From Streptococcaceae bacterium (GTDB lineage Bacteria > Bacillota > Bacilli > Lactobacillales > Streptococcaceae): a DNA stretch of 64,000 bases. The translations under genes were made by a program, and so were the position numbers. The DNA lies in assembly GCA_031253335.1 (NCBI GenBank), contig JAIRWF010000010.1, positions 1-64,000 of the forward strand, given 5' to 3'. Positions 1 to 64,000 of the stretch are shown piece after piece. Every line of letters begins with the position of its first letter. The first letter of the stretch is position 1. The notes under the pieces were generated by a model. The model had not been told where the DNA came from. It worked only from the letters and a program-made list of their open reading frames with translations, and ran no database searches.

Positions 1-290
1 ACTTGACGACGATTGAGGAAACTCCGTTTCCTTATCCGCAACCTTGACACGATGTGTCAAGCGTCATCTGCGCCACGCTTGAATGTCCGTTTCGCAGCCC
101 TCGCTTTGCTTCGGTGCGAAAAGGCAAGCGGGTCTCAAAGTTGCGATTTGCCTTGCGACTTTAGTCGCTTAGAGCGCATGGACATGCTTTAGCTAGACGA
201 AAAAGCAGGGAGTTGCCATGCGACTTGCCAGCTATGCTTGCTTAGCGAGCATGGACAGCGCAGCGCAAAGCGCGGAGATAGAGGTAACCT
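1..290. repeat. MITE-like dispersed repeat, copy A
   Basis: No gene is seen here. The 3' half (about 160-290) is nearly identical to copies at 2954-3199 and 43158-43401 and ends in the shared GAGGTAACCT seen in all four copies. It contains a hairpin with arms CTTGACAC (43-50) and GTGTCAAG (54-61), plus several short stems. The left end may lie before the window, because the GGGCGTGTC left end of the other copies is not visible. No transposase is encoded, so this is a non-autonomous or REP-like element. Confidence 0.8.
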
Positions 291-301
291 ATAGCAATTC
301 G

Positions 302-325
302 AATCAGCTTTGGCTGATTTTTTAT
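302..325 (+). terminator. Intrinsic terminator before cydA
   Basis: A perfect stem AATCAGC/GCTGATT with loop TTTG is followed by a T-run. It presumably ends transcription entering from the left of the window and isolates the cydA promoter. Confidence 0.7.
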
Positions 326-407
326 TTGTGAACTTCGTGAAGTGTGAAAAAGGCCAACAATTCCCGTCATTACAAGAAATGTTAAAAACTTTTGACAGTC
401 TTTATTC

Positions 408-436
408 TTGTAAAAAACGCTTCCAAAAATTATAAT
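408..436 (+). promoter_or_regulatory. cydA promoter
   Basis: TTGTAA (408-413), a 17-nt spacer and a consensus TATAAT (431-436) lie about 50 nt before the cydA start. The spacer holds AAAACGCTTCCA, a degenerate match to a CcpA cre site (about three mismatches). Upstream at 326-332 is TTGTGAA, a Rex half-site-like sequence, next to the inverted repeat ACTTCGTGAAGT (332-343). The core promoter is clear; both regulator assignments are weak inference. Confidence 0.65.
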
Positions 437-487
437 AGAGGCTGTAAAAGTGTGCCTTTGTACACTTAAAACATACAGGAGGTAAAA

Positions 488-1933
488 ATGTTTACTATCG
501 TATTTTTAGCTCGTTTCCAGTTTGCGATGACGACAGTCTTCCACTTTTTCTTCGTGCCGCTATCCGTCGGGATGGTCTTTATGGTGGCACTCATGGAAGC
601 TATCTACGTCAAGACTGGTGATGAGAAATGGAAAACGCGGACCAAGTTCTTTGGCTCCATCATGCTCTTATCCTTTGCAGTCGGCGTTGTCACAGGTATT
701 ATCCAAGAGTTCCAGTTCGGGATGAACTGGTCGGACTACAGCCGATTCGTTGGAGACATCTTCGGTGCGCCACTCGCTGTTGAGGCTCTTCTCGCTTTCT
801 TTATGGAGTCAACTTTCCTTGGAATCTGGCTCTTTGGCTGGGATCGTATGGGTAAAAAGCTCCACATGGCGACCGTCTGGATCACTTGGTTAGGTTCAAC
901 CCTCTCAAGTCTCTGGATCTTAGCAGCTAACAGCTGGATGCAAAATCCAGTTGGCTATAAGCTGGCTGGAGGTCGTGCAACTCTTCAAAGCTTTGGCGCC
1001 TTGATTACCAATCCGCAGACGATTTTGGAGTTCAGTCACGTCGTCACAGGTTTCTTCATGACAGGTGGCTTCGTGACCGCAGGTATTGCCGCTTGGCAGA
1101 TTTTAAAGAAACGTGATATTGACATCTTTAAGCCTGTCCTTCGTTTGGGCCTTTTAGTCGCTTTGATTGGCGCTTTAGGCAATCTTTACGCAGGCGATCA
1201 ATCTATGCTTGAGGTCAAAAATTCACAACCTATGAAGTTTGCTGCTGCTGAAGGTATCACAGATACGCAAGGCATGGGCCAAGGCGAGTCAGCCCCATGG
1301 ACTCTGATTGGTTTCTTTAATGAATCCTCACACGAACAGGTTTTTGGGGTACAAGTCCCTATGATTCTTTCTATCTTGACTTATCACCAGACAACAAATA
1401 AAGATACGATTTTAAGCGTCCAGCAGCTCAATCAAAAACTTGCAGCTGAATATCCACAAGCAGCAAAAGAGATTGGCAATAACTTTGTCCCACCGATGAA
1501 CGCGTTGTTCTGGCTCTTCCGTATTATGTCTGGCCTTTCAATCTTGATGATTATTTCATCGGCTTTAGGACTCTTCTTTACACGCAAGAAGAAGCCAAGT
1601 CTCTTTGAACATAGAGGCTGGCTGCGCTACTTTGGTATTTTGATGTATGCGCCATTTGCCGCGATTACCTCAGGCTGGCTCGTCACAGAGCTAGGCCGTT
1701 GGCCTTGGACAGTCTATGGACTCTTTACGATTCAAGATTCCGTCTCGCCAAACGTTTCGGTCGGGAGTTTACTTTTCTCGAACATCGTTTACTTCCTACT
1801 CTTTTGCTCATTGGGCGCTGTGATGGTTGTCTATAGCGTCCACGTGATGCGAAAACCAGCGCTTGAGGCAGATACTGCATATGCTGAGATTGATCCATTT
1901 AGCAAAGACGCATTTGATAAGGAGGCCAATTAA
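488..1933 (+). CDS. cydA: Cytochrome bd ubiquinol/menaquinol oxidase subunit I
   Basis: Haem-bearing, quinol-oxidising subunit of the membrane bd oxidase, which reduces oxygen to water. The 481-residue protein has multiple membrane segments, the N-terminal FHFFFVP stretch with the expected haem-ligand His at residue 19, and GRWPW near residue 403, the Gram-positive form of the conserved GRQPW. The quinol loop is of the short kind. The start is supported by AGGAGG 5 nt before the ATG. The stop overlaps the cydB start (TAATG), so the two are translationally coupled. In Lactococcus relatives this enzyme works only when haem is supplied; whether this strain makes haem cannot be judged from the window. 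Confidence 0.97.
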   Translation: MFTIVFLARFQFAMTTVFHFFFVPLSVGMVFMVALMEAIYVKTGDEKWKTRTKFFGSIMLLSFAVGVVTGIIQEFQFGMNWSDYSRFVGDIFGAPLAVEALLAFFMESTFLGIWLFGWDRMGKKLHMATVWITWLGSTLSSLWILAANSWMQNPVGYKLAGGRATLQSFGALITNPQTILEFSHVVTGFFMTGGFVTAGIAAWQILKKRDIDIFKPVLRLGLLVALIGALGNLYAGDQSMLEVKNSQPMKFAAAEGITDTQGMGQGESAPWTLIGFFNESSHEQVFGVQVPMILSILTYHQTTNKDTILSVQQLNQKLAAEYPQAAKEIGNNFVPPMNALFWLFRIMSGLSILMIISSALGLFFTRKKKPSLFEHRGWLRYFGILMYAPFAAITSGWLVTELGRWPWTVYGLFTIQDSVSPNVSVGSLLFSNIVYFLLFCSLGAVMVVYSVHVMRKPALEADTAYAEIDPFSKDAFDKEAN

Positions 1934-2952
1934 TGACTGCTTTACAAATTTTCTGGTTCGTCGTCATCGGCGTCCTATTTACAGGTTTCTTCTTCCTAGA
2001 AGGCTTTGACTATGGGACGGGAATGGCTTCACTTCTTGTGGCTAAAGACGAGCGCGAGGTTGACCAAACCATTGCTGCAATTGGTCCTTTCTGGGATGGT
2101 AATGAAGTCTGGCTCTTGACAGCCGGAGGGGCGATGTTTGCTTCTATGCCTTACTGGTATGCAAGCCTATTCTCAGGCTATTACATTATCTTGTTCTTAA
2201 TCCTTGTTGGCTTAATCGTCCGTGGGGTTACCTTTGAGTTTCGCCATCGGGCACTTTCTGAAGGGCAGAAGAAGTTCTGGACAAAGGCACTTGGTGTTTC
2301 AAGTATCGCTGTGCCATTCTTGTTTGGATTGATGTTTACGAGCTTTATCCAAGGTATGCCAATGGATGCACATGGCAACATCTGGGGTTCATTCTTTAAC
2401 TACGTCAACTTGCTTTCTATCGTAGGCGGGGTAGCCGTGACTCTTCTTTGCTTCTTGCATGGACTGAACTACATTCAACTCAAAGTTGAAGGACCATTGC
2501 GTGAGCGCTCACACGACTGGGCTAATATCCTCTATTTTGTATTGTATGCAGGTGAAGTGGTCTTCGCAGTCTTGCTCTTTATCTTTACTGATTTCTTCAA
2601 GACACAAACGATTGATGGGATTCAAAAGAATGCCGTCTGGACCGTTATCTTACTTGCAGTAATCGTGGCTTTGTCTGTTGTCGCACACATCGCAGTGCGC
2701 ACGAAAAAAGAGTTACTTGCATTCCTGGCCTCAGGTGTGACCTTTGGGGCTCTGGTAGCATTGCTCTTCCAGGGTATCTTCCCACGTCTCATGATTGCAA
2801 AAGACGCAACGAATGACTTACTCATCCGCAATGCATCCTCTACACAATATACATTGACAGCGATGACGATTGTGGCCCTTTGCATCTTGCCATTTGTCTT
2901 AGCCTATGTAGCTTGGACCTACTTTATCTTCCGCAAACGTATCGCAAAATAA
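1933..2952 (+). CDS. cydB: Cytochrome bd oxidase subunit II
   Basis: Structural partner of CydA in the bd oxidase heterodimer. The 339-residue, very hydrophobic protein begins with the family-typical stretch FFFLEGFDYGTGMA and carries the conserved GPFWDGNEVWLL about 50 residues in. The ATG overlaps the cydA stop by one base and is preceded by AAGGAGG, so the start is secure. Downstream, repeat copy B and a terminator separate it from cydDC, which then has its own promoter. The four genes are therefore adjacent but probably not one strict operon here. Confidence 0.97.
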   Translation: MTALQIFWFVVIGVLFTGFFFLEGFDYGTGMASLLVAKDEREVDQTIAAIGPFWDGNEVWLLTAGGAMFASMPYWYASLFSGYYIILFLILVGLIVRGVTFEFRHRALSEGQKKFWTKALGVSSIAVPFLFGLMFTSFIQGMPMDAHGNIWGSFFNYVNLLSIVGGVAVTLLCFLHGLNYIQLKVEGPLRERSHDWANILYFVLYAGEVVFAVLLFIFTDFFKTQTIDGIQKNAVWTVILLAVIVALSVVAHIAVRTKKELLAFLASGVTFGALVALLFQGIFPRLMIAKDATNDLLIRNASSTQYTLTAMTIVALCILPFVLAYVAWTYFIFRKRIAK

Positions 2953-2953
2953 G

Positions 2954-3199
2954 TTAAGGGCGTGTCTATCTACGCCGCTTCGTGTCGGGCTGTCCGCTAT
3001 GATAACCCTACTAGCATCGCTGTAAGGTGCAGACCGCACCAACAGACGTCCTTCGCTACAGCGCAGACCGCGCCTTAGAGCGAATGGACATGCTTTAGCT
3101 AGACAAAAAAGCAGGGAGTTGCCATGCGACTTGCCAGCTTTGCTGGCTTAGCGAGCCTGGGCAGCGCAGCGCAAAGCGCGGAGATAGAGGTAACCTTAA
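2954..3199. repeat. MITE-like dispersed repeat, copy B
   Basis: Inserted between cydB and cydD. It starts TTAAGGGCGTGTC and ends GAGGTAACCTTAA, so the termini form a 6-bp inverted repeat (TTAAGG/CCTTAA). The right half (about 3075-3196) is nearly identical to copies A and D; the left half differs and holds stems such as GGTGC/GCACC and GCGC/GCGC. An open frame from 3124 running into cydD is an artefact of the repeat being open in that frame. Confidence 0.85.
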
Positions 3200-3211
3200 G
3201 TTTTGAAACAG

Positions 3212-3237
3212 AAAAACGACCGAGAAGGCCGTTTTTT
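3212..3237 (+). terminator. Terminator between cydAB and cydDC
   Basis: Stem AAAAACGACC/GGCCGTTTTTT with one mismatch and a GAGAA loop, followed by a T-run. The T-run merges into the TGCTACAAT promoter of cydD. Confidence 0.75.
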
Positions 3238-3245
3238 GCTACAAT
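3237..3245 (+). promoter_or_regulatory. Extended -10 promoter of cydD, apparently leaderless
   Basis: TGCTACAAT ends 7 nt before the ATG at 3253 and directly follows the terminator T-run. There is no Shine-Dalgarno sequence between them. See the finding on leaderless genes. Confidence 0.55.
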
Positions 3246-3252
3246 AGAAACT

Positions 3253-4956
3253 ATGATTGATCAAGAATTAATGAAACTACCTGGTGTGCGTGCCAAAATG
3301 CCACTTTTAGGATTTTTGGCGGTTGCACAAGCCCTGGTCATCTTGGGACAGGCGCTTTTTCTATCAGGTGCTGTTGTCCATCTTTGGCAAGGGCATAGTC
3401 TTGCTTCCGACTGGAAGCTGATTGTGGGTTTTTTTCTCTGTTTTTTAGGTCGTCAAGTCGTAGCAACTGGCAGGTCTAAGATGCTAGATGACTTTGCCTA
3501 TACACTTGCCACGGATTTGCGGCGAGATTTATTGTCACAGCTCTATGAGTTAGGTCCTGCAGCAGTGAGTGTGATAGGCACAGGATCAGCTGCAACAACC
3601 GCGATTGCGGGAATTGATCAGGTGGAGACCTATGTCAAGCTCGTCTTATCCAAAATGCTGAACATGATGATTGTGCCGGTCTTACTGCTCATTCCGATAT
3701 TCTTTTTGGATTGGCAAAGTGGCATTGTCTTGATTTTAGCCTTTCCATTCGCTGTTTTGTTCATGATTTTGTTGGGCTATACAGCGCGTAACCGGGCAGA
3801 GCGCCAATATGAAAGTTACCAGCTCCTATCAAACCACTTCTTAGACTCCTTACGAGGCCTTGCGACGTTGCGCTATTTTGGACGCTCTAAAGCCTATGCA
3901 GGCTCCATCTATCGGACGAGTGAACGCTTTCGGAGGGCGACGATGAGCACACTTTCTATGGCCATGCTCAACAATTTTGCCCTGGACTTTTTTGCAACAC
4001 TTTCGGTTGCAACTGTTGCCATGTTTTTAGGGTTGCGTTTGATGGGGGGAAGCATTTTGTTGTATCCAGCCCTTGCAGCACTCATATTGGCTCCTGAGTA
4101 TTTTTTACCCTTGCGCGAGTTTGCGAGCGATTACCATGCGACGCTCAATGGAAAAAATGCGCTAGCTGCTGTGCTAGAGGTCTTGCGGGCTGAAAAGACG
4201 GAGAATAAGGAAAACACAAAAGAAATTCAATGGAATGAAGCCTCCACGCTTGATTTGACCAACCTTTCTAAAACTTATGAAGGTGGCCGCGGTGTGACAT
4301 TGCCATCCGCCGCGTTTACAGGCTTTGAAAAAGTTGCTATCATTGGCAGCAGTGGCGCAGGTAAATCGACCCTGCTTAATCTTCTGGCAGGCTTTATCAC
4401 ACCTGATTCAGGAACTATTGAGGTCAATAATCAAGCTATTTCAGAGATGAATTGGTCGTCTGCCATTAGCTTTATCCCTCAGTCAGCTTATATTTTTAGT
4501 GCGAGCTTGAGAGATAATCTTGCCTTTTACAATCCGGAAGCAAACGATACAGCTGTTTTGCAAGCTGCAAAGGTTGCAGGTCTTGATGAGTTAGTAGATG
4601 AGATAGGCTTAGACACCTTGATTGGTCCAAGTGGTCGTACCCTTTCAGGTGGACAAGCACAGCGTGTTGCTTTGGCACGGGCATTCCTTGCAAATGACCG
4701 AAACATCTTGTTGCTTGATGAGCCAACTGCTCACCTAGACATCGAAACAGAGCTTGAAATCAAAGAGAATATCTTGCCACTCTTTGCGCATAAACTTGTC
4801 TTTTTAGCAACGCACCGCTTACACTGGTTGAATCAAATGGATAAAGTGATTGTGTTAAATAATGGACAATTCGAAGCAATAGGTTCTCCTGCCGAACTTG
4901 CAGCGACGAATACGTATTATCAGCAGCTCACACAAGAAATGAGGGGACAAGCATGA
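3253..4956 (+). CDS. cydD: Thiol reductant ABC exporter subunit (first cyd ABC gene)
   Basis: Half of the heterodimeric CydDC ABC exporter, which moves thiols (glutathione or cysteine in characterised systems) out of the cytoplasm and is needed to assemble the bd oxidase. An N-terminal transmembrane domain is followed by an ATPase with Walker A GSSGAGKST (near residue 365), signature LSGGQAQR and Walker B LLLDEPTAHLD. I place the start at 3253 (MIDQELMKLP), not at the upstream in-frame ATG at 3124, because the extra 43 codons are repeat copy B plus a terminator. The stop overlaps the cydC start (ATGA). Some Bacilli nomenclature swaps the cydC and cydD names. Confidence 0.9.
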   Translation: MIDQELMKLPGVRAKMPLLGFLAVAQALVILGQALFLSGAVVHLWQGHSLASDWKLIVGFFLCFLGRQVVATGRSKMLDDFAYTLATDLRRDLLSQLYELGPAAVSVIGTGSAATTAIAGIDQVETYVKLVLSKMLNMMIVPVLLLIPIFFLDWQSGIVLILAFPFAVLFMILLGYTARNRAERQYESYQLLSNHFLDSLRGLATLRYFGRSKAYAGSIYRTSERFRRATMSTLSMAMLNNFALDFFATLSVATVAMFLGLRLMGGSILLYPALAALILAPEYFLPLREFASDYHATLNGKNALAAVLEVLRAEKTENKENTKEIQWNEASTLDLTNLSKTYEGGRGVTLPSAAFTGFEKVAIIGSSGAGKSTLLNLLAGFITPDSGTIEVNNQAISEMNWSSAISFIPQSAYIFSASLRDNLAFYNPEANDTAVLQAAKVAGLDELVDEIGLDTLIGPSGRTLSGGQAQRVALARAFLANDRNILLLDEPTAHLDIETELEIKENILPLFAHKLVFLATHRLHWLNQMDKVIVLNNGQFEAIGSPAELAATNTYYQQLTQEMRGQA

Positions 4957-6659
4957 AAGACATCGTAACGAATTCTTGGATTGGTCCATACTTACGTAAA
5001 TACAAATGGGGACTTGCGCTCGCTATTCTTCTTGGCCTTTTAACAATGCTGTGTGCAGGACTACTCATGTTTTCAGCGGGCTATGTCATTTCTAAATCGG
5101 CAACAAAACCTGATAATATCTTGATTATTTACGTGCCTGTTTTGTTTGTACGTATCTTTGGAATTGCTCGTCCCTTACTGCGCTATATTGAGCGCCTCAC
5201 AAGTCACAACTGGATTTTGAAACTAACGAGTGATTTGAGACGTAAGCTCTATCTTCGTTTAGAGACGAGAGCTGTTAGTCTCGCACAGGATTATCAGTTG
5301 GGCGATTTGCTAGGGATTTTAAATCAAGACATTGCAAACCTTCAAGACCTCTATTTGCGAACGATTTTCCCTGTATTGATTGCTGGAAGCCTTTCGGTCG
5401 CGCTCATCATTGCTTCTAGCGTCTTTAGCATTTGGATGGCACTAGGCCTTGCCTTGATTTTGGCTTTGCTCTATTTTGTTATCCCTATCGTGTCTATGCG
5501 ACGGATGCGTGCGCGAGATGAAAAGCTAAAAAGTTATCATAATCAACTCTTTACAGAACTCACAGATAATGTGCTAGGCTTGCAAGATTGGCGATTGAGT
5601 AATCGTAAAGCTGACTTTTTGGCTCGTTATACCAAAGCAGAAAGTCAAGTCCGCGGTGAACAAAAACAAATCTTCAGCTTTGCAAGGAAGCGCGGTCTTG
5701 TTTTACAAGTGATCTTTGGCTTGTTGGTTGTTTTTTTCCTCGTTATCTCTACGACTTTTCTAAAACACGGGGAAGCAGCTAACTATATTGCTGCTGTGGC
5801 TCTCTTCGTTTTTCCGTTATTTGATGCTTATAGTCCGCTTTCAGATGCTTTGGTAGAGACCAACCGTTACGTGGATAGTGCCGCACGACTAGACGCTTTA
5901 CCACAAGAAAACACAATGACACGCGAAGAAGTCATTTCTGGAAATGATATCGTGCTTACAGATTTACGGTTTGCCTATGCGGATCACGAAGTCATAAAAG
6001 CCATCAATCTGCAAGTGACATCTGGCGAGAAGATTGCGATATTAGGACGTTCAGGCGTTGGAAAATCGACGCTTGCTGGACTAATACGAGGGGATCTTGC
6101 GCCTAGCTCAGGTAAGATAACTATTGGTGGAGCAAACGCCACTAAAGCAAAGGACATGGAGCAGCATATTGGTGTAATCAACCAATCCCCCTATCTTTTT
6201 GCGACGACCTTAAGAAATAATCTAACGCTTGCGAAGCTTGAAGCAAACGATGCAGAAATTTGGCAAGCTCTTGAAATTGTCGGTCTTAAAGAAATGGTCA
6301 AAGCATTGCCAGAGCAACTCGAAACGATGGTGGATGAAGCAGGGAATCGTTTTTCCGGCGGCGAACGGCAACGCCTTGCCTTGGCTCGCATCTTACTTTC
6401 CAATGTACCGATTATCATCCTAGATGAGCCGACCGTATCGCTTGATCCCATCACGGAGAATCAGCTGTTGACATTATTCTTTGAGGCTTTGAAAGATAAA
6501 ACCCTTATTTTCATCACGCACCATCTCTTGGGTGTTAATAATGTTAACCGAGTGCTCTTTTTGGAAAAAGGCGAAGTCGTCATTGATGGGAAGCCAGAGG
6601 TGCTACTGGTAGAAAACGAGAAATTTAAAAAGCTCTATGCCCTGGATAAAGGCCTTTAA
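4953..6659 (+). CDS. cydC: Thiol reductant ABC exporter subunit (second cyd ABC gene)
   Basis: Partner of the preceding gene in the CydDC exporter. The 568-residue protein has the exporter fold: transmembrane domain first, then an ATPase with GRSGVGKST (near residue 365), FSGGERQR and IILDEPTVSLD. The H-loop region reads FITHHLLG. Translation is coupled to cydD by a 4-base overlap, as expected for an obligate heterodimer. A strong terminator overlaps the stop codon and closes the cyd cluster. Confidence 0.93.
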   Translation: MKDIVTNSWIGPYLRKYKWGLALAILLGLLTMLCAGLLMFSAGYVISKSATKPDNILIIYVPVLFVRIFGIARPLLRYIERLTSHNWILKLTSDLRRKLYLRLETRAVSLAQDYQLGDLLGILNQDIANLQDLYLRTIFPVLIAGSLSVALIIASSVFSIWMALGLALILALLYFVIPIVSMRRMRARDEKLKSYHNQLFTELTDNVLGLQDWRLSNRKADFLARYTKAESQVRGEQKQIFSFARKRGLVLQVIFGLLVVFFLVISTTFLKHGEAANYIAAVALFVFPLFDAYSPLSDALVETNRYVDSAARLDALPQENTMTREEVISGNDIVLTDLRFAYADHEVIKAINLQVTSGEKIAILGRSGVGKSTLAGLIRGDLAPSSGKITIGGANATKAKDMEQHIGVINQSPYLFATTLRNNLTLAKLEANDAEIWQALEIVGLKEMVKALPEQLETMVDEAGNRFSGGERQRLALARILLSNVPIIILDEPTVSLDPITENQLLTLFFEALKDKTLIFITHHLLGVNNVNRVLFLEKGEVVIDGKPEVLLVENEKFKKLYALDKGL

Positions 6660-6685
6660 AAATCAGTCTAAGGACTGATTTTTTT
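6658..6685 (+). terminator. Terminator of the cyd cluster
   Basis: Perfect stem AAATCAGTC/GACTGATTT with loop TAAG and seven Ts. Confidence 0.9.
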
Positions 6686-6726
6686 GGTACAAGAAAAGAT
6701 TTATGATATATTTAGTTAGTTTATTG

Positions 6727-6764
6727 TTGACAAAACAAAATAAAAAGTTTATACTTAGTTTTGT
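6727..6764 (+). promoter_or_regulatory. Promoter and possible operator of the marR-lmrA operon
   Basis: TTGACA (6727-6732), a 17-nt spacer and TATACT (6750-6755). The inverted repeat ACAAAAC (6730-6736)/GTTTTGT (6758-6764) brackets the promoter, a good place for autorepression by the MarR protein encoded next. The promoter is clear; the operator is inference. Confidence 0.65.
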
Positions 6765-6804
6765 AGAATAAAAGCTAACAAAAAATAGAAATCAGGACAT
6801 TAAA

Positions 6805-7602
6805 ATGAGTGAACAAACAAATTCTTTATTACACCTCTTCGGCAAAATTCTACGCGATCCGCAATTCATGATGGCACTGCGCATGGAGCAAGCGAGCGCA
6901 AAACTCCGTGGCAATGGCGAGCGCATGGGGGCGCGTGGCCTTCTCGTGAAGCTCTGGGAAAAAGACGGCCTCACAAACTCCGAGATTTCTGAGCTCCTCG
7001 ACATCAAGCCCTCCTCAGTGACGGCACAGGTCAAGGAACTTGAAAGCCAAGGCCTCGTGGAGCGTAAGCAAGATGAAAATGATGGTCGCGTTTCCCGTGT
7101 TTTCTTGACCGAAAAAGGTCGTGAAGCGCAAAATAAAGGCCGTGAGACCCGTAACGGCATGTCCGAGAAGATTTTTGAAAGCTTGACTGCTGACGAACAA
7201 GTCCAACTCCGTGACCTCCTTCAAAAATTGGCGGATAATCAAATCAGCGCGGAATGGCGCGACTGGAGCCGAGCCGACTGGAAAGCTCTCCCGAAAGAGG
7301 AACGCGATGCTATCAAGCAGCAAATCAAAGACAACATGAAAGACATGCGCGAACGTTTGCGTAATACTGACTGGACAGGCTTTGGTGGTGCGCGTGGTCG
7401 TGGCATTGGGCGTCCTAATGGCGATTTCTTCGACTGGGTCTGGGGGCCACAATCGGAAGACGAAATCGACGGCTGGCGCGAACGTCACTTTGGCGACCGC
7501 ATGGATAATCCTTGGAACTTCGGACACGGTGGCCGTGGTGGCCGTTCCAAAGGGCGTGGGCGTGCGAACAAAGACGATAAGGAAAACTGGGAGGACTTCT
7601 AA
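6805..7602 (+). CDS. MarR-family regulator with Arg/Gly-rich C-terminal tail
   Basis: Winged-helix repressor of the MarR family: residues about 40-110 read as the family HTH and wing (LTNSEISELLDIKPSSVTAQVKELESQGLV, then RKQDENDGRVSRVFLTEKG in pieces). It heads an operon with an SGNH hydrolase and lmrA and is probably its local, ligand-responsive repressor. At 265 residues it is about 110 longer than usual. The extra C-terminus is rich in R, G, D and W (GFGGARGRGIG, GHGGRGGRSKGRGRA), which looks disordered and nucleic-acid binding. The RBS is weak (ATCAGGA). The stop overlaps the next start (TAATG). Confidence 0.9.
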   Translation: MSEQTNSLLHLFGKILRDPQFMMALRMEQASAKLRGNGERMGARGLLVKLWEKDGLTNSEISELLDIKPSSVTAQVKELESQGLVERKQDENDGRVSRVFLTEKGREAQNKGRETRNGMSEKIFESLTADEQVQLRDLLQKLADNQISAEWRDWSRADWKALPKEERDAIKQQIKDNMKDMRERLRNTDWTGFGGARGRGIGRPNGDFFDWVWGPQSEDEIDGWRERHFGDRMDNPWNFGHGGRGGRSKGRGRANKDDKENWEDF

Positions 7603-8309
7603 TGACCGACTTTAACAAAGCAAATCGTCCCCAGATGACCCCCGACCAAGCGAGCAATCGTCCGAAATCAGGCGATTTAACCTACGACAATCCGCAGATT
7701 CGTGCCTTTCAGGACAAGCTCCGCGTCGATTATGACACAGCAAACCAGACCGCCAAAAAAGGCCAGATCGTTTTTGTCGGCTCCAGCCTCATGGAGATTT
7801 TCCCGATTGAGAAATGGGAAGAAGCGGGCGACGTGACCTTCGATCCCTATATCTACAATCGTGGTGTGCGCGCAACGACGACGACTGACCTCCTTGCCCA
7901 TCTCGACACGCAGGTTTTCGACCTCGCCCCCACAAAAGTCTTCATCAACATCGGCTCAAACGACATCGGCCTCAAAGTCCCTGAGGAGACTTTCCTCGGG
8001 AATTACGAGACAATTTTAAAGGTCATTCGCGAGAAAATCCCTGCTTGCGCCATCTATGTGATGGCCTATTACCCCGTAGGTGCCGCTGAAACCTTCGATG
8101 GTCGCACGACTCAAGACATGAACGCCGCCTCAAGCAAGGTTGAAGCTCTTGTGAAGCGTCTCAACGACGTCAACACTCGCTTCATCAACGTCAACGCCAA
8201 CCTCGAAGATCCCGATGGCAACCTCAAAGCCGTCCTCACCTTTGACGGCGCACACATGAATCCTGACGGCTACAAAGTCGTACTGGAGAATTTGAAGGAA
8301 TATCTGTAA
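7602..8309 (+). CDS. SGNH/GDSL-family hydrolase (esterase/lipase-like)
   Basis: Cytoplasmic 235-residue hydrolase of the SGNH superfamily. Block I is VFVGSSLME (catalytic Ser in GSS instead of GDS), block II YNRGVRATT (Gly), block III NIGSNDIG (Asn of GxND), and block V FDGAHMNPDGY supplies the Asp-His pair. There is no signal peptide. It is coupled to the upstream marR gene by a 1-base overlap and lies 18 bases before lmrA, so it is part of the same operon. The substrate is unknown; acetyl or acyl ester removal from a drug-like compound would suit the context but is inference. Confidence 0.88.
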   Translation: MTDFNKANRPQMTPDQASNRPKSGDLTYDNPQIRAFQDKLRVDYDTANQTAKKGQIVFVGSSLMEIFPIEKWEEAGDVTFDPYIYNRGVRATTTTDLLAHLDTQVFDLAPTKVFINIGSNDIGLKVPEETFLGNYETILKVIREKIPACAIYVMAYYPVGAAETFDGRTTQDMNAASSKVEALVKRLNDVNTRFINVNANLEDPDGNLKAVLTFDGAHMNPDGYKVVLENLKEYL

Positions 8310-8327
8310 GTTAGAAAGTGTGAAAAT

Positions 8328-10127
8328 ATGGAACGACAAGGTGGACCGCAAGGTCGTGGCGGTGGGATGACCGCTGAGCAACGCAGCTATTTAAAAAATC
8401 AACCGAAGCAGAAGCTCTCGCTTGCGCAATTTTTTGCACTCATTCGCAAGACAAAGCCGCGTTATTTCTTCTTCGCAGTGGGCATCATTGCGGGTGTGAT
8501 TGGAACGCTGATTCAGCTGCAGGTGCCAAAGATGGTGTCGCCCCTCGTCAATGGTTTCTCGCATGGGGTAGATGGCGGGCAGATTGCGCTGATTATCATC
8601 TTCTATGTGGTCTCGGCGTTATTATCCGCAGGAAGTGCGATTGTGCTGGGGATTTTCGGTGAAAATGTCGTGAGAAACCTGCGTACGAAGGTCTGGGACA
8701 AGATGATTCACTTGCCTGTCAAGTATTTTGACGAGGTGAAGACGGGCGAGATGTCCTCCAGGCTCGCGAATGACACCTCACAAGTCAAGCAACTGATTGC
8801 CAATAGCATCCCATCAGCCTTCACGCAGATTTTGCTCTTGGTCGGCTCGATCATTTTCATGATTCAGATGCAATGGCGCCTGACCCTTGCCATGGTGATT
8901 GCGGTGCCTGTCGTCATGCTCGTCATGTTTCCCATCATGATGTTTGGACAAAAAATCGGTCATCAACGCCAGGATAGCCTCGCGGACTTTCAGGGCATTG
9001 CCTCAGAAAGTCTGGGGGAGATTCGCCTCATCAAGTCTTCAAATGCTGAAAAACAAGCCAGCAAACGGGCGGCAGACGACGTCTCGGCGCTTTATAAAGT
9101 CGGTGTGCGGGAAGCGATTTTCGATGGGCTGATGAGTCCTGTCATGATGCTGTCCATGATGCTCATGATTTTTGGTCTCTTGGCTTATGGAATTTACCTG
9201 ATCTCAACGCACGTGATGACGCTGGGGACGCTCCTTGGCATGATGATGTACCTCATGAACCTGATTGGTGCGGTGCCTACGCTTGCAAGCTTCTTTAGCG
9301 AGCTGGCAAAGGCCTCTGGCTCAACGGCGCGTGTGACGGAAATTTTGGATGAAGCGCAGGAAGTTTTGCACGATGGCGAGGCAGTCGATGTCGAAGGGAA
9401 GACTTTGAAGGCGGAGCATATTGACTTTAGCTATGACGGGAAAGAGCAAATTCTTTCAGATGTGTCTTTTGAAGCGAAGCCCAATTCGATTATTGCTTTC
9501 GCAGGCCCTTCAGGTGGCGGGAAATCGACGATTTTTGGAATTTTGGAGCGTTTCTACACACCAACAAGTGGGCAACTCACGATTGGGGGGCAAGCTGTGG
9601 ATGGGATTTCGCTTGAGAGCTGGCGCTCGCAGATTGGCTATGTGTCGCAGGATTCGGCCATCATGGCGGGCACCATTCGCTACAATCTGACCTATGGCCT
9701 CACGGGCGACTACAGCGACGAGGAACTCTGGCATGTGCTAGAACTCGCCTATGCAAGGGATTTCGTGGAAAAGATGCCGGACAAACTCGACACGGAAGTC
9801 GGTGAACGGGGTGTCAAAATTTCCGGAGGGCAACGGCAACGAATTGCGATTGCACGGGCCTTTCTCAGAAATCCTAAGATTTTGATGTTGGATGAGGCGA
9901 CGGCAAGCCTGGACTCCGAGTCTGAAGCCATGGTGCAACAGGCACTCGATGACCTCATGAAAGGCCGCACGACCCTTGTCATCGCCCACCGCTTGAGCAC
10001 GATTGTTGATGCGGATCAGATTTACTTTATCGAGCATGGGAAGGTGACGGGAAGTGGCAAGCACCAAGAACTCATTGCGAGTCATCCTTTGTATGCACAA
10101 TATGTGCAGGAGCAAGTGGTGAACTAA
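8328..10127 (+). CDS. lmrA: Multidrug ABC exporter, LmrA type
   Basis: Homodimeric half-transporter of 599 residues: six transmembrane segments, then an ATPase with GPSGGGKST (near residue 393), signature ISGGQRQR and ILMLDEATASLD. Long stretches (for example IGTLIQLQVPKM, KYFDEVKTGEMSSRLAND) match what I remember of Lactococcus lactis LmrA, which exports amphiphilic drugs and can stand in for human P-glycoprotein. The N-terminus is Gly/Arg-rich (MERQGGPQGRGGG). It is the last gene of the marR operon, which makes drug-induced expression through MarR likely. A bidirectional terminator follows immediately. Confidence 0.94.
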   Translation: MERQGGPQGRGGGMTAEQRSYLKNQPKQKLSLAQFFALIRKTKPRYFFFAVGIIAGVIGTLIQLQVPKMVSPLVNGFSHGVDGGQIALIIIFYVVSALLSAGSAIVLGIFGENVVRNLRTKVWDKMIHLPVKYFDEVKTGEMSSRLANDTSQVKQLIANSIPSAFTQILLLVGSIIFMIQMQWRLTLAMVIAVPVVMLVMFPIMMFGQKIGHQRQDSLADFQGIASESLGEIRLIKSSNAEKQASKRAADDVSALYKVGVREAIFDGLMSPVMMLSMMLMIFGLLAYGIYLISTHVMTLGTLLGMMMYLMNLIGAVPTLASFFSELAKASGSTARVTEILDEAQEVLHDGEAVDVEGKTLKAEHIDFSYDGKEQILSDVSFEAKPNSIIAFAGPSGGGKSTIFGILERFYTPTSGQLTIGGQAVDGISLESWRSQIGYVSQDSAIMAGTIRYNLTYGLTGDYSDEELWHVLELAYARDFVEKMPDKLDTEVGERGVKISGGQRQRIAIARAFLRNPKILMLDEATASLDSESEAMVQQALDDLMKGRTTLVIAHRLSTIVDADQIYFIEHGKVTGSGKHQELIASHPLYAQYVQEQVVN

Positions 10128-10151
10128 AAAAGAGCCCCATGAGGCTCTTTT
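10126..10151. terminator. Bidirectional terminator between lmrA and the convergent gene
   Basis: Stem AAGAGCC/GGCTCTT with A-run and T-run flanks, serving both convergent transcripts. Confidence 0.85.
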
Positions 10152-10154
10152 CGT

Positions 10155-10637
10155 TTACAGCCATTCTTGCTTGAGGACAAAGAAGCTTCCACGGACTTCG
10201 CCTGCGAGTTTCGACTTCTGGCGGGCAAATTTGAACTTGCCTTCAAGCTCCGCGGGCACCTCGGCCCCAACGGCGAGTTTGATGCCGACGGCGCGTTTTG
10301 GCTTTTTGCCTTCTTCTTTGGCGTGTTTTTCATAAAGAACGTTTATTACCATGCCGTTTTCGTAGTAAAACTCAGGCCAATAGATCTGGTCATCTTCATA
10401 GACGGCGACTTCGAGAATCTTTGAGGCAAAAGATAAATCCCGCTCTTCTTTGAGTAATTTCTCGAGCCAAGCTATTTCTTTATTTGCTTCTTCCGCGGGT
10501 ACTGTGACGTAATCCCATTTGTAGTGTGTTGCAAAGTAGCGTGCTTCATTGGCACGCAGGCCAGCAAGGCTTTCTGCGACGGGTGAGCTTTCAAAGCCTG
10601 TCGTCTCGACGTCTTTAAAATTTACTGTATAAGCCAT
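10155..10637 (-). CDS. Conserved hypothetical protein of about 160 residues
   Basis: I do not recognise a family. The start is placed at MAYTVNF because AAGGAGG lies 6 nt upstream; a longer frame extends back into the neighbouring gene. The protein is soluble, acidic in the middle and basic in the second half (HAKEEGKKPKRAVG, KFKFARQKSKL), with no signal peptide or membrane segment. It is the second gene of a two-gene unit behind the effector-binding protein and ends at the shared terminator with lmrA. A ligand-sensing or small-molecule-binding role is a guess from its partner only. Confidence 0.7.
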   Translation of the reverse strand: MAYTVNFKDVETTGFESSPVAESLAGLRANEARYFATHYKWDYVTVPAEEANKEIAWLEKLLKEERDLSFASKILEVAVYEDDQIYWPEFYYENGMVINVLYEKHAKEEGKKPKRAVGIKLAVGAEVPAELEGKFKFARQKSKLAGEVRGSFFVLKQEWL

Positions 10638-10647
10638 ATTTTCCTCC

Positions 10648-11112
10648 TTATTTTGTGACGACTGGAATCCAGATTTCGCCTTCGCATGTGCCGTCTGCAT
10701 TTTCTTTGCGCCAAGTTGCGTTGGGACCGCCAACATAGGCGTAGTTCGTGATGGTCGGTAAGACTTGCCCAAAGGCAATGCCTGCTAAGGTGTCAAAAAA
10801 ACTTGACTTGTCTGCAACGCCTGGAATGACGACATAATCTCCGGCTGGGAAATCAATCACGCGTGTACTCTGTAGCTTTTCGGCAGTTGCCACGGCGAAA
10901 TAAGTGTGGGGTTTTCCCTGATAAACATCGTTGACCGACCAATCGAAGCCATCTGTGCTTGCTTTTTGGAGGGCTTCCAGACGGCCGTCGTTAGTGATGG
11001 TTGCCAAGAAATCTTGCTTCAACTTTGCGGCACCTGCGAAATCGCCTTCGATTCCAAAGCCGTATCCTGTAAGTGTAAAAGCCTCTTTGTGCTCTATTGT
11101 GTAATCTGTCAT
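10648..11112 (-). CDS. GyrI-like / AraC effector-binding domain protein
   Basis: Stand-alone effector-binding domain of 154 residues, the fold that senses small molecules in BmrR-type regulators and SbmC/GyrI. The features are an N-terminal beta strand leading to a variable helix, VIDFPAGDYVVIPG in the middle (the typical aGxYavf element) and a C-terminal CEGEIWIPVV strand (typical EiwiPv). The start is MTDYTIEH, with AAAGGAG just upstream, rather than the in-frame upstream ATG. It is divergent from a WYL regulator, a common arrangement, and probably controlled by it through the operator at 11139-11161. The ligand is unknown. Confidence 0.75.
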   Translation of the reverse strand: MTDYTIEHKEAFTLTGYGFGIEGDFAGAAKLKQDFLATITNDGRLEALQKASTDGFDWSVNDVYQGKPHTYFAVATAEKLQSTRVIDFPAGDYVVIPGVADKSSFFDTLAGIAFGQVLPTITNYAYVGGPNATWRKENADGTCEGEIWIPVVTK

Positions 11113-11138
11113 GTTTTTCTCCTTTTTTGATATAGACA

Positions 11139-11161
11139 ATGATATACTATAAATGTATCAT
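11139..11161. promoter_or_regulatory. Divergent promoter region with inverted repeat
   Basis: Perfect 6-bp arms ATGATA/TATCAT are separated by 11 nt and overlap TATACT (11143-11148), the likely -10 of the rightward regulator gene. This is a likely operator for that regulator. Confidence 0.5.
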
Positions 11162-11175
11162 TTTTTGAGACTTTT

Positions 11176-12153
11176 ATGAAAAAATCAGAACGACTGCAAT
11201 TAATTTTGCGCTACATCAATAATCGGGCACAGTTTACGATTGCTGAGGTTCAGCGAGAGTTCGCTATTTCGCGTGCCACGGCGATTCGTAACATCCAAGA
11301 AATCGAGAGTATGGGCTTTCCCATGGTGACGGAAAAAGGGCGTGGAGGTGGCTATTTTGTCCTACCGAATCATTTTCTGCCTGAGATTCGCTTTACTGAA
11401 GATGAGCTAAAGGCTGTGCTCGTGAGTTTTCTTGCGAGTCGGAGTTCGCAGCTGCCCTATTTGCAAAATCGTCAAGCCATTCGCGAAAAGCTGATAGGGA
11501 TTGCGCCTGAGGTGCAGCAAGATGCACTGATTGCGCTGGATGACTTACTAATGTTTGACAATGTGGAGCCGTCGAACCAGCTGGATGATGAAACACCGCA
11601 AGTTTTGAACGACTTGATTTCTTGCAGTCTGGTTTCTCGCTATTTGGAGGTAACTTGGGAGCATTTTGCGGGATTTCCTGAGCGACTGCAGCTTTTTACG
11701 TATACAATCCTAAATAGTAACCATGCTTGGTATTTGTCGGCTTATAATTTTACACATAATGAAATCGTTGAGTTACCTGTAGCTGAATTACACTATCCGC
11801 AACAACTTGGGCTAGAACCCGAGAATGCGATGACACTCTGGAATTTGTATCGCATGGCAAAGCGTCAGTGGAACTTAGTCGTGCGTCTCGACGAGACGGC
11901 GATTGCACGTTTCAAGAGGATGCATCCACCAGGCTGTTTGTTGGAATATACCAATGCCCTGCAGACAGAGGCAGTATTTCGTTTTCTTATCCATGAGGAT
12001 GATCCAGAGTCGATTGTTTTTGCGGTGGATTGGCTCTTATTTTTGGGGGATGGGGCGGAGATTATTACGGTGCCTGATGGGCTTTTGGGAAGGCTCCGAA
12101 CGCGAGTTGAAAATTTAGCTTGGGATTACGGAAATCAAGAGGACTCGGTCTAA
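11176..12153 (+). CDS. YafY-type HTH/WYL transcriptional regulator
   Basis: DNA-binding regulator of 325 residues. Residues 1-60 form a DeoR/HTH_11-type winged helix (FTIAEVQREFAISRATAIRN) followed by the wing KGRGGGYFVL. The rest matches the layout of WYL-domain proteins (HNEIVELPVAEL near the middle), though a canonical W-Y-L triplet is not obvious. It is divergent from the effector-binding protein gene, whose expression it probably controls. The start is the only ATG before the HTH. WYL proteins usually sense a small ligand or nucleic-acid damage; no ligand can be inferred here. Confidence 0.85.
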   Translation: MKKSERLQLILRYINNRAQFTIAEVQREFAISRATAIRNIQEIESMGFPMVTEKGRGGGYFVLPNHFLPEIRFTEDELKAVLVSFLASRSSQLPYLQNRQAIREKLIGIAPEVQQDALIALDDLLMFDNVEPSNQLDDETPQVLNDLISCSLVSRYLEVTWEHFAGFPERLQLFTYTILNSNHAWYLSAYNFTHNEIVELPVAELHYPQQLGLEPENAMTLWNLYRMAKRQWNLVVRLDETAIARFKRMHPPGCLLEYTNALQTEAVFRFLIHEDDPESIVFAVDWLLFLGDGAEIITVPDGLLGRLRTRVENLAWDYGNQEDSV

Positions 12154-12219
12154 AGTTGGAATTTTGCGGGGTAATATGTGTTATACTAGGGCTAATCAAA
12201 AGAAGAAAGTGTAGGATTT

Positions 12220-14379
12220 ATGCTCAATTTAACGGTTCATACGGGGAGTCATCTTTTTGGAGTTGTTCTCATTCTTGTGGGGCTCATTTGTCTCATTGGA
12301 ATCATCAGCTTTTTGAGACGTTCGTCTAATCAAAAGCGGGATGCCGAGGTGCAAGCGGCACAAGCAGATCATCGTGATAATGGGGGATCTGTGCTCGAGT
12401 TAAAAGACATTCACAAATCTTATTTCTTGGGAAAAGAGGAGTTTCCGGTCTTACATGGGATTAACTTGACCTTTGATCGGGGAGATTTCGTCTCGCTTTT
12501 GGGAGAGTCTGGTGGCGGGAAATCGACCCTCATGAATATTATTGGCGGGCTTGACCGCGAGTACCAGGGGGATGTTGTCGTTGACGGGGTGGCGCAGAAG
12601 TCAAAAAAAGAGGCGGACATGGATGCATACCGCAGAGACACGATTGGCTTCGTCTTCCAGTCTTTTAATCTGGTCAACTATCTTTCAGTGCTGGATAATA
12701 TTTTGATTGCCCTTAAGATGACGAATTTATCTGGGAGAGAACAAAATGAACGTGCGATTGAGCTTGCGAAGCAAGTGGGGCTTTATGAGCACCGCAAGAA
12801 AAAACCTGCGCAACTCTCAGGAGGGCAAAAACAACGCGTAGCAATTGCGCGTGCATTGGCAAGCGATCCTGAGATTATCCTTGCCGATGAGCCGACGGGA
12901 GCTCTGGATTCTCAAAATACCCGTGAGGTCTTGGCTATTTTACAAGATATTGCCAAACAAGGCAAGACCGTGATTGTCGTGACGCACTCGCAGGAAGTGG
13001 CTGATGCGGGGACGCGGATTATACATCTGGCAGACGGGAAAATCAATCAAGACGAGCGGATTAAATCAGCTTATCCCTTGCCTGATCGGACACAAGACTT
13101 TGAAACGAAGGCCTTGTCTTATGGGGCGGTGATCCGCACGGGATTCCAGCATTTTACAAACAAATGGAAAATCAATCTCTTGATTGCGATTGGAACGGCA
13201 ATTGGACTTTTCTCGGTCATTTTCTTCCTTGGCCTTGGGACGGGCGGGACGAAGTACATGAACGATATGATTACAAGTCAAGTCAATCCTAATGTACCGA
13301 TGGTTGTGAGGCGTCAGACGGCTAATAACAAAATTTCAAACGATGATGCCTTTAGCCAGGCCTATGCGGCGATGAATCAAGGGAAAGTGACACAAACGAT
13401 TACGCAAGATGACTTGAATCAACTCTGGAAAGTGAAAAATGTCACCTCGGTTGAGCCAGCATACTCTCTAGCAGCTCAGGTGACGGCAACAGTCGATGGG
13501 AAGACATCATCTCCTGTGGATGGGTTGGGTTCTTGGACGAGCCTGCATGTGACGTCAGGCCTTAAAGCAGGGACAAAGCCTAGTAATGGTTCGGTTGTTA
13601 TACAGGAACGTGTGGCGAAGCAATTTTCAAGTCACTATAAGTCCCTGATTGGAAAGACTATCAGTCTTGCGCTGACTTTCCAGGGGACGAATGGTCAACC
13701 TGTGCAGCTCACAAAGACCTACAAGATTGCAGGTGTTGAGCCGACGAGTAATCAGATGTCGCCGATTAGCTTAACGGCGAGTGATATGAAGTCTCTCTTG
13801 TCTGAAAATGGTCTTTCGACAAGCCCTGCCATGGTGGTACTTGTCGTCAATGATGTAGGGAATGTCAAATCAGTGGTGTCTGATGTCCAGAAGTTGAAGG
13901 ATAGCTCGGGCAATAAAATCTATGCGACCTATTCACTAGGGTCAATCCTTGATACCTTGTCGAACATCACAAGTATTGTTTCAGTGGTATTGGCTGCAAT
14001 TGCGGGGATTAGCCTTGTTGTTTCTATCTTTATGATTGTCGTGACAAGTTATATGTCTGTGGCGGAGCGAACCAAGGAAATTGGTGTGTTTAGAGCATTG
14101 GGCGCACGTAAAAAAGATATTTCACGTTTGTTCCGTGTGGAGTCGATTCTTTTGGGGCTTTCGGCGGCAATTCTGGGGATTGTGGTGGCCTTTCTGGCTG
14201 AAAATGGGATTAACCACTTGCTGAAAAATCAGTTGGGTGGCGCCAATATCGTCATGATTACGCTGGGACAGGTTATCTTTGCGGTTGTGATTGCGCTTCT
14301 TATCGCACTCTTTGCGAGCTGGTTCCCATCACGGCGTGCGGCGAAGATGAATACGATTGAAGCATTGGCGGCGGATTAA
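12220..14379 (+). CDS. MacB-like ABC transporter, fused ATPase and permease
   Basis: Single-chain 719-residue transporter. It has one N-terminal membrane helix (residues 10-33), an ATPase with GESGGGKST (near 95), LSGGQKQR and [12 protein letters not shown], then a permease with one helix near 320, a large extracytoplasmic domain and three C-terminal helices typical of FtsX/MacB. Such proteins extrude peptides or macrolides or sense cell-envelope stress. The extra N-terminal helix before the ATPase is unusual. An extended -10 (TGTTATACT, near 12179) precedes it. It lies directly before ciaRH, so a role in envelope stress is plausible. Confidence 0.88.
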
Positions 14380-14392
14380 TCAGGAAGTAAGG

Positions 14393-14430
14393 AAAAAGTT
14401 TCTAAGTCGTTAGATTTAGAGCTTTTTTCA
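14393..14430 (+). terminator. Imperfect terminator after the MacB-like gene
   Basis: AAAAAGTTTCTAA and TTTAGAGCTTTTT can pair with internal mismatches and end in a T-run. It separates the transporter from ciaRH. Confidence 0.55.
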
Positions 14431-14519
14431 TAAAATGGTCTTGACTTGAGGCTGGATTAAGCAAAAAAAGTTAAAATGAGGTAAAATTAAGTGCAAACTA
14501 AAGAAATGAGGAGAATTTC

Positions 14520-15188
14520 ATGATTAAGATTTTGTTGGTAGAGGACGATTTGTCCTTGTCAAACTCAGTGTATGACTTTTTAGAGTCTTTTGCGGAGGTC
14601 ACACAGGTTTTTGATGGGGAAGAGGGTTTGTTTGAGGCGGAGCAAAATGTCTATGACTTGGTGCTCTTGGACTTGATGTTACCTGAGCTCTCTGGTTTTG
14701 AAGTGCTGAAGCGCTTGCGCGATAAGCGTGTGACGACGCCTGTTTTGATTATGACGGCGAAAGAGGGCTTGGATGACAAGATGAAGGGCTTTGAGATTGG
14801 TGCGGATGATTATTTAACGAAGCCATTTTATCTGGATGAGCTGAAGGCACGTATTCAGGCGCTTTTGAAGCGGACAGGTAAGCTTGATGATGGCGATAGC
14901 TTGGCCTATGGCGATATGAAAATCAACATGAAAAACCAGACGGCGAATTTTGGGGACAAGTCGGTAGAGTTGCTGGGTAAAGAGTATGATTTGGTCGTGT
15001 ATTTGATTCAAAACCGGAATGTCATTTTGCCGAAAGAGCAGATTTTCGATCGTATCTGGGGCTTTGACAGTGAAACAACGGTGACGGTGGTTGAGGTTTA
15101 TATGTCGAAGATTCGTAAAAAGCTAGATGGGACAGACTTTACGAAGAATTTGCAGACCTTGCGTAATGTGGGCTATATCTTGAAATAA
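14520..15188 (+). CDS. ciaR: Response regulator, CiaR type
   Basis: OmpR/PhoB-class response regulator of 222 residues. The receiver domain has acidic residues at 8-10 (VEDD), phospho-acceptor Asp51 (LLDLMLPE) and the TKPF Lys near 100; the winged-helix domain ends with [14 protein letters not shown] and RNVGYIL. The sequence follows streptococcal CiaR closely. CiaR controls envelope homeostasis, beta-lactam tolerance, competence and small RNAs in streptococci. The RBS is GAGGAG. The kinase gene follows 5 nt later, so they are co-transcribed. I could not find a confident TTTAAG-N5-TTTAAG CiaR box upstream. Confidence 0.9.
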
Positions 15189-15193
15189 GGTTT

Positions 15194-16654
15194 ATGAGAC
15201 AATTTTTCAAGAAAATCTGGGAGCTTATTCAAAAAAGTTTTAGAAGTGATCTAAGAAATTTTCTTCACTTCTTTTTAGCTTTTACGGGGATTTTCTTGAT
15301 TTTGGCGGCGATTATTCTCTCGACCTTGCGAGTGGGGATGTATCACTCGACCGATGTGAATTTGACGTCCTTGACGGAGGAGCGTTATCAAGTGCCGCTT
15401 GCGAATCTGGGCTTTCATGAGTTTACGCCGAATGCATCGCGGACGCAGCGGACGACGCCGAGTACGACACCGTTTTTGGGGAATGGGATACCCACACAAT
15501 CAACAGCAGCTTCACAGACGGAACCGTCGTCTAGTGTGCATCTTTATGGGAATGATATGATGAGCCCGGATCAGCAGGCAGAATCTATCTTTACGCCGGG
15601 TTTGTACGTGGTGAATTACGATGCATCGGGGACGATTTTGAATGGGAATCAGGATTACATTGCGGAGATGATTCCGAGCTCTTATACGCTCAATAAGGCT
15701 TTGATTGGACATATTGATACTGTCAATATTGAAGATAGTAAGAGTGGGCAGACTTGGTCTTTTCGAACGACGGTGATTGTGCCTTCTGCGACGCTTTCAA
15801 CGACGACGGGTAAAAAGGTTGCTTATATTCAGATTTTTCAGGATGTGACGCAGATCCAGACGAGTCTTGCGGCAACGACACGGACGGTGATGTGGACGGT
15901 GGTGGGCTTTTGGCTCTTGTCTTTATTTGTGGCCTTGTATTTGTCACGTTGGTCGATTCGGCCTTTGCAGCAATCGCTTGATCGTCAGCAGGCCTTTGTG
16001 TCGAATGCGTCGCATGAGCTGAGGACGCCGCTTGCGATTTTGCAAAATCGTTTGCAGTTATTGTTTCAAAATCCTGATGCGACGATTTTGGATGAGGCAG
16101 AAAATATTTCGGCGTCAATGGAAGAAGTGCGGAATATGACGATTTTGACGCACAATTTGCTGGACATGGCGAAATCGGACGGACATTTGACGGTTAATGC
16201 GGAAACGACGGACATGAGCTGTTTTACGGAGATTTTTGAGAACTATCAAATCTTAGCCGAAGAGAAGGGGAAGGCATTTTCAAGCTCTGTCAAATTTGAC
16301 AAGAGTGATGAAATCACTCTGGATAAGGACTTGTTGAAGCAAGTCATGACTATCTTTTTTGACAATGCGGTCAAATATACGGGAGATGATGGGGCGATTG
16401 ACATTTCGGTGGATAAGGCAGGACCAAATCTGACAATCACCATCGCAGATAATGGCCCGGGGATTTCAGATAAGGATAAACGCAAGATTTTTGACAGGTT
16501 CTACCGGGTGGATGAGGCGAGAACGCGTGGTGCGGGAGGCCTTGGACTTGGTCTGTCGCTTGCACAGTCGATTGTCAAAGCGATGAAAGGTAAAGTCAGC
16601 GTGGAAGACAATATACCAAGAGGAACGCGCTTTATTGTGACCATGAAAGCCTAG
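15194..16654 (+). CDS. ciaH: Sensor histidine kinase, CiaH type
   Basis: Membrane kinase of 486 residues partnering the preceding regulator. TM1 spans about 22-47, the extracytoplasmic sensor about 48-230 (Ser/Thr-rich), and TM2 about 232-255. The dimerisation/phospho-acceptor box is SNASHELRTPL with His274, followed by an ATPase with N box FDNAVKY, G1 ADNGPGIS, F box FDRFYRVD and G2 GGLGLGLSLA. All catalytic motifs are intact. An exact copy of the 14-bp palindrome (16288-16301) lies inside the gene. The stop codon is built into the terminator hairpin. Confidence 0.9.
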   Translation: MRQFFKKIWELIQKSFRSDLRNFLHFFLAFTGIFLILAAIILSTLRVGMYHSTDVNLTSLTEERYQVPLANLGFHEFTPNASRTQRTTPSTTPFLGNGIPTQSTAASQTEPSSSVHLYGNDMMSPDQQAESIFTPGLYVVNYDASGTILNGNQDYIAEMIPSSYTLNKALIGHIDTVNIEDSKSGQTWSFRTTVIVPSATLSTTTGKKVAYIQIFQDVTQIQTSLAATTRTVMWTVVGFWLLSLFVALYLSRWSIRPLQQSLDRQQAFVSNASHELRTPLAILQNRLQLLFQNPDATILDEAENISASMEEVRNMTILTHNLLDMAKSDGHLTVNAETTDMSCFTEIFENYQILAEEKGKAFSSSVKFDKSDEITLDKDLLKQVMTIFFDNAVKYTGDDGAIDISVDKAGPNLTITIADNGPGISDKDKRKIFDRFYRVDEARTRGAGGLGLGLSLAQSIVKAMKGKVSVEDNIPRGTRFIVTMKA

Positions 16655-16724
16655 TAACTAGGCTTTTTGTGTGGTCAAATTTGACAAGAAATTTTAGGAT
16701 GGTAACGGACTGTCAAATTTGACA
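16288..16724. repeat. Palindrome cluster 1 (TGTCAAATTTGACA)
   Basis: Exact copies lie at 16288-16301 (inside ciaH) and 16711-16724, and a 13/14 copy at 16673-16686. The 16711 copy supplies the -35 of the DXS-like gene. Confidence 0.85.
16645..16668 (+). terminator. Terminator of ciaRH
   Basis: Perfect stem AAGCCTAGT/ACTAGGCTT, which contains the ciaH stop codon, followed by a T-run. Confidence 0.9.
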
Positions 16725-16747
16725 AGGGGATGATAATGGGCTAAAAT
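16719..16747 (+). promoter_or_regulatory. Promoter of the DXS-like gene, -35 inside the palindrome
   Basis: TTGACA (16719-16724), a 17-nt spacer and TAAAAT (16742-16747). The right arm of the palindrome is the -35 hexamer, so any protein bound there should block RNA polymerase. Confidence 0.75.
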
Positions 16748-16777
16748 GAGGGAATCAACGAAAAGAATGGAGAAACA

Positions 16778-18523
16778 ATGGTTTTAGAAAAAATAAATGG
16801 TCCTGAGGACGTTAAGAAATTAAGTGTTGAGGAGATGAAGACTCTTGCCGCTGAAATGAATGATCGCGTCGTGCAAAAGACGGCTGTTCATGGCGGCCAT
16901 ATTGGACCAAATCTTGGCGTGTCTGAGATGACTATTGCTCTGCATTATGTCTTCAATAGCCCGATTGATAAATTGGTCTGGGACGTATCGCACCAGACTT
17001 ATCCGCACAAAATGCTGACAGGTCGCAAAATCGGTTTTGAGCCGGGACACTATGATGAGGTCATGCCCTATACCAATCCTGGTGAATCTGTTCACGATTT
17101 CTTTAATGTCGGTCACACTTCGACAAGTATTGCCAACGCTGTAGGTCTTGCAAAGGCGCGTGATATGGCGGGTGAAACCGGAAATATCATTGCGATTATC
17201 GGCGACGGTTCCCTTTCTGGCGGTCTCGCTCTTGAAGCCCTGAACAACGCGGCGCAACTCAAGACGAATCTGATTATCATTGCGAACGACAATCAAATGT
17301 CAATTGACAAGAACTACGGCGGTCTCTACGAGAATCTTCGTGAACTCCGTGAATCTGAAGGCCAGGCTGCAAACAACCTCTTCAAAGCCTTCAATCTCGA
17401 TTACAAATATCTCGCTGACGGCAACGACATCGAACGCTTGATTTCGCTTTTCCAAAGCGTGAAAGACATTGACCATCCGATTGTGCTCCATATCAACACC
17501 GAAAAAGGCCACGGCTGGCAACCTGCGATTGACGAGAAGCGCCGTTTTCACTGGGGCGGAAACTTTGACCCCAAGACAGGGAAAGACTTGTCGCCCAAAG
17601 GTGGTCGCAGTTGGGGTGATTTAGTTCCTGAATACCTCGGCAAAAAAATTGATGCCGGTGAAAAAGTCCTTGCAATCAACGCTGCGATTCCTGGAATTCT
17701 GGGCCTTGTCGAATTTTACGAAAAATATCCCGATAATTATTGGGACGCAGGCATCGCTGAGCAATTCACGATGACTTTTGGTGGCGCCGCATCAACGGTC
17801 AAAGGCGTGCGTCCCATTATTTTCCACAATTCGACCTTCGTCCAACGCGCCTATGATCAGCTCATGCACGACATCTCGATGAATAATGAACCTGCAATCG
17901 TGGTCGTTGCGGGCGTTTCCATTAACTCGGCAGATTCTAGTCACCAAGGAAGCTTCGGGACAGGTTGGCTCTCGACGGTACCGAATTTCGTCTATCTCGC
18001 ACCGACCAATGAAACAGAGTTTACGAATATGATGGACTGGGCGATTGCGCAACATGAGAAGCCTGTTATGATTAACCTGCCGCAGCACGGCTTGACAAGT
18101 ACGACGACTTCATCCTTGAAAGATTTCGCAAAACCTAAGTACGACATCGTTGAAAATGGCGCAGACGTAGCTATTCTAGGCCTTGGAGGCTTCTTTGACC
18201 AAGCGCACAAAGTCTCAGATGAGCTTGCCAAATCTGGTGTCCATGCCACGCTTGTCAATCCACTTTTCATCCGTGAGCTCGACACCGCAACTTTAGACAA
18301 ACTTGCTGAGACCCACAAAGTCCTTGCCACTTTTGAGGACAATACGCTTGATGGCGGTTTTGGTCAACGTGTTGCCAGTTACTTGGCTCGTAAGGGAGTG
18401 AAAGTCCTGAATTTCGGGGCGCTCACAGAGTTTGTTGATGAAATCCCAACGGCTGAGCTATATCAGAAATATCATTTAACCCCAGAACTCGCGTCTGCCG
18501 ATATTTTGGACGCTCTGAAATGA
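16778..18523 (+). CDS. 1-deoxy-D-xylulose-5-phosphate synthase-like transketolase
   Basis: Thiamine-diphosphate enzyme related to DXS, which condenses pyruvate and glyceraldehyde 3-phosphate. The 581-residue protein keeps the TPP-binding motif GDGSLSGGLALEAL...IANDNQMS, the N-terminal HIGPNLG His and the EQFTMTFGGAA region. It is shorter than typical DXS (about 620 residues). Streptococcaceae generally make isoprenoids through mevalonate, and no other MEP gene is in the window, so its product may feed thiamine, pyridoxal or another route; this is inference. The palindrome-overlapped promoter suggests regulation. The stop overlaps a small frame leading to yidD. Confidence 0.85.
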   Translation: MVLEKINGPEDVKKLSVEEMKTLAAEMNDRVVQKTAVHGGHIGPNLGVSEMTIALHYVFNSPIDKLVWDVSHQTYPHKMLTGRKIGFEPGHYDEVMPYTNPGESVHDFFNVGHTSTSIANAVGLAKARDMAGETGNIIAIIGDGSLSGGLALEALNNAAQLKTNLIIIANDNQMSIDKNYGGLYENLRELRESEGQAANNLFKAFNLDYKYLADGNDIERLISLFQSVKDIDHPIVLHINTEKGHGWQPAIDEKRRFHWGGNFDPKTGKDLSPKGGRSWGDLVPEYLGKKIDAGEKVLAINAAIPGILGLVEFYEKYPDNYWDAGIAEQFTMTFGGAASTVKGVRPIIFHNSTFVQRAYDQLMHDISMNNEPAIVVVAGVSINSADSSHQGSFGTGWLSTVPNFVYLAPTNETEFTNMMDWAIAQHEKPVMINLPQHGLTSTTTSSLKDFAKPKYDIVENGADVAILGLGGFFDQAHKVSDELAKSGVHATLVNPLFIRELDTATLDKLAETHKVLATFEDNTLDGGFGQRVASYLARKGVKVLNFGALTEFVDEIPTAELYQKYHLTPELASADILDALK

Positions 18524-18621
18524 TTCGTTTCGTTCGTTTTTATCACGCCAATTGTCTGGGAGACGATTGGAGGCTAAATGATAGAATTTTGATAAAAACG
18601 GTGGAGAAATTAGATCTATGA
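18520..18621 (+). other. Small frame duplicating the yidD start, with nested hairpin
   Basis: A 33-codon frame begins at the ATG overlapping the dxs-like stop and ends at a TGA overlapping the yidD start. Its first residues, MIRFVRFYH, repeat the yidD start MIKFVRFYQ, and the DNA is almost identical for about 27 bases. After the duplicated part come nested inverted repeats: GTTTTTATCA (18536-18545)/TGATAAAAAC (18590-18599) outside CCAATTGTCT/AGACGATTGG (18548-18570). It could be a coupling peptide, or the scar of a hairpin insertion that duplicated its target. No RBS is visible and coding function is doubtful. Confidence 0.5.
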
Positions 18622-18860
18622 TTAAATTCGTTCGTTTTTATCAAAAATTTATCTCACCTTTATTCCCACCTTCCTGCCGCTATTATCCGACCTGCAGCAA
18701 TTACATGATTGAAGCCTGCCAGAAACACGGCGCTTTGAAAGGCAGCCTTATGGGTATCGCGCGGATTTTACGCTGTCAACCTTTTGCAAAAGGCGGCGTG
18801 GATAAAGTGCCGGATCATTTTAGTCTCAAGCGGAACCCAGACACGGGCATCCCAGATTAA
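18618..18860 (+). CDS. yidD: Membrane protein insertion efficiency factor YidD
   Basis: Small 80-residue protein that associates with the inner membrane face and helps YidC/Oxa1-type insertion. The family signature is clear: [20 protein letters not shown], then [12 protein letters not shown] and RILRCQPF. The three conserved cysteines are present. The ATG follows GTGGAG. It is downstream of the DXS-like gene with no terminator between, so probably co-transcribed, and is followed by a strong terminator. Confidence 0.95.
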
Positions 18861-18884
18861 TAGGAAATTTTCCTACCACAAATC

Positions 18885-18923
18885 AAAAAAAGTCTGACTG
18901 CAACGGGCGGTCAGGCTCTTTTT
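18885..18923 (+). terminator. Terminator after yidD
   Basis: Ten-pair stem GTCTGACTGC/GCGGTCAGGC with two G-T pairs, then CTCTTTTT. Confidence 0.8.
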
Positions 18924-19090
18924 GTAAAGTTGTATTTGTAAACCTGTTTTTAGTTTACAGCAACCATTATACTCAAAAATCAGAAGATGTCAAGGATTAA
19001 AGGCATTTTTTTGCGAGAATGTTCGGGTTTTCGGCACTCTTCAGCCTCGAGAACCCCTGGAATGCCCCCCCCCATCAGGGTTTTGGGACT
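18924..19090. other. Intergenic region with C9 tract
   Basis: No gene is seen between yidD and udk, which converge. A run of nine Cs lies near 19065-19073, flanked by AACCC and GGGTT that can pair around it. Homopolymer C tracts are slippage-prone, but this one is in neither a coding sequence nor a visible promoter. Confidence 0.6.
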
Positions 19091-19732
19091 TTAAGCTTCA
19101 GACTTCGCGAGCCGTAAAAGACTCTCGATTTTCGTCTTTAAAATATCAACGCCCACGGTATTCGACACGCCCTCAGGAATGATGATGTCTGCATAGCGCT
19201 TCGTAGGCTCGATAAACTGATGATACATGGGCTTGACTGCCGAGAGATACTGCGTGATGACCGAATCAAGCGTCCGCCCGCGCTCTTCAATATCGCGCTT
19301 GATACGGCGGATGATCCGCACATCATCATCTGTATCGACAAAGACCTTGATATCCATGAGCTCCCTCAGCTTCACATCCTCAAGCACTAAAATCCCCTCA
19401 ATGATGAGCACATTCACAGGCTCCTGGCGCCTGGTTTCTTTTGCGCGTGTGTGATTGGGAAAGTCGTAAGTCGGAATATCCACGGCCCGCCCAGCCTTGA
19501 GTTCGGCTAGTTGCGCAACCAAAAGATCCGTATCAAAAGCGAGCGGATGATCATAGTTCGTCTGACGCCTCTCGTCCATCGTGAGATTGCTTTGATCTTT
19601 ATAGTAGCTATCTTCTTCAATCATGGCAATCTTTTCATGTGCAAAGCCCTCAAGAATGGCTTGTGACACAGATGTCTTGCCCGATGCAGAACCACCCGCA
19701 ACTCCGATGATAATCATTGATTTTTCACTCAT
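19091..19732 (-). CDS. udk: Uridine/cytidine kinase
   Basis: Cytoplasmic salvage kinase converting uridine or cytidine to the monophosphate with ATP or GTP. The 213-residue protein has the P-loop GGSASGKTS at residues 13-21, [10 protein letters not shown], the nucleoside-binding YDHPLAFD and the lid [12 protein letters not shown]. The length is standard for the family. The ATG lies 6 nt after a TAAAAT -10 box whose -35 is the right arm of an exact palindrome, and no Shine-Dalgarno sequence is present, so the mRNA is probably leaderless. Confidence 0.96.
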
Positions 19733-19738
19733 GAGACC

Positions 19739-19775
19739 ATTTTACAGTAGCCAAGCCCCTTTGTCAAATTTGACA
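19739..19775 (-). promoter_or_regulatory. udk promoter overlapped by the 14-bp palindrome
   Basis: Reading leftward: TTGACA, a 17-nt spacer and TAAAAT (19744-19739), ending 6 nt before the udk ATG. The exact palindrome TGTCAAATTTGACA (19762-19775) contains the -35. This repeats the geometry at the DXS-like gene (TTGACA-N17-TAAAAT). Confidence 0.75.
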
Positions 19776-19809
19776 CGCACAAAAATGATCTTATCCAGTC
19801 AACTATGAC

Positions 19810-20004
19810 TTAAGGGCGTGTCTATCTGCGCCACTTCGTGGCTACGCTGTCCGCTCTCGCTAGGCGGGCAAAGCCCGCAAGTCGAGCCGCAAAAACCGTT
19901 TTGCTTTTGCTGGCGAACTCAGCGAGACGTTCATTTACTTGGCCGCCTGGCCAAGCGCTATCGCGTGGTTCGACGAAAAAGCAGGTTTTTAGAGGTAACC
20001 TAAA
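19810..20004. repeat. MITE-like dispersed repeat, copy C
   Basis: It starts TTAAGGGCGTGTCTATCTG and ends GAGGTAACCTAAA, sharing both ends with the other copies but with a largely different middle. It contains the bulged hairpin: bulge TTCATTTA (19930-19937), inner arms CTTGGCC (19938-19944) and GGCCAAG (19949-19955). Copies B and C share the left end, while A, B and D share the right half, so the family is a mosaic. Confidence 0.8.
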
Positions 20005-20013
20005 CTATAACGC

Positions 20014-20069
20014 TGTCAAATTTGACAGCCGTCTTTCTACTTAACAAATTCCCCTAAAAGTGTTAAAAT
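20014..20069 (+). promoter_or_regulatory. Promoter of the oxidoreductase gene with upstream palindrome
   Basis: TTAACA (20041-20046), a 17-nt spacer and an extended -10 TGTTAAAAT (TAAAAT 20064-20069). An exact palindrome TGTCAAATTTGACA lies at 20014-20027, 13 nt before the -35 and 252 bp from the udk palindrome. Confidence 0.7.
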
Positions 20070-20095
20070 TATCAAATCGCAAGAAGGGAGAAACG

Positions 20096-21091
20096 ATGAC
20101 TTTCAAATTGGGAATTATTGGGACAGGCTGGATTGCTACAGAGTTCGTCGAGGCTGCACATGGGACTGGCAAGTATCAGCTGACTGCCGTCTATAGTCGC
20201 ACCATCACACGCGCACTGAGCTTTGCTGAGGATTACGATGATGTTGAGCTCTTTGATAATCTCGACGAATTCATGACCTCAGACCTCGATGTTGTCTATA
20301 TCGCCTCCCCCAATAGCTTCCACTACCAACATGCCAAAGCAGCCATCCTAGCTGGCAAAAACGTCATTGTGGAAAAGCCTGCTTTCAGTAACCCCAAAGA
20401 ATTCGAGGAAATTCACGAACTCTCCGTTGCGCACAATGCCTATATCTTTGAAGGTGCAAGGAATATCCATGAACGTGCCTTTACCACGATTAGCGACTTT
20501 CTCAGCACCAAACTCGTCGTTGGAGCTGATCTAACCTATGCTAAATACAGCTCCCGCATGCCTGCTCTTATGGCAGGCGAACTCCCCAACAAATGGAATG
20601 CCGCCATGTCTGGAGGAATCTTAGCTGATTTAGGCTGCTACCTTCTATATAGTGCGATTGGTCTCTTCGGCAAACCTCGTAGTGTCCGCTATGACGCCCA
20701 GATGGTACCAGGTGGCGTAGATGTCTCAGGGATTGGCGTCCTTGAGTATGGAGACTTCAATGTCGCCATCAAAACCGCAGGAAATCTCACAAGTTACCTT
20801 CCCTCAGAAATTTACACAACCGACGGCACCCTTATATTAGACGGCATCTCAGCCATCCAACATGCCAAGTTTATCACGCATGACGGCGAAAAAATCGAGC
20901 TCAAAATCAAACCTGAAAAAAACCACCTAGCTGAAGAAGCAGCCGACTTTGCAGAAATCATGACAGGCGCAAGCACAGACCCCGAGCTCTTTGAACGCTA
21001 TGAAAGCTGGTTACAACTTGCCCATAAAGTTTGCTGCACAAGCTACGACATGCGAAAGCACGCAGGAATCCACTTTCCTGCAGATGACTAA
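20096..21091 (+). CDS. Gfo/Idh/MocA-family oxidoreductase
   Basis: NAD(P)-dependent dehydrogenase of 331 residues. The N-terminal Rossmann motif GIIGTGWIA is at residues 6-14, followed by the family block EKPAFSN; the C-terminal domain contains GGILADLGCYLLYSAIGLFG, the usual substrate-side segment. The start at 20096 is chosen over an upstream GTG because it has AAGAAGGGAG at the right distance and the GTG falls in the -10 region. Family members act on sugars, inositols or dihydrodiols; the substrate cannot be told. It stands alone between its promoter and a terminator. Confidence 0.9.
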   Translation: MTFKLGIIGTGWIATEFVEAAHGTGKYQLTAVYSRTITRALSFAEDYDDVELFDNLDEFMTSDLDVVYIASPNSFHYQHAKAAILAGKNVIVEKPAFSNPKEFEEIHELSVAHNAYIFEGARNIHERAFTTISDFLSTKLVVGADLTYAKYSSRMPALMAGELPNKWNAAMSGGILADLGCYLLYSAIGLFGKPRSVRYDAQMVPGGVDVSGIGVLEYGDFNVAIKTAGNLTSYLPSEIYTTDGTLILDGISAIQHAKFITHDGEKIELKIKPEKNHLAEEAADFAEIMTGASTDPELFERYESWLQLAHKVCCTSYDMRKHAGIHFPADD

Positions 21092-21115
21092 GACAGCAAA
21101 GTGGCTGTCTTTTTT
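21090..21115 (+). terminator. Terminator after the oxidoreductase
   Basis: Stem AGACAGC/GCTGTCT with loop AAAGTG and a T-run. Confidence 0.85.
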
Positions 21116-21142
21116 AACTTCTTATGTTACAATAATAAAGCA

Positions 21143-21214
21143 GAGCCCTTAGTATAGTGGATAGTACAGAAGTTTCCTAAACTTTTGACGTCGGTTCAAC
21201 TCCGGCAGGGCTCA
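21143..21214 (+). tRNA. tRNA-Arg (anticodon CCT)
   Basis: Acceptor stem GAGCCCT/AGGGCTC, D arm, anticodon stem GAAGT/ACTTT with loop TTCCTAA (anticodon CCU, reads AGG), T arm GTCGG/CCGGC with loop TTCAACT, discriminator A at 21214. The 3' CCA is not encoded; TTG follows directly. The promoter -10 is the extended TGTTACAAT just upstream. The folding was checked by hand only. Confidence 0.92.
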
Positions 21215-21874
21215 TTGAAACACCATACCATTACCTATCGCTATATCAAGCCCGAAGAAAAAAAGAAGCCTCGAAAAGGCCTCAAGGCACCTCTTCGCAT
21301 CTTATTGCAGCTAGTGCTAATTGTAGCCACTGCTTTTTTTGCGCTTTCGATGAGCCAATCTGTCAATGAAACCCTTAGTGCAAGTCAGCTCTCATCCCAG
21401 CTTGAAACCATTGAGGATTACAATTTCATTCGCACTCTTGCACCTATTGCCCAGAAAGAAGAAGCAACAAGCGGTCTCAAAGCTAGCATCACCTTAGCCC
21501 AGGGCTGTCTTGAATCCGACTACGGCAGGAGTCTTCTCTCCAGTAAATATAACAACCTCTTTGGCATCAAAGCCTATGATGGCGAGCCTTCAGTGACCCT
21601 CCAGACAAAAGAATACGTCAACAAAAAATGGATTACCATCAATGGTACCTTTCGTACCTATAGCAGCTGGAGTGCCTCTGTGACCGACCACACCGAGCTC
21701 TTTGTAAAAGGAGTGGACTGGGATCCCGCGCATTATCACAATGTTCTTACCGCAAAAACATACCAACAAGCTGCCCAAAACCTCCAAAAAGATGGTTATG
21801 CCACAGACCCAGACTACGCCACTAAACTCATCGCACTCATTCAGAAATTTCACCTCAATAACTATGACAAATAG
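21215..21874 (+). CDS. GH73 N-acetylglucosaminidase-like peptidoglycan hydrolase, membrane-anchored
   Basis: Cell-wall hydrolase of the FlgJ/GH73 type. Basic N-terminus, one membrane helix at about 25-48, then the catalytic domain with GCLESDYGRS (catalytic Glu near residue 100), KYNNLFGIK, TFRTYSSW and DGYATDPDYATKL. There is no ATG or GTG before the membrane helix; the only suitable start is the TTG at 21215, exactly the first base after the tRNA. Shine-Dalgarno support is weak (CAGGG inside the tRNA). The gene is therefore probably co-transcribed with tRNA-Arg and exposed by tRNA 3' processing. Product assignment is firm; the start is inferred. Confidence 0.88.
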   Translation: MKHHTITYRYIKPEEKKKPRKGLKAPLRILLQLVLIVATAFFALSMSQSVNETLSASQLSSQLETIEDYNFIRTLAPIAQKEEATSGLKASITLAQGCLESDYGRSLLSSKYNNLFGIKAYDGEPSVTLQTKEYVNKKWITINGTFRTYSSWSASVTDHTELFVKGVDWDPAHYHNVLTAKTYQQAAQNLQKDGYATDPDYATKLIALIQKFHLNNYDK

Positions 21875-21892
21875 ATGTCAAATACTTTTCGC

Positions 21893-21985
21893 TTGCATTT
21901 CTGAAATGTTATGGTAAAATAGTGTCATTAACATTTAATGTTAAGACTTTACAAAAAAGGGGTCCACTTCGGAGGACCCTTTTTT
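21893..21985 (+). ncRNA. Candidate small RNA with own promoter and terminator
   Basis: TTGCAT (21893-21898), 16 nt, TAAAAT (21915-21920), then about 59 nt to a strong terminator (GGGTCC/GGACCC with an A-run before and a T-run ending at 21985). The transcript would start near 21927 and contain TTAACAT/ATGTTAA. No start codon or RBS is seen. It lies between the GH73 gene and a gene with its own promoter, so it is not simply a leader. It could also be only the GH73 terminator region. Confidence 0.5.
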
Positions 21986-22060
21986 CGTACCTTCAGGCCT
22001 ATCCATCTCCAAGATGTAAAAAACATTTGACATTTCAAAAAAATCTGCTATGATTAGACC

Positions 22061-22663
22061 ATGTACGCAAAACGATTTTTACAACTCTTTATTATCTGGC
22101 TCGTCGCAAGTGCGATTGTTCTCCTCATTGCAGGGGCGAACTTTACGCACGTAATGACTTGGCTTGCAATACTCATTGGTTATCTGATTCTCCTCCTCCC
22201 ACTGGTTGCCCTCACGATTGTAAAAGCGCGTAAAAAAGCCAATATTGTAGGTTCTCAGGCTGAAAAAGGCGAGCTCACCTCGATTTTGAAGCGCTTTCCA
22301 GGCTATATCGCGCTCTCACTCGCAGATGGTACGACTATCATGAGCTTTACCCAAGACAAAACGCAGGAAAACATCTGGTACATGGTCGCAGACCCTGAGA
22401 CTACAAAAGCTAAAAGTCTCACGGCTCCGACTGACGTGAGTTTTACGACCTGGTTTGATGATTTGGAAAATGGGGCACGCCTCTCAAGTAATCGCGCGAC
22501 ACTCGAAAAGTTGAGCGGCGCAGATGCAAACACCCTCATTACTCAACAGCCCCACATTCTTGACATCCATGAAAATGCAGCGAATATGGCCGTTCTTCGA
22601 TTGACCGTCCACTCAGCCCTCTATGAAGACTTCAAAGACGGCCTGAAAGTCCTCGCTTTTTAA
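22061..22663 (+). CDS. Membrane protein with two N-terminal helices and a PNPOx-like domain
   Basis: 200 residues. Two membrane helices (about 6-28 and 33-55) are followed by a soluble domain from 70 onward. The domain reads like a pyridoxamine-oxidase-like split barrel (ALSLADGTTIMSF, WYMVADPET, ARLSSNRATLEKL), but I cannot assign it firmly. The ATG lies 6 nt after an extended -10 (TGCTATGAT, TATGAT 22049-22054) with TTGACA at 22027-22032, so the mRNA should be leaderless. A terminator follows at once. No enzymatic function is claimed. Confidence 0.7.
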   Translation: MYAKRFLQLFIIWLVASAIVLLIAGANFTHVMTWLAILIGYLILLLPLVALTIVKARKKANIVGSQAEKGELTSILKRFPGYIALSLADGTTIMSFTQDKTQENIWYMVADPETTKAKSLTAPTDVSFTTWFDDLENGARLSSNRATLEKLSGADANTLITQQPHILDIHENAANMAVLRLTVHSALYEDFKDGLKVLAF

Positions 22664-22670
22664 AATTACG

Positions 22671-22693
22671 AAAGTCGCAATGCGCGACTTTTT
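22671..22693 (+). terminator. Terminator before mntH
   Basis: Stem AAAGTCGC/GCGACTTT with a T-run that runs directly into the mntH -10 TGTTATAAT. Confidence 0.85.
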
Positions 22694-22708
22694 GTTATAA
22701 TCTAATCA

Positions 22709-23953
22709 GTGAACAAACTTCTCCAAGACAAACGCCCGCCTGTCCTCGATTTTTTACGTTATGTCGGCCCCGGTCTCATCGTCGCGGTCGGCTTCATCGA
22801 CCCTGGGAACTGGGCGGCGAATCTCGCCGCAGGTTCGCAATTTGGCTACAAGCTTCTCTGGGTGATTTCCCTTTCGACCATCATGCTGGCCTTTCTCCAG
22901 CACAACGTTGCGCATTTAGGCATCGTCACGGGCGAGTGCCTCTCAGAAAACACAACCCGCTACCTCAAACCTTGGGCCTCGCGCACGATTTTGGGGACGG
23001 CCGTATTGGCCTCAGTTTCCACCGCCGTCGCTGAGGTCTTGGGTGGCGCACTTGCCCTTCAAATGCTTTTTCATCTACCACTACAAATCGGAGCTGTCCT
23101 CACAGGCGCCCTCGTCATCTGGTTTTTGTTTAGCAATTCTTATGCCAAAATCGAAAAAGTCATTATTGGCTTTGTGAGCCTCATTGGGATTGCACTTTTA
23201 GCCGAAATTTTCATCGTCCCGCATATCGCCTGGGGGGAAGCCGCCAAAGGCTGGGTCGTGCCTTTCATGGACAAGCAGTCCATTCCCATTATCATGAGTG
23301 CTCTGGGGGCCGTCGTCATGCCGCACAATCTTTTTCTCCATTCGGAAGTCATCCAATCCCGCCAATGGAACCTTGAAAATGAATCGGTCATCCAGCGCCA
23401 GCTCCGCTTCGAATTTTTTGATACGATTTTTTCCATGTTTTTGGGCTGGGTCATCAACTCCGCCATTATCATCCTTGCGGCAGCCGTCTTTTTCCCACAT
23501 GTCGTCACGGAAATCAACCAAGCACCCGAACTTTTAAGGCCACTTCTTGGGCCAGCGGGGGCGATTTTGTTTTCACTGGGCTTTCTTTTTGCAGGGGTCG
23601 CAAGCTCCGTCACCGCTGGGATGGCTGGGGGCTCTATTTTTGCAGGGATTTTCGCAGAACCTTATGATGCCGAAGATCCGCACTCCCGCCTGGGTGTCCT
23701 CATTACCATCGTGACGGCAGTCCTTGCGATTATCGTCTTTAGCTTTATTACAACACCTTTTAATATCCTCATTTACTCGCAGGTCTTTCTCTCCGTGCAG
23801 CTTCCGATTACGATTTTTACACAGATTTATCTCACGAGCTCAGGCAAAGTCATGGGCAAGTACAAAAACGTCTGGTACACCAAGACTCTTCTTCTTTTGA
23901 TTGGCGCTTTTGTCACGGTGTTAAATGTTATTTTGCTTAAGAGTCTTTTTTAG
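22709..23953 (+). CDS. mntH: NRAMP-family divalent metal (Mn2+) transporter
   Basis: Proton-coupled importer of Mn2+ or Fe2+ with about 11 membrane segments in 414 residues. TM1 has the metal-binding DPGN at 31-34 and TM6 has AVVMPHNLFLHS; both are diagnostic and intact. The start is GTG, only 7 nt after TATAAT (22696-22701), which itself abuts the previous terminator. No later start would keep TM1, so the gene must be leaderless or nearly so. It has lactobacillales-type length without the long N-terminus of some relatives. No MntR box was recognised. Confidence 0.93.
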   Translation: MNKLLQDKRPPVLDFLRYVGPGLIVAVGFIDPGNWAANLAAGSQFGYKLLWVISLSTIMLAFLQHNVAHLGIVTGECLSENTTRYLKPWASRTILGTAVLASVSTAVAEVLGGALALQMLFHLPLQIGAVLTGALVIWFLFSNSYAKIEKVIIGFVSLIGIALLAEIFIVPHIAWGEAAKGWVVPFMDKQSIPIIMSALGAVVMPHNLFLHSEVIQSRQWNLENESVIQRQLRFEFFDTIFSMFLGWVINSAIIILAAAVFFPHVVTEINQAPELLRPLLGPAGAILFSLGFLFAGVASSVTAGMAGGSIFAGIFAEPYDAEDPHSRLGVLITIVTAVLAIIVFSFITTPFNILIYSQVFLSVQLPITIFTQIYLTSSGKVMGKYKNVWYTKTLLLLIGAFVTVLNVILLKSLF

Positions 23954-23974
23954 AAAGTATGCTATAATCACACT

Positions 23975-24325
23975 ATGAATGAAAATAATTTAGATAAAGT
24001 CGTGATTAAACGTAATGGTCGTGCGGTGGATTGGGATAGTTTCCGCATCCAGTCAGCTGTTTTCCGCGCCGCGGTCAATAACAAATACAAAAATGACCCC
24101 TTAAGAGCCAATATGCTGGCCAACAATGTGACGCGTATCGTAGAAAAAGCAATTGCTCAGATGGAGTTTGAAAAAATCGAGGTCGATGCGATCAACAACC
24201 AAGTCATGAAACAACTCCGTGACTTTGATGCAGACGTCGCGCAGGACTTCTTGTCCTACAAGACCCAGCAAGACCTTGAGCGCCAGCAAAAAACAGGTAA
24301 TGAACATCCAGACTTTGAGGGTTGA
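23975..24325 (+). CDS. Stand-alone ATP-cone domain protein
   Basis: 116 residues, of which about 8-95 form an ATP-cone (VIKRNGRAVDWDSFRIQSAV at the start, then the helical part). ATP-cones bind ATP/dATP and control ribonucleotide reductases and the repressor NrdR; here the domain is alone, with no zinc ribbon as in NrdR and no reductase attached. The ATG lies 6 nt after the extended -10 TGCTATAAT (TATAAT 23963-23968), again leaderless. A regulatory nucleotide-sensing role is inferred from the domain only. The T-box promoter of thrS starts right at its stop codon. Confidence 0.8.
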   Translation: MNENNLDKVVIKRNGRAVDWDSFRIQSAVFRAAVNNKYKNDPLRANMLANNVTRIVEKAIAQMEFEKIEVDAINNQVMKQLRDFDADVAQDFLSYKTQQDLERQQKTGNEHPDFEG

Positions 24326-24349
24326 CAAAATTTTTCAAAATCGTATAAT
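24322..24349 (+). promoter_or_regulatory. thrS promoter
   Basis: TTGACA (24322-24327), 16 nt, TATAAT (24344-24349), overlapping the end of the ATP-cone gene. Confidence 0.85.
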
Positions 24350-24355
24350 AAGAAT

Positions 24356-24555
24356 GAAGACGAAAACAGTCATACCAAAAGCGAGTGGGGACGGTGTAAG
24401 CCCACAAGACTGAATAACTAACTTCGATTAGAAGAGCGCTTGTGAAAACTTGCGGGACGCCAGCTCCTTACGCTGATGAGAAGAAGATGCTTTGCATCTT
24501 AAATTATGGTGGTAACACGTGCGAACGTCCATAGTGTGTTCGTACGTTTTTTTAT
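24356..24555 (+). promoter_or_regulatory. T-box riboswitch, threonine
   Basis: About 200-nt leader with a long stem I region, a second hairpin (AAGATGC/GCATCTT, 24484-24500), the T-box sequence TATGGTGGTAACACG (24505-24519), and a terminator with stem ACGTGCGAAC/GTTCGTACGT and a T-run to about 24553. The candidate specifier is ACT (Thr) at 24417-24419, followed by A as usual. Uncharged tRNA-Thr would stabilise the antiterminator and raise thrS expression. Confidence 0.88.
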
Positions 24556-24644
24556 TGAAAATAAAGGAGCAGTTGCGACTATTATTTTCAATACGCAGGA
24601 GCGAAAGCGACTGTGAACCTATATAACACAGGGAAGGAATTACA

Positions 24645-26588
24645 ATGACTATTAAAATCACATTTCCAGATGGTAATGTCAAAGACTGTGAAGCAGGTGT
24701 CACGACTTATGACATCGCGCACGAAATCAGCCCTGGCTTAGCGAAAAATGCTCTAGCAGGCAAAATTAACGGCAAGTTGATTGACGTGACGCGTCCGATT
24801 ACTGAAGACGCGGATTTTGCCATTATCACAAGTAAAGACGAAGAAGCACTGCCCTTGCTCCGTCATTCGGCGGCACACTTATTTGCACAGGCTGCACGTC
24901 GCCATTTCCCCAATATACACCTAGGCGTGGGTCCTGCGATTCGCGATGGCTTTTACTATGATACGGATAATACCGAAGGCCAAATCACGAATGAAGACTT
25001 GGCAACGATTGAAGCTGAGATGAAAAAAATCGTCAAAGAAAATGTCCCAAGCGTCCGCAAGGAAGTGACCAAAGCTGAAGCCAAAGAAATTTTCAAAAAC
25101 GACCCTTACAAACTCGAGCTTATCGAAGAGCACAACGAAGACGAAGGTGGCTTGACGATTTACACCCAGGGCGACTATACGGATCTCTGCCGCGGGCCAC
25201 ATGTGCCAGCCACAGGTTTTGTGAAGTATTTCAAATTACTCAACGTCGCTGGTGCTTATTGGCGCGGAAATTCTGATAACACCATGATGCAGCGTATTTA
25301 CGGTACGGCTTGGTTCACGCAAGAAGACTTGGATGCGAATTTGAAACAGCGTGAAGAAGCGCGTGAACGCGACCACCGCAAATTGGGTCGCGAACTTGAT
25401 CTTTTCTTCAACGATTCAGAGCTTGGCGCTGGGACAGCTTATTGGCTACCTGATGGGGCAACGATTCGCCGCGTCATTCAGCGCTACGTCGAAGATCAGG
25501 AAGTCGCAAATGGCTATCTCCACGTCGTGACGCCTGTCATGATGAATCTCAATACCTACAAGACGTCAGGCCACTGGCAACATTACCGCGAGGATATGTT
25601 CCCGCCAATGGACATGGGTGACAACGAAGAGATGGAACTCCGTCCGATGAACTGCCCAAGCCATATTGCCATTTTCAAGCACGATGTGCATTCTTATCGT
25701 GAGCTCCCTATTCGTATCGCAGAATTTGGCATGATGCATCGATACGAAAAGTCTGGAGCGCTCTCTGGGCTTCAACGTGTCCGCGAAATGACTTTGAACG
25801 ACGGGCATACCTTTGTGACACCTGAGCAAATTCAGGAAGAATTTACAAAGATTCTGCAGCTCATCATGAAGATGTATGATGATTTTGGCATTACGGATTA
25901 CAGCTTCCGTTTGAGTTATCGCGATCCGAATGATAAGACGAAGTACTTTGATAACGATGCCATGTGGGAAAATGCCCAGGCGAAGCTCAAAGCGACGATG
26001 GATGACTTAAAGTTGGATTACTACGAAGCCGAAGGCGAAGCCGCTTTCTACGGACCGAAATTGGATATTCAAGTCCGCACAGCGCTTGGTAACGACGAGA
26101 CTTTGTCAACGATTCAGCTGGATTTCTTGCTTCCAGAGCAATTTGATGTGACCTATGTCGGCGCAGATGGCGAGAAACATCGCCCCGTCATGATTCACCG
26201 CGGGGTCATCTCGACCTTAGAGCGTTTCATGGCTTATCTGATTGAGACCTACAAGGGAGCTTTTCCAGCTTGGCTCGCGCCTTGGCAAGTGGCCATTTTG
26301 CCAGTCAGCTCAGAGGTACATGGAGATTACGCCTGGGAAGTGGCTCATAAACTTCAAGAAAAAGGCTTGCGCGTGAAAGTGGATGACAGCAATGAAAAAT
26401 TGGGCTACAAGATTCGCCAAGCAACCACCCGTAAATATCCCTATGCCTTGGTTGTCGGCGACAAAGAAGTCGAAGGAAAGTCTGTCAATGTCCGTCAATA
26501 TGGCTCGACGGATGAGACAAGTATGTCAGTCGATGCCTTTGTTGAGAAGATTTTAGCGGATGTCCAGAATTTTAGCAGGAAAAAATAA
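24645..26588 (+). CDS. thrS: Threonyl-tRNA synthetase
   Basis: Charges tRNA-Thr. The 647-residue protein has an N-terminal TGS domain (1-60), an editing domain with [11 protein letters not shown], class II catalytic motifs (RPMNCPSH near 340, [20 protein letters not shown], and a C-terminal motif 3 [10 protein letters not shown]) and the anticodon-binding domain at the end. The length is standard. The start follows GGGAAGGAATTACA. It is regulated by the T-box leader immediately upstream. Confidence 0.98.
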
Positions 26589-26590
26589 CT

Positions 26591-26617
26591 AAAAAATCGC
26601 TCGAGGAGCGATTTTTT
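26591..26617. terminator. Bidirectional terminator between thrS and lrgB
   Basis: Perfect stem AAAAAATCGCTC/GAGCGATTTTTT with loop GAG; it serves both convergent genes. Confidence 0.9.
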
Positions 26618-27317
26618 AATAACCTAAAATCAATTGTGCAACGAGAGGTGCTAAGAAGACATACATGACGCCTGTGACACCTATCGCAAGGGCTGCCATA
26701 GCGCCTTGGACACGTCCCATTTCAAGAGCTGTGCCCGTCCCCACGGCGTGTCCCGTCCCGCCGAGACTTACACCTTGGGCGACCGGGTCTTTGATACGAA
26801 AAAGTTTAATGAGGGGGCGTCCTAAGACGGAAGTTAAGATGCCCGTCGCTACCACAACCACAACCGTAATCGCTGTGACACCATGCATTTTTTCAGAGAT
26901 TCCCACGGCCATGGCGGTTGTGACAGATTTTGGGAAAATAGAGAGACTTGCGAGTTTACTGAGGCCGAAGAATTTAGCAAACAATGCAGTAATCACGGTG
27001 TTGACAGTCACGGCAAGGAAAATCGAGAGGACAATCGAACGCGCATGATGGCGCATTAAATGAAAGGTACGATAGAGAGGCACGCCAAGTGCGACAGTCG
27101 ATGGGCCGATGAGGTCATTTAATATGCTTCCTCCTTGATAATAATCGGCATAGCTAATGCCTGTGAGTTTCAAAAAGAGAATAATGAAAATGACGGAGAG
27201 AAGTAGAGGGTTCGTCAGTGGACTTGGCCAGGTTTCATTGAGACGCACACCAATCATGAAGATGAGAATCGTAAGCGAAAGCCCAAAAAGCGGATTCGCT
27301 GTCAATAAATGTACCAT
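26616..27317 (-). CDS. lrgB: LrgB-family antiholin-associated membrane protein
   Basis: Polytopic membrane protein of 233 residues that works with LrgA in control of murein hydrolase activity and autolysis; in streptococci and plants the family has been linked to pyruvate or glycolate transport. Diagnostic stretches are LIGPSTVALGVPLYR, FPKSVTTAMAVGISE and GTGHAVGTGTA. It is preceded by lrgA with a 1-base overlap, so it is an operon. No LytSR two-component genes are in this window. Confidence 0.92.
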   Translation of the reverse strand: MVHLLTANPLFGLSLTILIFMIGVRLNETWPSPLTNPLLLSVIFIILFLKLTGISYADYYQGGSILNDLIGPSTVALGVPLYRTFHLMRHHARSIVLSIFLAVTVNTVITALFAKFFGLSKLASLSIFPKSVTTAMAVGISEKMHGVTAITVVVVVATGILTSVLGRPLIKLFRIKDPVAQGVSLGGTGHAVGTGTALEMGRVQGAMAALAIGVTGVMYVFLAPLVAQLILGY

Positions 27318-27757
27318 TAGAGCTCACCTCGATCTATTTTATTGCGGGTATGTTGATTGAGAACGTCAAGTGCGATTTGTTGGGAAGTTAGCTCGGGTGG
27401 AAGATAATCGCCTTCAAACTTGACTTTGATGAATTCGGTCACTTTCCCTAAAATAAAGACATTGACAATGAGCGCAACGAGGATAATGACAACGATTTGC
27501 CACCAAAAATGGCTGATGAGCGGCCACTTGGCGAGAATACCTACCCCTGCGGGAAGAAAGAGAATCGTCATGTTATTCAGCATAAAGTTTCCCACAGTAT
27601 CCACTTGCTTGACTTTTAAAAGACCAGTTTGCAAAGCTAAAAATAGCAAAATCATACCAATAATAGAGCCTGGAATCGGTAAATGCAGTGCGTCAGAGAG
27701 GATTTCGCCAACGAAGGAGAACAAGAGAATAATTAAAATCTGCAGGTAAATTTTCAT
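27317..27757 (-). CDS. lrgA: LrgA/CidA-family holin-like protein
   Basis: 146-residue membrane protein with four predicted helices, holin-like. It has the family pattern LHLPIPGSIIGMILLFLAL and FLPAGVGI. The start is supported by AGAGGA upstream of the ATG on the minus strand. The C-terminal 35 residues after the last helix are hydrophilic and longer than in many LrgA proteins. It is first in the lrgAB operon; its promoter should lie in 27758-27840, shared with the divergent rpsB region. Confidence 0.9.
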   Translation of the reverse strand: MKIYLQILIILLFSFVGEILSDALHLPIPGSIIGMILLFLALQTGLLKVKQVDTVGNFMLNNMTILFLPAGVGILAKWPLISHFWWQIVVIILVALIVNVFILGKVTEFIKVKFEGDYLPPELTSQQIALDVLNQHTRNKIDRGEL

Positions 27758-27839
27758 AACGTCCTCTATTTTACGCCTTCGCTTTTAGACTTGCAAGTGC
27801 GAGTGAAATGTGCGATTTGCAGTGAGAAAATGCTAAGAC

Positions 27840-27985
27840 TTGATTTTTAAGAGAAAGTAAGCTAAAATATATGAGTTGCACTGCAACAATTTCACATATC
27901 AGTGGACTGGGTCGTGGTGCCGTTAGTTACGGTCGCGGCGTGGGACGAAGCTGCTAGAGGAAAAACAATAAAAAAGGAGACAGAA
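27840..27985 (+). promoter_or_regulatory. rpsB promoter and structured leader
   Basis: TTGATT (27840-27845), 17 nt, TAAAAT (27863-27868), then a leader of about 110 nt with the hairpin GTTGCACTGCAAC and a GC-rich segment (GGTGCCG...CGGTCGCGGCG). Ribosomal protein S2 autoregulates its own mRNA in several bacteria; this leader is a candidate site, but I do not match it to a named motif. Confidence 0.6.
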
Positions 27986-28780
27986 ATGTCAGTTATTTCA
28001 ATGAAACAGCTCCTTGAAGCTGGTGTACACTTTGGGCACCAGACACGGCGCTGGAATCCGAAGATGAAACCATACATCTTCACAGAACGCAATGGAATTC
28101 ACGTCATTGACTTGCAGAAGACCGCTAAAATGGTGGATGCAGCCTATGACTACGTGAAAGATGCAGCAGCACAGGGCGCAGTTGTCCTCTTTGTGGGTAC
28201 AAAAAAGCAAGCGGCAGATGCTATCAAAGAAGAAGCAGAGCGCGCAGGTCAGTACTATATCAACAGCCGCTGGTTGGGCGGCACACTGACTAACTGGCAG
28301 ACAATTCAAAAGCGTATTCGCCGTCTGAAAGACATCAACAAGATGGAAACAGATGGAACTTTCGATGTTTTGCCAAAGAAAGAAGTTGTTTTGCTCAATA
28401 AGGAGCGCGAACGTTTGGAGAAGTTCTTGGGTGGAATTCAAGATATGCCTCGTATCCCAGACTTGATGTACGTCGTAGATCCACATAAAGAGCAAATTGC
28501 AGTCAAAGAGGCGAAAGTTTTAGGCATCCCAGTCGTTGCGATGACAGATACCAATGCGGATCCAGATCCGATTGATGTGATTATCCCAGCCAACGATGAC
28601 GCCATTCGTGCGGTTCGTTTATTGACGGCGAAGATGGCTGATGCAATCATCGAAGGCAAGCAAGGCGAGGATGCTGTGGCAAAGTCTGATGCAAACGCAG
28701 AAGAAGAAGTTGAAGAAGCACCAAGCGCTGAATCACTTGAAAAATTGGTTGAAATCGTCGAAGGCGACAACGAAAATTAA
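27986..28780 (+). CDS. rpsB: 30S ribosomal protein S2
   Basis: 264-residue protein of the small subunit, bound at the platform and needed for S1 docking. The typical opening [22 protein letters not shown] and the [10 protein letters not shown] motif are present, with an acidic C-terminal tail ([11 protein letters not shown]). The start at 27986 has AAAAGGAGACAGAA directly upstream; an in-frame ATG at 27902 would add 28 codons of leader RNA and is rejected. tsf follows, the conserved rpsB-tsf pair, but here 215 bp including a hairpin repeat separate them. Confidence 0.97.
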
Positions 28781-28920
28781 AGATGCGAACCCGCACGGGT
28801 TGCGAATCGGCTGTAGCGCCGTTTAGTCGTTTATTGACTTTGAGCAAAGCTCAAAGCGGCTAAACAAGCGGCAGTCCGTGAGCAGTGTGGTAAGCTCAAT
28901 TAAAGATGCGAACCCGCACG
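28776..28920 (+). repeat. Bulged-hairpin repeat between rpsB and tsf
   Basis: A 23-bp direct repeat (AATTAAAGATGCGAACCCGC...) at about 28776 and 28898 brackets a long hairpin: outer arms GTTTAGTCG (28821-28829) and CGGCTAAAC (28857-28865), 5' bulge TTTATTGA (28830-28837), inner arms CTTTGAGC and GCTCAAAG (28838-28856) with loop AAA. It is related in sequence and shape to the units at 40481-40850. Confidence 0.8.
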
Positions 28921-28995
28921 ATGTGTGGACATGAAAAAGAAACGGGCGGGCGCTTACGCTCACTCGTTTTTTAACAAAAATAGATTGGAGAAAAA

Positions 28996-30033
28996 ATGGA
29001 TATTACAGCAGCAATGGTCAAGGAACTCCGCGAGAAGTCTGGCGCTGGCGTTATGGACGCCAAAAAAGCGTTGGTGGAGTCTGATGGAGACATGGATAAG
29101 GCCATCGAATGGTTAAATGAAAAAGGGATGGCAAAAGCTGCGAAGAAGGCTGACCGCGTGGCCGCTGAAGGCTTGACGGCTGCTTGGACAGATGGCAACA
29201 TCGCAGCACTTGTCGAAGTCAACTCTGAAACGGACTTTGTCGCGAAGAATCAACAATTTATTGACTTGGTCAATGAAGCCGCTGAAGTCATCGGCAAAGG
29301 TAAGCCTGCAGACAATGCAGCTGCCCTTGCATTAAAGACAAAAGATGGCTCGACTTTGGAAGATGCTTTCACGCATGCGACAGCTACGATTGGTGAAAAG
29401 ATTAGCTTCCGTCGGTTTGCAGTTCTTGAAAAGACAGATGCACAGAACTTTGGGGTGTATCTTCACAATGGCGGTCGTATCGGTGCGATTTCTGTTATTG
29501 AAGGGGGCGACGCGGATCTTGCGAAGGCGATTTCCATGCAAGTCGCTTCCATGAGCCCTACGGTCTTGTCTCATGAGGATTTGGATGAAAACTTTATCCA
29601 TGAAGAACTTGCGCAGATGAACCACAAGATTGACCAAGACAATGAAGCACGTGCCATGGTGGATAAACCTGCCTTGCCACACTTGCAATATGGCTCGCAT
29701 AAACAGCTTACGCCAGAAATCTTGGCACAAGCTGAAGAGACGATTAAACAAGAATTGAAAGACGAAGGAAAACCTGAAGCCATTTGGGATAAGATTTTGC
29801 CTGGGAAGATGCAACGTTTTGTCTTGGATAACACAAAGGTGGATCAGGAATATACCTTGCTCGCACAGCTTTACATCATGGATGACTCGGTAACGGTCGA
29901 GAAATTCCTGGAGACGAAAAATGCCAAAGCGATTGAATTTGTCCGCTTTGAAGTGGGTGAAGGCATTGAAAAGAAAGTTGATGATTTTGCCGCTGAAGTC
30001 GCTGCACAACAAGCTGCAGCTGCTGGAAAATAA
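28996..30033 (+). CDS. tsf: Translation elongation factor Ts
   Basis: Nucleotide exchange factor for EF-Tu, 345 residues. The N-terminal UBA-like domain reads [23 protein letters not shown], the core contains [19 protein letters not shown], and the dimerisation domain follows. The start has TTGGAGAAAAA upstream. Its partner tuf lies 25 kb further on. It ends with a terminator that also faces the convergent tetR gene. Confidence 0.97.
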
Positions 30034-30046
30034 GTTTTAGAAAATT

Positions 30047-30071
30047 GAAAAGCGCCTGAGGGTGCTTTTTT
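30047..30071. terminator. Terminator between tsf and tetR
   Basis: Stem AAAAGCGCC/GGTGCTTTT with loop TGAG and a T-run. Confidence 0.8.
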
Positions 30072-30072
30072 G

Positions 30073-30621
30073 TTAGCTGGAAACATCGCTGATGAGAACA
30101 CCAAAGAGGTCGGCAAGGCGCTCTGGACTTTCGCGCCGTTTGCGCTGAATCCAGGCTTGAACGGTTCCTAAAATGGCATGGGCATAAAAAGTTGGGGCAT
30201 AGCTGTCTCCCAAGTCGCCCAAGGCGAGGCTTCGCGTCTTTGCGGTTTTCCGAATATCTGAAAGCAGGCGGATGAGGCGCTGAAGAATAAATTGATGAAT
30301 CTCTTTAGAACCATTTTCGGAGAGGAGGGCTGCATAGATGGGATGATCGTTGATGAGCTCAAACGTTTCAACAAGAGTCGCGTGGAGGTCTGCGCCAGAC
30401 CTTGCAAAGATGTACTCAATGGTGTTAAAAAGCTGCTGTTGCACGTTGTCAATCATTTCGTATTTATCACTATAGTGTGTATAGAAGGTACTACGAGAAA
30501 TTTTGGCCATCGTGACCAGCTCAATTGTTGTAATATCATCAAAAGATTTTTGTGAAAGAAGAGTTGTCATTGCGTCTAAAAGCTTACCACGCGTGCGATT
30601 TATTCTAGGATCTTTAGTCAT
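30073..30621 (-). CDS. TetR-family repressor
   Basis: 182-residue one-domain repressor: N-terminal HTH (TTIELVTMAKISRSTFYTHYSDKYEMID, residues about 27-55) typical of the YhgE-linked TetR group, then a helical ligand domain. It is divergent from the yhgE gene, with a perfect inverted repeat in the shared region. It most likely represses itself and yhgE. The inducer is unknown. The HTH is intact and the length normal. Confidence 0.9.
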   Translation of the reverse strand: MTKDPRINRTRGKLLDAMTTLLSQKSFDDITTIELVTMAKISRSTFYTHYSDKYEMIDNVQQQLFNTIEYIFARSGADLHATLVETFELINDHPIYAALLSENGSKEIHQFILQRLIRLLSDIRKTAKTRSLALGDLGDSYAPTFYAHAILGTVQAWIQRKRRESPERLADLFGVLISDVSS

Positions 30622-30634
30622 ATAATACTTTCTA

Positions 30635-30662
30635 TTTAGACAATAGAAACATACTGTCTAAA
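30635..30662. promoter_or_regulatory. Probable TetR operator
   Basis: Perfect 8-bp arms TTTAGACA (30635-30642) and TGTCTAAA (30655-30662) with a 12-nt spacer, 14 bp from the tetR start and upstream of the yhgE promoter. Confidence 0.75.
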
Positions 30663-30678
30663 AAATAATTCTGATGGC

Positions 30679-30706
30679 TTGTCAAATTTGACAAAAGTTG
30701 TATAAT
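30679..30706 (+). promoter_or_regulatory. yhgE promoter overlapped by the 14-bp palindrome
   Basis: TTGTCA (30679-30684), 16 nt, TATAAT (30701-30706). The exact palindrome TGTCAAATTTGACA (30680-30693) fills the -35 and spacer, so yhgE appears to have two operators: this one and the TetR site. Confidence 0.65.
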
Positions 30707-30742
30707 GAGATTATAAATCTTTTTGGACAGGATGTCAAAAAT

Positions 30743-32899
30743 ATGATAAAAAATGAATGGTCTGCCATCATAAAAAATAAATTTTTATGGCTTGTGATGC
30801 TTGCGCTGGTGCTGATTCCAAGTCTTTATAATATTATCTTCTTAAGCTCCATGTGGGATCCCTATGGGCGTTTGTCAGATTTGCCTGTTGCCGTTGTTGA
30901 TCAAGATCGCGCAACGTCGCTAAATGGGAAACGTCTGGACTTGGGAGCCTCTATCGTTTCAGAAATGAAGACTTCCAAAGGATTAGACTATCATTTTGTA
31001 TCTTCTGATACAGCGTCAAAAGGCCTCAAATCAGGTGATTACTACATGATTATCACGCTGCCTGCTAACTTATCGCAGAATGCAGCTACTTTAATGGACG
31101 CAGCGCCCAAAAAGGTAACGATTGATTATCAGACGTCTAAAGGACATAATTTCATTTCCTCTAAAATGAGTGATTCAGCAATGGCCTCCCTCAATGCATC
31201 GGTTTCACAGCAAATTACTCAAAATTATACAAAAGCAATTTTAGACAACTTGTCCAGTTTGAAATCAGGTCTCTCGATTGCAGCTTCTGGTAGTACGCAG
31301 CTCACGAACGGTCTTCATCAGACTCAAAATGGATCTGCCACCCTCTCATCAAATTTGACAGCACTTGCTTCAAGTACCTTAATCTTCTCAGATGGCACGC
31401 AAAGCTTATCCAATGGCCTCACGACCTACCTATCAAATTTGACAGCAGCCAGCACTGCTGCTCAGAAACTTCAGTCTGGCTCGTCCAATCTTACAAATGC
31501 CACCCAGCAACTTTCCCAAGGCCTCACCCAATTAAGTCAAGCCACTACGCTCACCTCAGACCAACAATCGCAGCTCACCCAGCTCTCAAATGGTCTCACG
31601 ACACTTAATCAGGCCATTCAAACGGGAAATACAAACGCGTCAAATTTGACAGACACTCTGACTAGCCTTGCTGACGCTGTTCAGAGCCTTTCAAATAGTG
31701 GACAAGCACAAGCGACAGCCGTTGAAGCAACCAAGGCCTACCAAAGCCTCGGTCCTGATGCTCAGCAAGAACTCCTTGCAGCCCTAGAGTCTCCTGCAGA
31801 AACGCAAGCCCTCACGCAGATTCAAAGCGCACTTCAAACACTCACGCAGACGCTCACAGCAATGCAAACAGCACAAACGCAGCTTCAAACCGCATCTGCC
31901 CAGATCTTACCCGCAGCGAGCACCCAGCTCACGACGCTCACAGCAGGTCTCACAGCAACTCATGCAGCCCTTGCAAATCAGATGACACCAGGCCTCACAC
32001 AACTTTCCCAAGGCCAAAATCAACTCACCACAGGGCTCACCACACTTTCTCAGGGCACTAGCCAGCTTCAAGTAGTAGGGACACAACAACTTTCGCCCGC
32101 TTCTTGGCAACTCGCCACTGGCGCACAGCAGCTCCTACCCGCCACACAACAACTTGCTACAGGCGGAAATCAACTCACTACGGCCCTCTCCCAACTCACT
32201 AAAGGCACTCAGCATCTCACAACGTCCCTCCAAACGGCCGCCAATCAACTAACCGCCCAAAATACTAGCCCAGAAAATGCCACTACCCTCGCAAGTCCTC
32301 TCGCGCTCGCACATACAGACACAGACAACACCCCGACCAATGGCGTTGGCATGGCGCCCTACATGATTTCCGTCGCCCTTTTCGTCGGCGCCCTCTCAAC
32401 AAACGTCATCCTCGGCCGTGCGATTACCGATGAAAAAAAAGCCCGCAGCGGCTGGGACTTCTTGCTTACTAAACTTTCAACGAATGGCGTCATTGCTCTC
32501 CTCCAAGGCCTCCTTGTCTCAGGAGCCGTTGTCCTCTTAGGCCTCCGCGCAAGTCATCCCGTCCTCCTCATCTTAGGCAGCATGCTCACAGCCTTCCTCT
32601 TCATGAGCATGGTTACCTTCTTCAATCTCTGGCTCGGCAAAGTCGGCGCTTTCCTCATGCTCCTTCTCCTCATGGTGCAGCTCGCAACCGCCGCAGGTAC
32701 TTACCCCATCCAGCTTGAAGCCCCCATTTTCCAGACGCTAAACCCTTGGCTCCCCATGACCTACACCGTTCGCCTCTTTCGGCAAGCCATAAGCCTCACG
32801 GGAAACATCGGAAGTTACCTCCTGATTCTCATCCCCCTCGCACTCATCTTTACCCTCCTCATTCCCATCGGCCATAGAAAGCCCCTTGTGACCTTATAA
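30743..32899 (+). CDS. yhgE: YhgE/Pip-family membrane protein
   Basis: Large membrane protein of the phage-infection-protein family (L. lactis Pip is a phage receptor; other members are ABC-2-like permeases). One N-terminal helix, the conserved YGRLSDLPVAVVDQD block, a long extracytoplasmic region (about 200-530) built of Q/L/T/S-rich heptads such as LSQGLTQLSQ and LATGAQQLLPATQQLA (coiled coil), then five C-terminal helices. The start at 30743 (MIKNEWSAII) is preferred: the upstream TTG overlaps the -10 box. Three near-copies of the palindrome sit in the coding region. 718 residues. Confidence 0.88.
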   Translation: MIKNEWSAIIKNKFLWLVMLALVLIPSLYNIIFLSSMWDPYGRLSDLPVAVVDQDRATSLNGKRLDLGASIVSEMKTSKGLDYHFVSSDTASKGLKSGDYYMIITLPANLSQNAATLMDAAPKKVTIDYQTSKGHNFISSKMSDSAMASLNASVSQQITQNYTKAILDNLSSLKSGLSIAASGSTQLTNGLHQTQNGSATLSSNLTALASSTLIFSDGTQSLSNGLTTYLSNLTAASTAAQKLQSGSSNLTNATQQLSQGLTQLSQATTLTSDQQSQLTQLSNGLTTLNQAIQTGNTNASNLTDTLTSLADAVQSLSNSGQAQATAVEATKAYQSLGPDAQQELLAALESPAETQALTQIQSALQTLTQTLTAMQTAQTQLQTASAQILPAASTQLTTLTAGLTATHAALANQMTPGLTQLSQGQNQLTTGLTTLSQGTSQLQVVGTQQLSPASWQLATGAQQLLPATQQLATGGNQLTTALSQLTKGTQHLTTSLQTAANQLTAQNTSPENATTLASPLALAHTDTDNTPTNGVGMAPYMISVALFVGALSTNVILGRAITDEKKARSGWDFLLTKLSTNGVIALLQGLLVSGAVVLLGLRASHPVLLILGSMLTAFLFMSMVTFFNLWLGKVGAFLMLLLLMVQLATAAGTYPIQLEAPIFQTLNPWLPMTYTVRLFRQAISLTGNIGSYLLILIPLALIFTLLIPIGHRKPLVTL
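31347..31651. repeat. Palindrome cluster 3, intragenic copies in yhgE
   Basis: Near-palindromes at 31347-31360 (12/14), 31431-31444 (13/14) and 31638-31651 (13/14). Each holds TCAAATTTGACA and encodes Ser-Asn-Leu-Thr in frame. The first two are 84 bp apart. Confidence 0.75.
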
Positions 32900-32904
32900 A
32901 AAAT

Positions 32905-32929
32905 AAAATCGAGCCCCGCTCGATTTTTT
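32905..32929 (+). terminator. Terminator after yhgE
   Basis: Stem AAATCGAGC/GCTCGATTT with loop CCC and a T-run. Confidence 0.85.
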
Positions 32930-33004
32930 AAATCACTCCAAATCTTCTCTAAATCTCATGACACAATTTTCAAATCATTTCCAGCTCTTTCCTGCGCACA
33001 ATCC

Positions 33005-33826
33005 TTATAAAAACAACTCCCGCAATTTTTTAGGAACAGCTCCCTCCATATTCGTCCAAGGCAAAATCTCATCCGCATGCCCAATCAAACGCTCCGACGC
33101 GTTCTTCACCGCATAGCCGGTCTGTGCCAGTTGAAACATCTCCACATCGTTGTATTCATCGCCAAAGGCAATCAACTGCTCCCGAGCAATTCCCATCGCT
33201 TTGATTAAATGCTCTAAAGCATAAGCTTTATTGACTCCCCGTGGCACCACTTCCAAGATTCCGTTCGGCCCTCCCCAAGCAGAAACCGTGATTTCGCCCC
33301 CAAAATGCGCCTGCATCTCTTTCGCAAGGCTGATTTTATCCTTCACCCGCGTCGAAAGCAAGACCGAGTGCGGATCTGTCGTCAACCGATCGAGACGCAT
33401 CCGATTATAAGCTTCAAACTTCTCCACCCCAAAGACCCAAGGATCCACTCCCTGAAAGTTATTCAAATAAAACTTCCGTCGATACTCTGCCGCGACAAAC
33501 TCCAAATCAAAGGTCTGCTGATGCCGCACCAGATCAAACACAAAATCCTTCGGAATAAAGCGCTTGTGCGTATATTTCCAGTTTTTATCACCAGGCAGAC
33601 TCGTCAAAGACCCATTAAAAGTCACCATAGGCGACGTCAAGCCCAGCTCCTGATAAATACCAATCGCCATCCGATAAGGACGCCCCGTGCATAAAATAAT
33701 CTCATGCCCCTTTGCCCGTACCGCATCAAAGACTACCTTCGTCTCAGGTAACAGCTCATAAGCCCCATCCCCGACCAACGTTCCATCCAAGTCACAGGCA
33801 ATATACATCTTCTTAAAATCCGTCAT
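33005..33826 (-). CDS. Cof-type HAD-superfamily phosphatase
   Basis: 273-residue cytoplasmic sugar- or nucleotide-phosphate phosphatase. Motif I ACDLDGTLVGDG (catalytic Asp), motif II CTGRPY, motif III Lys region and motif IV FGDEYNDVEMF; the C2 cap domain lies between. The end region AVKNASERLIGHADEI is typical of Cof proteins. The start codon follows the extended -10 TGATATAAT by 8 nt, with GAGGGGG squeezed between, so the transcript probably begins at or next to the ATG. Substrate unknown. Confidence 0.9.
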   Translation of the reverse strand: MTDFKKMYIACDLDGTLVGDGAYELLPETKVVFDAVRAKGHEIILCTGRPYRMAIGIYQELGLTSPMVTFNGSLTSLPGDKNWKYTHKRFIPKDFVFDLVRHQQTFDLEFVAAEYRRKFYLNNFQGVDPWVFGVEKFEAYNRMRLDRLTTDPHSVLLSTRVKDKISLAKEMQAHFGGEITVSAWGGPNGILEVVPRGVNKAYALEHLIKAMGIAREQLIAFGDEYNDVEMFQLAQTGYAVKNASERLIGHADEILPWTNMEGAVPKKLRELFL

Positions 33827-33834
33827 GCCCCCTC

Positions 33835-33843
33835 ATTATATCA
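33835..33843 (-). promoter_or_regulatory. Extended -10 of the HAD gene
   Basis: Reading leftward: TGATATAAT ends 8 nt before the ATG. Confidence 0.6.
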
Positions 33844-34124
33844 TATCGAAAAGTACGCGTCACAAAAGATACCACCTTTTAGAGTTTAGCTTAAGCCAAA
33901 CACGCTACAATAAACCAGAATTCCAGCAGCAAAACTTCCCGAAATCGGGAAAGCCTTAAGAAAAACTAAGAAATCTTAACATACCTCTTGCAAAATTTTA
34001 TGAAAGCGCTATAATAGTCGTAGTAAAAAGCTTAAATGGATTTTTTGTCCCTTAAAGCGCGCTACAAACAACATTTATCACCAGTTAAACCGCACAAACC
34101 CACACACTACAAGAAAGGAGCCAC
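33844..34124 (+). promoter_or_regulatory. Promoter region of the fic-pilus cluster with cre-like site
   Basis: TTGCAA (33988-33993), 16 nt, TATAAT (34010-34015). ATGAAAGCGCTATAAT (34000-34015) overlaps the -10 and fits the CcpA cre consensus WTGNAANCGNWNNCW with one mismatch. A hairpin TTCCCGAAATCGGGAA lies near 33939-33955. A leader of about 100 nt precedes fic. No gene is seen in the rest. Confidence 0.65.
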
Positions 34125-34868
34125 ATGACAATCACAAAAAAGCAATTCCTTCAGATTGCCCAGGAAAGTAATATTTTAGAACAAGAATACGCTTTGGATG
34201 TGCTTGTCCGGATTGCCCACCATTCAAGTGCGATAGAAGGCAACACCCTATCGCTGAGTGACACGATTACCATCATAGTTGATGAACTTACACCAACCAG
34301 ATCGAAATCAATGCGAGAGCTTTACGAGGTAGCTAACCACCGAGAAGCCCTAGCGGATGTTCTGAAAAAAATAAAAGAAGCAACGCCACCTGACACAGCC
34401 TTCATCAAATTAATTCATAAGGATTTAATGGATCACATTCGTGAAGATGCAGGCTCTTTCAAAACACAGCAAAATGCAATTCTTGGCTCTATGGAAAAAC
34501 TAGCAACACCTGGCGAGACACCTGCACTTATCATCCAATGGCTGGATAACTTAAACTATCAACTTGAAAACTTAACGGCAGAAAATTTTCTAATGGCTCT
34601 CGCTGAGCGTCATATAGAGTTTGAGTCTATTCATCCCTTTTCGGATGGAAATGGTAGAACAGGCCGCATGCTACTCATGTATGCGACGCTAAAAAAGCTA
34701 AATACTCCTCTCGTGATAACCATTGATGAACGCGCAGAATACATCGAAGCCATCCAACAGCACAGTGCAGAAACCCTTGCAAATCTTTTCACTCGCTGTC
34801 TTGAGCGCGAGCAATCACGTAAAGCATCCTTTGACTACCAAGAAGCAATGAACTCAGAAATTGAATAA
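34125..34868 (+). CDS. Fic-domain protein (class II, AMPylase type)
   Basis: 247-residue protein likely to transfer AMP or another nucleotide moiety to a target protein hydroxyl. The catalytic motif HPFSDGNGRTGR begins at His170 and is complete. An N-terminal inhibitory helix motif SSAIEGN (Ser34-Asn40, Glu38 as the blocking Glu) marks it as a self-inhibited class II Fic. The RBS is AGAAAGGAG. It is first gene after the cre-like promoter and is followed 27 nt later by the giant adhesin, so it heads the pilus region. No cognate small antitoxin is present, as expected for class II. Target unknown. Confidence 0.92.
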   Translation: MTITKKQFLQIAQESNILEQEYALDVLVRIAHHSSAIEGNTLSLSDTITIIVDELTPTRSKSMRELYEVANHREALADVLKKIKEATPPDTAFIKLIHKDLMDHIREDAGSFKTQQNAILGSMEKLATPGETPALIIQWLDNLNYQLENLTAENFLMALAERHIEFESIHPFSDGNGRTGRMLLMYATLKKLNTPLVITIDERAEYIEAIQQHSAETLANLFTRCLEREQSRKASFDYQEAMNSEIE

Positions 34869-34895
34869 ATTAGAATAAACTAATTTAGAAACCGC

Positions 34896-37800
34896 ATGTC
34901 ACACACTTCTCAACATCGCAAGCGTAAAATCGTGCCTGTGAAGACATTTCTTTCGCATGCCGAGGAGAAGCCTACGCCAAAGCCCACCCACTTCCGCACT
35001 TGGAAATCAGGCAAGACCTGGCTCTATGGGGTTGCCCTTTTGACAGTCCTCGCAGGCACTGGGACGCTGGCTTATGAAGCAAGCCTTGCTCCATCCCCTG
35101 TCAAATCCATCTATGCCGCGACCATAGCGAGTAGCGGTCTCACGGCCGCAGGTGTCAGCGTCGATGCGGGAACACACGCGATGACCTCTGGCTATACTGC
35201 AGCAGGGAGCCTTGCCGCAGGTGTCACAAGTAGTGCAGCTTGGACGAGTTCCTATAGCGGAACAAACGAAGTCAGCATGAGCGGAAACTATTTCCAGTTG
35301 GCTGCTTCATCAGCCGTCTCAACAGCGGGCTATGTCGTGAATAATGAGGTCATTAACACCACTTCAGCTTTCACGATTTCGACGACTTTCCAAACAGGTT
35401 CTACAGGCTATATCGGAACACCAGGGGCAGGAATTGGACTTTTACTTGTCCCAGTAGGAGAAAAAATAGGAACTGGGACCGACCTCAATGCAGCTCCAAC
35501 GGGCTATGGAATCTCTGGCCTTGCCAATGCCATCTTTGCGGGTCGCATGCAATATCCAGCGAATGCAGGCGTGACCTTCGCCGATGCATCTACTGCCTAT
35601 ATCCGCATGACAAATACCGCTGGATCTCTCCTTTCCGTTCAGGGAGGGAATGCGAACACGTGGAGCTCTGCAGATTCTACAGGCTCTTACGCTACGGGTA
35701 CACCATGGATTACCAGCGTACCTTATTCAGCTTCTACAGGCTCTATTTATTCTGATAGTGTCACACTTTCTTGGTCTCCAACAAGTGGCACGACAGGAAC
35801 CTTGACTGAAACGATTAACGGTAAAACCCTGACCTATACCGGAGTGACGCTTCAATCCAACATGCAGTTTGGCATAGAGGCAGCGCACGGGACGACACAA
35901 TACACGCAATACGCCGCTACCGTCACCGCCATCTCCGCGACCGCTGCCACTTCTCCTATTACCGTCAATTACATCAATACGACGACAGGAAGCGAAATCA
36001 TAGGCACGACGCCTGACACCATCAAGACAGACATTGGCGCCTTGGTCGGCGTGACGAAGACAACGACAGGAAACACCTCAGATGCTTACGATTTTGTGGC
36101 GCCTACGATTTCGGGCTACACAGTCTCAAGCGTCTCCGCACCTGTCCAGCCAAATGGCACTACCTCATCGAGCATCAACGTCTATTACGCAGTCAATCAA
36201 TCTGCGACCTTTACCTACTCCTATGCGTCAAATACACCAGGTTCTGGGACAAACTCCGGCTCAAGCCTAGCCGCACTTCCAGCTACCAGTACGATTTCGG
36301 GCTATGCAGGTGCATCCTTGACAGCGACGCAAACCAATAAGTCAGGCTATGCGACCTTGGTGAGCTGGAACGGCACGTCTTATTCGAACCTAAGCTCTGC
36401 ACTTGCGGCTTATTACGCGGCAGCTGGCGCGTCAACAGGAACATTTGGCTCAAGCGCCGCTTATCTCAATCCGAGCTTTGCGCTTGTTTATTCTGCCTAC
36501 AATCAGCGCGCAGACTTTGGTGTTCTCTCTGGGACGACCCTCACGACGTCAAGCTCAACCTCGTCACCTACTGGTGCTCCGATGAGTGTGGGGAGCTATA
36601 CCGATGCTTCTCTTGCAAAGACAGGCTCATCCTATGTGGTCTATACAGGACTCATCTCGCAGGGCGCTTCCATTCCGACGACAACGACAGGCTTGTCTTC
36701 TCTATCTTCCTATGCGACGATATCACAAGCGCTAGCAGCTAATTCCTATTATACAGGCACAGCGTCAGGCAATGCCAATACGTCTGCAGCTGGCGAAACA
36801 GACCAAGTCTTCCTCATCTCCTATGCCGCTTTACAGTACATCAAATACTCCGCTTCCATGCAATCAGGCGCCCCAGGCTCTAGTAACATCACAGGGTCCC
36901 TTCAAATGACCCTCCCGACAGGAAGTCTCTTTGACTCAGGCATTGCATCAGGAAGCCTTTACAATTCAAACCTTGTCGCCTCTCTCGTGACTGCCTTTCC
37001 AGCAGCGACAACTTCAGGCTATGATTATTATATCCAAGCGACAAACGCGAGCGGGGTCACTGAAAATTTCCCAATTGCCTATGGCAATGGCGATTGGAAC
37101 ACTGCACTAGGTTTAAGCTCATATAGCACACAAAGTAGTGCGATGGCAGCAGCCTATAGCTCGGCAGCGGCCTTTATGGGAAGCTATGATTCTTCCGCGG
37201 ATAGCAACGGTAGCTCGCCGACGCAGTCCATGACCATTGTCTATGTCCCACGTGGGATGACGGTTACCTCTGTAGCCTCCTCGTCAGGCACCACATCTGT
37301 ATCACTTGCGGCACCAAGGATGTATGCTTTCCTCTACACCGGAGCAGATTTCTCCACAGCGACCGATCCGAAAGGAAATTCTGCCTACATCTCGACGACG
37401 GGCGCTCCTGGCACGACTGGGACATCCGCTTATGCGACCGTCATTGGCTCAACAGTAGCAAGCTATGCCAACTGGCCAACAGACTCCCAGCTCTCTGCAG
37501 CTGATCCAGGCTGGTCTTATCAGGTGGTTTGGGTAAGTGCTGCCACTGCGACAAGTGGGACAAGTTACCGTACCGCTGCCTTTTCATCCAATGCAGCAGC
37601 AGGTGTTCTAACCTATACGACGATGGCTTCAGCCTTGGCAGCGCATCCCTACACGACCTCAGCAGCCGCAGATTATTATGCCATTGACTACATTGCTCTC
37701 CCGACGGGTAGCGGTGCACAGACCTCGGCTGCCGCTGGGACGACTGCCAGCTTGACCAACGCTCTGACCCCGCAGTCTATGACGAATGCCCCAACCTTTA

Positions 37801-38429
37801 CGAGCTCAGGGTCTGCGACCAACACCGCACCATCCAGCTTCTTTGATAACAAAGGCTCAGAGTGGATGCAAAGTAGTAACGGCTCCTATTACCTCTTCTC
37901 GGGCGGAACACTCACAACGAGTGCCTTTAGTTACGTAAACACTCAAGGCACCACAATGTCAAGCCCACCAACAGGTGATATTGCGGGCTCATCTGGCGTA
38001 TCCATCACTTATACGGGCACAGGCGCCGCGCCAATCGTCGCCATTTCGGGTCTTAGTCCAGGTGATCACTTCGTCTATGTGACCTACACCGATACGAGTG
38101 GCAATAAAGTGACGGTGCTCGATGAAGTCTATGTGAACCCTGATTACGTCCTACCATTTACAGGTGGGGAAGGACTGGGGACGCTTCTAGGCCTCGCCAC
38201 CATGGCAGGGATAGGCGCACTAGGCTTCAGGCGACTCAGACGTAAAGAAGAAGAGGAAGTCTTTGACCCAGGTGGCTTAGATCCAGGCGAAGGTCCTGCT
38301 GGCGTGATACTGACCACAAGCTCAGGCTTGCACCGCGAGATTAGGCATATCAACCTCGTCTCACATAAAGCCAAGCCCCGAGGCGGCCTCCACGTCAACC
38401 GACGAAAAGCCCCACCTGGCTATGTCTAA
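34896..38429 (+). CDS. Giant LPXTG adhesin with lectin-like and MucBP-like domains (putative pilus tip)
   Basis: 1177-residue surface protein. The KxYKxGKxW-type signal HFRTWKSGKTWLYG sits at 32-45 after an extra 30-residue N-terminus. It continues with an L-type-lectin-like region (about 85-345), a MucBP-like domain (ITVNYINTTTGSEIIGTTPD on), and Ala/Ser/Thr-rich repeats of about 100 residues. The sorting signal LPFTGGEG starts near 1086, then a helix and RRLRRK. Unusually, about 60 residues follow the charged cluster (FDPGGLDPGEGP...RRKAPPGYV). No Shine-Dalgarno is seen; a small hairpin AATTAG/CTAATT precedes the ATG, so translation may depend on fic. Composition is far richer in A, S and T than in its neighbours. 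Confidence 0.88.
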   Translation: MSHTSQHRKRKIVPVKTFLSHAEEKPTPKPTHFRTWKSGKTWLYGVALLTVLAGTGTLAYEASLAPSPVKSIYAATIASSGLTAAGVSVDAGTHAMTSGYTAAGSLAAGVTSSAAWTSSYSGTNEVSMSGNYFQLAASSAVSTAGYVVNNEVINTTSAFTISTTFQTGSTGYIGTPGAGIGLLLVPVGEKIGTGTDLNAAPTGYGISGLANAIFAGRMQYPANAGVTFADASTAYIRMTNTAGSLLSVQGGNANTWSSADSTGSYATGTPWITSVPYSASTGSIYSDSVTLSWSPTSGTTGTLTETINGKTLTYTGVTLQSNMQFGIEAAHGTTQYTQYAATVTAISATAATSPITVNYINTTTGSEIIGTTPDTIKTDIGALVGVTKTTTGNTSDAYDFVAPTISGYTVSSVSAPVQPNGTTSSSINVYYAVNQSATFTYSYASNTPGSGTNSGSSLAALPATSTISGYAGASLTATQTNKSGYATLVSWNGTSYSNLSSALAAYYAAAGASTGTFGSSAAYLNPSFALVYSAYNQRADFGVLSGTTLTTSSSTSSPTGAPMSVGSYTDASLAKTGSSYVVYTGLISQGASIPTTTTGLSSLSSYATISQALAANSYYTGTASGNANTSAAGETDQVFLISYAALQYIKYSASMQSGAPGSSNITGSLQMTLPTGSLFDSGIASGSLYNSNLVASLVTAFPAATTSGYDYYIQATNASGVTENFPIAYGNGDWNTALGLSSYSTQSSAMAAAYSSAAAFMGSYDSSADSNGSSPTQSMTIVYVPRGMTVTSVASSSGTTSVSLAAPRMYAFLYTGADFSTATDPKGNSAYISTTGAPGTTGTSAYATVIGSTVASYANWPTDSQLSAADPGWSYQVVWVSAATATSGTSYRTAAFSSNAAAGVLTYTTMASALAAHPYTTSAAADYYAIDYIALPTGSGAQTSAAAGTTASLTNALTPQSMTNAPTFTSSGSATNTAPSSFFDNKGSEWMQSSNGSYYLFSGGTLTTSAFSYVNTQGTTMSSPPTGDIAGSSGVSITYTGTGAAPIVAISGLSPGDHFVYVTYTDTSGNKVTVLDEVYVNPDYVLPFTGGEGLGTLLGLATMAGIGALGFRRLRRKEEEEVFDPGGLDPGEGPAGVILTTSSGLHREIRHINLVSHKAKPRGGLHVNRRKAPPGYV

Positions 38430-38490
38430 CGAATGAAGATAATAAATGAAGATAATAATAGAAAAAGAAAATAGCAAAGGAAAACACACA

Positions 38491-40368
38491 ATGCAACTCA
38501 ATCTCAAAAAAATCAACAAGAAATTCGCCCTACTCGGGACGGGCCTCATCTTAGCCAGCACCCTCGCAGGCGCTGCAGGCGGCCTTTCAAACACCAATGC
38601 CGCAACCTACAACTCCGCCAACACCATCTCAAATGGTGAAGTGAAGATTTATGCGGAATCCGCAGCAGGAAACACCTCTACCTCTCAAAATAATGGTGGG
38701 ACAGCAGGTGCGACGGGTAGTGGGACAGACTCATCAGGAAACGACACAGGGATTGCAAACAACCAAACCCCAGCCCAACAGGGTAACGCATCTAGCACCG
38801 TCAATGACGGCTCTGCACAAACAGTCACCAGTCCCAATGGCACCATGGCCAATGTGACCTTTACCGCAACGCAATGGAATGGTACAGGTGCACCAACCGT
38901 GGATGCGAATGGTAATCCTACCTCTACCACAACGGGCTGGGGGGGCACACAAACCTCTGTCACTACTGACTCTACTGGACTTGCTGACTTCAAAAATCTC
39001 CCAACGGGCTACTATCTCTTCCAACAGACCACAACGGTCAACGGAATCGTCACAGTAAAACCTTTCATCGTCCAAGTCTCTAACGGAAACAGTAATTATT
39101 CTGCCGTCAACGTCTATCCAAAACTCGATATGTCCTTCTCATCAGGTATCGGTGATGTCGTCTCTGTGAAACCAGCCGATCAAGGCGACAACGCGACAGG
39201 AAAAACGCCAAACGAAGTGGATAATGCTTCGGGCACTACAAAAGGTTCACTTCAAGATACAACCATCCTGACCGGCACCACACCAAACAATACCGCGAAT
39301 AATGGCAATACGGTAAGTAACTCTCTGACATCTACAACAGATGACTCGACCTCTTGGACAGCAACCTCTGGGAATAATGAAAACACAAACACTGCAGCCG
39401 CAGGCGACACCGCCGCATGGAACGTGAATACCGTCTTTGACGCCTCACAAGTCTCTGGCACAAACGATGGATCTTACGTCGTCACAGATGTTCTTCCAGA
39501 TGGCGTCACCTATAGTTCAACGAAGGTTACCGCCGTTACGCCAAACGGGAATGTACCATTAACTTCTGGAAACGACTATACAGTGAGTCAAAGTGGACAG
39601 ACCGTCACGATAACATTGACCGATACCGGAAAGCAAAAAATTGCTGCGACAGCAGGAAATGCAGATTCACAATTAAACACACAAATTTTGACGCTCGTGA
39701 GCGACGGAACAGTGGGTAGCCTCAAAGATAGTGCTTCTTACAAAGCAACCAACGCCTATGGTGTTGTCCTCTCAGATGGCACTAAGACTGTTAGCTCTAC
39801 CCTAAACGTTGGTGGACTCGATCTCACAAAGACTGACGCACTCACAGGTCAAGCCCTTTCAGGTGCGAAATTTACCTTGGTGGCTGCGAAATCAGCTTCT
39901 GACATTACCATTACAAAGAGCGCTGATGGTAAGACAGTGACAGGGATTACGGTTGCAAATGGCGGCTATCTTGTGCCTGGTGGCACAGACGGAACGGTAG
40001 ATACAACGAATGGCGACACTACGGATTTAAGTAGTGCTGCAAGCGTCACGACTGATACTAGTGGTACGGCTAAATTTACTGGTCTCAATCTCGTGGATAA
40101 TAATACAGATGATTCAAATACAACGACTTATTTCCTTGTCGAGACCCAAGCACCTTCAGGCTATACGCTTCCAGACACTGCTTTCGGTGCGGAAAATGCC
40201 AACACATCACCTAAAGTAACAGATAATACAGTAACAAACGCGACCGTTTTCGAGCTCCCATTCACCGGTGGTCGTGGCATCGCCATGATCGTCATCGTCG
40301 CAGCAGGTGCCGGCTTCGCCGCCTTCGCAATCCGCCGTCGTAAAGGCAACGAAGAAGAAAAAGCATGA
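38491..40368 (+). CDS. LPXTG backbone pilin-like protein (SpaA type)
   Basis: 625-residue secreted protein expected to form the pilus shaft. Signal peptide 1-37, a pilin motif VNVYPKLD with the linking Lys near 211, a SpaA/CNA-B N-domain (TGLADFKNLPTGYYLFQ), a middle domain (DGSYVVTDVLPDGVTYSS), a last CNA-B domain (KTDALTGQALSGAKFTL) with E-box YFLVETQAPSGY, and sorting signal LPFTGGRG near 589. The start at 38491 has AAAGGAAAA upstream; a longer frame from 38446 includes a short tandem repeat (AATGAAGATAATA twice). It follows the adhesin gene closely and shares its sorting motif. Confidence 0.9.
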   Translation: MQLNLKKINKKFALLGTGLILASTLAGAAGGLSNTNAATYNSANTISNGEVKIYAESAAGNTSTSQNNGGTAGATGSGTDSSGNDTGIANNQTPAQQGNASSTVNDGSAQTVTSPNGTMANVTFTATQWNGTGAPTVDANGNPTSTTTGWGGTQTSVTTDSTGLADFKNLPTGYYLFQQTTTVNGIVTVKPFIVQVSNGNSNYSAVNVYPKLDMSFSSGIGDVVSVKPADQGDNATGKTPNEVDNASGTTKGSLQDTTILTGTTPNNTANNGNTVSNSLTSTTDDSTSWTATSGNNENTNTAAAGDTAAWNVNTVFDASQVSGTNDGSYVVTDVLPDGVTYSSTKVTAVTPNGNVPLTSGNDYTVSQSGQTVTITLTDTGKQKIAATAGNADSQLNTQILTLVSDGTVGSLKDSASYKATNAYGVVLSDGTKTVSSTLNVGGLDLTKTDALTGQALSGAKFTLVAAKSASDITITKSADGKTVTGITVANGGYLVPGGTDGTVDTTNGDTTDLSSAASVTTDTSGTAKFTGLNLVDNNTDDSNTTTYFLVETQAPSGYTLPDTAFGAENANTSPKVTDNTVTNATVFELPFTGGRGIAMIVIVAAGAGFAAFAIRRRKGNEEEKA

Positions 40369-40480
40369 TGTGAAGCCGACTGATCTGAAGTTGAGCAAAT
40401 TAGGAAATTGAGCGTTCTGAACGTAGTTCAGGTTCTCGATTTCTCTATTTGTCGAAACTTCAAGGAGGCTAATCTCAAAT

Positions 40481-40850
40481 AAGCTTAAGATGTGTAGCGA
40501 AGCGCTTTAACTTTCTTTCACAGTGAAACTTTCCGTGCATTTACTTTGTACTCAGTACAAAGCGGGAAGTTGAACAGTGACAAGAAAGTCAGCTGAGCGA
40601 AACTCAGTTAAGATGTGGAGCTCGCAGGTTTGAGAAGCTTTCGTAGTGCAGGCAGCTGTTCATTGACTTGGACGAAGTTCAAGCAGCTGGCTAAGCAGCG
40701 ACAAGCTTCTCATGCGAGCGAAACTCAGTTAAGATGTGTAGCTCGTAGGTTTGAGAAGCTTTCGTAGTGCAGACAGCTGTTCATTGACTTGGACGAAGTC
40801 CAAGCAGCTGGCTAAGCAGCGACAAGCTTCTCATGCGAGCAAAACTCAGT
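40481..40850 (+). repeat. Three bulged-hairpin repeat units in tandem
   Basis: Units separated by the linker ACTCAGTTAAGATGTG. Unit 1: outer arms AACTTTCCG/CGGGAAGTT (40527-40535, 40563-40571), bulge TGCATTTA, inner CTTTGTAC/GTACAAAG. Unit 2 (40620-40719): arms GCTCGCA/TGCGAGC and TGAGAAGCTT/AAGCTTCTCA, then CAGCTG/CAGCTG, bulge TTCATTGA, inner CTTGGAC/GTTCAAG. Unit 3 (40741-40840) is a 121-bp direct repeat of unit 2 with inner CTTGGAC/GTCCAAG. No reading frame is convincing here. Confidence 0.85.
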
Positions 40851-40900
40851 TAAGATGTGTAGCTCGAAGGGCTAAACCAACCCTGTAAAAAGAAAACCAG

Positions 40901-41000
40901 TTGACACCCGCGGAATTTATGGTATAATTTGTTTAGCGAATGTGAGTATATCGCTGGCGTATTATCGCAAAAACCGCAGGAGTGCATTCCTACGGTTTTT
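40901..41000 (+). ncRNA. Antisense RNA antitoxin (RNA II of an Fst/par-like type I module)
   Basis: Near-perfect promoter TTGACA (40901-40906), 16 nt, TATAAT (40923-40928), then about 65 nt ending in a bidirectional terminator (AAAAACCG.AGGA/TCCT.CGGTTTTT, 40969-41000). It carries AATGTGAGTATATC (40939-40952), identical to 41133-41146 in the toxin start region, and a second partial repeat (TGGCGTATTATCG versus TGGCATAATATCA). Being transcribed in opposite directions, the RNAs are complementary at these repeats, as in the Enterococcus par locus. Confidence 0.85.
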
Positions 41001-41044
41001 CTTTACACTAACTTGCGAAGCTAGTGTGCGGGCTCATGGCACTT

Positions 41045-41155
41045 TTAATCATCATCTTTGTCGTGAAACCAGCGACGGATCAGCTGATGTAAAACATCAA
41101 GCAAACCACCGACCAAAATCGGTATGATGATTAATGTGAGTATATCTATTGGCAT
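41045..41155 (-). CDS. Fst-family type I toxin peptide (36 aa)
   Basis: Small membrane-acting toxin. The peptide starts MPIDILTLIIIPILVGGL and ends RRWFHDKDDD: a short lead, one hydrophobic helix with the family P-I-x-V-G motif, a Trp near the end of the helix and a charged tail. A strong RBS (GAAAGGGGGTGAT) precedes the ATG. The 5' UTR can fold (TAGTAG/CTACTA and GGCA/TGCC), as in par RNA I, which delays translation. A -10 TATACT lies near 41204. It converges on the antisense RNA and shares its terminator. Expected to depolarise or disrupt the membrane if the unstable RNA antitoxin is lost. Confidence 0.88.
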   Translation of the reverse strand: MPIDILTLIIIPILVGGLLDVLHQLIRRWFHDKDDD

Positions 41156-41225
41156 AATATCACCCCCTTTCTAGTAGAAAGTTGGCAAGTGCCACTACTA
41201 AGTATAAAAAAAATTCTAAAACAGA

Positions 41226-41327
41226 TTGACACCCGCGGTTTTTATGGTATAACATGTCTAGCGAATATGAAGAGCTCGCTAAACATATGTATCGTAAAAG
41301 CCGCAGGTGGTGAGACCTACGGCTTTT
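41226..41327 (+). ncRNA. Second, apparently orphan, RNA II-like antitoxin
   Basis: TTGACACCCGCGG... promoter nearly identical to that of the first antitoxin RNA: TTGACA (41226-41231), 16 nt, TATAAC (41248-41253), and a similar terminator AAAAGCCG.AGG/CCT.CGGCTTTT (41295-41327). Its internal repeats do not match the toxin at 41045. No Fst-like peptide follows on the minus strand, so the toxin has been lost or the RNA acts in trans. Confidence 0.7.
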
Positions 41328-41427
41328 CTTTTCAGAAAATTGATTTTTCCGCTTTAAAAGGGATAAATAGGTGAAACGAAGTTAAGTTTCCGTTTGAGAA
41401 AAGATAAAGCAGAAATTAGAAGAAGCA

Positions 41428-41455
41428 TTGACAAGACTAATAAGGCTGCTATAAT
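41428..41455 (+). promoter_or_regulatory. Promoter of the pseudogene
   Basis: TTGACA (41428-41433), 16 nt, TATAAT (41450-41455), both consensus, followed by AGGAGGG and ATG at 41481. Confidence 0.85.
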
Positions 41456-41480
41456 AGAATTATAAAACAGGAGGGAAAAG

Positions 41481-41732
41481 ATGACTTGGGTAGAATACAT
41501 GACGAATGCAGCTCTTCAATCTAAATATGATGCTAGCTTCTGGTTTCGTTATTTGTGAAAAGTGATTACTGAAACTGAAATAAAACCAAGTCCGGAAAAG
41601 ATTGATGAGATACTATCATCCTCTGATTTGACTGCTTTCCAAAAAATTACGTTCAAGCAGACAGTTACTCAGGAATCAGTCACAAATCGTTATGTAATTT
41701 CTTTGAACAAGCCAGCAGAACTTCTTCTGTAG
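41481..41732 (+). pseudogene. Remnant of an 83-codon gene with an internal TGA
   Basis: An ideal promoter and RBS precede MTWVEYMTNAALQSKYDASF, but codon 26 is TGA (41556-41558). The same frame stays open to TAG at 41730 (VITETEIKPSPEKIDEILSS and on). Coding-like composition continues after the stop, so it is a recently broken gene, or less likely a readthrough product. I do not recognise the family. Confidence 0.7.
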
Positions 41733-41750
41733 GAAAATTATTGGTAAAAT

Positions 41751-41877
41751 ATGCAAAATAATAAAAAACTCTTTGAAGCTCTCAATCAAAAACTTGCTAA
41801 CAAAGATCTATGGCTTTGATTGGCTAGAAGAGTTCTATTTGAAAAACGATGAGAAATTGAAAAAATATTTTGGATGA
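41751..41877 (+). pseudogene. Remnant of a second small gene, frameshifted
   Basis: It starts MQNNKKLFEALNQKLANKDL; a stop after DLWL is bypassed in another frame that continues FDWLEEFYLKNDEKLKKYFG to a stop at 41877. Both halves look coding, suggesting one frameshift in a gene of about 40 codons. No family recognised. It lies just before the sortase gene. Confidence 0.55.
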
Positions 41878-41901
41878 AGTGAAGAATGAAAGGAGGCATG
41901 A

Positions 41902-43161
41902 ATGGCTCAACACAAAGAGAATCAACGTTCCGCAAAATCAAACCGCTCTTATCGCGTGCGGAATGTGATTTCTGTGTTGTTCCTCATCGTTGCCCTTTCA
42001 GCGCTCTTCTATCCCGTCGTTGCAAATTTCTACTACCAGCACAAAGCCCAAGAGACCGTTAATCATTTCCAATCTGAAGTCAAATCAACCAGCAAGTCTG
42101 AAATCAAGAAGCAGCTAGATAACGCGAAGCTCTACAACGCGAAGCTTTACAATCAGTACATCTATGACGCATCGCAGGGGATTCATCTCACGGGGAAAAT
42201 TCCTGATTATGACCAGACGCTCAATATCGACAACCATGGGATGATGGGCTATATCACGGTGCCGCAGATTGGCATCAAGGACATTCCCATTTATCACGGG
42301 GATTCCGAGACGACACTGGCTGAAGGCGCGGGGCATATCCAACAGACGAGTCTTCCAATTGGTGGCGTCAATACCCACACCGTGCTTGCCGCTCACTCAG
42401 GTCAAGTCAATGACACCTTGTTTAGCGACATTCAGTATTTGAAAAAAGGCGATGTCTTCTATATCACGACCTTGAATCTCAAACTCAAATATAAAGTCAT
42501 CAATAAAAAGGTGGTCTGGCCGACCGACATTTCGACGCTGAATATCGTGAAGGGGAAGGACTTAGCGACGCTTGTGACCTGCTACCCGACGGGAATTAAC
42601 GATCACCGTTTGCTCGTAACTGGCGAGCGTATTCCACTAAACGAGGTTACCAAGTCAGAACATGTCCAGCGAAATTTCTGGACTTACCGAAACCTCGTTG
42701 TCCTGGGCTCTGGACTTGTGGGGCTCCTGGCTCTCCTTTGGCTCTTATTGCTGGCTTTCCGAGGAAAACGCTGGTACCGCGCGGACTTGCAAAAGCTTGA
42801 AAAACCAGACTTGAGCTTGTCCCAAGCGGGCGAATTTGGTGAAGGCGTTTACTTCACGATGTCGAAGAAATTAGCTGAGCAAGAAGCACGTGATCTTGGC
42901 GATGATGCCGTCGTCAATGTCTATCACTTCCGCAAAGAGAAAAAAGACACGAAATATTTGATCTACTATAAGCGCACAGAGAACTGGCAAAAGTTTGTGG
43001 AGGCGATTGCTGGCGGGTATTACGAGGGTAAAGCCCATGATTTCGTGAAAGGTCCACATGCGAGGCCTGAAATCAAGGTACGCCAAAAAGACTTGCAGCT
43101 TGCGCTTCAGTCTGCAAACGCTTGTGAAAAGCTAAAATTTGTAAAAAGTTATAAAATATAG
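41902..43161 (+). CDS. Class C sortase with C-terminal cytoplasmic DUF3990-like domain
   Basis: Pilus-polymerising transpeptidase of 419 residues. N-terminal helix 21-43, extracellular catalytic domain with His165 (VLAAHSG), Cys227 (TLVTCYPTG) and Arg236 (DHRLLVTGER), and the class C stretch SLPIGGVNTHT. A second helix (264-285) returns the chain to the cytoplasm. Residues 291-419 are extra: KPDLSLSQAGEFGEGVYFT, VVNVYHF, NWQKFVEAI, HDFVKGPHA and a final LKFVKSYKI, the order of motifs I know from DUF3990, a family of the ADP-ribosyltransferase clan. The usual N-terminal YHGS is replaced by WYRAD, so NAD-dependent activity is doubtful. RBS AAAGGAGG. Confidence 0.85.
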   Translation: MAQHKENQRSAKSNRSYRVRNVISVLFLIVALSALFYPVVANFYYQHKAQETVNHFQSEVKSTSKSEIKKQLDNAKLYNAKLYNQYIYDASQGIHLTGKIPDYDQTLNIDNHGMMGYITVPQIGIKDIPIYHGDSETTLAEGAGHIQQTSLPIGGVNTHTVLAAHSGQVNDTLFSDIQYLKKGDVFYITTLNLKLKYKVINKKVVWPTDISTLNIVKGKDLATLVTCYPTGINDHRLLVTGERIPLNEVTKSEHVQRNFWTYRNLVVLGSGLVGLLALLWLLLLAFRGKRWYRADLQKLEKPDLSLSQAGEFGEGVYFTMSKKLAEQEARDLGDDAVVNVYHFRKEKKDTKYLIYYKRTENWQKFVEAIAGGYYEGKAHDFVKGPHARPEIKVRQKDLQLALQSANACEKLKFVKSYKI

Positions 43162-43401
43162 GGCGTGTCAAAAAACCGTTTTGCTTTTGAAGGCTAACGC
43201 CGAGAACCGTTTATACACTTGACGTCTTGCGTCAAGCGGTTCTAGAAGTTGCGATTCGCCTTGCGACTTTAGTCGCTTAGAGCGAATGGACACGCTTTAG
43301 CCAGATGAAAAAGCAGGGAGTTGCCATGCGACTTGCCAGCTTTGCTGGCTTAGCGAGCATGGACAGCGCAGCGCAAAGCGCGGAGATAGAGGTAACCTAA
43401 A
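43158..43401. repeat. MITE-like dispersed repeat, copy D
   Basis: It starts TAGGGCGTGTC and ends GAGGTAACCTAAA, between the sortase and minor pilin genes; its left end overlaps the sortase stop codon. The right half is nearly identical to copies A and B. It contains a complete bulged hairpin: outer AGAACCG/CGGTTCT (43203-43209, 43237-43243), bulge TTTATACA, inner CTTGACG/CGTCAAG. Confidence 0.85.
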
Positions 43402-43436
43402 GGGTAAGAATAAATCCTAAGAAAGGAGAAGAAATC

Positions 43437-44108
43437 GTGAAAAAACTCATCTGGCTTGTGATGCTTCTCCTGGCATTAGGAGGGTTTGCAAGTATTGCAA
43501 AAGCTGATTCGACAACGACTTACAACTTAACTATCCAAAAATATGGCTTAACACCTGGCGCGACAGGCTTCAAAAATCCACCCAAATGGACAGGACAGAC
43601 GATTAACAATCTCCCTGTTTATGATACAAATGGTAATGAAGTGCAAGCGCTTGCGGATATTAGCTATGTGATCACCAATACTGCAACAGGCGCAGTCGTA
43701 GCTACTATAACGACAGATAGCAAGGGGACGGCGACGATTTCGCTTCCGATGGGGACTTACAGTGTGCAAGAAGAGGCGAACCCTCTTCAAGGCTTGGTGA
43801 CACCTGCTGCGGCTGTGATAGTCTCTTTACCCTACTCAGATAGTGACAATGGTCTTTCGGAAGATGGGAGTGCCGTGATTTATCCGAAGTCAAGTCTTGA
43901 AAAACAGATACCGCCGAGCTCGAGTAAGCCAAGTACATCGACGCCTCCGAGCACGTCGAAACCTGCATTACCCAAAACCTCAAAACCTAAGGGTTTCTTG
44001 CCTCAGACGGGCGATGCGGTGACGGCATTGGCATCGGTCGGAGTGGTGCTTCTCATGATTGTGCTCTTTGCATGGAGCAGGCGACAAAACGAAGAAGAAA
44101 AATCGTAA
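43437..44108 (+). CDS. LPXTG minor (anchor-type) pilin
   Basis: 223-residue surface protein, probably the basal pilin attaching the pilus to the wall. Signal peptide 1-23 (LIWLVMLLLALGGFASIAKA), one CNA-B/SpaA domain starting YNLTIQKYGL and containing TDSKGTATISLPMGTYSVQEE, then SAVIYPKSS, a Pro/Ser/Lys wall-spanning stretch, and LPQTGD with helix and RRQNEEEKS. The start is GTG with GAAAGGAGAAG upstream. Its sorting motif (LPQTGD) differs from LPFTGG of the two larger proteins, which fits a different sortase for anchoring. Confidence 0.9.
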   Translation: MKKLIWLVMLLLALGGFASIAKADSTTTYNLTIQKYGLTPGATGFKNPPKWTGQTINNLPVYDTNGNEVQALADISYVITNTATGAVVATITTDSKGTATISLPMGTYSVQEEANPLQGLVTPAAAVIVSLPYSDSDNGLSEDGSAVIYPKSSLEKQIPPSSSKPSTSTPPSTSKPALPKTSKPKGFLPQTGDAVTALASVGVVLLMIVLFAWSRRQNEEEKS

Positions 44109-44122
44109 TCATTACGATTTTT
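44099..44122 (+). terminator. Terminator of the minor pilin gene
   Basis: Perfect stem AATCGTAAT/ATTACGATT with a T-run, overlapping the stop codon. Confidence 0.9.
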
Positions 44123-44130
44123 TTGATTGA

Positions 44131-44206
44131 AAAACCGAACAATTAATCTAAATATTAGCTGCTTTCTCTTGAAAATTTTGCATTTTGCATCACTTAACCG
44201 TAAAAT
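44131..44206 (+). promoter_or_regulatory. PurBox and promoter of the purine permease
   Basis: AAAACCGAACAAT (44131-44143) matches the lactococcal PurBox AWWWCCGAACWWT at every position. The promoter is TTGCAT (44178-44183), 17 nt, TAAAAT (44201-44206). The PurBox centre is about 76 nt before the expected start of transcription, the position known for activation by lactococcal PurR. A hairpin GTCAGG/CCTGAC follows in the leader. Confidence 0.85.
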
Positions 44207-44279
44207 AAGAGCATACGTTTATGACGTCAGTCAGGGGCGGTCCTGACTTGATAACTTTTAGAAAAAAGGAGAAATTTCC

Positions 44280-45764
44280 GTGAACAAATTGTTCAAACTT
44301 CAAGAAAACAACACGACAGTCAGTCGTGAAATTATGGCAGGTCTGACCACATTCTTTGCGATGAGCTATATCCTCTTCGTCAATCCAAGTGTCTTGGGCT
44401 CGACGGGCATGCCCCAACAAGCTGTTTTCTTGGCGACAGTCATTGCCTCTATCGTGGGGACACTCGCCATTGGTCTCATTGCTAACGTCCCTTATGCCTT
44501 GGCACCTGGTATGGGGCTCAACGCATTCTTTGCTTACACAGTAGTTCTTTCTCTCGGCTACAAGTGGCAAGAAGCACTGGCGATGGTCTTTATCTGCGGG
44601 ATTGTGAATATCATTATTACCTTCACGAGTCTGCGTAAAAAAATTATTTTGGGCATTCCGCAATCCTTGCAACATGCCATTGGCGGTGGTATCGGTGTTT
44701 TCATCGCATATATCGGGATTAAAAATTCAGGACTCTTACAATTTATTGTAAATGATCCTCAATCACTTGTGAATAAAGCCTCTGGCATTTACGACTCGTC
44801 CATGGTACCAGGCCTTGCAGCGTTCAACCAGCCGGGCGTGATTATTGGGATTATTGGTCTGGTCATCACACTTTTCTTTGTCTTGAAACGCATTAAAGGA
44901 GGGATTATCTTATCTATCCTTGCGACAACTGTTGTCTACCTGATTGCTTTGGCCATCAATCCAAGCTGGGGACATGCAATTCCAAACGCTTTCCAACTTC
45001 AATCGATTGACTGGAAGACGGTCTTTGATGCCAATTCGGTGGGCACGGCTTTCCACCAAATGTTCGTCGGTTCAAGTAAGCAACCTGCTCTCTTCCTAGC
45101 TGCATTTGGTCATCCGGGTCTCCAGTCACTCTTTGCGAATTCCAACAAAATTTTTGAAGTCCTCATGACGATTCTTGCTTTTAGCTTGACGTCTATCTTT
45201 GACCCAATCGGCACTTTCATCGGCACAGGCCGCTCAACAGGGATTTTCACGGATGCAGACTTCAAAGCTATGGAAGATTCACATGGCTTCAGCTCTAAAA
45301 TGGATAAGTCCCTCTTTGCGGATATGATTGCAACGCCTATTGGAGCGATTTTCGGTACGTCCAATACAACTGTTTATGTCGAATCTGCTTCAGGTATTGG
45401 TGCAGGCGGACGTACGGGCCTCACGTCAGTTGTTATAGCGATTATGTTTGCGATTTCGACCTTCTTCTTACCTTTGATTGGGATTGTGCCGACGCAAGCG
45501 ACGTCTGCGATTTTGATTATTGTCGGGATGATGATGCTCTCAAGCCTCAAAAATATTGATTGGTCGGACCTTGCGGAAGCCATCCCCGCTTTCTTTGCGA
45601 GCGTCTTCATGGGACTTGCCTATAGTATCAGCTACGGGATTGCTTTTGGCTTTATCACTTACATCCTCACGAAGATTTTCACCGGCAAAGTCAAAGAAGT
45701 CAAAGTGGTTGTCTGGGTCGTGGCGATTCTCTTTGCGATTAACTTTGCGGTCTTGCACCTTTGA
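44280..45764 (+). CDS. NCS2-family purine permease (AzgA-like)
   Basis: Membrane importer of 494 residues with about 12-14 helices, in the group transporting adenine, hypoxanthine and guanine. Diagnostic stretches are AGLTTFFAMSYILFVNPSVL, APGMGLNAFFAYTVV and FGTSNTTVYVESASGIGAGGRTGLTS. The start is GTG with AAAGGAG upstream. The PurBox fits a purine substrate and PurR activation when purines (PRPP sensing) run low. No purine riboswitch is seen. Confidence 0.92.
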   Translation: MNKLFKLQENNTTVSREIMAGLTTFFAMSYILFVNPSVLGSTGMPQQAVFLATVIASIVGTLAIGLIANVPYALAPGMGLNAFFAYTVVLSLGYKWQEALAMVFICGIVNIIITFTSLRKKIILGIPQSLQHAIGGGIGVFIAYIGIKNSGLLQFIVNDPQSLVNKASGIYDSSMVPGLAAFNQPGVIIGIIGLVITLFFVLKRIKGGIILSILATTVVYLIALAINPSWGHAIPNAFQLQSIDWKTVFDANSVGTAFHQMFVGSSKQPALFLAAFGHPGLQSLFANSNKIFEVLMTILAFSLTSIFDPIGTFIGTGRSTGIFTDADFKAMEDSHGFSSKMDKSLFADMIATPIGAIFGTSNTTVYVESASGIGAGGRTGLTSVVIAIMFAISTFFLPLIGIVPTQATSAILIIVGMMMLSSLKNIDWSDLAEAIPAFFASVFMGLAYSISYGIAFGFITYILTKIFTGKVKEVKVVVWVVAILFAINFAVLHL

Positions 45765-45787
45765 GATGAGATTTGGATGATTGAAAG

Positions 45788-45809
45788 AGGCGCCTATGGG
45801 CGCTTTTTT
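45788..45809 (+). terminator. Terminator after the purine permease
   Basis: Stem AGGCGCC/GGGCGCTT with loop TAT and six Ts, which run into the next promoter TGATACAAT. Confidence 0.8.
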
Positions 45810-45823
45810 GATACAATAAGAGC

Positions 45824-46903
45824 ATGAAAATGACTCTTGTTTTAGCCAGTCTCACAGGAATATTTATTCTGATGGGGCTAGGTTTTTCAATCTGGCGGCA
45901 TCGCATGCGGGAAATTCGCAGTTTGCGTCTTGGCAGATTGACACTTCTCGTGTGGGGAAGTGCTTTGCTGGGACTTAACTTTTTAGTCTGGACACTTGCT
46001 TACTCAAACATAGCGCATCTGCACTGGATTTTATGGGTGGGAGCTGTTGAGCTGATTCTCGCTTTTATTGTTTCGTTTGTGCTAGGGTTGACAGTTCCTA
46101 TTATGATAATTGTCCTGACAGTCCAGATGATGCGCCGAGAGACATGGTCACTCGCAAATCTTTTGTTACCCGCGGTGGTCTTTACTTTTCTTATTTTTGA
46201 TATCGCCTACAGTTGGGCTGTGTATGGTATTGGAAAGTTACCACCAAGTTATACATGGCTGATGGTTCTTTCTTGGATATTTCCAGTTCTTATCACTTAC
46301 CTGGCTTGGCAGCTCCTCGTGTTTTTTGTAGCGAGTGTCGTCTATGGACATCGTGTTAAAAATGAAACGGCGAATGTCTTTGTTGTACATGGAGCAGGGC
46401 TGGTCGGAGGCCAAAAAGTTGGTCGCCTTCTTGCAGCAAGGATTGAAGCGGCTGTAACAGCTTCAAACGAAGAAACAACGTTTGTCATGTCTGGGGGAAA
46501 AGGGGATGATGAGCATCTCTCGGAAGCTGAGGCAATGAGAAACTATGCAGTAGAAATGCTTAAAATTCCTGAGTCACGGATTATCCTAGAGGACCAGTCC
46601 AAAACAACTTATGAAAATTTGGTTAATTCAGCAAAGCTGATTCATGAAAAGTTTCTCTTTTTTAGCTCAGACTTTCACGTCTTTCGCGCAGCTTTGTTTG
46701 CGGCGAGCTTAAAGCTTGATGCGCAAGGGGGTAAAGGGGGGAAGACACGCTTTTATTACCGCATCCCCGCTTTTTTAAGGGAGTTTGTCGCAGTGATGAA
46801 TAGCGAGCGCAAGCGCCATATTATCTGGGTAGCTGTGATTGTTCTTTTTTTCGGCTTGCTTGCACTTGGGGCGGCTAACATATTTCATGGTGTGAAAAGT
46901 TGA
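45824..46903 (+). CDS. YdcF-like DUF218 membrane protein
   Basis: 359 residues. Four to five membrane helices up to about 175, then a cytosol- or surface-facing DUF218 domain with FVVHGAGLVGGQKVGRLLAARIEAA, MSGGKGDDEHLSEAEAMRNYA and ILEDQSKTTYENL, and a last helix near the C-terminus. DUF218 proteins (SanA, YdcF, ElyC) act in envelope integrity; the enzymatic role is unknown. The ATG lies 6 nt after the extended -10 TGATACAAT, directly behind the previous terminator, so it is another leaderless candidate. Confidence 0.88.
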   Translation: MKMTLVLASLTGIFILMGLGFSIWRHRMREIRSLRLGRLTLLVWGSALLGLNFLVWTLAYSNIAHLHWILWVGAVELILAFIVSFVLGLTVPIMIIVLTVQMMRRETWSLANLLLPAVVFTFLIFDIAYSWAVYGIGKLPPSYTWLMVLSWIFPVLITYLAWQLLVFFVASVVYGHRVKNETANVFVVHGAGLVGGQKVGRLLAARIEAAVTASNEETTFVMSGGKGDDEHLSEAEAMRNYAVEMLKIPESRIILEDQSKTTYENLVNSAKLIHEKFLFFSSDFHVFRAALFAASLKLDAQGGKGGKTRFYYRIPAFLREFVAVMNSERKRHIIWVAVIVLFFGLLALGAANIFHGVKS

Positions 46904-46911
46904 TCTGTGAC

Positions 46912-47012
46912 TTGCGGATTTCAACGAGAAATGGTATAATCTTATCTCGTGAGTAAAAACCTCACTTCCCTGCGGAAAACGTAGGGCATTAGTCCAAAAG
47001 GAGGAAAATTCA
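46912..47012 (+). promoter_or_regulatory. rpsF promoter and leader
   Basis: TTGCGG (46912-46917), 17 nt, TATAAT (46935-46940). The leader folds as GTGAG...CTCAC and CCCTGCGGAAAACGTAGGG before AAAAGGAGG. An S6:S18 leader motif is known to regulate rpsF-rpsR in many bacteria; the second hairpin is the candidate, but I could not confirm the key bulge. Confidence 0.6.
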
Positions 47013-47435
47013 ATGACTAAGTACGAATTACTTTACATCATTCGTCCCAACATTGATGACGCTGCAAAGAGTGCTTTGGTAGATCGCTTTGACAAGATTT
47101 TGACGGACAATGGGGCAACCATTGATTCATCGAAAGATTGGGAAAAACGTCGTCTTGCTTATGAAATCAAGTTCAATGGTGAGAAATATCGTGAAGGTAT
47201 CTATCACATTGTCAACTTGGAAGCTGAGCCAGATGCGGCAGCACTTTCTGAGTTTGACCGTTTGGCCAAAATTTCAGAAGATATTTTGCGTCATCAAGCG
47301 GTGATTGTTGAGGCTTTCGTTGCTCCTAAAGCATCGAAGCCAAAAGCAGACCGCAAAGAACGTGTCGAAAAGTCTGAAACAGAAGCACCCGTAGCAGAAG
47401 CACCTGCCGCTGAAGCAGCAACAACAGAAGAATAA
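47013..47435 (+). CDS. rpsF: 30S ribosomal protein S6
   Basis: 140 residues; pairs with S18 on the small-subunit platform. Typical start [17 protein letters not shown] and [26 protein letters not shown]. It has a C-terminal extension of about 45 residues rich in K, then A and E ([17 protein letters not shown]), longer than in Bacillus S6 (95 residues). First gene of the rpsF-ssb-rpsR operon, with AAAAGGAGG upstream of the ATG. Confidence 0.97.
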
Positions 47436-47447
47436 TCGAGGCGTTAC

Positions 47448-47939
47448 ATGATTAACAACGTAACTCTCGTCGGACGTTTGACGCGTGACCCTGAGCTTCG
47501 CAATACCGCACAAGGCACTGCAGTAGCAACGTTTAGTATTGCTGTCAATCGCCGCTTCAAAAATGCGCAAGGCGAGCGCGAAGCGGACTTCATTAACTGT
47601 GTCATTTGGCGTCAAGGCGCGGAAAATCTCGCTGCCTGGGCGAAAAAAGGCGCGTTGATTGGGGTCGTAGGCTCTATTCAGACACGAAATTATGAAAACA
47701 ACCAAGGCCAGCGTGTTTACGTGACTGAAGTTGTAGTCGATAATTTCCAAATGTTGGAATCTCGTGCCGTTCGTGAGCAAAATGGGACAGCTGGTAGTGG
47801 AAATTTTTCGGCTTCTATGCCGCAACAAGCCCCAGCAGCACAGGCAGCACCAGACTTTGGAAGAGATACAAGTGCTGATCCGTTTGGTGGAGGTACATCT
47901 GCACCGATGGACATTACCGATGATGACCTTCCATTCTAA
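47448..47939 (+). CDS. ssb: Single-stranded DNA-binding protein
   Basis: 163 residues: OB fold (1-110; [38 protein letters not shown]), a low-complexity linker rich in A, Q and P, and the acidic partner-binding tip [10 protein letters not shown] that docks replication and repair proteins. Essential for replication. It lies between rpsF and rpsR as in most Firmicutes, 12 nt after rpsF. Confidence 0.98.
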
Positions 47940-47962
47940 GAAGATAAGTAAGGAGAAATACA

Positions 47963-48220
47963 ATGGCTTTTCAACAGCAACAACGCCGTGGTGGCGGTTT
48001 CAAACGTCGTAAAAAAGTTGACTTTATTGCAGCAAATAAGATTGACTATGTAGATTATAAAGATGTCGAGCTCTTGGAGCGTTTCATCTCTGAGCGTGGA
48101 AAGATTTTACCACGCCGTGTCACTGGGACGTCCGCTGCCAATCAACGCAAAGTAGTAAATGCGATTAAACGTGCACGCGTGATGGCACTTCTGCCATTTG
48201 TCGCAGACGATCAAAACTAA
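47963..48220 (+). CDS. rpsR: 30S ribosomal protein S18
   Basis: 85 residues with the basic start [19 protein letters not shown] and the family block [19 protein letters not shown]. Forms the S6:S18 pair. RBS AAGGAGAAA. Last gene of the operon; terminator follows. Confidence 0.97.
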
Positions 48221-48226
48221 TGAGAA

Positions 48227-48250
48227 CAGTCGCCTCGGGCGACTTTTTTC
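48227..48250 (+). terminator. Terminator after rpsR
   Basis: Stem AGTCGCC/GGCGACT with loop TCG and a T-run. Confidence 0.85.
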
Positions 48251-48283
48251 TTTTCGATTGAGGGAATATGATATAATTTACCC

Positions 48284-49564
48284 ATGTCAAGTACACATAT
48301 CCGTCCCGAGGTCTTAGCACCTGCGGGCACTTTAGAAAAACTCAAAGTCGCCATTCGCTACGGCGCCGACGCGGTCTATATCGGCGGTCAAGCCTATGGT
48401 CTTCGCTCTCGTGCAGGCAATTTTAGCTTTGAAGAAATGGCCGAGGGCGTCGCTTTCGCGAAAGCCCATAACGCCAAGGTCTATGTGGCAGCCAACATGG
48501 TGACGCACGAGGGTAACGAAAAAGGTGCTGGCGAATGGTTCCGCACGCTTCGCGACATCGGCATTTCTGCGGTTATCGTCTCAGACCCCGCGCTGATTGC
48601 TATCGCCACAGCCGAGGCGCCAGGCCTTGCCATTCACCTCTCGACCCAATCTTCTGCGACAAACTATGAGACGCTTCAATTTTGGCAAAAGCAAGGACTT
48701 GAGCGAGTCGTTCTCGCACGCGAAGTCTCAATGGAGGAATTGTCTGAAATTCGCAAACACACCGACGTCGAAATCGAAGCTTTCGTCCACGGTGCCATGT
48801 GCATCAGCTACTCCGGCCGTTGCGTGCTGAGCAATTATATGTCGCTTCGTGACGCCAATCGTGGCGGCTGTAGCCAGTCTTGCCGCTGGAAGTACGATCT
48901 CTACGATCTGCCTTTTGCTGGGGAACGCAAGTCCGTCGAAGGAAAAATTGCTGAGCCTTTCTCCATGTCGGCAGTGGATATGAGCATGATTGACCACATA
49001 CCTGACATGATTGAAAACGGCGTGAATTCCCTCAAAATTGAGGGCCGCATGAAGTCGATTCACTACGTCTCGACGGTCGCTATGACCTATAAGAAGGCCG
49101 TCGATACCTATATTGATAAGGGTGCAGAGGCTTTTGAAGCCATCAAGCAAGATTTGGTCGATGAACTTTGGAAAGTCGCCCAGCGTGAGCTCAATACGGG
49201 CTTTTACTACGGCACGCCCGATGAAAATATGCAACTCTTTGGCGCCCGTCGCAAGATTCCGCAGTACAAATTTGTTGGCGAAGTCGTGAGCTACGATGCG
49301 ACGACGGGCACCGCAACCATTCGCCAGCGCAACGTTATCGAAGAAGGTGACGCCATCGAGTTTTACGGACCCGGCTTCACGCACACGGACTGCATCATCT
49401 CAAACCTCCGCCTTGCTGAAACGGGCGAAACAATCGACCGCGCGCCCAATCCGATGGAGCTCTTGCTCATTGACGTGCCACAGGCTGTCGCGCCTGGTGA
49501 CATGATTCGTAAAGCCGAAGCAGGATTGGTTAATCTCTACCACGAGGAAACTGTAAAGGCGTAA
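48284..49564 (+). CDS. trhP: Peptidase U32-family tRNA hydroxylation protein (TrhP type)
   Basis: 426-residue member of the U32 family, now linked to prephenate-dependent 5-hydroxyuridine formation at tRNA position 34 rather than to proteolysis. Opening PEVLAPAGTLEKLKVAIRYGADAVYIGG, then EAFVHGAMCISYSGRC with Cys173 and Cys180, and GGCSQSCRW with two more Cys; the four can hold an Fe-S cluster. Length fits the longer of the two Bacillus paralogues (YrrO). The shorter partner is not here. The ATG lies 6 nt after TGATATAAT (TATAAT 48272-48277) with no RBS, so leaderless. Confidence 0.88.
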   Translation: MSSTHIRPEVLAPAGTLEKLKVAIRYGADAVYIGGQAYGLRSRAGNFSFEEMAEGVAFAKAHNAKVYVAANMVTHEGNEKGAGEWFRTLRDIGISAVIVSDPALIAIATAEAPGLAIHLSTQSSATNYETLQFWQKQGLERVVLAREVSMEELSEIRKHTDVEIEAFVHGAMCISYSGRCVLSNYMSLRDANRGGCSQSCRWKYDLYDLPFAGERKSVEGKIAEPFSMSAVDMSMIDHIPDMIENGVNSLKIEGRMKSIHYVSTVAMTYKKAVDTYIDKGAEAFEAIKQDLVDELWKVAQRELNTGFYYGTPDENMQLFGARRKIPQYKFVGEVVSYDATTGTATIRQRNVIEEGDAIEFYGPGFTHTDCIISNLRLAETGETIDRAPNPMELLLIDVPQAVAPGDMIRKAEAGLVNLYHEETVKA

Positions 49565-49567
49565 CAA

Positions 49568-50710
49568 ATGACGATTACGAATAATATTTCAAAGCAAAAG
49601 TTACAAGGAAAGAAAATTGGGGTCTATTTTGGGACGTTTGCACCGCTCCATATAGGACACCAGCAGCAAATTTATAAGTGTGCATCACTCAATGAAGGCG
49701 TTCTTTTAATCGTTTCTGGCTCCGAAAACGATCGAGGCGCAAAGGTAGGGCTGCATCTGGAGAAACGTTTTCGCTATCTCAGGGAGGCTTTTAACGATGA
49801 GCCTGTCATTAAAGTTGCGATGCTTGATGAGACAGCTATGCCTGCCATGCCTGATGGCTGGAATCCTTGGACGAAAACTTTGATTGACCTTGTTCAAGAA
49901 AACACGATTGAAGATGAACTTGAGGTCACTTTTTATGTCGGGGAAGAAGAGTATGTCACGGAGTTGACAAAGCGTTTTCCGAAAGACGGGAATCACTATG
50001 CTGTTGAGATGGCAGACCGGATGGATATTCAAATTTCAGCAACAGAAATTCGTAAAAATCCTCTCAAGCACTGGAGTGACATTAATCGCGTCTTCAGGCG
50101 TCATTTCTCAAAGGTGGTGACGTTAATGGGGTCTGCCTCGACAGGAAAATCTACACTGGCTAGGCGTCTTGCGCGCTCTATCAATGCGCCTTTTAGTGAG
50201 GAATATGCGCGGGAGTATGAGGAACGCTCCAATATTGACGATCCTGAGCTCAAGATGGATGACTATGCGAGGCTCATCACGGGTCAGTACGATGCAAATT
50301 CCCGAGAAATCAACTCACCCGCAAATCAAGGCGTTGTATTTTTAGATACGGATGCGATTGTGACGCGTGTCTATGCAAAGCTTTACCTGCCAAAAGATGA
50401 CTTTGAGCACCTTGAGCCGCTTTTTCAAAAAACGATAGCAGATGAACGGATGGACTTAATACTTGTAATTCCACCTATTACGGACTATGTGGATGACGGC
50501 TTCCGAAATATGGAATGGGAGGCGTCGCGTGTAGCCTTTCATGAGGAGCTGATGCGACAGATTGCAGAGTTTGGCCTGATGGATAAAGTAGTTATCTTGG
50601 ATGATGCGGGCGATCATCGAGATGAGGAAGGCTATCTGACGCGTTACCATCATGCGATTGATGCTGTGAAAGACTATACAGGAATAGAGATAGAAAGGCT
50701 GAAAGACTGA
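49568..50710 (+). CDS. nadR: NadR-like NMN adenylyltransferase / nicotinamide riboside kinase
   Basis: Bifunctional NAD-salvage enzyme of 380 residues. The N-terminal nucleotidyltransferase has GTFAPLHIGHQQ (22-33) and ISATEIRKNPLKHW; the C-terminal kinase has the P-loop GSASTGKST (near 189) and FSEEYAREY. It lacks the N-terminal HTH of enterobacterial NadR, as usual in lactic acid bacteria. It makes NAD from nicotinamide riboside taken up by a transporter not seen here. It starts 3 nt after trhP; its stop overlaps the ydbC start (TGATG). Confidence 0.92.
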   Translation: MTITNNISKQKLQGKKIGVYFGTFAPLHIGHQQQIYKCASLNEGVLLIVSGSENDRGAKVGLHLEKRFRYLREAFNDEPVIKVAMLDETAMPAMPDGWNPWTKTLIDLVQENTIEDELEVTFYVGEEEYVTELTKRFPKDGNHYAVEMADRMDIQISATEIRKNPLKHWSDINRVFRRHFSKVVTLMGSASTGKSTLARRLARSINAPFSEEYAREYEERSNIDDPELKMDDYARLITGQYDANSREINSPANQGVVFLDTDAIVTRVYAKLYLPKDDFEHLEPLFQKTIADERMDLILVIPPITDYVDDGFRNMEWEASRVAFHEELMRQIAEFGLMDKVVILDDAGDHRDEEGYLTRYHHAIDAVKDYTGIEIERLKD

Positions 50711-50928
50711 TGGCAGATGACTTTAAGTTTGAAATTGTGGAGCATTTGATTACGCTTTCTGAGAGTGCAACGGGCTGGACGAAAGAGCTGAACCGGGTGT
50801 CTTGGAATGGACGAGATCCGAAGTATGACATCAGGGATTGGTCGCCGGATCATGTGAAAATGGGAAAAGGTGTAACACTCTCTGATGAGGAGTTTTCAAA
50901 ACTCCTGAAAGAGTTAGGGAATAAATAA
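50710..50928 (+). CDS. ydbC: YdbC-like PC4-fold single-stranded nucleic-acid-binding protein
   Basis: 72-residue protein matching lactococcal YdbC, a homologue of the eukaryotic transcription coactivator PC4. Key stretches are ADDFKFEIVEHLITLSES, WTKELNRVSWNGRDPKYDIRDW and GKGVTLSDEEFSKLL. It is expected to bind ssDNA/ssRNA as a dimer. It is coupled to nadR by a 1-base overlap and lies 9 nt before manA. Confidence 0.9.
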   Translation: MADDFKFEIVEHLITLSESATGWTKELNRVSWNGRDPKYDIRDWSPDHVKMGKGVTLSDEEFSKLLKELGNK

Positions 50929-50937
50929 GGAGGCCTT

Positions 50938-51918
50938 ATGACAAAAGAACCACTTTTTTTGAACTCGGTCTTTCATGAGAAGATTTGGGGGGGAGGCCAT
51001 CTGAAGGCTTTTGGCTATCAGTTGCCAAACGAAAAAGTAGGCGAGTATTGGGCAATTTCTGGTCATCCGCATGGTGTTTCCACAGTGATAAACGGGGAAT
51101 ACGCGGGCTGGAAGCTAGACAAACTCTATACTGAACATCGTGAGCTTTTTGCAAACTCAGAAAGTCCCGTTTTTCCGCTGCTTACAAAAATCTTAGATGC
51201 AAATGACTGGCTCTCCGTACAAGTGCACCCCGATGATGCTTATGCTGCAGAACATGAAGGCGAGCTTGGGAAAACGGAATGTTGGTATGTCATTTCAGCA
51301 GAACCTGGGGCTGAAATTATCTACGGGCATACGGCAAAGACGCGAGAGGAACTCTCTCAGATGATTCATCACGGTGAGTGGGACAAGCTCTTAACCAAGG
51401 TGCCTGTGAAGACAGGAGATTTCTTTTATGTGCCAAGTGGGACAATGCACGCGATTGGGGCAGGCTGTTTAATTCTTGAGACGCAGCAAAGTAGTGATAC
51501 GACCTATCGGGTCTATGACTTTGACAGACGAGATAAAGATGGGAATCTTCGGGAGTTGCATCTTGAGAAGTCAATTGATGTGCTGACGATTCCTGGAGAT
51601 CATCTACCTGATAATCACACAAAAACGGCTCTGCTTGATAATGCGGAGATAACGACGCTTGTTGAGGGAGAGTTCTTTGATATCTATAAATGGCTCGTGA
51701 CGGGATCGTCCTATTTTGAAAAGACGGATAACTATGTATTGTGTTCGGTCCTGTCTGGAGAAGGAAATCTGCGCGTAGATGGGAAAAACTATGCGCTTGA
51801 AAAGGGCAATCACTTTATTCTGCCCACGCCTGTCAATGATTTCTATATCACGGCTTTGGATCCGCTTGAGATGATTGTATCGAATCCTGCGGTGGCAAAG
51901 GGTGAGATTGTTCACTAA
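50938..51918 (+). CDS. manA: Mannose-6-phosphate isomerase, class I
   Basis: Zn-dependent isomerase linking mannose 6-phosphate and fructose 6-phosphate; 326 residues, the short Gram-positive form. Metal-binding VQVHPDDAYA (two His region), GKTECWYV and PSGTMHAIGAG are present, with HLEKSID later. RBS TAAGGAGG. It ends the trhP-nadR-ydbC-manA run, all four closely spaced or overlapping. Confidence 0.95.
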   Translation: MTKEPLFLNSVFHEKIWGGGHLKAFGYQLPNEKVGEYWAISGHPHGVSTVINGEYAGWKLDKLYTEHRELFANSESPVFPLLTKILDANDWLSVQVHPDDAYAAEHEGELGKTECWYVISAEPGAEIIYGHTAKTREELSQMIHHGEWDKLLTKVPVKTGDFFYVPSGTMHAIGAGCLILETQQSSDTTYRVYDFDRRDKDGNLRELHLEKSIDVLTIPGDHLPDNHTKTALLDNAEITTLVEGEFFDIYKWLVTGSSYFEKTDNYVLCSVLSGEGNLRVDGKNYALEKGNHFILPTPVNDFYITALDPLEMIVSNPAVAKGEIVH

Positions 51919-51978
51919 AAAGACGGACGAAAAAGCGAACAAAGTATGTGAAGTTTGTGAAAGCGTGTTCATTTAGGC

Positions 51979-52007
51979 TTGACATGTCAAAATAATTGGT
52001 TTATACT
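51979..52007 (+). promoter_or_regulatory. Promoter of the LPXTG repeat protein, palindromic -35
   Basis: TTGACA (51979-51984), 17 nt, TATACT (52002-52007). The -35 is part of TTGACATGTCAA, a perfect 12-bp palindrome with the half-sites in the opposite order to TGTCAAATTTGACA. Confidence 0.7.
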
Positions 52008-52080
52008 TAGGGTGTCTGATTAGATGCCCTTTTTGGGTGTTTAATTCCACAAAAAATTTATCTTCAAAACGAGGAGAAAG

Positions 52081-54057
52081 ATGAAAAACTCAAACACAAA
52101 GAACACACACTTCCGTACTTGGAAGAAGGGTAAATCTTGGATTTATGCCTCTGCCGTACTTGGTGTATTGGCTTTGGGGACTGGCGTTGTCGCTGCTGTC
52201 TCCGTCAACTCAAACCATCCAGTGATTGTCAACACAGGTGCAACTAACGGGACGGCTACAAATGTGGATGGCTCAACAAACTCTAAAGTTGCGGGGGCTA
52301 AGAGCTCTATGGATGAGCGTATTACCTTAGCAGCAACAGTGATGTCACAGGCAAACTCTCTCGTTGCTGGGAAGTCTTTGAATGCGACGGCTTTGTCAGC
52401 TTATGCACAGATTTCTAGTGTGGCAACTTCTACAGCGTCTGCTGCAGCAGCTATCGGGACACAGATTACTACGAACTATGCTTTGATTACCCAGACGATG
52501 TCTGAGTACAATGCAGTGGCAAGCTATGATGCGTTGGCATCATCTTATACAGCGGCTGGGAATTCGGCTTCTGCAAACAGTGAAAATGCTTTGGCATCAT
52601 CTGAATATGCAGTTTATGCAACAGATGCTTATACCGCTAACTCTAACTTTGATGCTTATAATAAAAATGGGCACACACTTGAAACCGCTATTGCAGCAGC
52701 AGGAACAGTCACTTCATCTGGTGCGACTGGGCTTCTTGCAGTGCTCTCAGCTGCAGTAGCTGGTGCGGCTGCTGGCTCTGGCGCACCTAGTACTTCTAGC
52801 TCTGCTGCAACGTCTTCATCTAGTGCAACAAAACCATCGTCAAGTGCAACGACATCATCAAGCGCCAATGCCTATCCTGTTGAAGTCTTGACAGGGGCTA
52901 CGGACGGTACGGCTACTAAGGTGGACGGGACAACGAATACAGAACTTTCTGGTGCTTACAACGCGATGATAAATCGTGAGTCAGTTGCTGCAAGTGACTT
53001 GGCTCAGGCAAAGAGCCTGCTCGCTGAAAATCCGAATGACAGTGCAGCTCAATCTGCTTATGCGCAGATTTCTAGTATTGCAGCCTCTGCAACAACGGCC
53101 GCTTCAAGTATTGCAGCAACAATCTCTGCAAACTATACAGTCATCACACAATCGAAGTCACTCTATGCAACCGTGCAATCTGACGTGGCTGCTGGAAATA
53201 CAACAGCAGCACAGAAAGATTATGCGACTTATCTTGCAACAGCAAGTCTAGCAAATAATGCATACATGGGCTATGACAAGGTTGGGCATCAACTGGAGAC
53301 TGCATTAACTGGTGTTGGTGGCTCTAAGACGGATTCGTCTGGTGCTACGACTTATACCGGTCTTATGGCTTTGCTCTCAGCAGCTGTTGCAGGCTCGACG
53401 GTTGCAAGTAGCTCAAGTGCAACATCTAGCTCATCATCTGCTGCGTCTTCTAGTGCAGCATCTGCGAACGAGTCGGATGTCGCAACAGGTGCAACGACGG
53501 GTGGCACGAAGGCAGCTTTATCTATCACGGTACCAAACCCAATTAATGTTGCGTTAAATAGTACTTGGAATAAGACAACTGCATTGACCTATGCGTCTGC
53601 TTACTTCATTGATGATGATGTCGTTGCTGAGCAAGGTGCTCAGGGTGAGCCCATCAAAGATGGGACAAACGGGACAACGATTACTGTAACAGGAAATGTA
53701 GATACCGCAACTGCTGGCACTTACCCTGTGACTTATACGGTAACTAATACGGCTACGGGCTCACTTGCAGCGACTGTGACAGTCAATGTCGTGGTTGGCT
53801 CAGGGGATGTCACAGTGCCACCAACAAGCTCTGAGACGCCAGGCACGCCTGGGACTTCTACGGGGATAGCAGAAGGCTCAACTGCAGCGTCTTCTACAGC
53901 ATCTTTGGCTGCTAAAACAAGTGCGAAGACTTTGCCTACAACAGGGGATAACGCTGCTGCACAAGGTGTCGCAGCGGGTCTCATGGTTACGGGTGTTGCT
54001 TTGATTGGTGCTGCTGGGATTGCCTATACAGCGATGAAGAAAAAGGAAGAAGCTTAA
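52081..54057 (+). CDS. LPXTG surface protein with KxYKxGKxW signal and two tandem repeats
   Basis: 658-residue wall protein. The signal HFRTWKKGKSWIY is at 10-22, the same type as in the giant adhesin. Two repeats of about 200 residues follow, each opening TGATxGTATxVDG and ending in LLAVLSAAVAG or LMALLSAAVAG; both are predicted helical and Ala/Ser-rich, with a Ser-rich linker after each. Then comes an Ig-like domain (TITVTGNVDTATAGTYPVTY), a Pro/Ser/Thr stretch and LPTTGD near 618 with helix and KKKEEA. RBS GAGGAGAAAG. Probably an adhesin or wall spacer; ligand unknown. Confidence 0.9.
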   Translation: MKNSNTKNTHFRTWKKGKSWIYASAVLGVLALGTGVVAAVSVNSNHPVIVNTGATNGTATNVDGSTNSKVAGAKSSMDERITLAATVMSQANSLVAGKSLNATALSAYAQISSVATSTASAAAAIGTQITTNYALITQTMSEYNAVASYDALASSYTAAGNSASANSENALASSEYAVYATDAYTANSNFDAYNKNGHTLETAIAAAGTVTSSGATGLLAVLSAAVAGAAAGSGAPSTSSSAATSSSSATKPSSSATTSSSANAYPVEVLTGATDGTATKVDGTTNTELSGAYNAMINRESVAASDLAQAKSLLAENPNDSAAQSAYAQISSIAASATTAASSIAATISANYTVITQSKSLYATVQSDVAAGNTTAAQKDYATYLATASLANNAYMGYDKVGHQLETALTGVGGSKTDSSGATTYTGLMALLSAAVAGSTVASSSSATSSSSSAASSSAASANESDVATGATTGGTKAALSITVPNPINVALNSTWNKTTALTYASAYFIDDDVVAEQGAQGEPIKDGTNGTTITVTGNVDTATAGTYPVTYTVTNTATGSLAATVTVNVVVGSGDVTVPPTSSETPGTPGTSTGIAEGSTAASSTASLAAKTSAKTLPTTGDNAAAQGVAAGLMVTGVALIGAAGIAYTAMKKKEEA

Positions 54058-54083
54058 AGCTTAAGAACAAAAAATGAATCACT

Positions 54084-54113
54084 GAAAAAGCAAAAGTACT
54101 ATTTTGCTTTTTT
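54084..54113 (+). terminator. Terminator after the LPXTG repeat protein
   Basis: Perfect stem AAAAAGCAAAA/TTTTGCTTTTT with a T-run. Confidence 0.9.
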
Positions 54114-54130
54114 AGTCTCAGGAGGTAGAT

Positions 54131-54316
54131 ATGCCATTTGTACATGTGGAATTGTTTGAGGGCCGGAGCCTTGAGGCTAAGGAAAAAATTGCCAAAGAGA
54201 TAACAGAGTCAATCGTCAAGCACGCTGGGGCGTCGCGTGAGGCAATCAATGTAATTTTTACGGACTTGCCAGAAGGAACGCTTTTTCAAGGCGGAGAAAT
54301 GCGAAAGAAAAAGTAA
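54131..54316 (+). CDS. 4-oxalocrotonate tautomerase-family protein
   Basis: 61 residues with catalytic Pro2 (Pro1 after Met removal) in MPFVHVELFEGRSLEAKEK and the Arg-containing second strand region INVIFTDLPEG. Tautomerase-fold enzymes of this size act as hexamers; the natural substrate in lactic acid bacteria is unknown. RBS CAGGAGG. The next gene starts directly after its stop. Confidence 0.9.
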   Translation: MPFVHVELFEGRSLEAKEKIAKEITESIVKHAGASREAINVIFTDLPEGTLFQGGEMRKKK

Positions 54317-54733
54317 ATGAAAAAGAAAATTTTAGTTGTATTTTTTGCTTGTGTAGCGCTCTTTACAGTGGCTGCCTGTTCGCAAAATGCCTTGGGAAAA
54401 TTAGTTGCGTCTGAGCAAACGCGGGTAACTGCGCAGAACAACAAGGGAACGTCGCCTTATGCGTCCGTCAAAGTGACCAGTGAGGGGACAAGTACGATTG
54501 TTTATACCTACACCTTTAAGCTAGATGTGGATAAGGCTGCTATGGCGAGTCTTTATCAAATGCCTGCGGAAAAAGTGTCGCAGCAGACAGCCTTGGATGA
54601 TACGATTTTCCCAGAGATGCTGGGAAAGGGGATAAAGAACCCGAAAGCAAAAAATGTTTATCTGACGAAAGATGGAAAGACTATCGTATCGCTCACTTTT
54701 GAGCCGTCTAAGACGGTGAAGGCAGCTACGTAG
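54317..54733 (+). CDS. Lipoprotein, DUF4854-like
   Basis: 138-residue secreted lipoprotein: signal MKKKILVVFFACVALFTVAAC with lipobox VAAC, Cys21 to be acylated. The mature part contains TSEGTSTIVYTYTFKLDVDK and ends with a strand pair (NVYLTKDGKTIVSLTFEPS), resembling DUF4854 proteins of unknown role. Its ATG abuts the tautomerase stop with no good RBS, so translation is probably coupled. Confidence 0.75.
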   Translation: MKKKILVVFFACVALFTVAACSQNALGKLVASEQTRVTAQNNKGTSPYASVKVTSEGTSTIVYTYTFKLDVDKAAMASLYQMPAEKVSQQTALDDTIFPEMLGKGIKNPKAKNVYLTKDGKTIVSLTFEPSKTVKAAT

Positions 54734-54938
54734 TCTGTCTGTGACCACGGTTGTGGTAGGCTACCAATATAGGGCACGACTGTTTCCGGAGTGCTTGTGT
54801 TTTCAGGTGGTATGCATTTCGCGGCTGTGATCATGCGTATCACATTGCAAAGAGAAGGACAAGAGATGCTCCAGATTGAAGGCCCGATAGGACTGGTGTG
54901 GGTAAGACTCGCATTAACTATCTCAGAGAAGAAAAATG
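54734..54938. other. Unexplained 205-bp intergenic segment
   Basis: Not AT-rich like a plain spacer. It holds small hairpins (ACCAC/GTGGT near 54752, GTGAT/ATCAC near 54828-54845) and ends at a strong terminator. Short frames exist on both strands, but none has an RBS and a recognisable product. It could be a structured RNA or gene debris; I could not assign it to a known RNA family. Confidence 0.4.
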
Positions 54939-54961
54939 AAAAGCCCAATAAAGGGCTTTTT
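54939..54961. terminator. Bidirectional terminator
   Basis: Stem AAAAGCCC/GGGCTTTT with loop AATAAA, overlapping the stop codon of the minus-strand gene. Confidence 0.85.
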
Positions 54962-55151
54962 ATGAGGCGTCAGAATTTTGGGGTTCCAAGAATCGTGCGT
55001 AAGGATCTTCATTTTTGTCTTTGGCTTCCTTTTCGGCACGTGCGATTTCTTCAGGTGTTTTAGGGACATCAATACCCTCGCCGAAGTCGAGAACACCTAA
55101 ATCCTCGAAGAGTTTGTCAAGGTCATTTGATTTTTTTGCTTTGATGGGCAT
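54960..55151 (-). CDS. Small acidic conserved hypothetical protein (63 aa)
   Basis: Starts MPIKAKKSNDLDKLFEDLGV, highly charged, probably helical, with a PYARFLE segment near the end. A good RBS (AAGGAGCG) supports it as real. No family is known to me. It is divergent from tuf. Confidence 0.75.
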   Translation of the reverse strand: MPIKAKKSNDLDKLFEDLGVLDFGEGIDVPKTPEEIARAEKEAKDKNEDPYARFLEPQNSDAS

Positions 55152-55214
55152 GGTTTCGCTCCTTAAATTTTTCTCTATTTTACCACAAAAACGTCAAAAT
55201 AGAACTTTGAGGCT

Positions 55215-55242
55215 TGCGTTTTTTTGAACTTTTGATATAATA
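55215..55242 (+). promoter_or_regulatory. tuf promoter
   Basis: TTGCGT (55215-55220), 16 nt, TGA-TATAAT (55237-55242), then a leader of about 60 nt with CGATCGCC and a strong AAGGAG. Confidence 0.75.
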
Positions 55243-55309
55243 AAAAGGTACGGCGGTTTTGCACTCGCGATCGCCCAAAAATATTTTTTATAAGGAGACA
55301 TTTGCAAAA

Positions 55310-56506
55310 ATGGCTAGAGAAAAATACGATCGTAGCAAACCACACGTTAACATTGGTACTATCGGTCACGTTGACCACGGTAAAACTACTCTTACTGCGG
55401 CTATCACTACTACATTGTCGAAGCGTTTACCATCTGCTATCAACAAACCTATGGACTATGCATCTATTGATGCTGCTCCAGAGGAAAAAGAACGCGGAAT
55501 CACCATCAATACGGCTCACGTGGAGTATGAGACTGAAACACGTCACTATGCCCACATCGACGCTCCAGGACACGCGGACTACGTCAAAAACATGATTACG
55601 GGTGCTGCACAAATGGATGGTGCCATCCTTGTCGTTGCGGCTACTGATGGTCCTATGCCTCAGACACGTGAACACATCTTGCTTTCACGTCAGGTTGGCG
55701 TTGAAAAGTTGATTGTTTTCCTCAACAAGGTTGATCTTGTCGATGATGACGAATTGCTTGAACTCGTTGAGATGGAAGTTCGCGACCTTCTCTCTGAGTA
55801 TGGCTTCCCTGGGGATGATACACCTGTCCTTCAAGGCTCTGCATTGAAGGCTTTGGAAGGCGACGAAGCTCAGATGGATGTCATCATGGAACTCATGAAG
55901 ACCGTTGACGAGTACATTCCAACTCCAGTGCGTGACTTGGATAAGCCTTTGCTTCTTCCAGTCGAGGACGTCTTCTCTATCACAGGTCGTGGTACTGTTG
56001 CGTCTGGCCGTATCGAACGTGGTACGGTTGTGATCAACGACGAAGTTGAAATCGTTGGTATCAAAGAAGAGACGAAGAAGGCTGTCGTTACGGGCGTTGA
56101 AATGTTCCGTAAGACGCTTGATCGTGGTGAAGCTGGCGATAACGTCGGTGTCCTTCTCCGTGGTATCCAACGTGATGAAATCGAACGTGGTCAAGTCTTG
56201 GCTAAACCAGGCTCAATCACGCCACATACGAAGTTTGAAGGTGAAGTTTACGTGTTGACGAAAGAAGAAGGTGGCCGTCATACGCCATTCATGAACAACT
56301 ATCGTCCACAGTTCTACTTCCACACAACTGACGTAACTGGTTCACTCACTTTGCCTGCTGGCACTGAAATGGTTATGCCTGGGGATAACGTGACAATCAA
56401 CGTTGAACTCATCCACCCAGTTGCCGTTGAGCAAGGGACTACTTTCTCAATTCGTGAAGGTGGACGTACAGTTGGTTCAGGCCGTGTCTCTAAAGTCACT
56501 GCTTAA
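55310..56506 (+). CDS. tuf: Translation elongation factor Tu
   Basis: 398-residue GTPase delivering aminoacyl-tRNA. G1 [10 protein letters not shown]2 region [15 protein letters not shown]3 DAPGHADY, G4 NKVD, G5 SALKA, then domains 2 and 3. The start [14 protein letters not shown] has AAGGAGACAT upstream; an in-frame upstream start at 55259 lies in the leader and is rejected. The small codon set is consistent with very high expression. Confidence 0.99.
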
Positions 56507-56525
56507 TCAATTAAAGCTAGAAAAT

Positions 56526-56549
56526 AAAAACGCCGCAAGGCGTTTTTTT
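56526..56549 (+). terminator. Terminator after tuf
   Basis: Stem AAAACGCC/GGCGTTTT with loop GCAA and a T-run. Confidence 0.9.
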
Positions 56550-56824
56550 GTGAATGAATGTAAAGAATTTCGGCTAGCCGCATAGAATGATAATTCTATA
56601 TCCTTGCAAAAGTACGTGTCAGAGTACCTAAATGGTTCATTCATGAGCATCTGAAAAACTGCTGGAAGGCAGTTTTTTGTTTAGGACCGAAATCGGTCCT
56701 TTTTTATTGTAGCTGAAAAACTCATGTTATAATAAGACTATCTAAGGGAGATGTAGGATCATAGCAGCTCTCTAGGACGATGCATACGTAAAAAAGTGAG
56801 AAAAGACTCACAAAGGAGAATCTT
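56550..56824 (+). other. Intergenic region with two further terminators and a promoter
   Basis: No gene is seen. Terminators lie at 56654-56678 (AAAACTGC/GGCAGTTTT) and 56683-56706 (AGGACCG/CGGTCCT plus T-run). Since tuf already has its own terminator, a short transcript may arise in 56550-56650; no clear promoter was found for it. An extended -10 TGTTATAAT near 56734 starts the next gene, whose leader contains GTGAG/CTCAC. Confidence 0.65.
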
Positions 56825-57520
56825 ATGAAATTAAATAAAAAAATAATCTCTTATCTTGCGGGATCAGCTGCCTTGTTATCAGTTGGTGCAATAGGATTGA
56901 GTGAGTTACTTCCCAAGCAAGTCACAGCAGATACCAGTGAAATCAGTAAAAATGCAACAATTAACTATACGATTGGTGTTGTCTTGAGAGATTTCTCAAG
57001 CCTTCAAGATTATGAGAATTTCATGACGGAACTGGGTCATCCTTATACAGACGATACGGTCATCATCAGTACGGATGATGGTTGGGCTGGCTTTCCGCCT
57101 GGCGATACGTCGTCAGATGTAGTTAAAAATGCGGCTGGACAAGTGATTGAGACTTATACGAGGAGTGACCCGCGTGGAGCAACCTACGCTCAGATACTAG
57201 CAGCGCTGAAAGCGCGAGATATAGCGTTTTCAAAGGGAGAACTTCAACCGACTCCTGAAAATAATCGAACGATTGCGGCTTGCCTCGCACAATTTAAAAC
57301 ACGAGAGGCCTTTAATCGCTTTGTTACGGAAAATCATCTGAGCGCATCAAGTCCTGTGTTAAAGGCGAGTGTTAATGGAGCCAATCTTGACGGTTATGTT
57401 TTAGGGCAGGAAGATCAAACGCTCTATGATACATTGGGGCGTAATGAAGGAACTTACAATGCGGCAAAAGATGCAAATGCTGCGACAGTCAGTCAGATAC
57501 AAGCAGCATTTGCGTCTTAA
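56825..57520 (+). CDS. Secreted protein with internally duplicated domain
   Basis: 231 residues: signal peptide 1-36 (ISYLAGSAALLSVGAIGLSEL, cleavage near VTA-DT) and two similar units of about 90 residues. Unit 1 opens YTIGVVLRDFSSLQDYENFM and ends TYAQILAALKA; unit 2 opens RTIAACLAQFKTREAFNRFV and ends TVSQIQAAFAS. Not a known family to me. No wall-anchor motif, so released or loosely bound. RBS AAAGGAGAA. It lies upstream of an Rgg-like regulator, which may control it. Confidence 0.8.
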   Translation: MKLNKKIISYLAGSAALLSVGAIGLSELLPKQVTADTSEISKNATINYTIGVVLRDFSSLQDYENFMTELGHPYTDDTVIISTDDGWAGFPPGDTSSDVVKNAAGQVIETYTRSDPRGATYAQILAALKARDIAFSKGELQPTPENNRTIAACLAQFKTREAFNRFVTENHLSASSPVLKASVNGANLDGYVLGQEDQTLYDTLGRNEGTYNAAKDANAATVSQIQAAFAS

Positions 57521-57543
57521 TGCTTTTCTATAGCAACATTAAA

Positions 57544-57576
57544 CTCTCAAGCATTCTTTCTATTAGTGCTTGAGAG
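57544..57576. promoter_or_regulatory. Perfect 10-bp inverted repeat before the Rgg-like gene
   Basis: CTCTCAAGCA (57544-57553) and TGCTTGAGAG (57567-57576), 13-nt loop, followed by CTTTGGTG rather than a real T-run. Either a weak terminator of the secreted protein gene or an operator. Confidence 0.6.
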
Positions 57577-57604
57577 CTTTGGTGTTAAGAGGGAAGGGAA
57601 GAAT

Positions 57605-58723
57605 ATGAGTGAAAAGTCACTTTATGGGGAAAAATTTCGGGAGCTTCGTCGATTATCTGGTAAGACTTACGCGGATTTTGATGGCATCGTCAGTGCGACG
57701 AGCCTTAAAAATTTTGAAAAAGGAGCCTCAATGCTGGCGACAGATAAACTGGCTAGTGCTCTTGCTCTTATGAATTTTAAACTTTCAGATATGGAAAATC
57801 TAGCCTCAGATGCTCACCCAATAGCACTATATGGCAGAGTTTTTCATGATTTAAGAAGGCAAAGGGGCTATCGACGAGATTTTTTTGAGTCGCTTGGGGT
57901 AAGTCCTTTGAGATTAAAACTTTTTGAAGAAAACCATATCATGCTCCCGTATGATATATTGGATGCGATGTTGGGTCTCATGCACATGCCTGAAGCAGAT
58001 TTTGGTTATGCGCTAAATGGGAATACAGATAATTATTTTATACATTTTGTGAATGAAATGGATATCGCGCAATACACTGGAGATACTACTCTTTTAAAAA
58101 CTATTGAAAGGGAGGGTCGGAAGTATGCCGCTGGACAAGAAGCAAAGTTTGAATTTCCAGATGATGACCCTCAGCATGATTATAGTACAGACAGATTAAC
58201 CAGGCAATATACAGATTTTCGTGTACTAGAGTTGACAGCAAAAGCATCTTATACACAACTTACGGATGCGGAACGTACCGAAATTGGAGATTTTTTGTTT
58301 GGAATTGAGATTTGGGTTGAGTATAGCTTGGGTATTTTAGCATTGAATGCGTGGCAACTGCCTTATGTGACGATTCATGGAATTCTTTCTGATATTGCAA
58401 ATAAAAAATCTCAATATATCGGGAAAGTAGATTATCGTCGGAGAATTCTTCAGGCAGGTTTTCAGCGTGCACTTTCGTTGACTCTTGAAGGATCTTTAGA
58501 ACAAGCCAGACATTTACTACAGCTGGTAGCGCCGTTTGCGGTATCGGTTGATATCCGTATTCAAGGGCTTTATTATTTTGCCAAAGGCTTTTTAACCTAT
58601 CAGTCTTATTCTCAGAAAGGACGTCAAGAGATGCAGGAGGTTGTGTCTGGTTTTACGACGTTTAACGAGCATTTAGGTTTGTCATTTTGTGAAAAATGGA
58701 TGGCGAAATATGTGGAGGAGTGA
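57605..58723 (+). CDS. Rgg/MutR-family-like regulator with two HTH domains
   Basis: 372 residues. Residues 7-65 form an XRE-type HTH (YGEKFRELRRLSGKTYADF). A second, similar unit follows at 76-134 (YGRVFHDLRRQRGYRRDFF), offset by 69 residues. The rest is an all-helical, TPR-like Rgg C-domain that in relatives binds short peptide pheromones. Typical Rgg proteins have about 285 residues and one HTH. The start at 57605 has AAGGGAAG upstream. It ends in VEE followed by a possible 22-codon peptide. Likely regulates the preceding secreted-protein gene. Confidence 0.8.
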   Translation: MSEKSLYGEKFRELRRLSGKTYADFDGIVSATSLKNFEKGASMLATDKLASALALMNFKLSDMENLASDAHPIALYGRVFHDLRRQRGYRRDFFESLGVSPLRLKLFEENHIMLPYDILDAMLGLMHMPEADFGYALNGNTDNYFIHFVNEMDIAQYTGDTTLLKTIEREGRKYAAGQEAKFEFPDDDPQHDYSTDRLTRQYTDFRVLELTAKASYTQLTDAERTEIGDFLFGIEIWVEYSLGILALNAWQLPYVTIHGILSDIANKKSQYIGKVDYRRRILQAGFQRALSLTLEGSLEQARHLLQLVAPFAVSVDIRIQGLYYFAKGFLTYQSYSQKGRQEMQEVVSGFTTFNEHLGLSFCEKWMAKYVEE

Positions 58724-58726
58724 CTT

Positions 58727-58795
58727 GTGAAAGGAAAAGAAGAAAATTTGAGTCAAGAAAAACCAGTCATGATTTGGCTGATTTTTCTTGAGTAA
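58727..58795 (+). CDS. Possible 22-residue peptide after the Rgg-like gene
   Basis: A GTG-started frame 3 nt after the regulator stop, preceded by GGAGGAG at proper distance. Product begins MKGKEENLSQ and ends VMIWLIFLE: charged front, hydrophobic end, like precursor pheromones of Rgg systems. Against it: the GGAGGAG also encodes the regulator C-terminus, and the hydrophobic part lies inside the terminator hairpin (58753-58793). Low confidence. Confidence 0.3.
   Translation: MKGKEENLSQEKPVMIWLIFLE
58753..58793. terminator. Bidirectional terminator between the Rgg-like gene and DUF1831 gene
   Basis: Arms CAAGAAAAA.CAG.CA and TG.CTG.TTTTTCTTG pair with small mismatches; A-rich and T-rich flanks serve both directions. 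Confidence 0.8.
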
Positions 58796-58801
58796 AATAA
58801 T

Positions 58802-59149
58802 TTAATTTTCTGTTGCGGTAAAGACGTCTCGATCGACGAAGAGTTGCATTTGGAAATAAAACTTTTCGACGATAATGGGGTCTGTTTTGCCTGTGAAGAT
58901 ATTGACGTTTCGTGTGGCGGATTTATCGGTAATAGATAACTTGAAGCCTGAAAGATCAGCATTTACAGTTACTTTCATGAGAAAGCCCTCGCCTGAGTTC
59001 GGGGCGACTTCAAGCATTCGGCTAAAGATGAAGGTGCCATTTGCTTGGGGGGCGAAGGTTGTGTCTCTGAGGGTAAATTTCTTGATGTTTGGGCTAATGC
59101 TGTAGCTGTATTTGCAGTTTGGAAGTTTTACGCTTTGTGTGAAGGCCAT
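58802..59149 (-). CDS. DUF1831 protein
   Basis: 115-residue soluble protein (AFTQSVKLPNCKYSYSISPN at the start, NADLSGFKLSITDK near the middle). DUF1831 proteins are found beside the NifS-like desulfurase in Lactobacillales, exactly as here, 1 nt after that gene, and are suspected to assist it. The start is at 59149 with AGAAAGGA upstream; the frame extends further back inside the desulfurase gene but that part is not coding for this protein. Confidence 0.82.
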   Translation of the reverse strand: MAFTQSVKLPNCKYSYSISPNIKKFTLRDTTFAPQANGTFIFSRMLEVAPNSGEGFLMKVTVNADLSGFKLSITDKSATRNVNIFTGKTDPIIVEKFYFQMQLFVDRDVFTATEN

Positions 59150-59150
59150 G

Positions 59151-60281
59151 TTAATCCTTTCTGAAAATGGTGTAGAGAGCACTAAGAAGTGCATCAATGT
59201 CCTCTTTTTGAGTGCGTTTTGAAAAACTAACCCGAATATTTTCCTTGAGCTTTGGCGACTCTTTGCCGTAAATGGCTTCAAGTACATGGGAGGGCTCGAC
59301 GGTTCCAGCTGTACAGGCAGAGCCTGTCGAGACACAAATCCCTGCGAGATCAAGCTTTGTGAGGAGAATATCGTGATTGACGTTCGGGAAGCCTATGTTT
59401 AGTGTGCTTGAAAGATGTGGTTCTGGTGCATTGAGGTAGAAGTCTTGAGCTGTTTTTGCTTTGAGTGTCTCAAGGCCTGTTAGAAGCTGAGTGTATAGGA
59501 CATTCGTTTTGTCAGGGAGTTGTGAAGTGACTTCTATTGCTTTTGCCATGCCGACAATGGCTGCGAGGTTCTCTGTCCCTGCGCGGCGTTTGTCCTCTTG
59601 CTCTCCCCCGTGAATGAGCGCATCAAAATGGAGACCTGCGCGGTGGTAGAGAAAGCCGATTCCTTTTGGCCCGTGGAACTTGTGGGCGCTGGCTGTGAGA
59701 AAGTCTGCATGAAGTTCTTCAGGATGAATGGGAAGCTTTCCGAGACTTTGTACGGCATCCACGTGAAAGGCGGCTTGGTGGGTTTGCAAGACTTCGCCGA
59801 TTTCTGAGATGGGGAGGAGCTGTCCTGTTTCATTGTTGGCATGCATGACGGAGACTAAAATGGTGTCGTCACGCAGCTGATCGGTAATGAGATGTGCTGG
59901 AAATGTTCCGTCTGGAAGGGGCTTGACAAAAGTGACGTCAAAGCCAAAGCGGTCGCGTAAATAGGACAGAGTTTGCAGGATGCTAGGATGCTCAATGGCG
60001 GTTGTCACGAGATGCTTTCCCTTGTCTTGATTGGCCAAGGCATAACCAACAAGCGCTAAGTTATTGGCCTCTGAGGCACCTGATGTGAAGGTAAGCGTAT
60101 TTGCGGGAACGGCAAGGTGTTTCGCGATGGTTTCGCGAGACTCCCTGAGGAGTTTACTTGCATTACGGCCTGCGGCGTGGATAGAACTGGGATTGCCATA
60201 GGTCTCGCGGAGAACAGTAGCCATGCTGTCTGCAACTTCAGAAAGAACAGGAGTCGTTGCCGCGTTATCTAAGTAAATCAT
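59151..60281 (-). CDS. Cysteine desulfurase (NifS/IscS type)
   Basis: PLP enzyme taking sulfur from cysteine for tRNA thiolation or Fe-S assembly. About 376 residues: YLDNAATTPVL, HVDAVQSLGK (PLP Asp/Gln), SAHKFHGPKGIG (PLP Lys) and STGSACTAG (catalytic Cys). I place the start at the ATG 60281 (MIYLDN); a GTG three codons earlier (60290) is possible. It lies 9 nt after prs and 1 nt before the DUF1831 gene, a conserved prs-desulfurase-DUF1831 order in lactic acid bacteria. Confidence 0.92.
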   Translation of the reverse strand: MIYLDNAATTPVLSEVADSMATVLRETYGNPSSIHAAGRNASKLLRESRETIAKHLAVPANTLTFTSGASEANNLALVGYALANQDKGKHLVTTAIEHPSILQTLSYLRDRFGFDVTFVKPLPDGTFPAHLITDQLRDDTILVSVMHANNETGQLLPISEIGEVLQTHQAAFHVDAVQSLGKLPIHPEELHADFLTASAHKFHGPKGIGFLYHRAGLHFDALIHGGEQEDKRRAGTENLAAIVGMAKAIEVTSQLPDKTNVLYTQLLTGLETLKAKTAQDFYLNAPEPHLSSTLNIGFPNVNHDILLTKLDLAGICVSTGSACTAGTVEPSHVLEAIYGKESPKLKENIRVSFSKRTQKEDIDALLSALYTIFRKD

Positions 60282-60290
60282 AGGCTGCAC

Positions 60291-61259
60291 TTAGCCTTGA
60301 GCTTTGTCGTAGTTGAATAATGGGGAAACGGGGCGTCCTTCATGGATACGGACGATGGCATCGGCAATGAGGGGCGCGGTTGTGAGGAATTTGACTGACT
60401 CAGGCTTGTCGTTGTCGGATTTTACGGAGTCAGTCACAAGGATTTCTTTGATGTGGGCGGCTTCGAGGCGCTCTTTAGATCCTGGAAGAAAGAGACCGTG
60501 TGAAGCGCAGGCGAAAATGTCGCCTACACCGTAGCGTGAAAGGACGATGGCCGCATTGCCAAAGGTGATGCCTTCGGTCAAGATGTCATCAATGAGAATT
60601 GCTTTTTTGCCCGCCACGTCGCCAATAAGGTAGCCACTATTGGCGTCTCTTTCTTTTTCCTCCTGATAGTCCACAATCGCAATAGGCGCCTCGAGATACT
60701 CGGCAAGGCTCCGCGCGCGCTTAATGCCAGAGTTTTTTGGGGCGACGACGACGACTTCATCACCAAGTAGCCCTTTTTCGCGATAATAATCTGCAAAGAT
60801 AGGCACAGTAAAAAGGTTATCAGCAGGGACATCGAAGAAGCCTTGAACCTGCACGGTGTGGAGGTCGAGGGTTAAGATGCGGTCAATACCTGCTTTGACG
60901 AGCATATTGGCAACGAGTTTTGCCGTGATGGGCTCATGTGGTTTTGCGGTGCGGTCGGCGCGTGCATAACCAAAATAAGGCATCACGACGTTTACCGTGT
61001 TTGCAGAAGCGCGTTTGCAGGCGTCTATCATGATAAGTAGCTCCCAAAGATGGTCGTTGACAGGGAAACTCGTGGACTGGATGATGTAAATGTCGTGACC
61101 ACGGACGCTTTCTTCGATGTTGACTTGGATCTCACCGTCTGAAAATTGACGCGAGCTCACGTGACCCAAGGGGACGCCTGTTGCTTCGGAGATTTTCTCA
61201 GCCAGAGGTAGATTGGAGTTGAGCGCGAAAAGTAGCAATTTTGGATCTTGATAGACCAT
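60291..61259 (-). CDS. prs: Ribose-phosphate pyrophosphokinase
   Basis: Makes PRPP, precursor of nucleotides, His and Trp. 322 residues; ATP and ribose-5-phosphate binding motifs [39 protein letters not shown] (signature), and [15 protein letters not shown], the usual DDI PRPP loop, with TEG in place of TAG/TGG. RBS AAAGG. An exact palindrome (61290-61303) lies 31 bp upstream of its start, between it and the divergent glycosyltransferase gene. Confidence 0.95.
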
Positions 61260-61289
61260 AAAAACCTTTCAAGCCTGTTGATGAGGCAT

Positions 61290-61572
61290 TGTCAAATTTG
61301 ACAGGGCAAAAAAATTGCCTTCTGTTCTTGCTTTCTATTTTATCAAATTTGACAGGAAAATGGCAGCCCAAAATGCTATAATAAAATGAATGATGACGCC
61401 TGATTTATCCATTATTTTTCCAGCCTACAATGTGGCAGATTATATTTCTGATGCGATTCGTAGCGTTTTGGCTGTGTCAAATTTGACAGTAGAGCTGATT
61501 GTTGTGGATGATGGGTCAACGGATAATTTGACAGAGGCATTGCGGGAGTTTGAGGGTCTGTCAAATTTGATA
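61290..61572. repeat. Palindrome cluster 4 (TGTCAAATTTGACA)
   Basis: Exact copies at 61290-61303 (intergenic) and 61475-61488 (coding), 13/14 copies at 61341-61354 (intergenic) and 61559-61572 (coding), and a half-site AATTTGACA near 61526. The two coding copies are 84 bp apart, the same distance as the first pair in yhgE. Confidence 0.8.
61374..61382 (+). promoter_or_regulatory. Extended -10 of the first glycosyltransferase gene
   Basis: TGCTATAAT ends 7 nt before the ATG at 61390; no RBS between. Leaderless candidate. Confidence 0.65.
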
Positions 61573-62340
61573 GTCGTACATCAAGCAAATCAAGGTGCTG
61601 GAATTGCACGAAATAAAGGGCTTGAGGCCGCAACGGGGAACTATGTGCTCTTTATGGATCCAGATGATCGCATCAATGCGGCAGCTTTAGAAGAGGTTTT
61701 TGCGGAAACAAAAAAGCAGCCTGAGATGGTTATTTTTGCAATGAGCTTAAAAAATGCGACTACCCATGCCGTCACGACACCGAACTATGCGCTTCCCGCA
61801 AAGCGATACGAGGAGAATGCTGATCTTGTGGCGGATCTCTGCACACATCAGAAAATGATGACTTACACCCCGCCTTGGAACAAGCTCATCCGGAGGGACT
61901 TTTTAGGGGCACATCCTGAGTTGCGCTTTACAGACCAGCGGACAGGACAAGACGTTCTTTTTGCGATTGACCTCTGGAATATCGTAAACAAAGCGGTATG
62001 GTGTCCGACACCCGCTTATTGCTACACTCTGGGGCGTGCTGAGGGTGCAAGCCATAAACGCCGCCCGCAATTTATCTTGGATGCGGCAACTATCTGCGCG
62101 AAATTGCTAAGAGATTGCCCTGATAAACGCGTGGCAGATGATCTCATCGTGAGCTATGGCATGCGCGAGCTCCGCTTTTGCAAACCAGAGGCTGGGTTTT
62201 TCAACTATCTCGCAGCTTCACCATTAAAACAGGCTCTCTCACAGGTTCGCTTCTTCAAACTCCCTTGGGGACGTAAATTGCAGTATCTTACACGCCGAAT
62301 TCCACTTACGGCTTATGTTTATTATCGACTGAATCAATGA
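61390..62340 (+). CDS. Family 2 glycosyltransferase
   Basis: 316 residues, GT-A fold. LSIIFPAYNVADYISDAI, VDDGSTD (nucleotide-sugar binding), GIARNKGLEAATGNYVLFMDPDD with the metal-binding DPDD. Likely adds sugars to a cell-surface polysaccharide. It starts MMTP at the first of two ATGs, 7 nt after its -10. Two palindromes lie in its first 190 bp. The stop overlaps the next start (ATGA). First of three related genes. Confidence 0.92.
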   Translation: MMTPDLSIIFPAYNVADYISDAIRSVLAVSNLTVELIVVDDGSTDNLTEALREFEGLSNLIVVHQANQGAGIARNKGLEAATGNYVLFMDPDDRINAAALEEVFAETKKQPEMVIFAMSLKNATTHAVTTPNYALPAKRYEENADLVADLCTHQKMMTYTPPWNKLIRRDFLGAHPELRFTDQRTGQDVLFAIDLWNIVNKAVWCPTPAYCYTLGRAEGASHKRRPQFILDAATICAKLLRDCPDKRVADDLIVSYGMRELRFCKPEAGFFNYLAASPLKQALSQVRFFKLPWGRKLQYLTRRIPLTAYVYYRLNQ

Positions 62341-63215
62341 AACTTTTAACACAACTTGCTAAAATCATTCTCTTTTGGAATGTCCGCCGTGCACGCGAAG
62401 AAAAAGACTCCAAGACACTGATTGCACAAATGGCCGCAACGAATCCACCGCAACCTCTTGTGAGCGTTCTCGTTCCGGTTTTTAATGTCGCACCTTATCT
62501 TGAAGCGTGCCTTGAAAGCCTCTTAGCGCAAGATTATCCCAATCTTGAGATCGTTTGCGTAGATGATGCGTCAACAGATGGCAGTCGCGAGATTCTCTCG
62601 CGTTTTTCGGATCGCCTCACCATCCTCACAAAGTCTGTCAATGAAGGCCTCCCGCAAGCACGAAAAACCGCACTCGAACAGGCGAAGGGCGACTTCATCC
62701 TCAATGTGGATGCAGACGACACACTTGTACCAAGTGCTGTGAGTGATATGGTGCTTACCGCACAGGCATCTCACGCAGATGTGGTCGTGTGTGATTACGA
62801 AAAATCAGGCGAAATCATCCGTCAGCCCAAAATCCCCGAAACAGGAAGTTTTAGGCGTGTTCAAACAAGAAGCTTTGCCTATGGTAACACGATTTGGAAT
62901 CGTTTGATTTTGCGCTCACTTGCGTTAGAACTTGATTTTCCATATGCAAATGCGGGTGAAGACATTGTGCTAAATACCGGACTTTATCTCAAAGCCAAAA
63001 AAATTGTGCATTGCCACAAGGCGCTTTATCACTGGCGCAAGACGACAGGCTCCATGACCAATACTGTGCGTGAGGAAACTTACAAGGAGTTAGACAAAAA
63101 TTACGCACGCGTGTGGGCGCTTTGCGAGGCGGCTTTTAATGCGAATGAATTAGCAAAAATCCGTCCGCTCTACAAGGCACGCCAAAAACGGATTCAAAAA
63201 CGAGGCTGGAGTTAA
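62337..63215 (+). CDS. Family 2 glycosyltransferase
   Basis: 292 residues; a basic N-terminal helix (about 1-25) precedes the GT2 domain VSVLVPVFNVAPYLEACLESL, VDDASTDGS, GLPQARKTALEQAKGDFILNVDADD. The C-terminal half has AGEDIVLNTGLY, a usual acceptor-side motif. Translation is coupled to the previous gene by a 4-base overlap. Part of a surface polysaccharide cluster continuing past the window. Confidence 0.92.
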   Translation: MKLLTQLAKIILFWNVRRAREEKDSKTLIAQMAATNPPQPLVSVLVPVFNVAPYLEACLESLLAQDYPNLEIVCVDDASTDGSREILSRFSDRLTILTKSVNEGLPQARKTALEQAKGDFILNVDADDTLVPSAVSDMVLTAQASHADVVVCDYEKSGEIIRQPKIPETGSFRRVQTRSFAYGNTIWNRLILRSLALELDFPYANAGEDIVLNTGLYLKAKKIVHCHKALYHWRKTTGSMTNTVREETYKELDKNYARVWALCEAAFNANELAKIRPLYKARQKRIQKRGWS

Positions 63216-63216
63216 T

Positions 63217-64000
63217 ATGGAGCCGTTAATTAGTGTCATCATTCCAATCTATAACGTTGAGGCCTATCTCAAGGAATGTCTTGAGAGTGTTTTGGCGCAG
63301 ACGTATGCCTACCTTGAAATCATCCTCATAGATGATGGCTCGACAGATGGTTCAAAGACTATTGCGGAGGCGTATCAAGCAAAAGACAGTCGCGTTCACC
63401 TGATTCAGCAGGAAAATCTTGGTCTCTCGGGTGCAAGAAATACAGGGCTTGACGCGGCTAAGGGAGACTATTTCTTGTTTGTTGATAGCGATGATGTCAT
63501 CTCCCCTCGGCATATCGAAGATCTCTATGCGGCGGTGATAGCTAGCGACGCAGACAGTGCGCAGTGCCTTTATACGCGGGATATCGTGCAACTCAAAGAT
63601 GTTAAAAATCCGAAAACGACGCTTATCACGGGGGACTATATGATGCGTGTTAAAAGTCTTGCAGCGTCAAATCATTCGTTTAAGTATGCTTGGGGACGCT
63701 TGATGAAACGTTCTGTAGCTGGGCGTATTCGCTTTGAAGTCGGTATGATTTTAGAAGATGGGCCTTATTTTTATGAGACGTTAGATGAGACGTCGCGTGT
63801 GGTATTGCTAGATAGTCCGAGCTATTTTTATCGGAAACGGCCTGACTCTATTCTAAACGCACCTGCAAATCCCAGACATTTTGATCAGTTCAAAAAAAAT
63901 CAGCTCTTAGAAAGCTATTTTGAAAAAAAGCACCCTGAGGGGCTAGATTATAGTCGTGCGCAGTCATTTTCGGGGAATGATGCACTCGTTAAGCGCTACG
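63217..64000 (+). CDS. Family 2 glycosyltransferase, cut by the window end
   Basis: Open from the ATG 63217, 1 nt after the previous stop, to the end of the window (261 codons, no stop). LISVIIPIYNVEAYLKECLE, IDDGSTDGSK, GLSGARNTGLDAAKGDYFLF and VDSDD (metal site), then EDGPYFYET. Third gene of the cluster, probably forming one operon. No good RBS; coupling with the preceding gene is likely. Confidence 0.9.
   Translation, partial: MEPLISVIIPIYNVEAYLKECLESVLAQTYAYLEIILIDDGSTDGSKTIAEAYQAKDSRVHLIQQENLGLSGARNTGLDAAKGDYFLFVDSDDVISPRHIEDLYAAVIASDADSAQCLYTRDIVQLKDVKNPKTTLITGDYMMRVKSLAASNHSFKYAWGRLMKRSVAGRIRFEVGMILEDGPYFYETLDETSRVVLLDSPSYFYRKRPDSILNAPANPRHFDQFKKNQLLESYFEKKHPEGLDYSRAQSFSGNDALVKRY

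What the first reader, a model, noticed from the sequence alone, without database searches (positions are those of the whole stretch)
41902..43161. Sortase C fused to a cytoplasmic DUF3990-like (ADP-ribosyltransferase-clan) domain
Sequence: a complete class C sortase (His165, Cys227, Arg236) is followed by a second membrane helix and 129 more residues on the cytoplasmic side. These carry, in order, KPDLSL, EFGEGVYFT, VVNVYHF, NWQKFVEAI, HDFVKGPHA and LKFVKSYKI. Knowledge: from memory this is the motif order of DUF3990 (DFGxGFYxT, YDIVxGPVA), in the ADP-ribosyltransferase clan. The YHGS motif is replaced by WYRAD, so the domain may bind a ligand rather than catalyse. Inference: a pilus sortase that senses, or is controlled by, a cytoplasmic signal through its tail. 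I know of no such fusion.
Basis: partly seen in the sequence, partly recalled or inferred. Interest (0 to 1): 0.85.

Follow-up and report, generated by a model that had tools for sequence, protein, structure and literature searches.

The report
Pilus sortase with pseudo-ADP-ribosyltransferase tail
The enzyme that links pilin subunits into pili in Lactococcus and a related genus carries, on the inner side of the membrane, a domain folded like an ADP-ribosyltransferase but with a broken active-site motif; the same protein appears to be in the laboratory species L. lactis, where the open-access papers searched never mention the extra domain.

Summary
Residues 287-419 of the class C sortase score above Pfam's cut-off for DUF3990. 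A confident AlphaFold2 model of them (pLDDT 93.6) matches ADP-ribosyltransferase (ART) folds: RES/ParT toxins, the diphtheria-toxin group, tankyrases, Tpt1.

The fusion is not unique. Seven of 18 Lactococcus species genomes carry it (one copy broken), always as the sortase of a four-gene pilus operon. One homologue matches the published length and active-site positions of L. lactis IL1403 SrtC, which builds pili; the papers searched do not mention the tail.

All eight fused copies lack the ART motif I, H-x-[ST], which 41 of 42 stand-alone DUF3990 rows keep. They retain the motif II Tyr and, where the copy is complete, the motif III Gln. Fused tails are strongly basic. In sister sortases the same position holds other domains: a dead second sortase, a SpaA-like domain (more distant clade), or an unidentified domain.

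My reading is a catalytically dead, basic cytosolic docking module that positions the sortase or recruits pilins. This fits reports that Enterococcus sortases need a basic C-terminal tail for localisation and piliation. Ligand sensing and residual activity are not excluded; no function has been tested.

The parts
41902..43161 (+). SrtC-DUF3990 fusion protein, 419 aa (stop included)
41965..42033 (+). first membrane helix, residues about 22-44
   Evidence: sequence; NCBIfam class C match starts at residue 25
42253..42630 (+). sortase catalytic domain, residues 118-243 (His165, Cys227, Arg236)
42688..42759 (+). second membrane helix, residues about 263-286
   Evidence: hydropathy 2.6
42760..43158 (+). 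cytosolic DUF3990 / pseudo-ART tail, residues 287-419
   Evidence: PF13151 39.3 bits; AF2 pLDDT 93.6; ART folds
42772..42786 (+). degenerate motif I, WYRAD (stand-alone DUF3990: YHG[ST])
42832..42858 (+). motif II EFGEGVYFT with conserved Tyr317
43096..43098 (+). motif III Gln399, conserved in complete fused copies and stand-alone DUF3990
34896..38429 (+). tip pilin / adhesin (pilA-like) with KxYKxGKxW signal and LPFTGG
38446..40368 (+). backbone pilin (pilB-like), SpaH/EbpB family, LPFTGG, acidic end RRRKGNEEEKA
43437..44108 (+). minor/anchor pilin (pilC-like), LPQTGD

Best explanation
This is the pilus-polymerising sortase C of a four-gene pilus operon. A stand-alone DUF3990 (ART-fold) domain became fused behind its second membrane helix and then lost its NAD-anchoring motif. 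Shown: profile membership, predicted ART fold, loss of H-x-[ST] in all eight fused copies, basic charge, conserved operon. Inferred: the domain sits in the cytosol and does not catalyse ADP-ribosylation, but works as a basic docking module that holds the sortase at the pilus assembly site and/or helps it take its own pilins through their short cytosolic C-termini, while polymerisation itself is done outside by the ordinary sortase active site.
For: Tail passes PF13151; tail profile against stand-alone DUF3990, hhalign probability 99.2%. Model pLDDT 93.6; best matches RES toxin 9r35 (Foldseek E 4e-4), ParT (Z 8.1), MbcT, diphtheria-toxin group, tankyrases, Tpt1. Motif I H-x-[ST] intact in 0/8 fused and 41/42 stand-alone rows after reading two rows the script misparsed. 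Fused tails net +8 to +15, pI 9.5-9.9 (a partial copy +4), stand-alone DUF3990 -10 to +6. Sister sortases carry unrelated tails in the same place: pseudo-sortase without the Cys, an unidentified type, and in another clade SpaA-like; these are basic too. Tail and sortase show similar low dN/dS, about 0.09, in one pair. Basic C-terminal domains of E. faecalis sortases are needed for their distribution and for pili (PMC4829219 citing Kline 2009). Backbone pilins of the DUF3990 operons end in acidic motifs (at least 3 D/E, 8/8), those of untailed sister operons do not (0/7). L. lactis SrtC with matching residue numbers polymerises pili (PMC3516528).
Against: No binding, localisation or truncation experiment exists in what I read. 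Basic charge is common next to bacterial membranes (positive-inside). The acidic pilin ends are a single clade contrast, and acidic ends are not rare in LPXTG proteins (from memory). The motif II Tyr and motif III Gln are kept, more than pure docking requires. Only two amino-acid differences underlie the tail dN/dS. Sister sortases without a tail exist in complete operons, so the tail is not essential to the mechanism in general.
Confidence: 0.5

Rival explanations
1. One reading: the degenerate ART pocket still binds a nucleotide-like ligand (NAD+, ADP-ribose or similar) and signals through the second helix to the sortase, so pilus building follows a cytosolic state.
For: The ART pocket is kept in the predicted fold; motif II Tyr in all fused copies and motif III Gln in the complete ones.
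Against: Motif I, which anchors the adenosine ribose in H-Y-[EDQ] ARTs (PMC7955679), is lost, its His position now holding R, Q or H, which does not look like one conserved ligand site. Sister sortases use unrelated domains in the same place.
Confidence: 0.17
2. The tail is still an active enzyme (ART or NAD glycohydrolase), perhaps with Arg293 in the role it has in RES-type or R-S-E ARTs, acting on pilin ends or other membrane-near targets.
For: Best structural matches are RES/ParT enzymes; the window and L. termiticola have Arg at motif I, three copies still have His.
Against: No copy keeps H-x-[ST]; Gln takes the place in three copies; an acidic residue in the helix after motif II is not conserved; no DUF3791 partner gene in the genome.
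Confidence: 0.1
3. The tail is a passenger: a former toxin/defence-type domain captured by recombination, harmless and drifting.
For: It evolves faster than the sortase core (30-54% against 62-88% identity in most pairs); untailed sister sortases live in complete operons.
Against: Kept open at full length in seven genomes, with the fold core (FGxGxY, NW, Gln) conserved; dN/dS about 0.09 in one pair; the broken copy lies in an operon with other broken genes.
Confidence: 0.18

Closest known systems
Lactococcus lactis IL1403 SrtC (YhhA) of the pil operon (Oxaran 2012, PMC3516528)
   Same: 432 residues, His163, TLVTC 221-225, Arg234, two membrane helices, operon of tip, backbone, sortase and anchor pilin; a homologue held here (L066) has these numbers exactly when read from its second Met, and carries the DUF3990 tail.
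   Different: The paper describes only the membrane helices and the sortase; the tail is not mentioned. The window protein has WYRAD where L066 has LYHVA.
Stand-alone DUF3990 proteins (PF13151) of bacteria and phages
   Same: Profile, fold, motif II FGxGxY, motif III Gln.
   Different: They keep YHG/YHA[ST], are mostly neutral or acidic, and have about 25 more residues before the Gln.
E. faecalis SrtC/SrtA with basic C-terminal cytoplasmic tails (Kline 2009, cited in PMC4829219)
   Same: A basic cytosolic C-terminal part of a pilus sortase, reported as needed for placement and piliation.
   Different: There the tail is described only as a positively charged C-terminal domain; here it is a folded 133-residue domain.

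Membership tests
Class C (pilin) sortase | Curated model match with catalytic His, TLxTC Cys and Arg | tested here: met
   NF033745 240.4 bits, cut-off 160; His165, Cys227, Arg236
Class C (pilin) sortase | Pilin operon context and C-terminal membrane helix | tested here: met
   pilA-pilB-srtC-pilC at 34896-44108; TM2
DUF3990 (PF13151) | Score above Pfam gathering cut-off | tested here: met
   34.3 / 39.3 bits, cut-off 32.2; also met by the seven other fused copies
DUF3990 (PF13151) | Full-length profile match (not required by Pfam's cut-off) | tested here: not met
   Pfam aligns positions 9-109 of 152 only; about 25 residues before the Gln are missing. Filed as a degenerate, shortened member on the curated score and the hhalign match over the whole tail
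ADP-ribosyltransferase fold | ART fold | tested here: met
   AF2 model pLDDT 93.6; Foldseek E 4e-4 to a RES toxin; VIA Z up to 8.1, nearly all listed rows ART enzymes
H-Y-[EDQ] ADP-ribosyltransferase (enzyme) | Motif I H-x-[ST] | tested here: not met
   WYRAD here; 0 of 8 fused copies
H-Y-[EDQ] ADP-ribosyltransferase (enzyme) | Motif II Tyr and motif III E/D/Q | tested here: met
   Tyr317 and Gln399
H-Y-[EDQ] ADP-ribosyltransferase (enzyme) | NAD+-dependent activity | not testable with these tools
   needs purified protein
DUF3990 + DUF3791 gene pair | DUF3791 partner gene | tested here: not met
   no PF12668 match in the 82%-complete own genome

The most novel reading that the evidence does not exclude
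Class C sortases of Lactococcus and relatives carry exchangeable cytosolic domains made from dead enzymes or pilin-like folds (pseudo-ART, pseudo-sortase, SpaA-like, an unidentified type) that read the cytosolic C-termini of their own pilins, so that two pilus systems in one cell do not mix subunits: substrate choice made from inside the membrane by a domain added to an enzyme that works outside.
Probability: 0.22. Interest if true: 0.78.

Novelty: new variant of a known kind. Interest (0 to 1): 0.58.

Why it matters
Sortases are treated as enzymes whose business is outside the membrane. A conserved, folded cytosolic domain on the pilus sortase of Lactococcus, apparently including a protein whose pili have been made and measured, gives a direct handle on how sortases are placed and choose substrates, and can be tested by a tail deletion in a food bacterium. 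It also adds a sortase-borne case of an ART fold that seems to have lost catalysis.

Tried and rejected
Sequence search of the tail, single or as a profile, against the PDB: nothing meaningful. Fused tail in 72,556 plasmids: none. Fusion-tail profile in 399 genomes of the class: no sortase fusion outside the window genome in that sample. Viral scan with the mixed alignment: none; with stand-alone DUF3990: 19 phage-type relatives, used only to deepen the alignment. Idea that the unidentified tail is an ASCH domain: hhalign gave nothing. Idea that the tail types are diverged forms of one domain: hhalign found no similarity of the unidentified or pseudo-sortase tail to DUF3990. Full-length AlphaFold2 model with six rows: poor (pLDDT 56.8), not used. 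Single origin of the DUF3990 fusion: not rejected, not shown (AU p 0.19). The 96/96 support for one clade of the three Lactococcus tail types fell to 61/87 when TM2, the tail start and distant rows were left out. Kline 2009 itself was not held.

Full report
What is there. Window 41902-43161 (+) encodes 419 residues. Residues 118-243 are a sortase (PF04203, 83.7 bits) and the whole is a class C sortase by NCBIfam (240 bits, cut-off 160). After a second membrane helix at about 262-286, residues 287-419 match DUF3990 (PF13151): 34.3 bits in the whole protein, 39.3 bits with E 6.7e-10 alone, cut-off 32.2. Since the sortase domain of class C enzymes works outside the membrane (established knowledge), the tail lies in the cytosol; this is inference from topology.

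Fold. AlphaFold2 on the tail with 16 relatives (five fused, eleven phage-type DUF3990) gave pLDDT 93.6 and pTM 0.86. Foldseek put the Pseudomonas putida RES toxin first (E 4.4e-4), then PARP4. VIA-align gave ParT Z 8.1 over 122 residues, and nearly all other listed rows are ART enzymes: diphtheria-toxin group, MbcT, tankyrases, cholix/exotoxin A catalytic domains, Tpt1, RES. A Z of 8 alone is middling; the uniform identity of the list, together with the profile match, makes the ART fold very likely. An open-access paper places DUF3990 in the Pfam ART clan (PMC7955679).

Distribution. Among 335 Streptococcaceae genomes the sortase fusion occurs in the window genome and seven Lactococcus-genus genomes; other DUF3990 proteins of the family are mostly stand-alone, 150-230 residues. 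The fused copies align end to end at 46-60% identity. Named ones are L. hircilactis, L. termiticola, L. taiwanensis, L. nasutitermitis and L. cremoris (the last broken by stops). A 395-genome draw from the order and a 399-genome draw from the class showed no sortase fusion elsewhere, nor did plasmids.

Operon. The fused gene lies in a pilus operon with a large LPXTG adhesin, a backbone pilin with LPFTGG and a small pilin. Oxaran et al. 2012 report IL1403 SrtC as 432 residues with His163, TLVTC 221-225 and Arg234, and show by deletion and a Cys-to-Ala variant that it polymerises the backbone pilin (PMC3516528). Homologue L066 (G064), read from its second Met, has exactly these numbers (433 residues from the first Met, TLVTC 222-226, His164, Arg235), and the control L. 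lactis genome rings for DUF3990. So the studied L. lactis sortase very probably has the tail; the passages of the paper that I read speak only of membrane helices. Four held papers mention DUF3990 at all, and a search for sortase with ADP-ribosyltransferase, fusion and pilus found nothing on point.

Active site. H-Y-[EDQ] ARTs use His in H-x-[ST], a Tyr and an E/D/Q (PMC7955679). Stand-alone DUF3990 rows held here keep H-x-[ST] in 39 of 42 by script; reading the two misparsed rows makes it 41 of 42 (one has HGN). The rows include near-copies. None of eight fused copies keeps it: YRAD, YRAT, YQVS (three), YHVA (three). Tyr of FGxGxY is kept in all eight and Gln of motif III in all complete copies. 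About 25 residues before the Gln are absent. Fused tails are basic (net +8 to +15, a partial copy +4) while stand-alone ones are not (-10 to +6).

Tail swapping. Related sortases carry other tails behind the same helix. In three Lactococcus-genus copies it is a second, degenerate sortase without the catalytic Cys (hhalign probability 98.4%, E 5e-15). In three it is an unidentified domain. In a more distant clade (several Streptococcaceae genomes and one of another family of the order) it is a SpaA-like domain, above the Pfam cut-off in three of six. Sister operons, including one in the window's own genome, have sortases without any such tail. In the sortase tree the three Lactococcus tail types group apart from the untailed ones with 96/96 support, but only 61/87 when the helix and tail start are left out; one origin of the DUF3990 fusion is not rejected (AU p 0.19).

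How it may work. I favour a dead, basic docking module: (i) motif I is lost in every copy and by different residues; (ii) unrelated domains do duty in the same place; (iii) all of these are basic; (iv) basic C-terminal parts of E. faecalis sortases are reported as needed for their distribution and for pili (PMC4829219). A further hint is that backbone pilins of the DUF3990 operons end in acidic motifs (8 of 8 with three or more D/E) and those of untailed sister operons do not (0 of 7), but this is one clade contrast and acidic ends are common enough in LPXTG proteins (from memory). Steps shown: fold, motif loss, charge, operon, conservation. Steps inferred: cytosolic side, lack of activity, docking, pilin choice.

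Limits. dN/dS rests on one close pair with two amino-acid changes in the tail. The own genome is 82% complete. The identity of G064 with L. lactis rests on residue numbers. No experiment addresses the tail.

Noticed in passing
window 40369-41901: A 1.5-kb gap separates pilB from srtC, unlike the short gaps in several Lactococcus pil operons. It holds 121-nt tandem repeats (about 40560-40870), and on the minus strand (about 41045-41170) a small hydrophobic peptide resembling type I (Fst-like) toxins from memory, with a sub-threshold RefB11 match and duplicated promoter-like repeats; Pfam does not recognise the peptide.
   Followed up: partly
window 34896-38429: The tip pilin has a stretch of about 60 residues after the LPFTGG/membrane helix, far longer than usual; the pilA genes of L066 and L068 also seem to have long ends of different sequence.
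   Followed up: no
L134, L135, L136 (srtC): Lactococcus-genus class C sortases with a second, degenerate sortase domain without the catalytic Cys on the cytosolic side (hhalign 98.4%).
   Followed up: partly
L073, L137, L138 (srtC): Sortase tails of about 140 residues with no Pfam family and no similarity to DUF3990, sortase or ASCH.
   Followed up: partly
L012, L014, L015, L017, L018, L024 (srtC): Class C sortases with a SpaA/CnaB-like, pilin-type domain behind the second helix, on the cytosolic side by topology; several of the backbone pilins beside them end in AEV.
   Followed up: partly
L007, L008, L095, L096, L097, L098: About 600-residue proteins with two sortase-like domains separated by membrane helices.
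   Followed up: no
window 34125-34868: A Fic protein directly upstream of pilA matches the PADLOC models PDC-S04 and SoFic.
   Followed up: no
window 42760-43158: The DUF3990 tail also matches PADLOC candidate defence models PDC-M10A and PDC-M13, which suggests the stand-alone family is a toxin/defence component.
   Followed up: no
window 42190-42260: The sortase lacks a DP[FWY] lid motif, which many class C sortases have (from memory); several SpaA-tailed ones have DPF.
   Followed up: no
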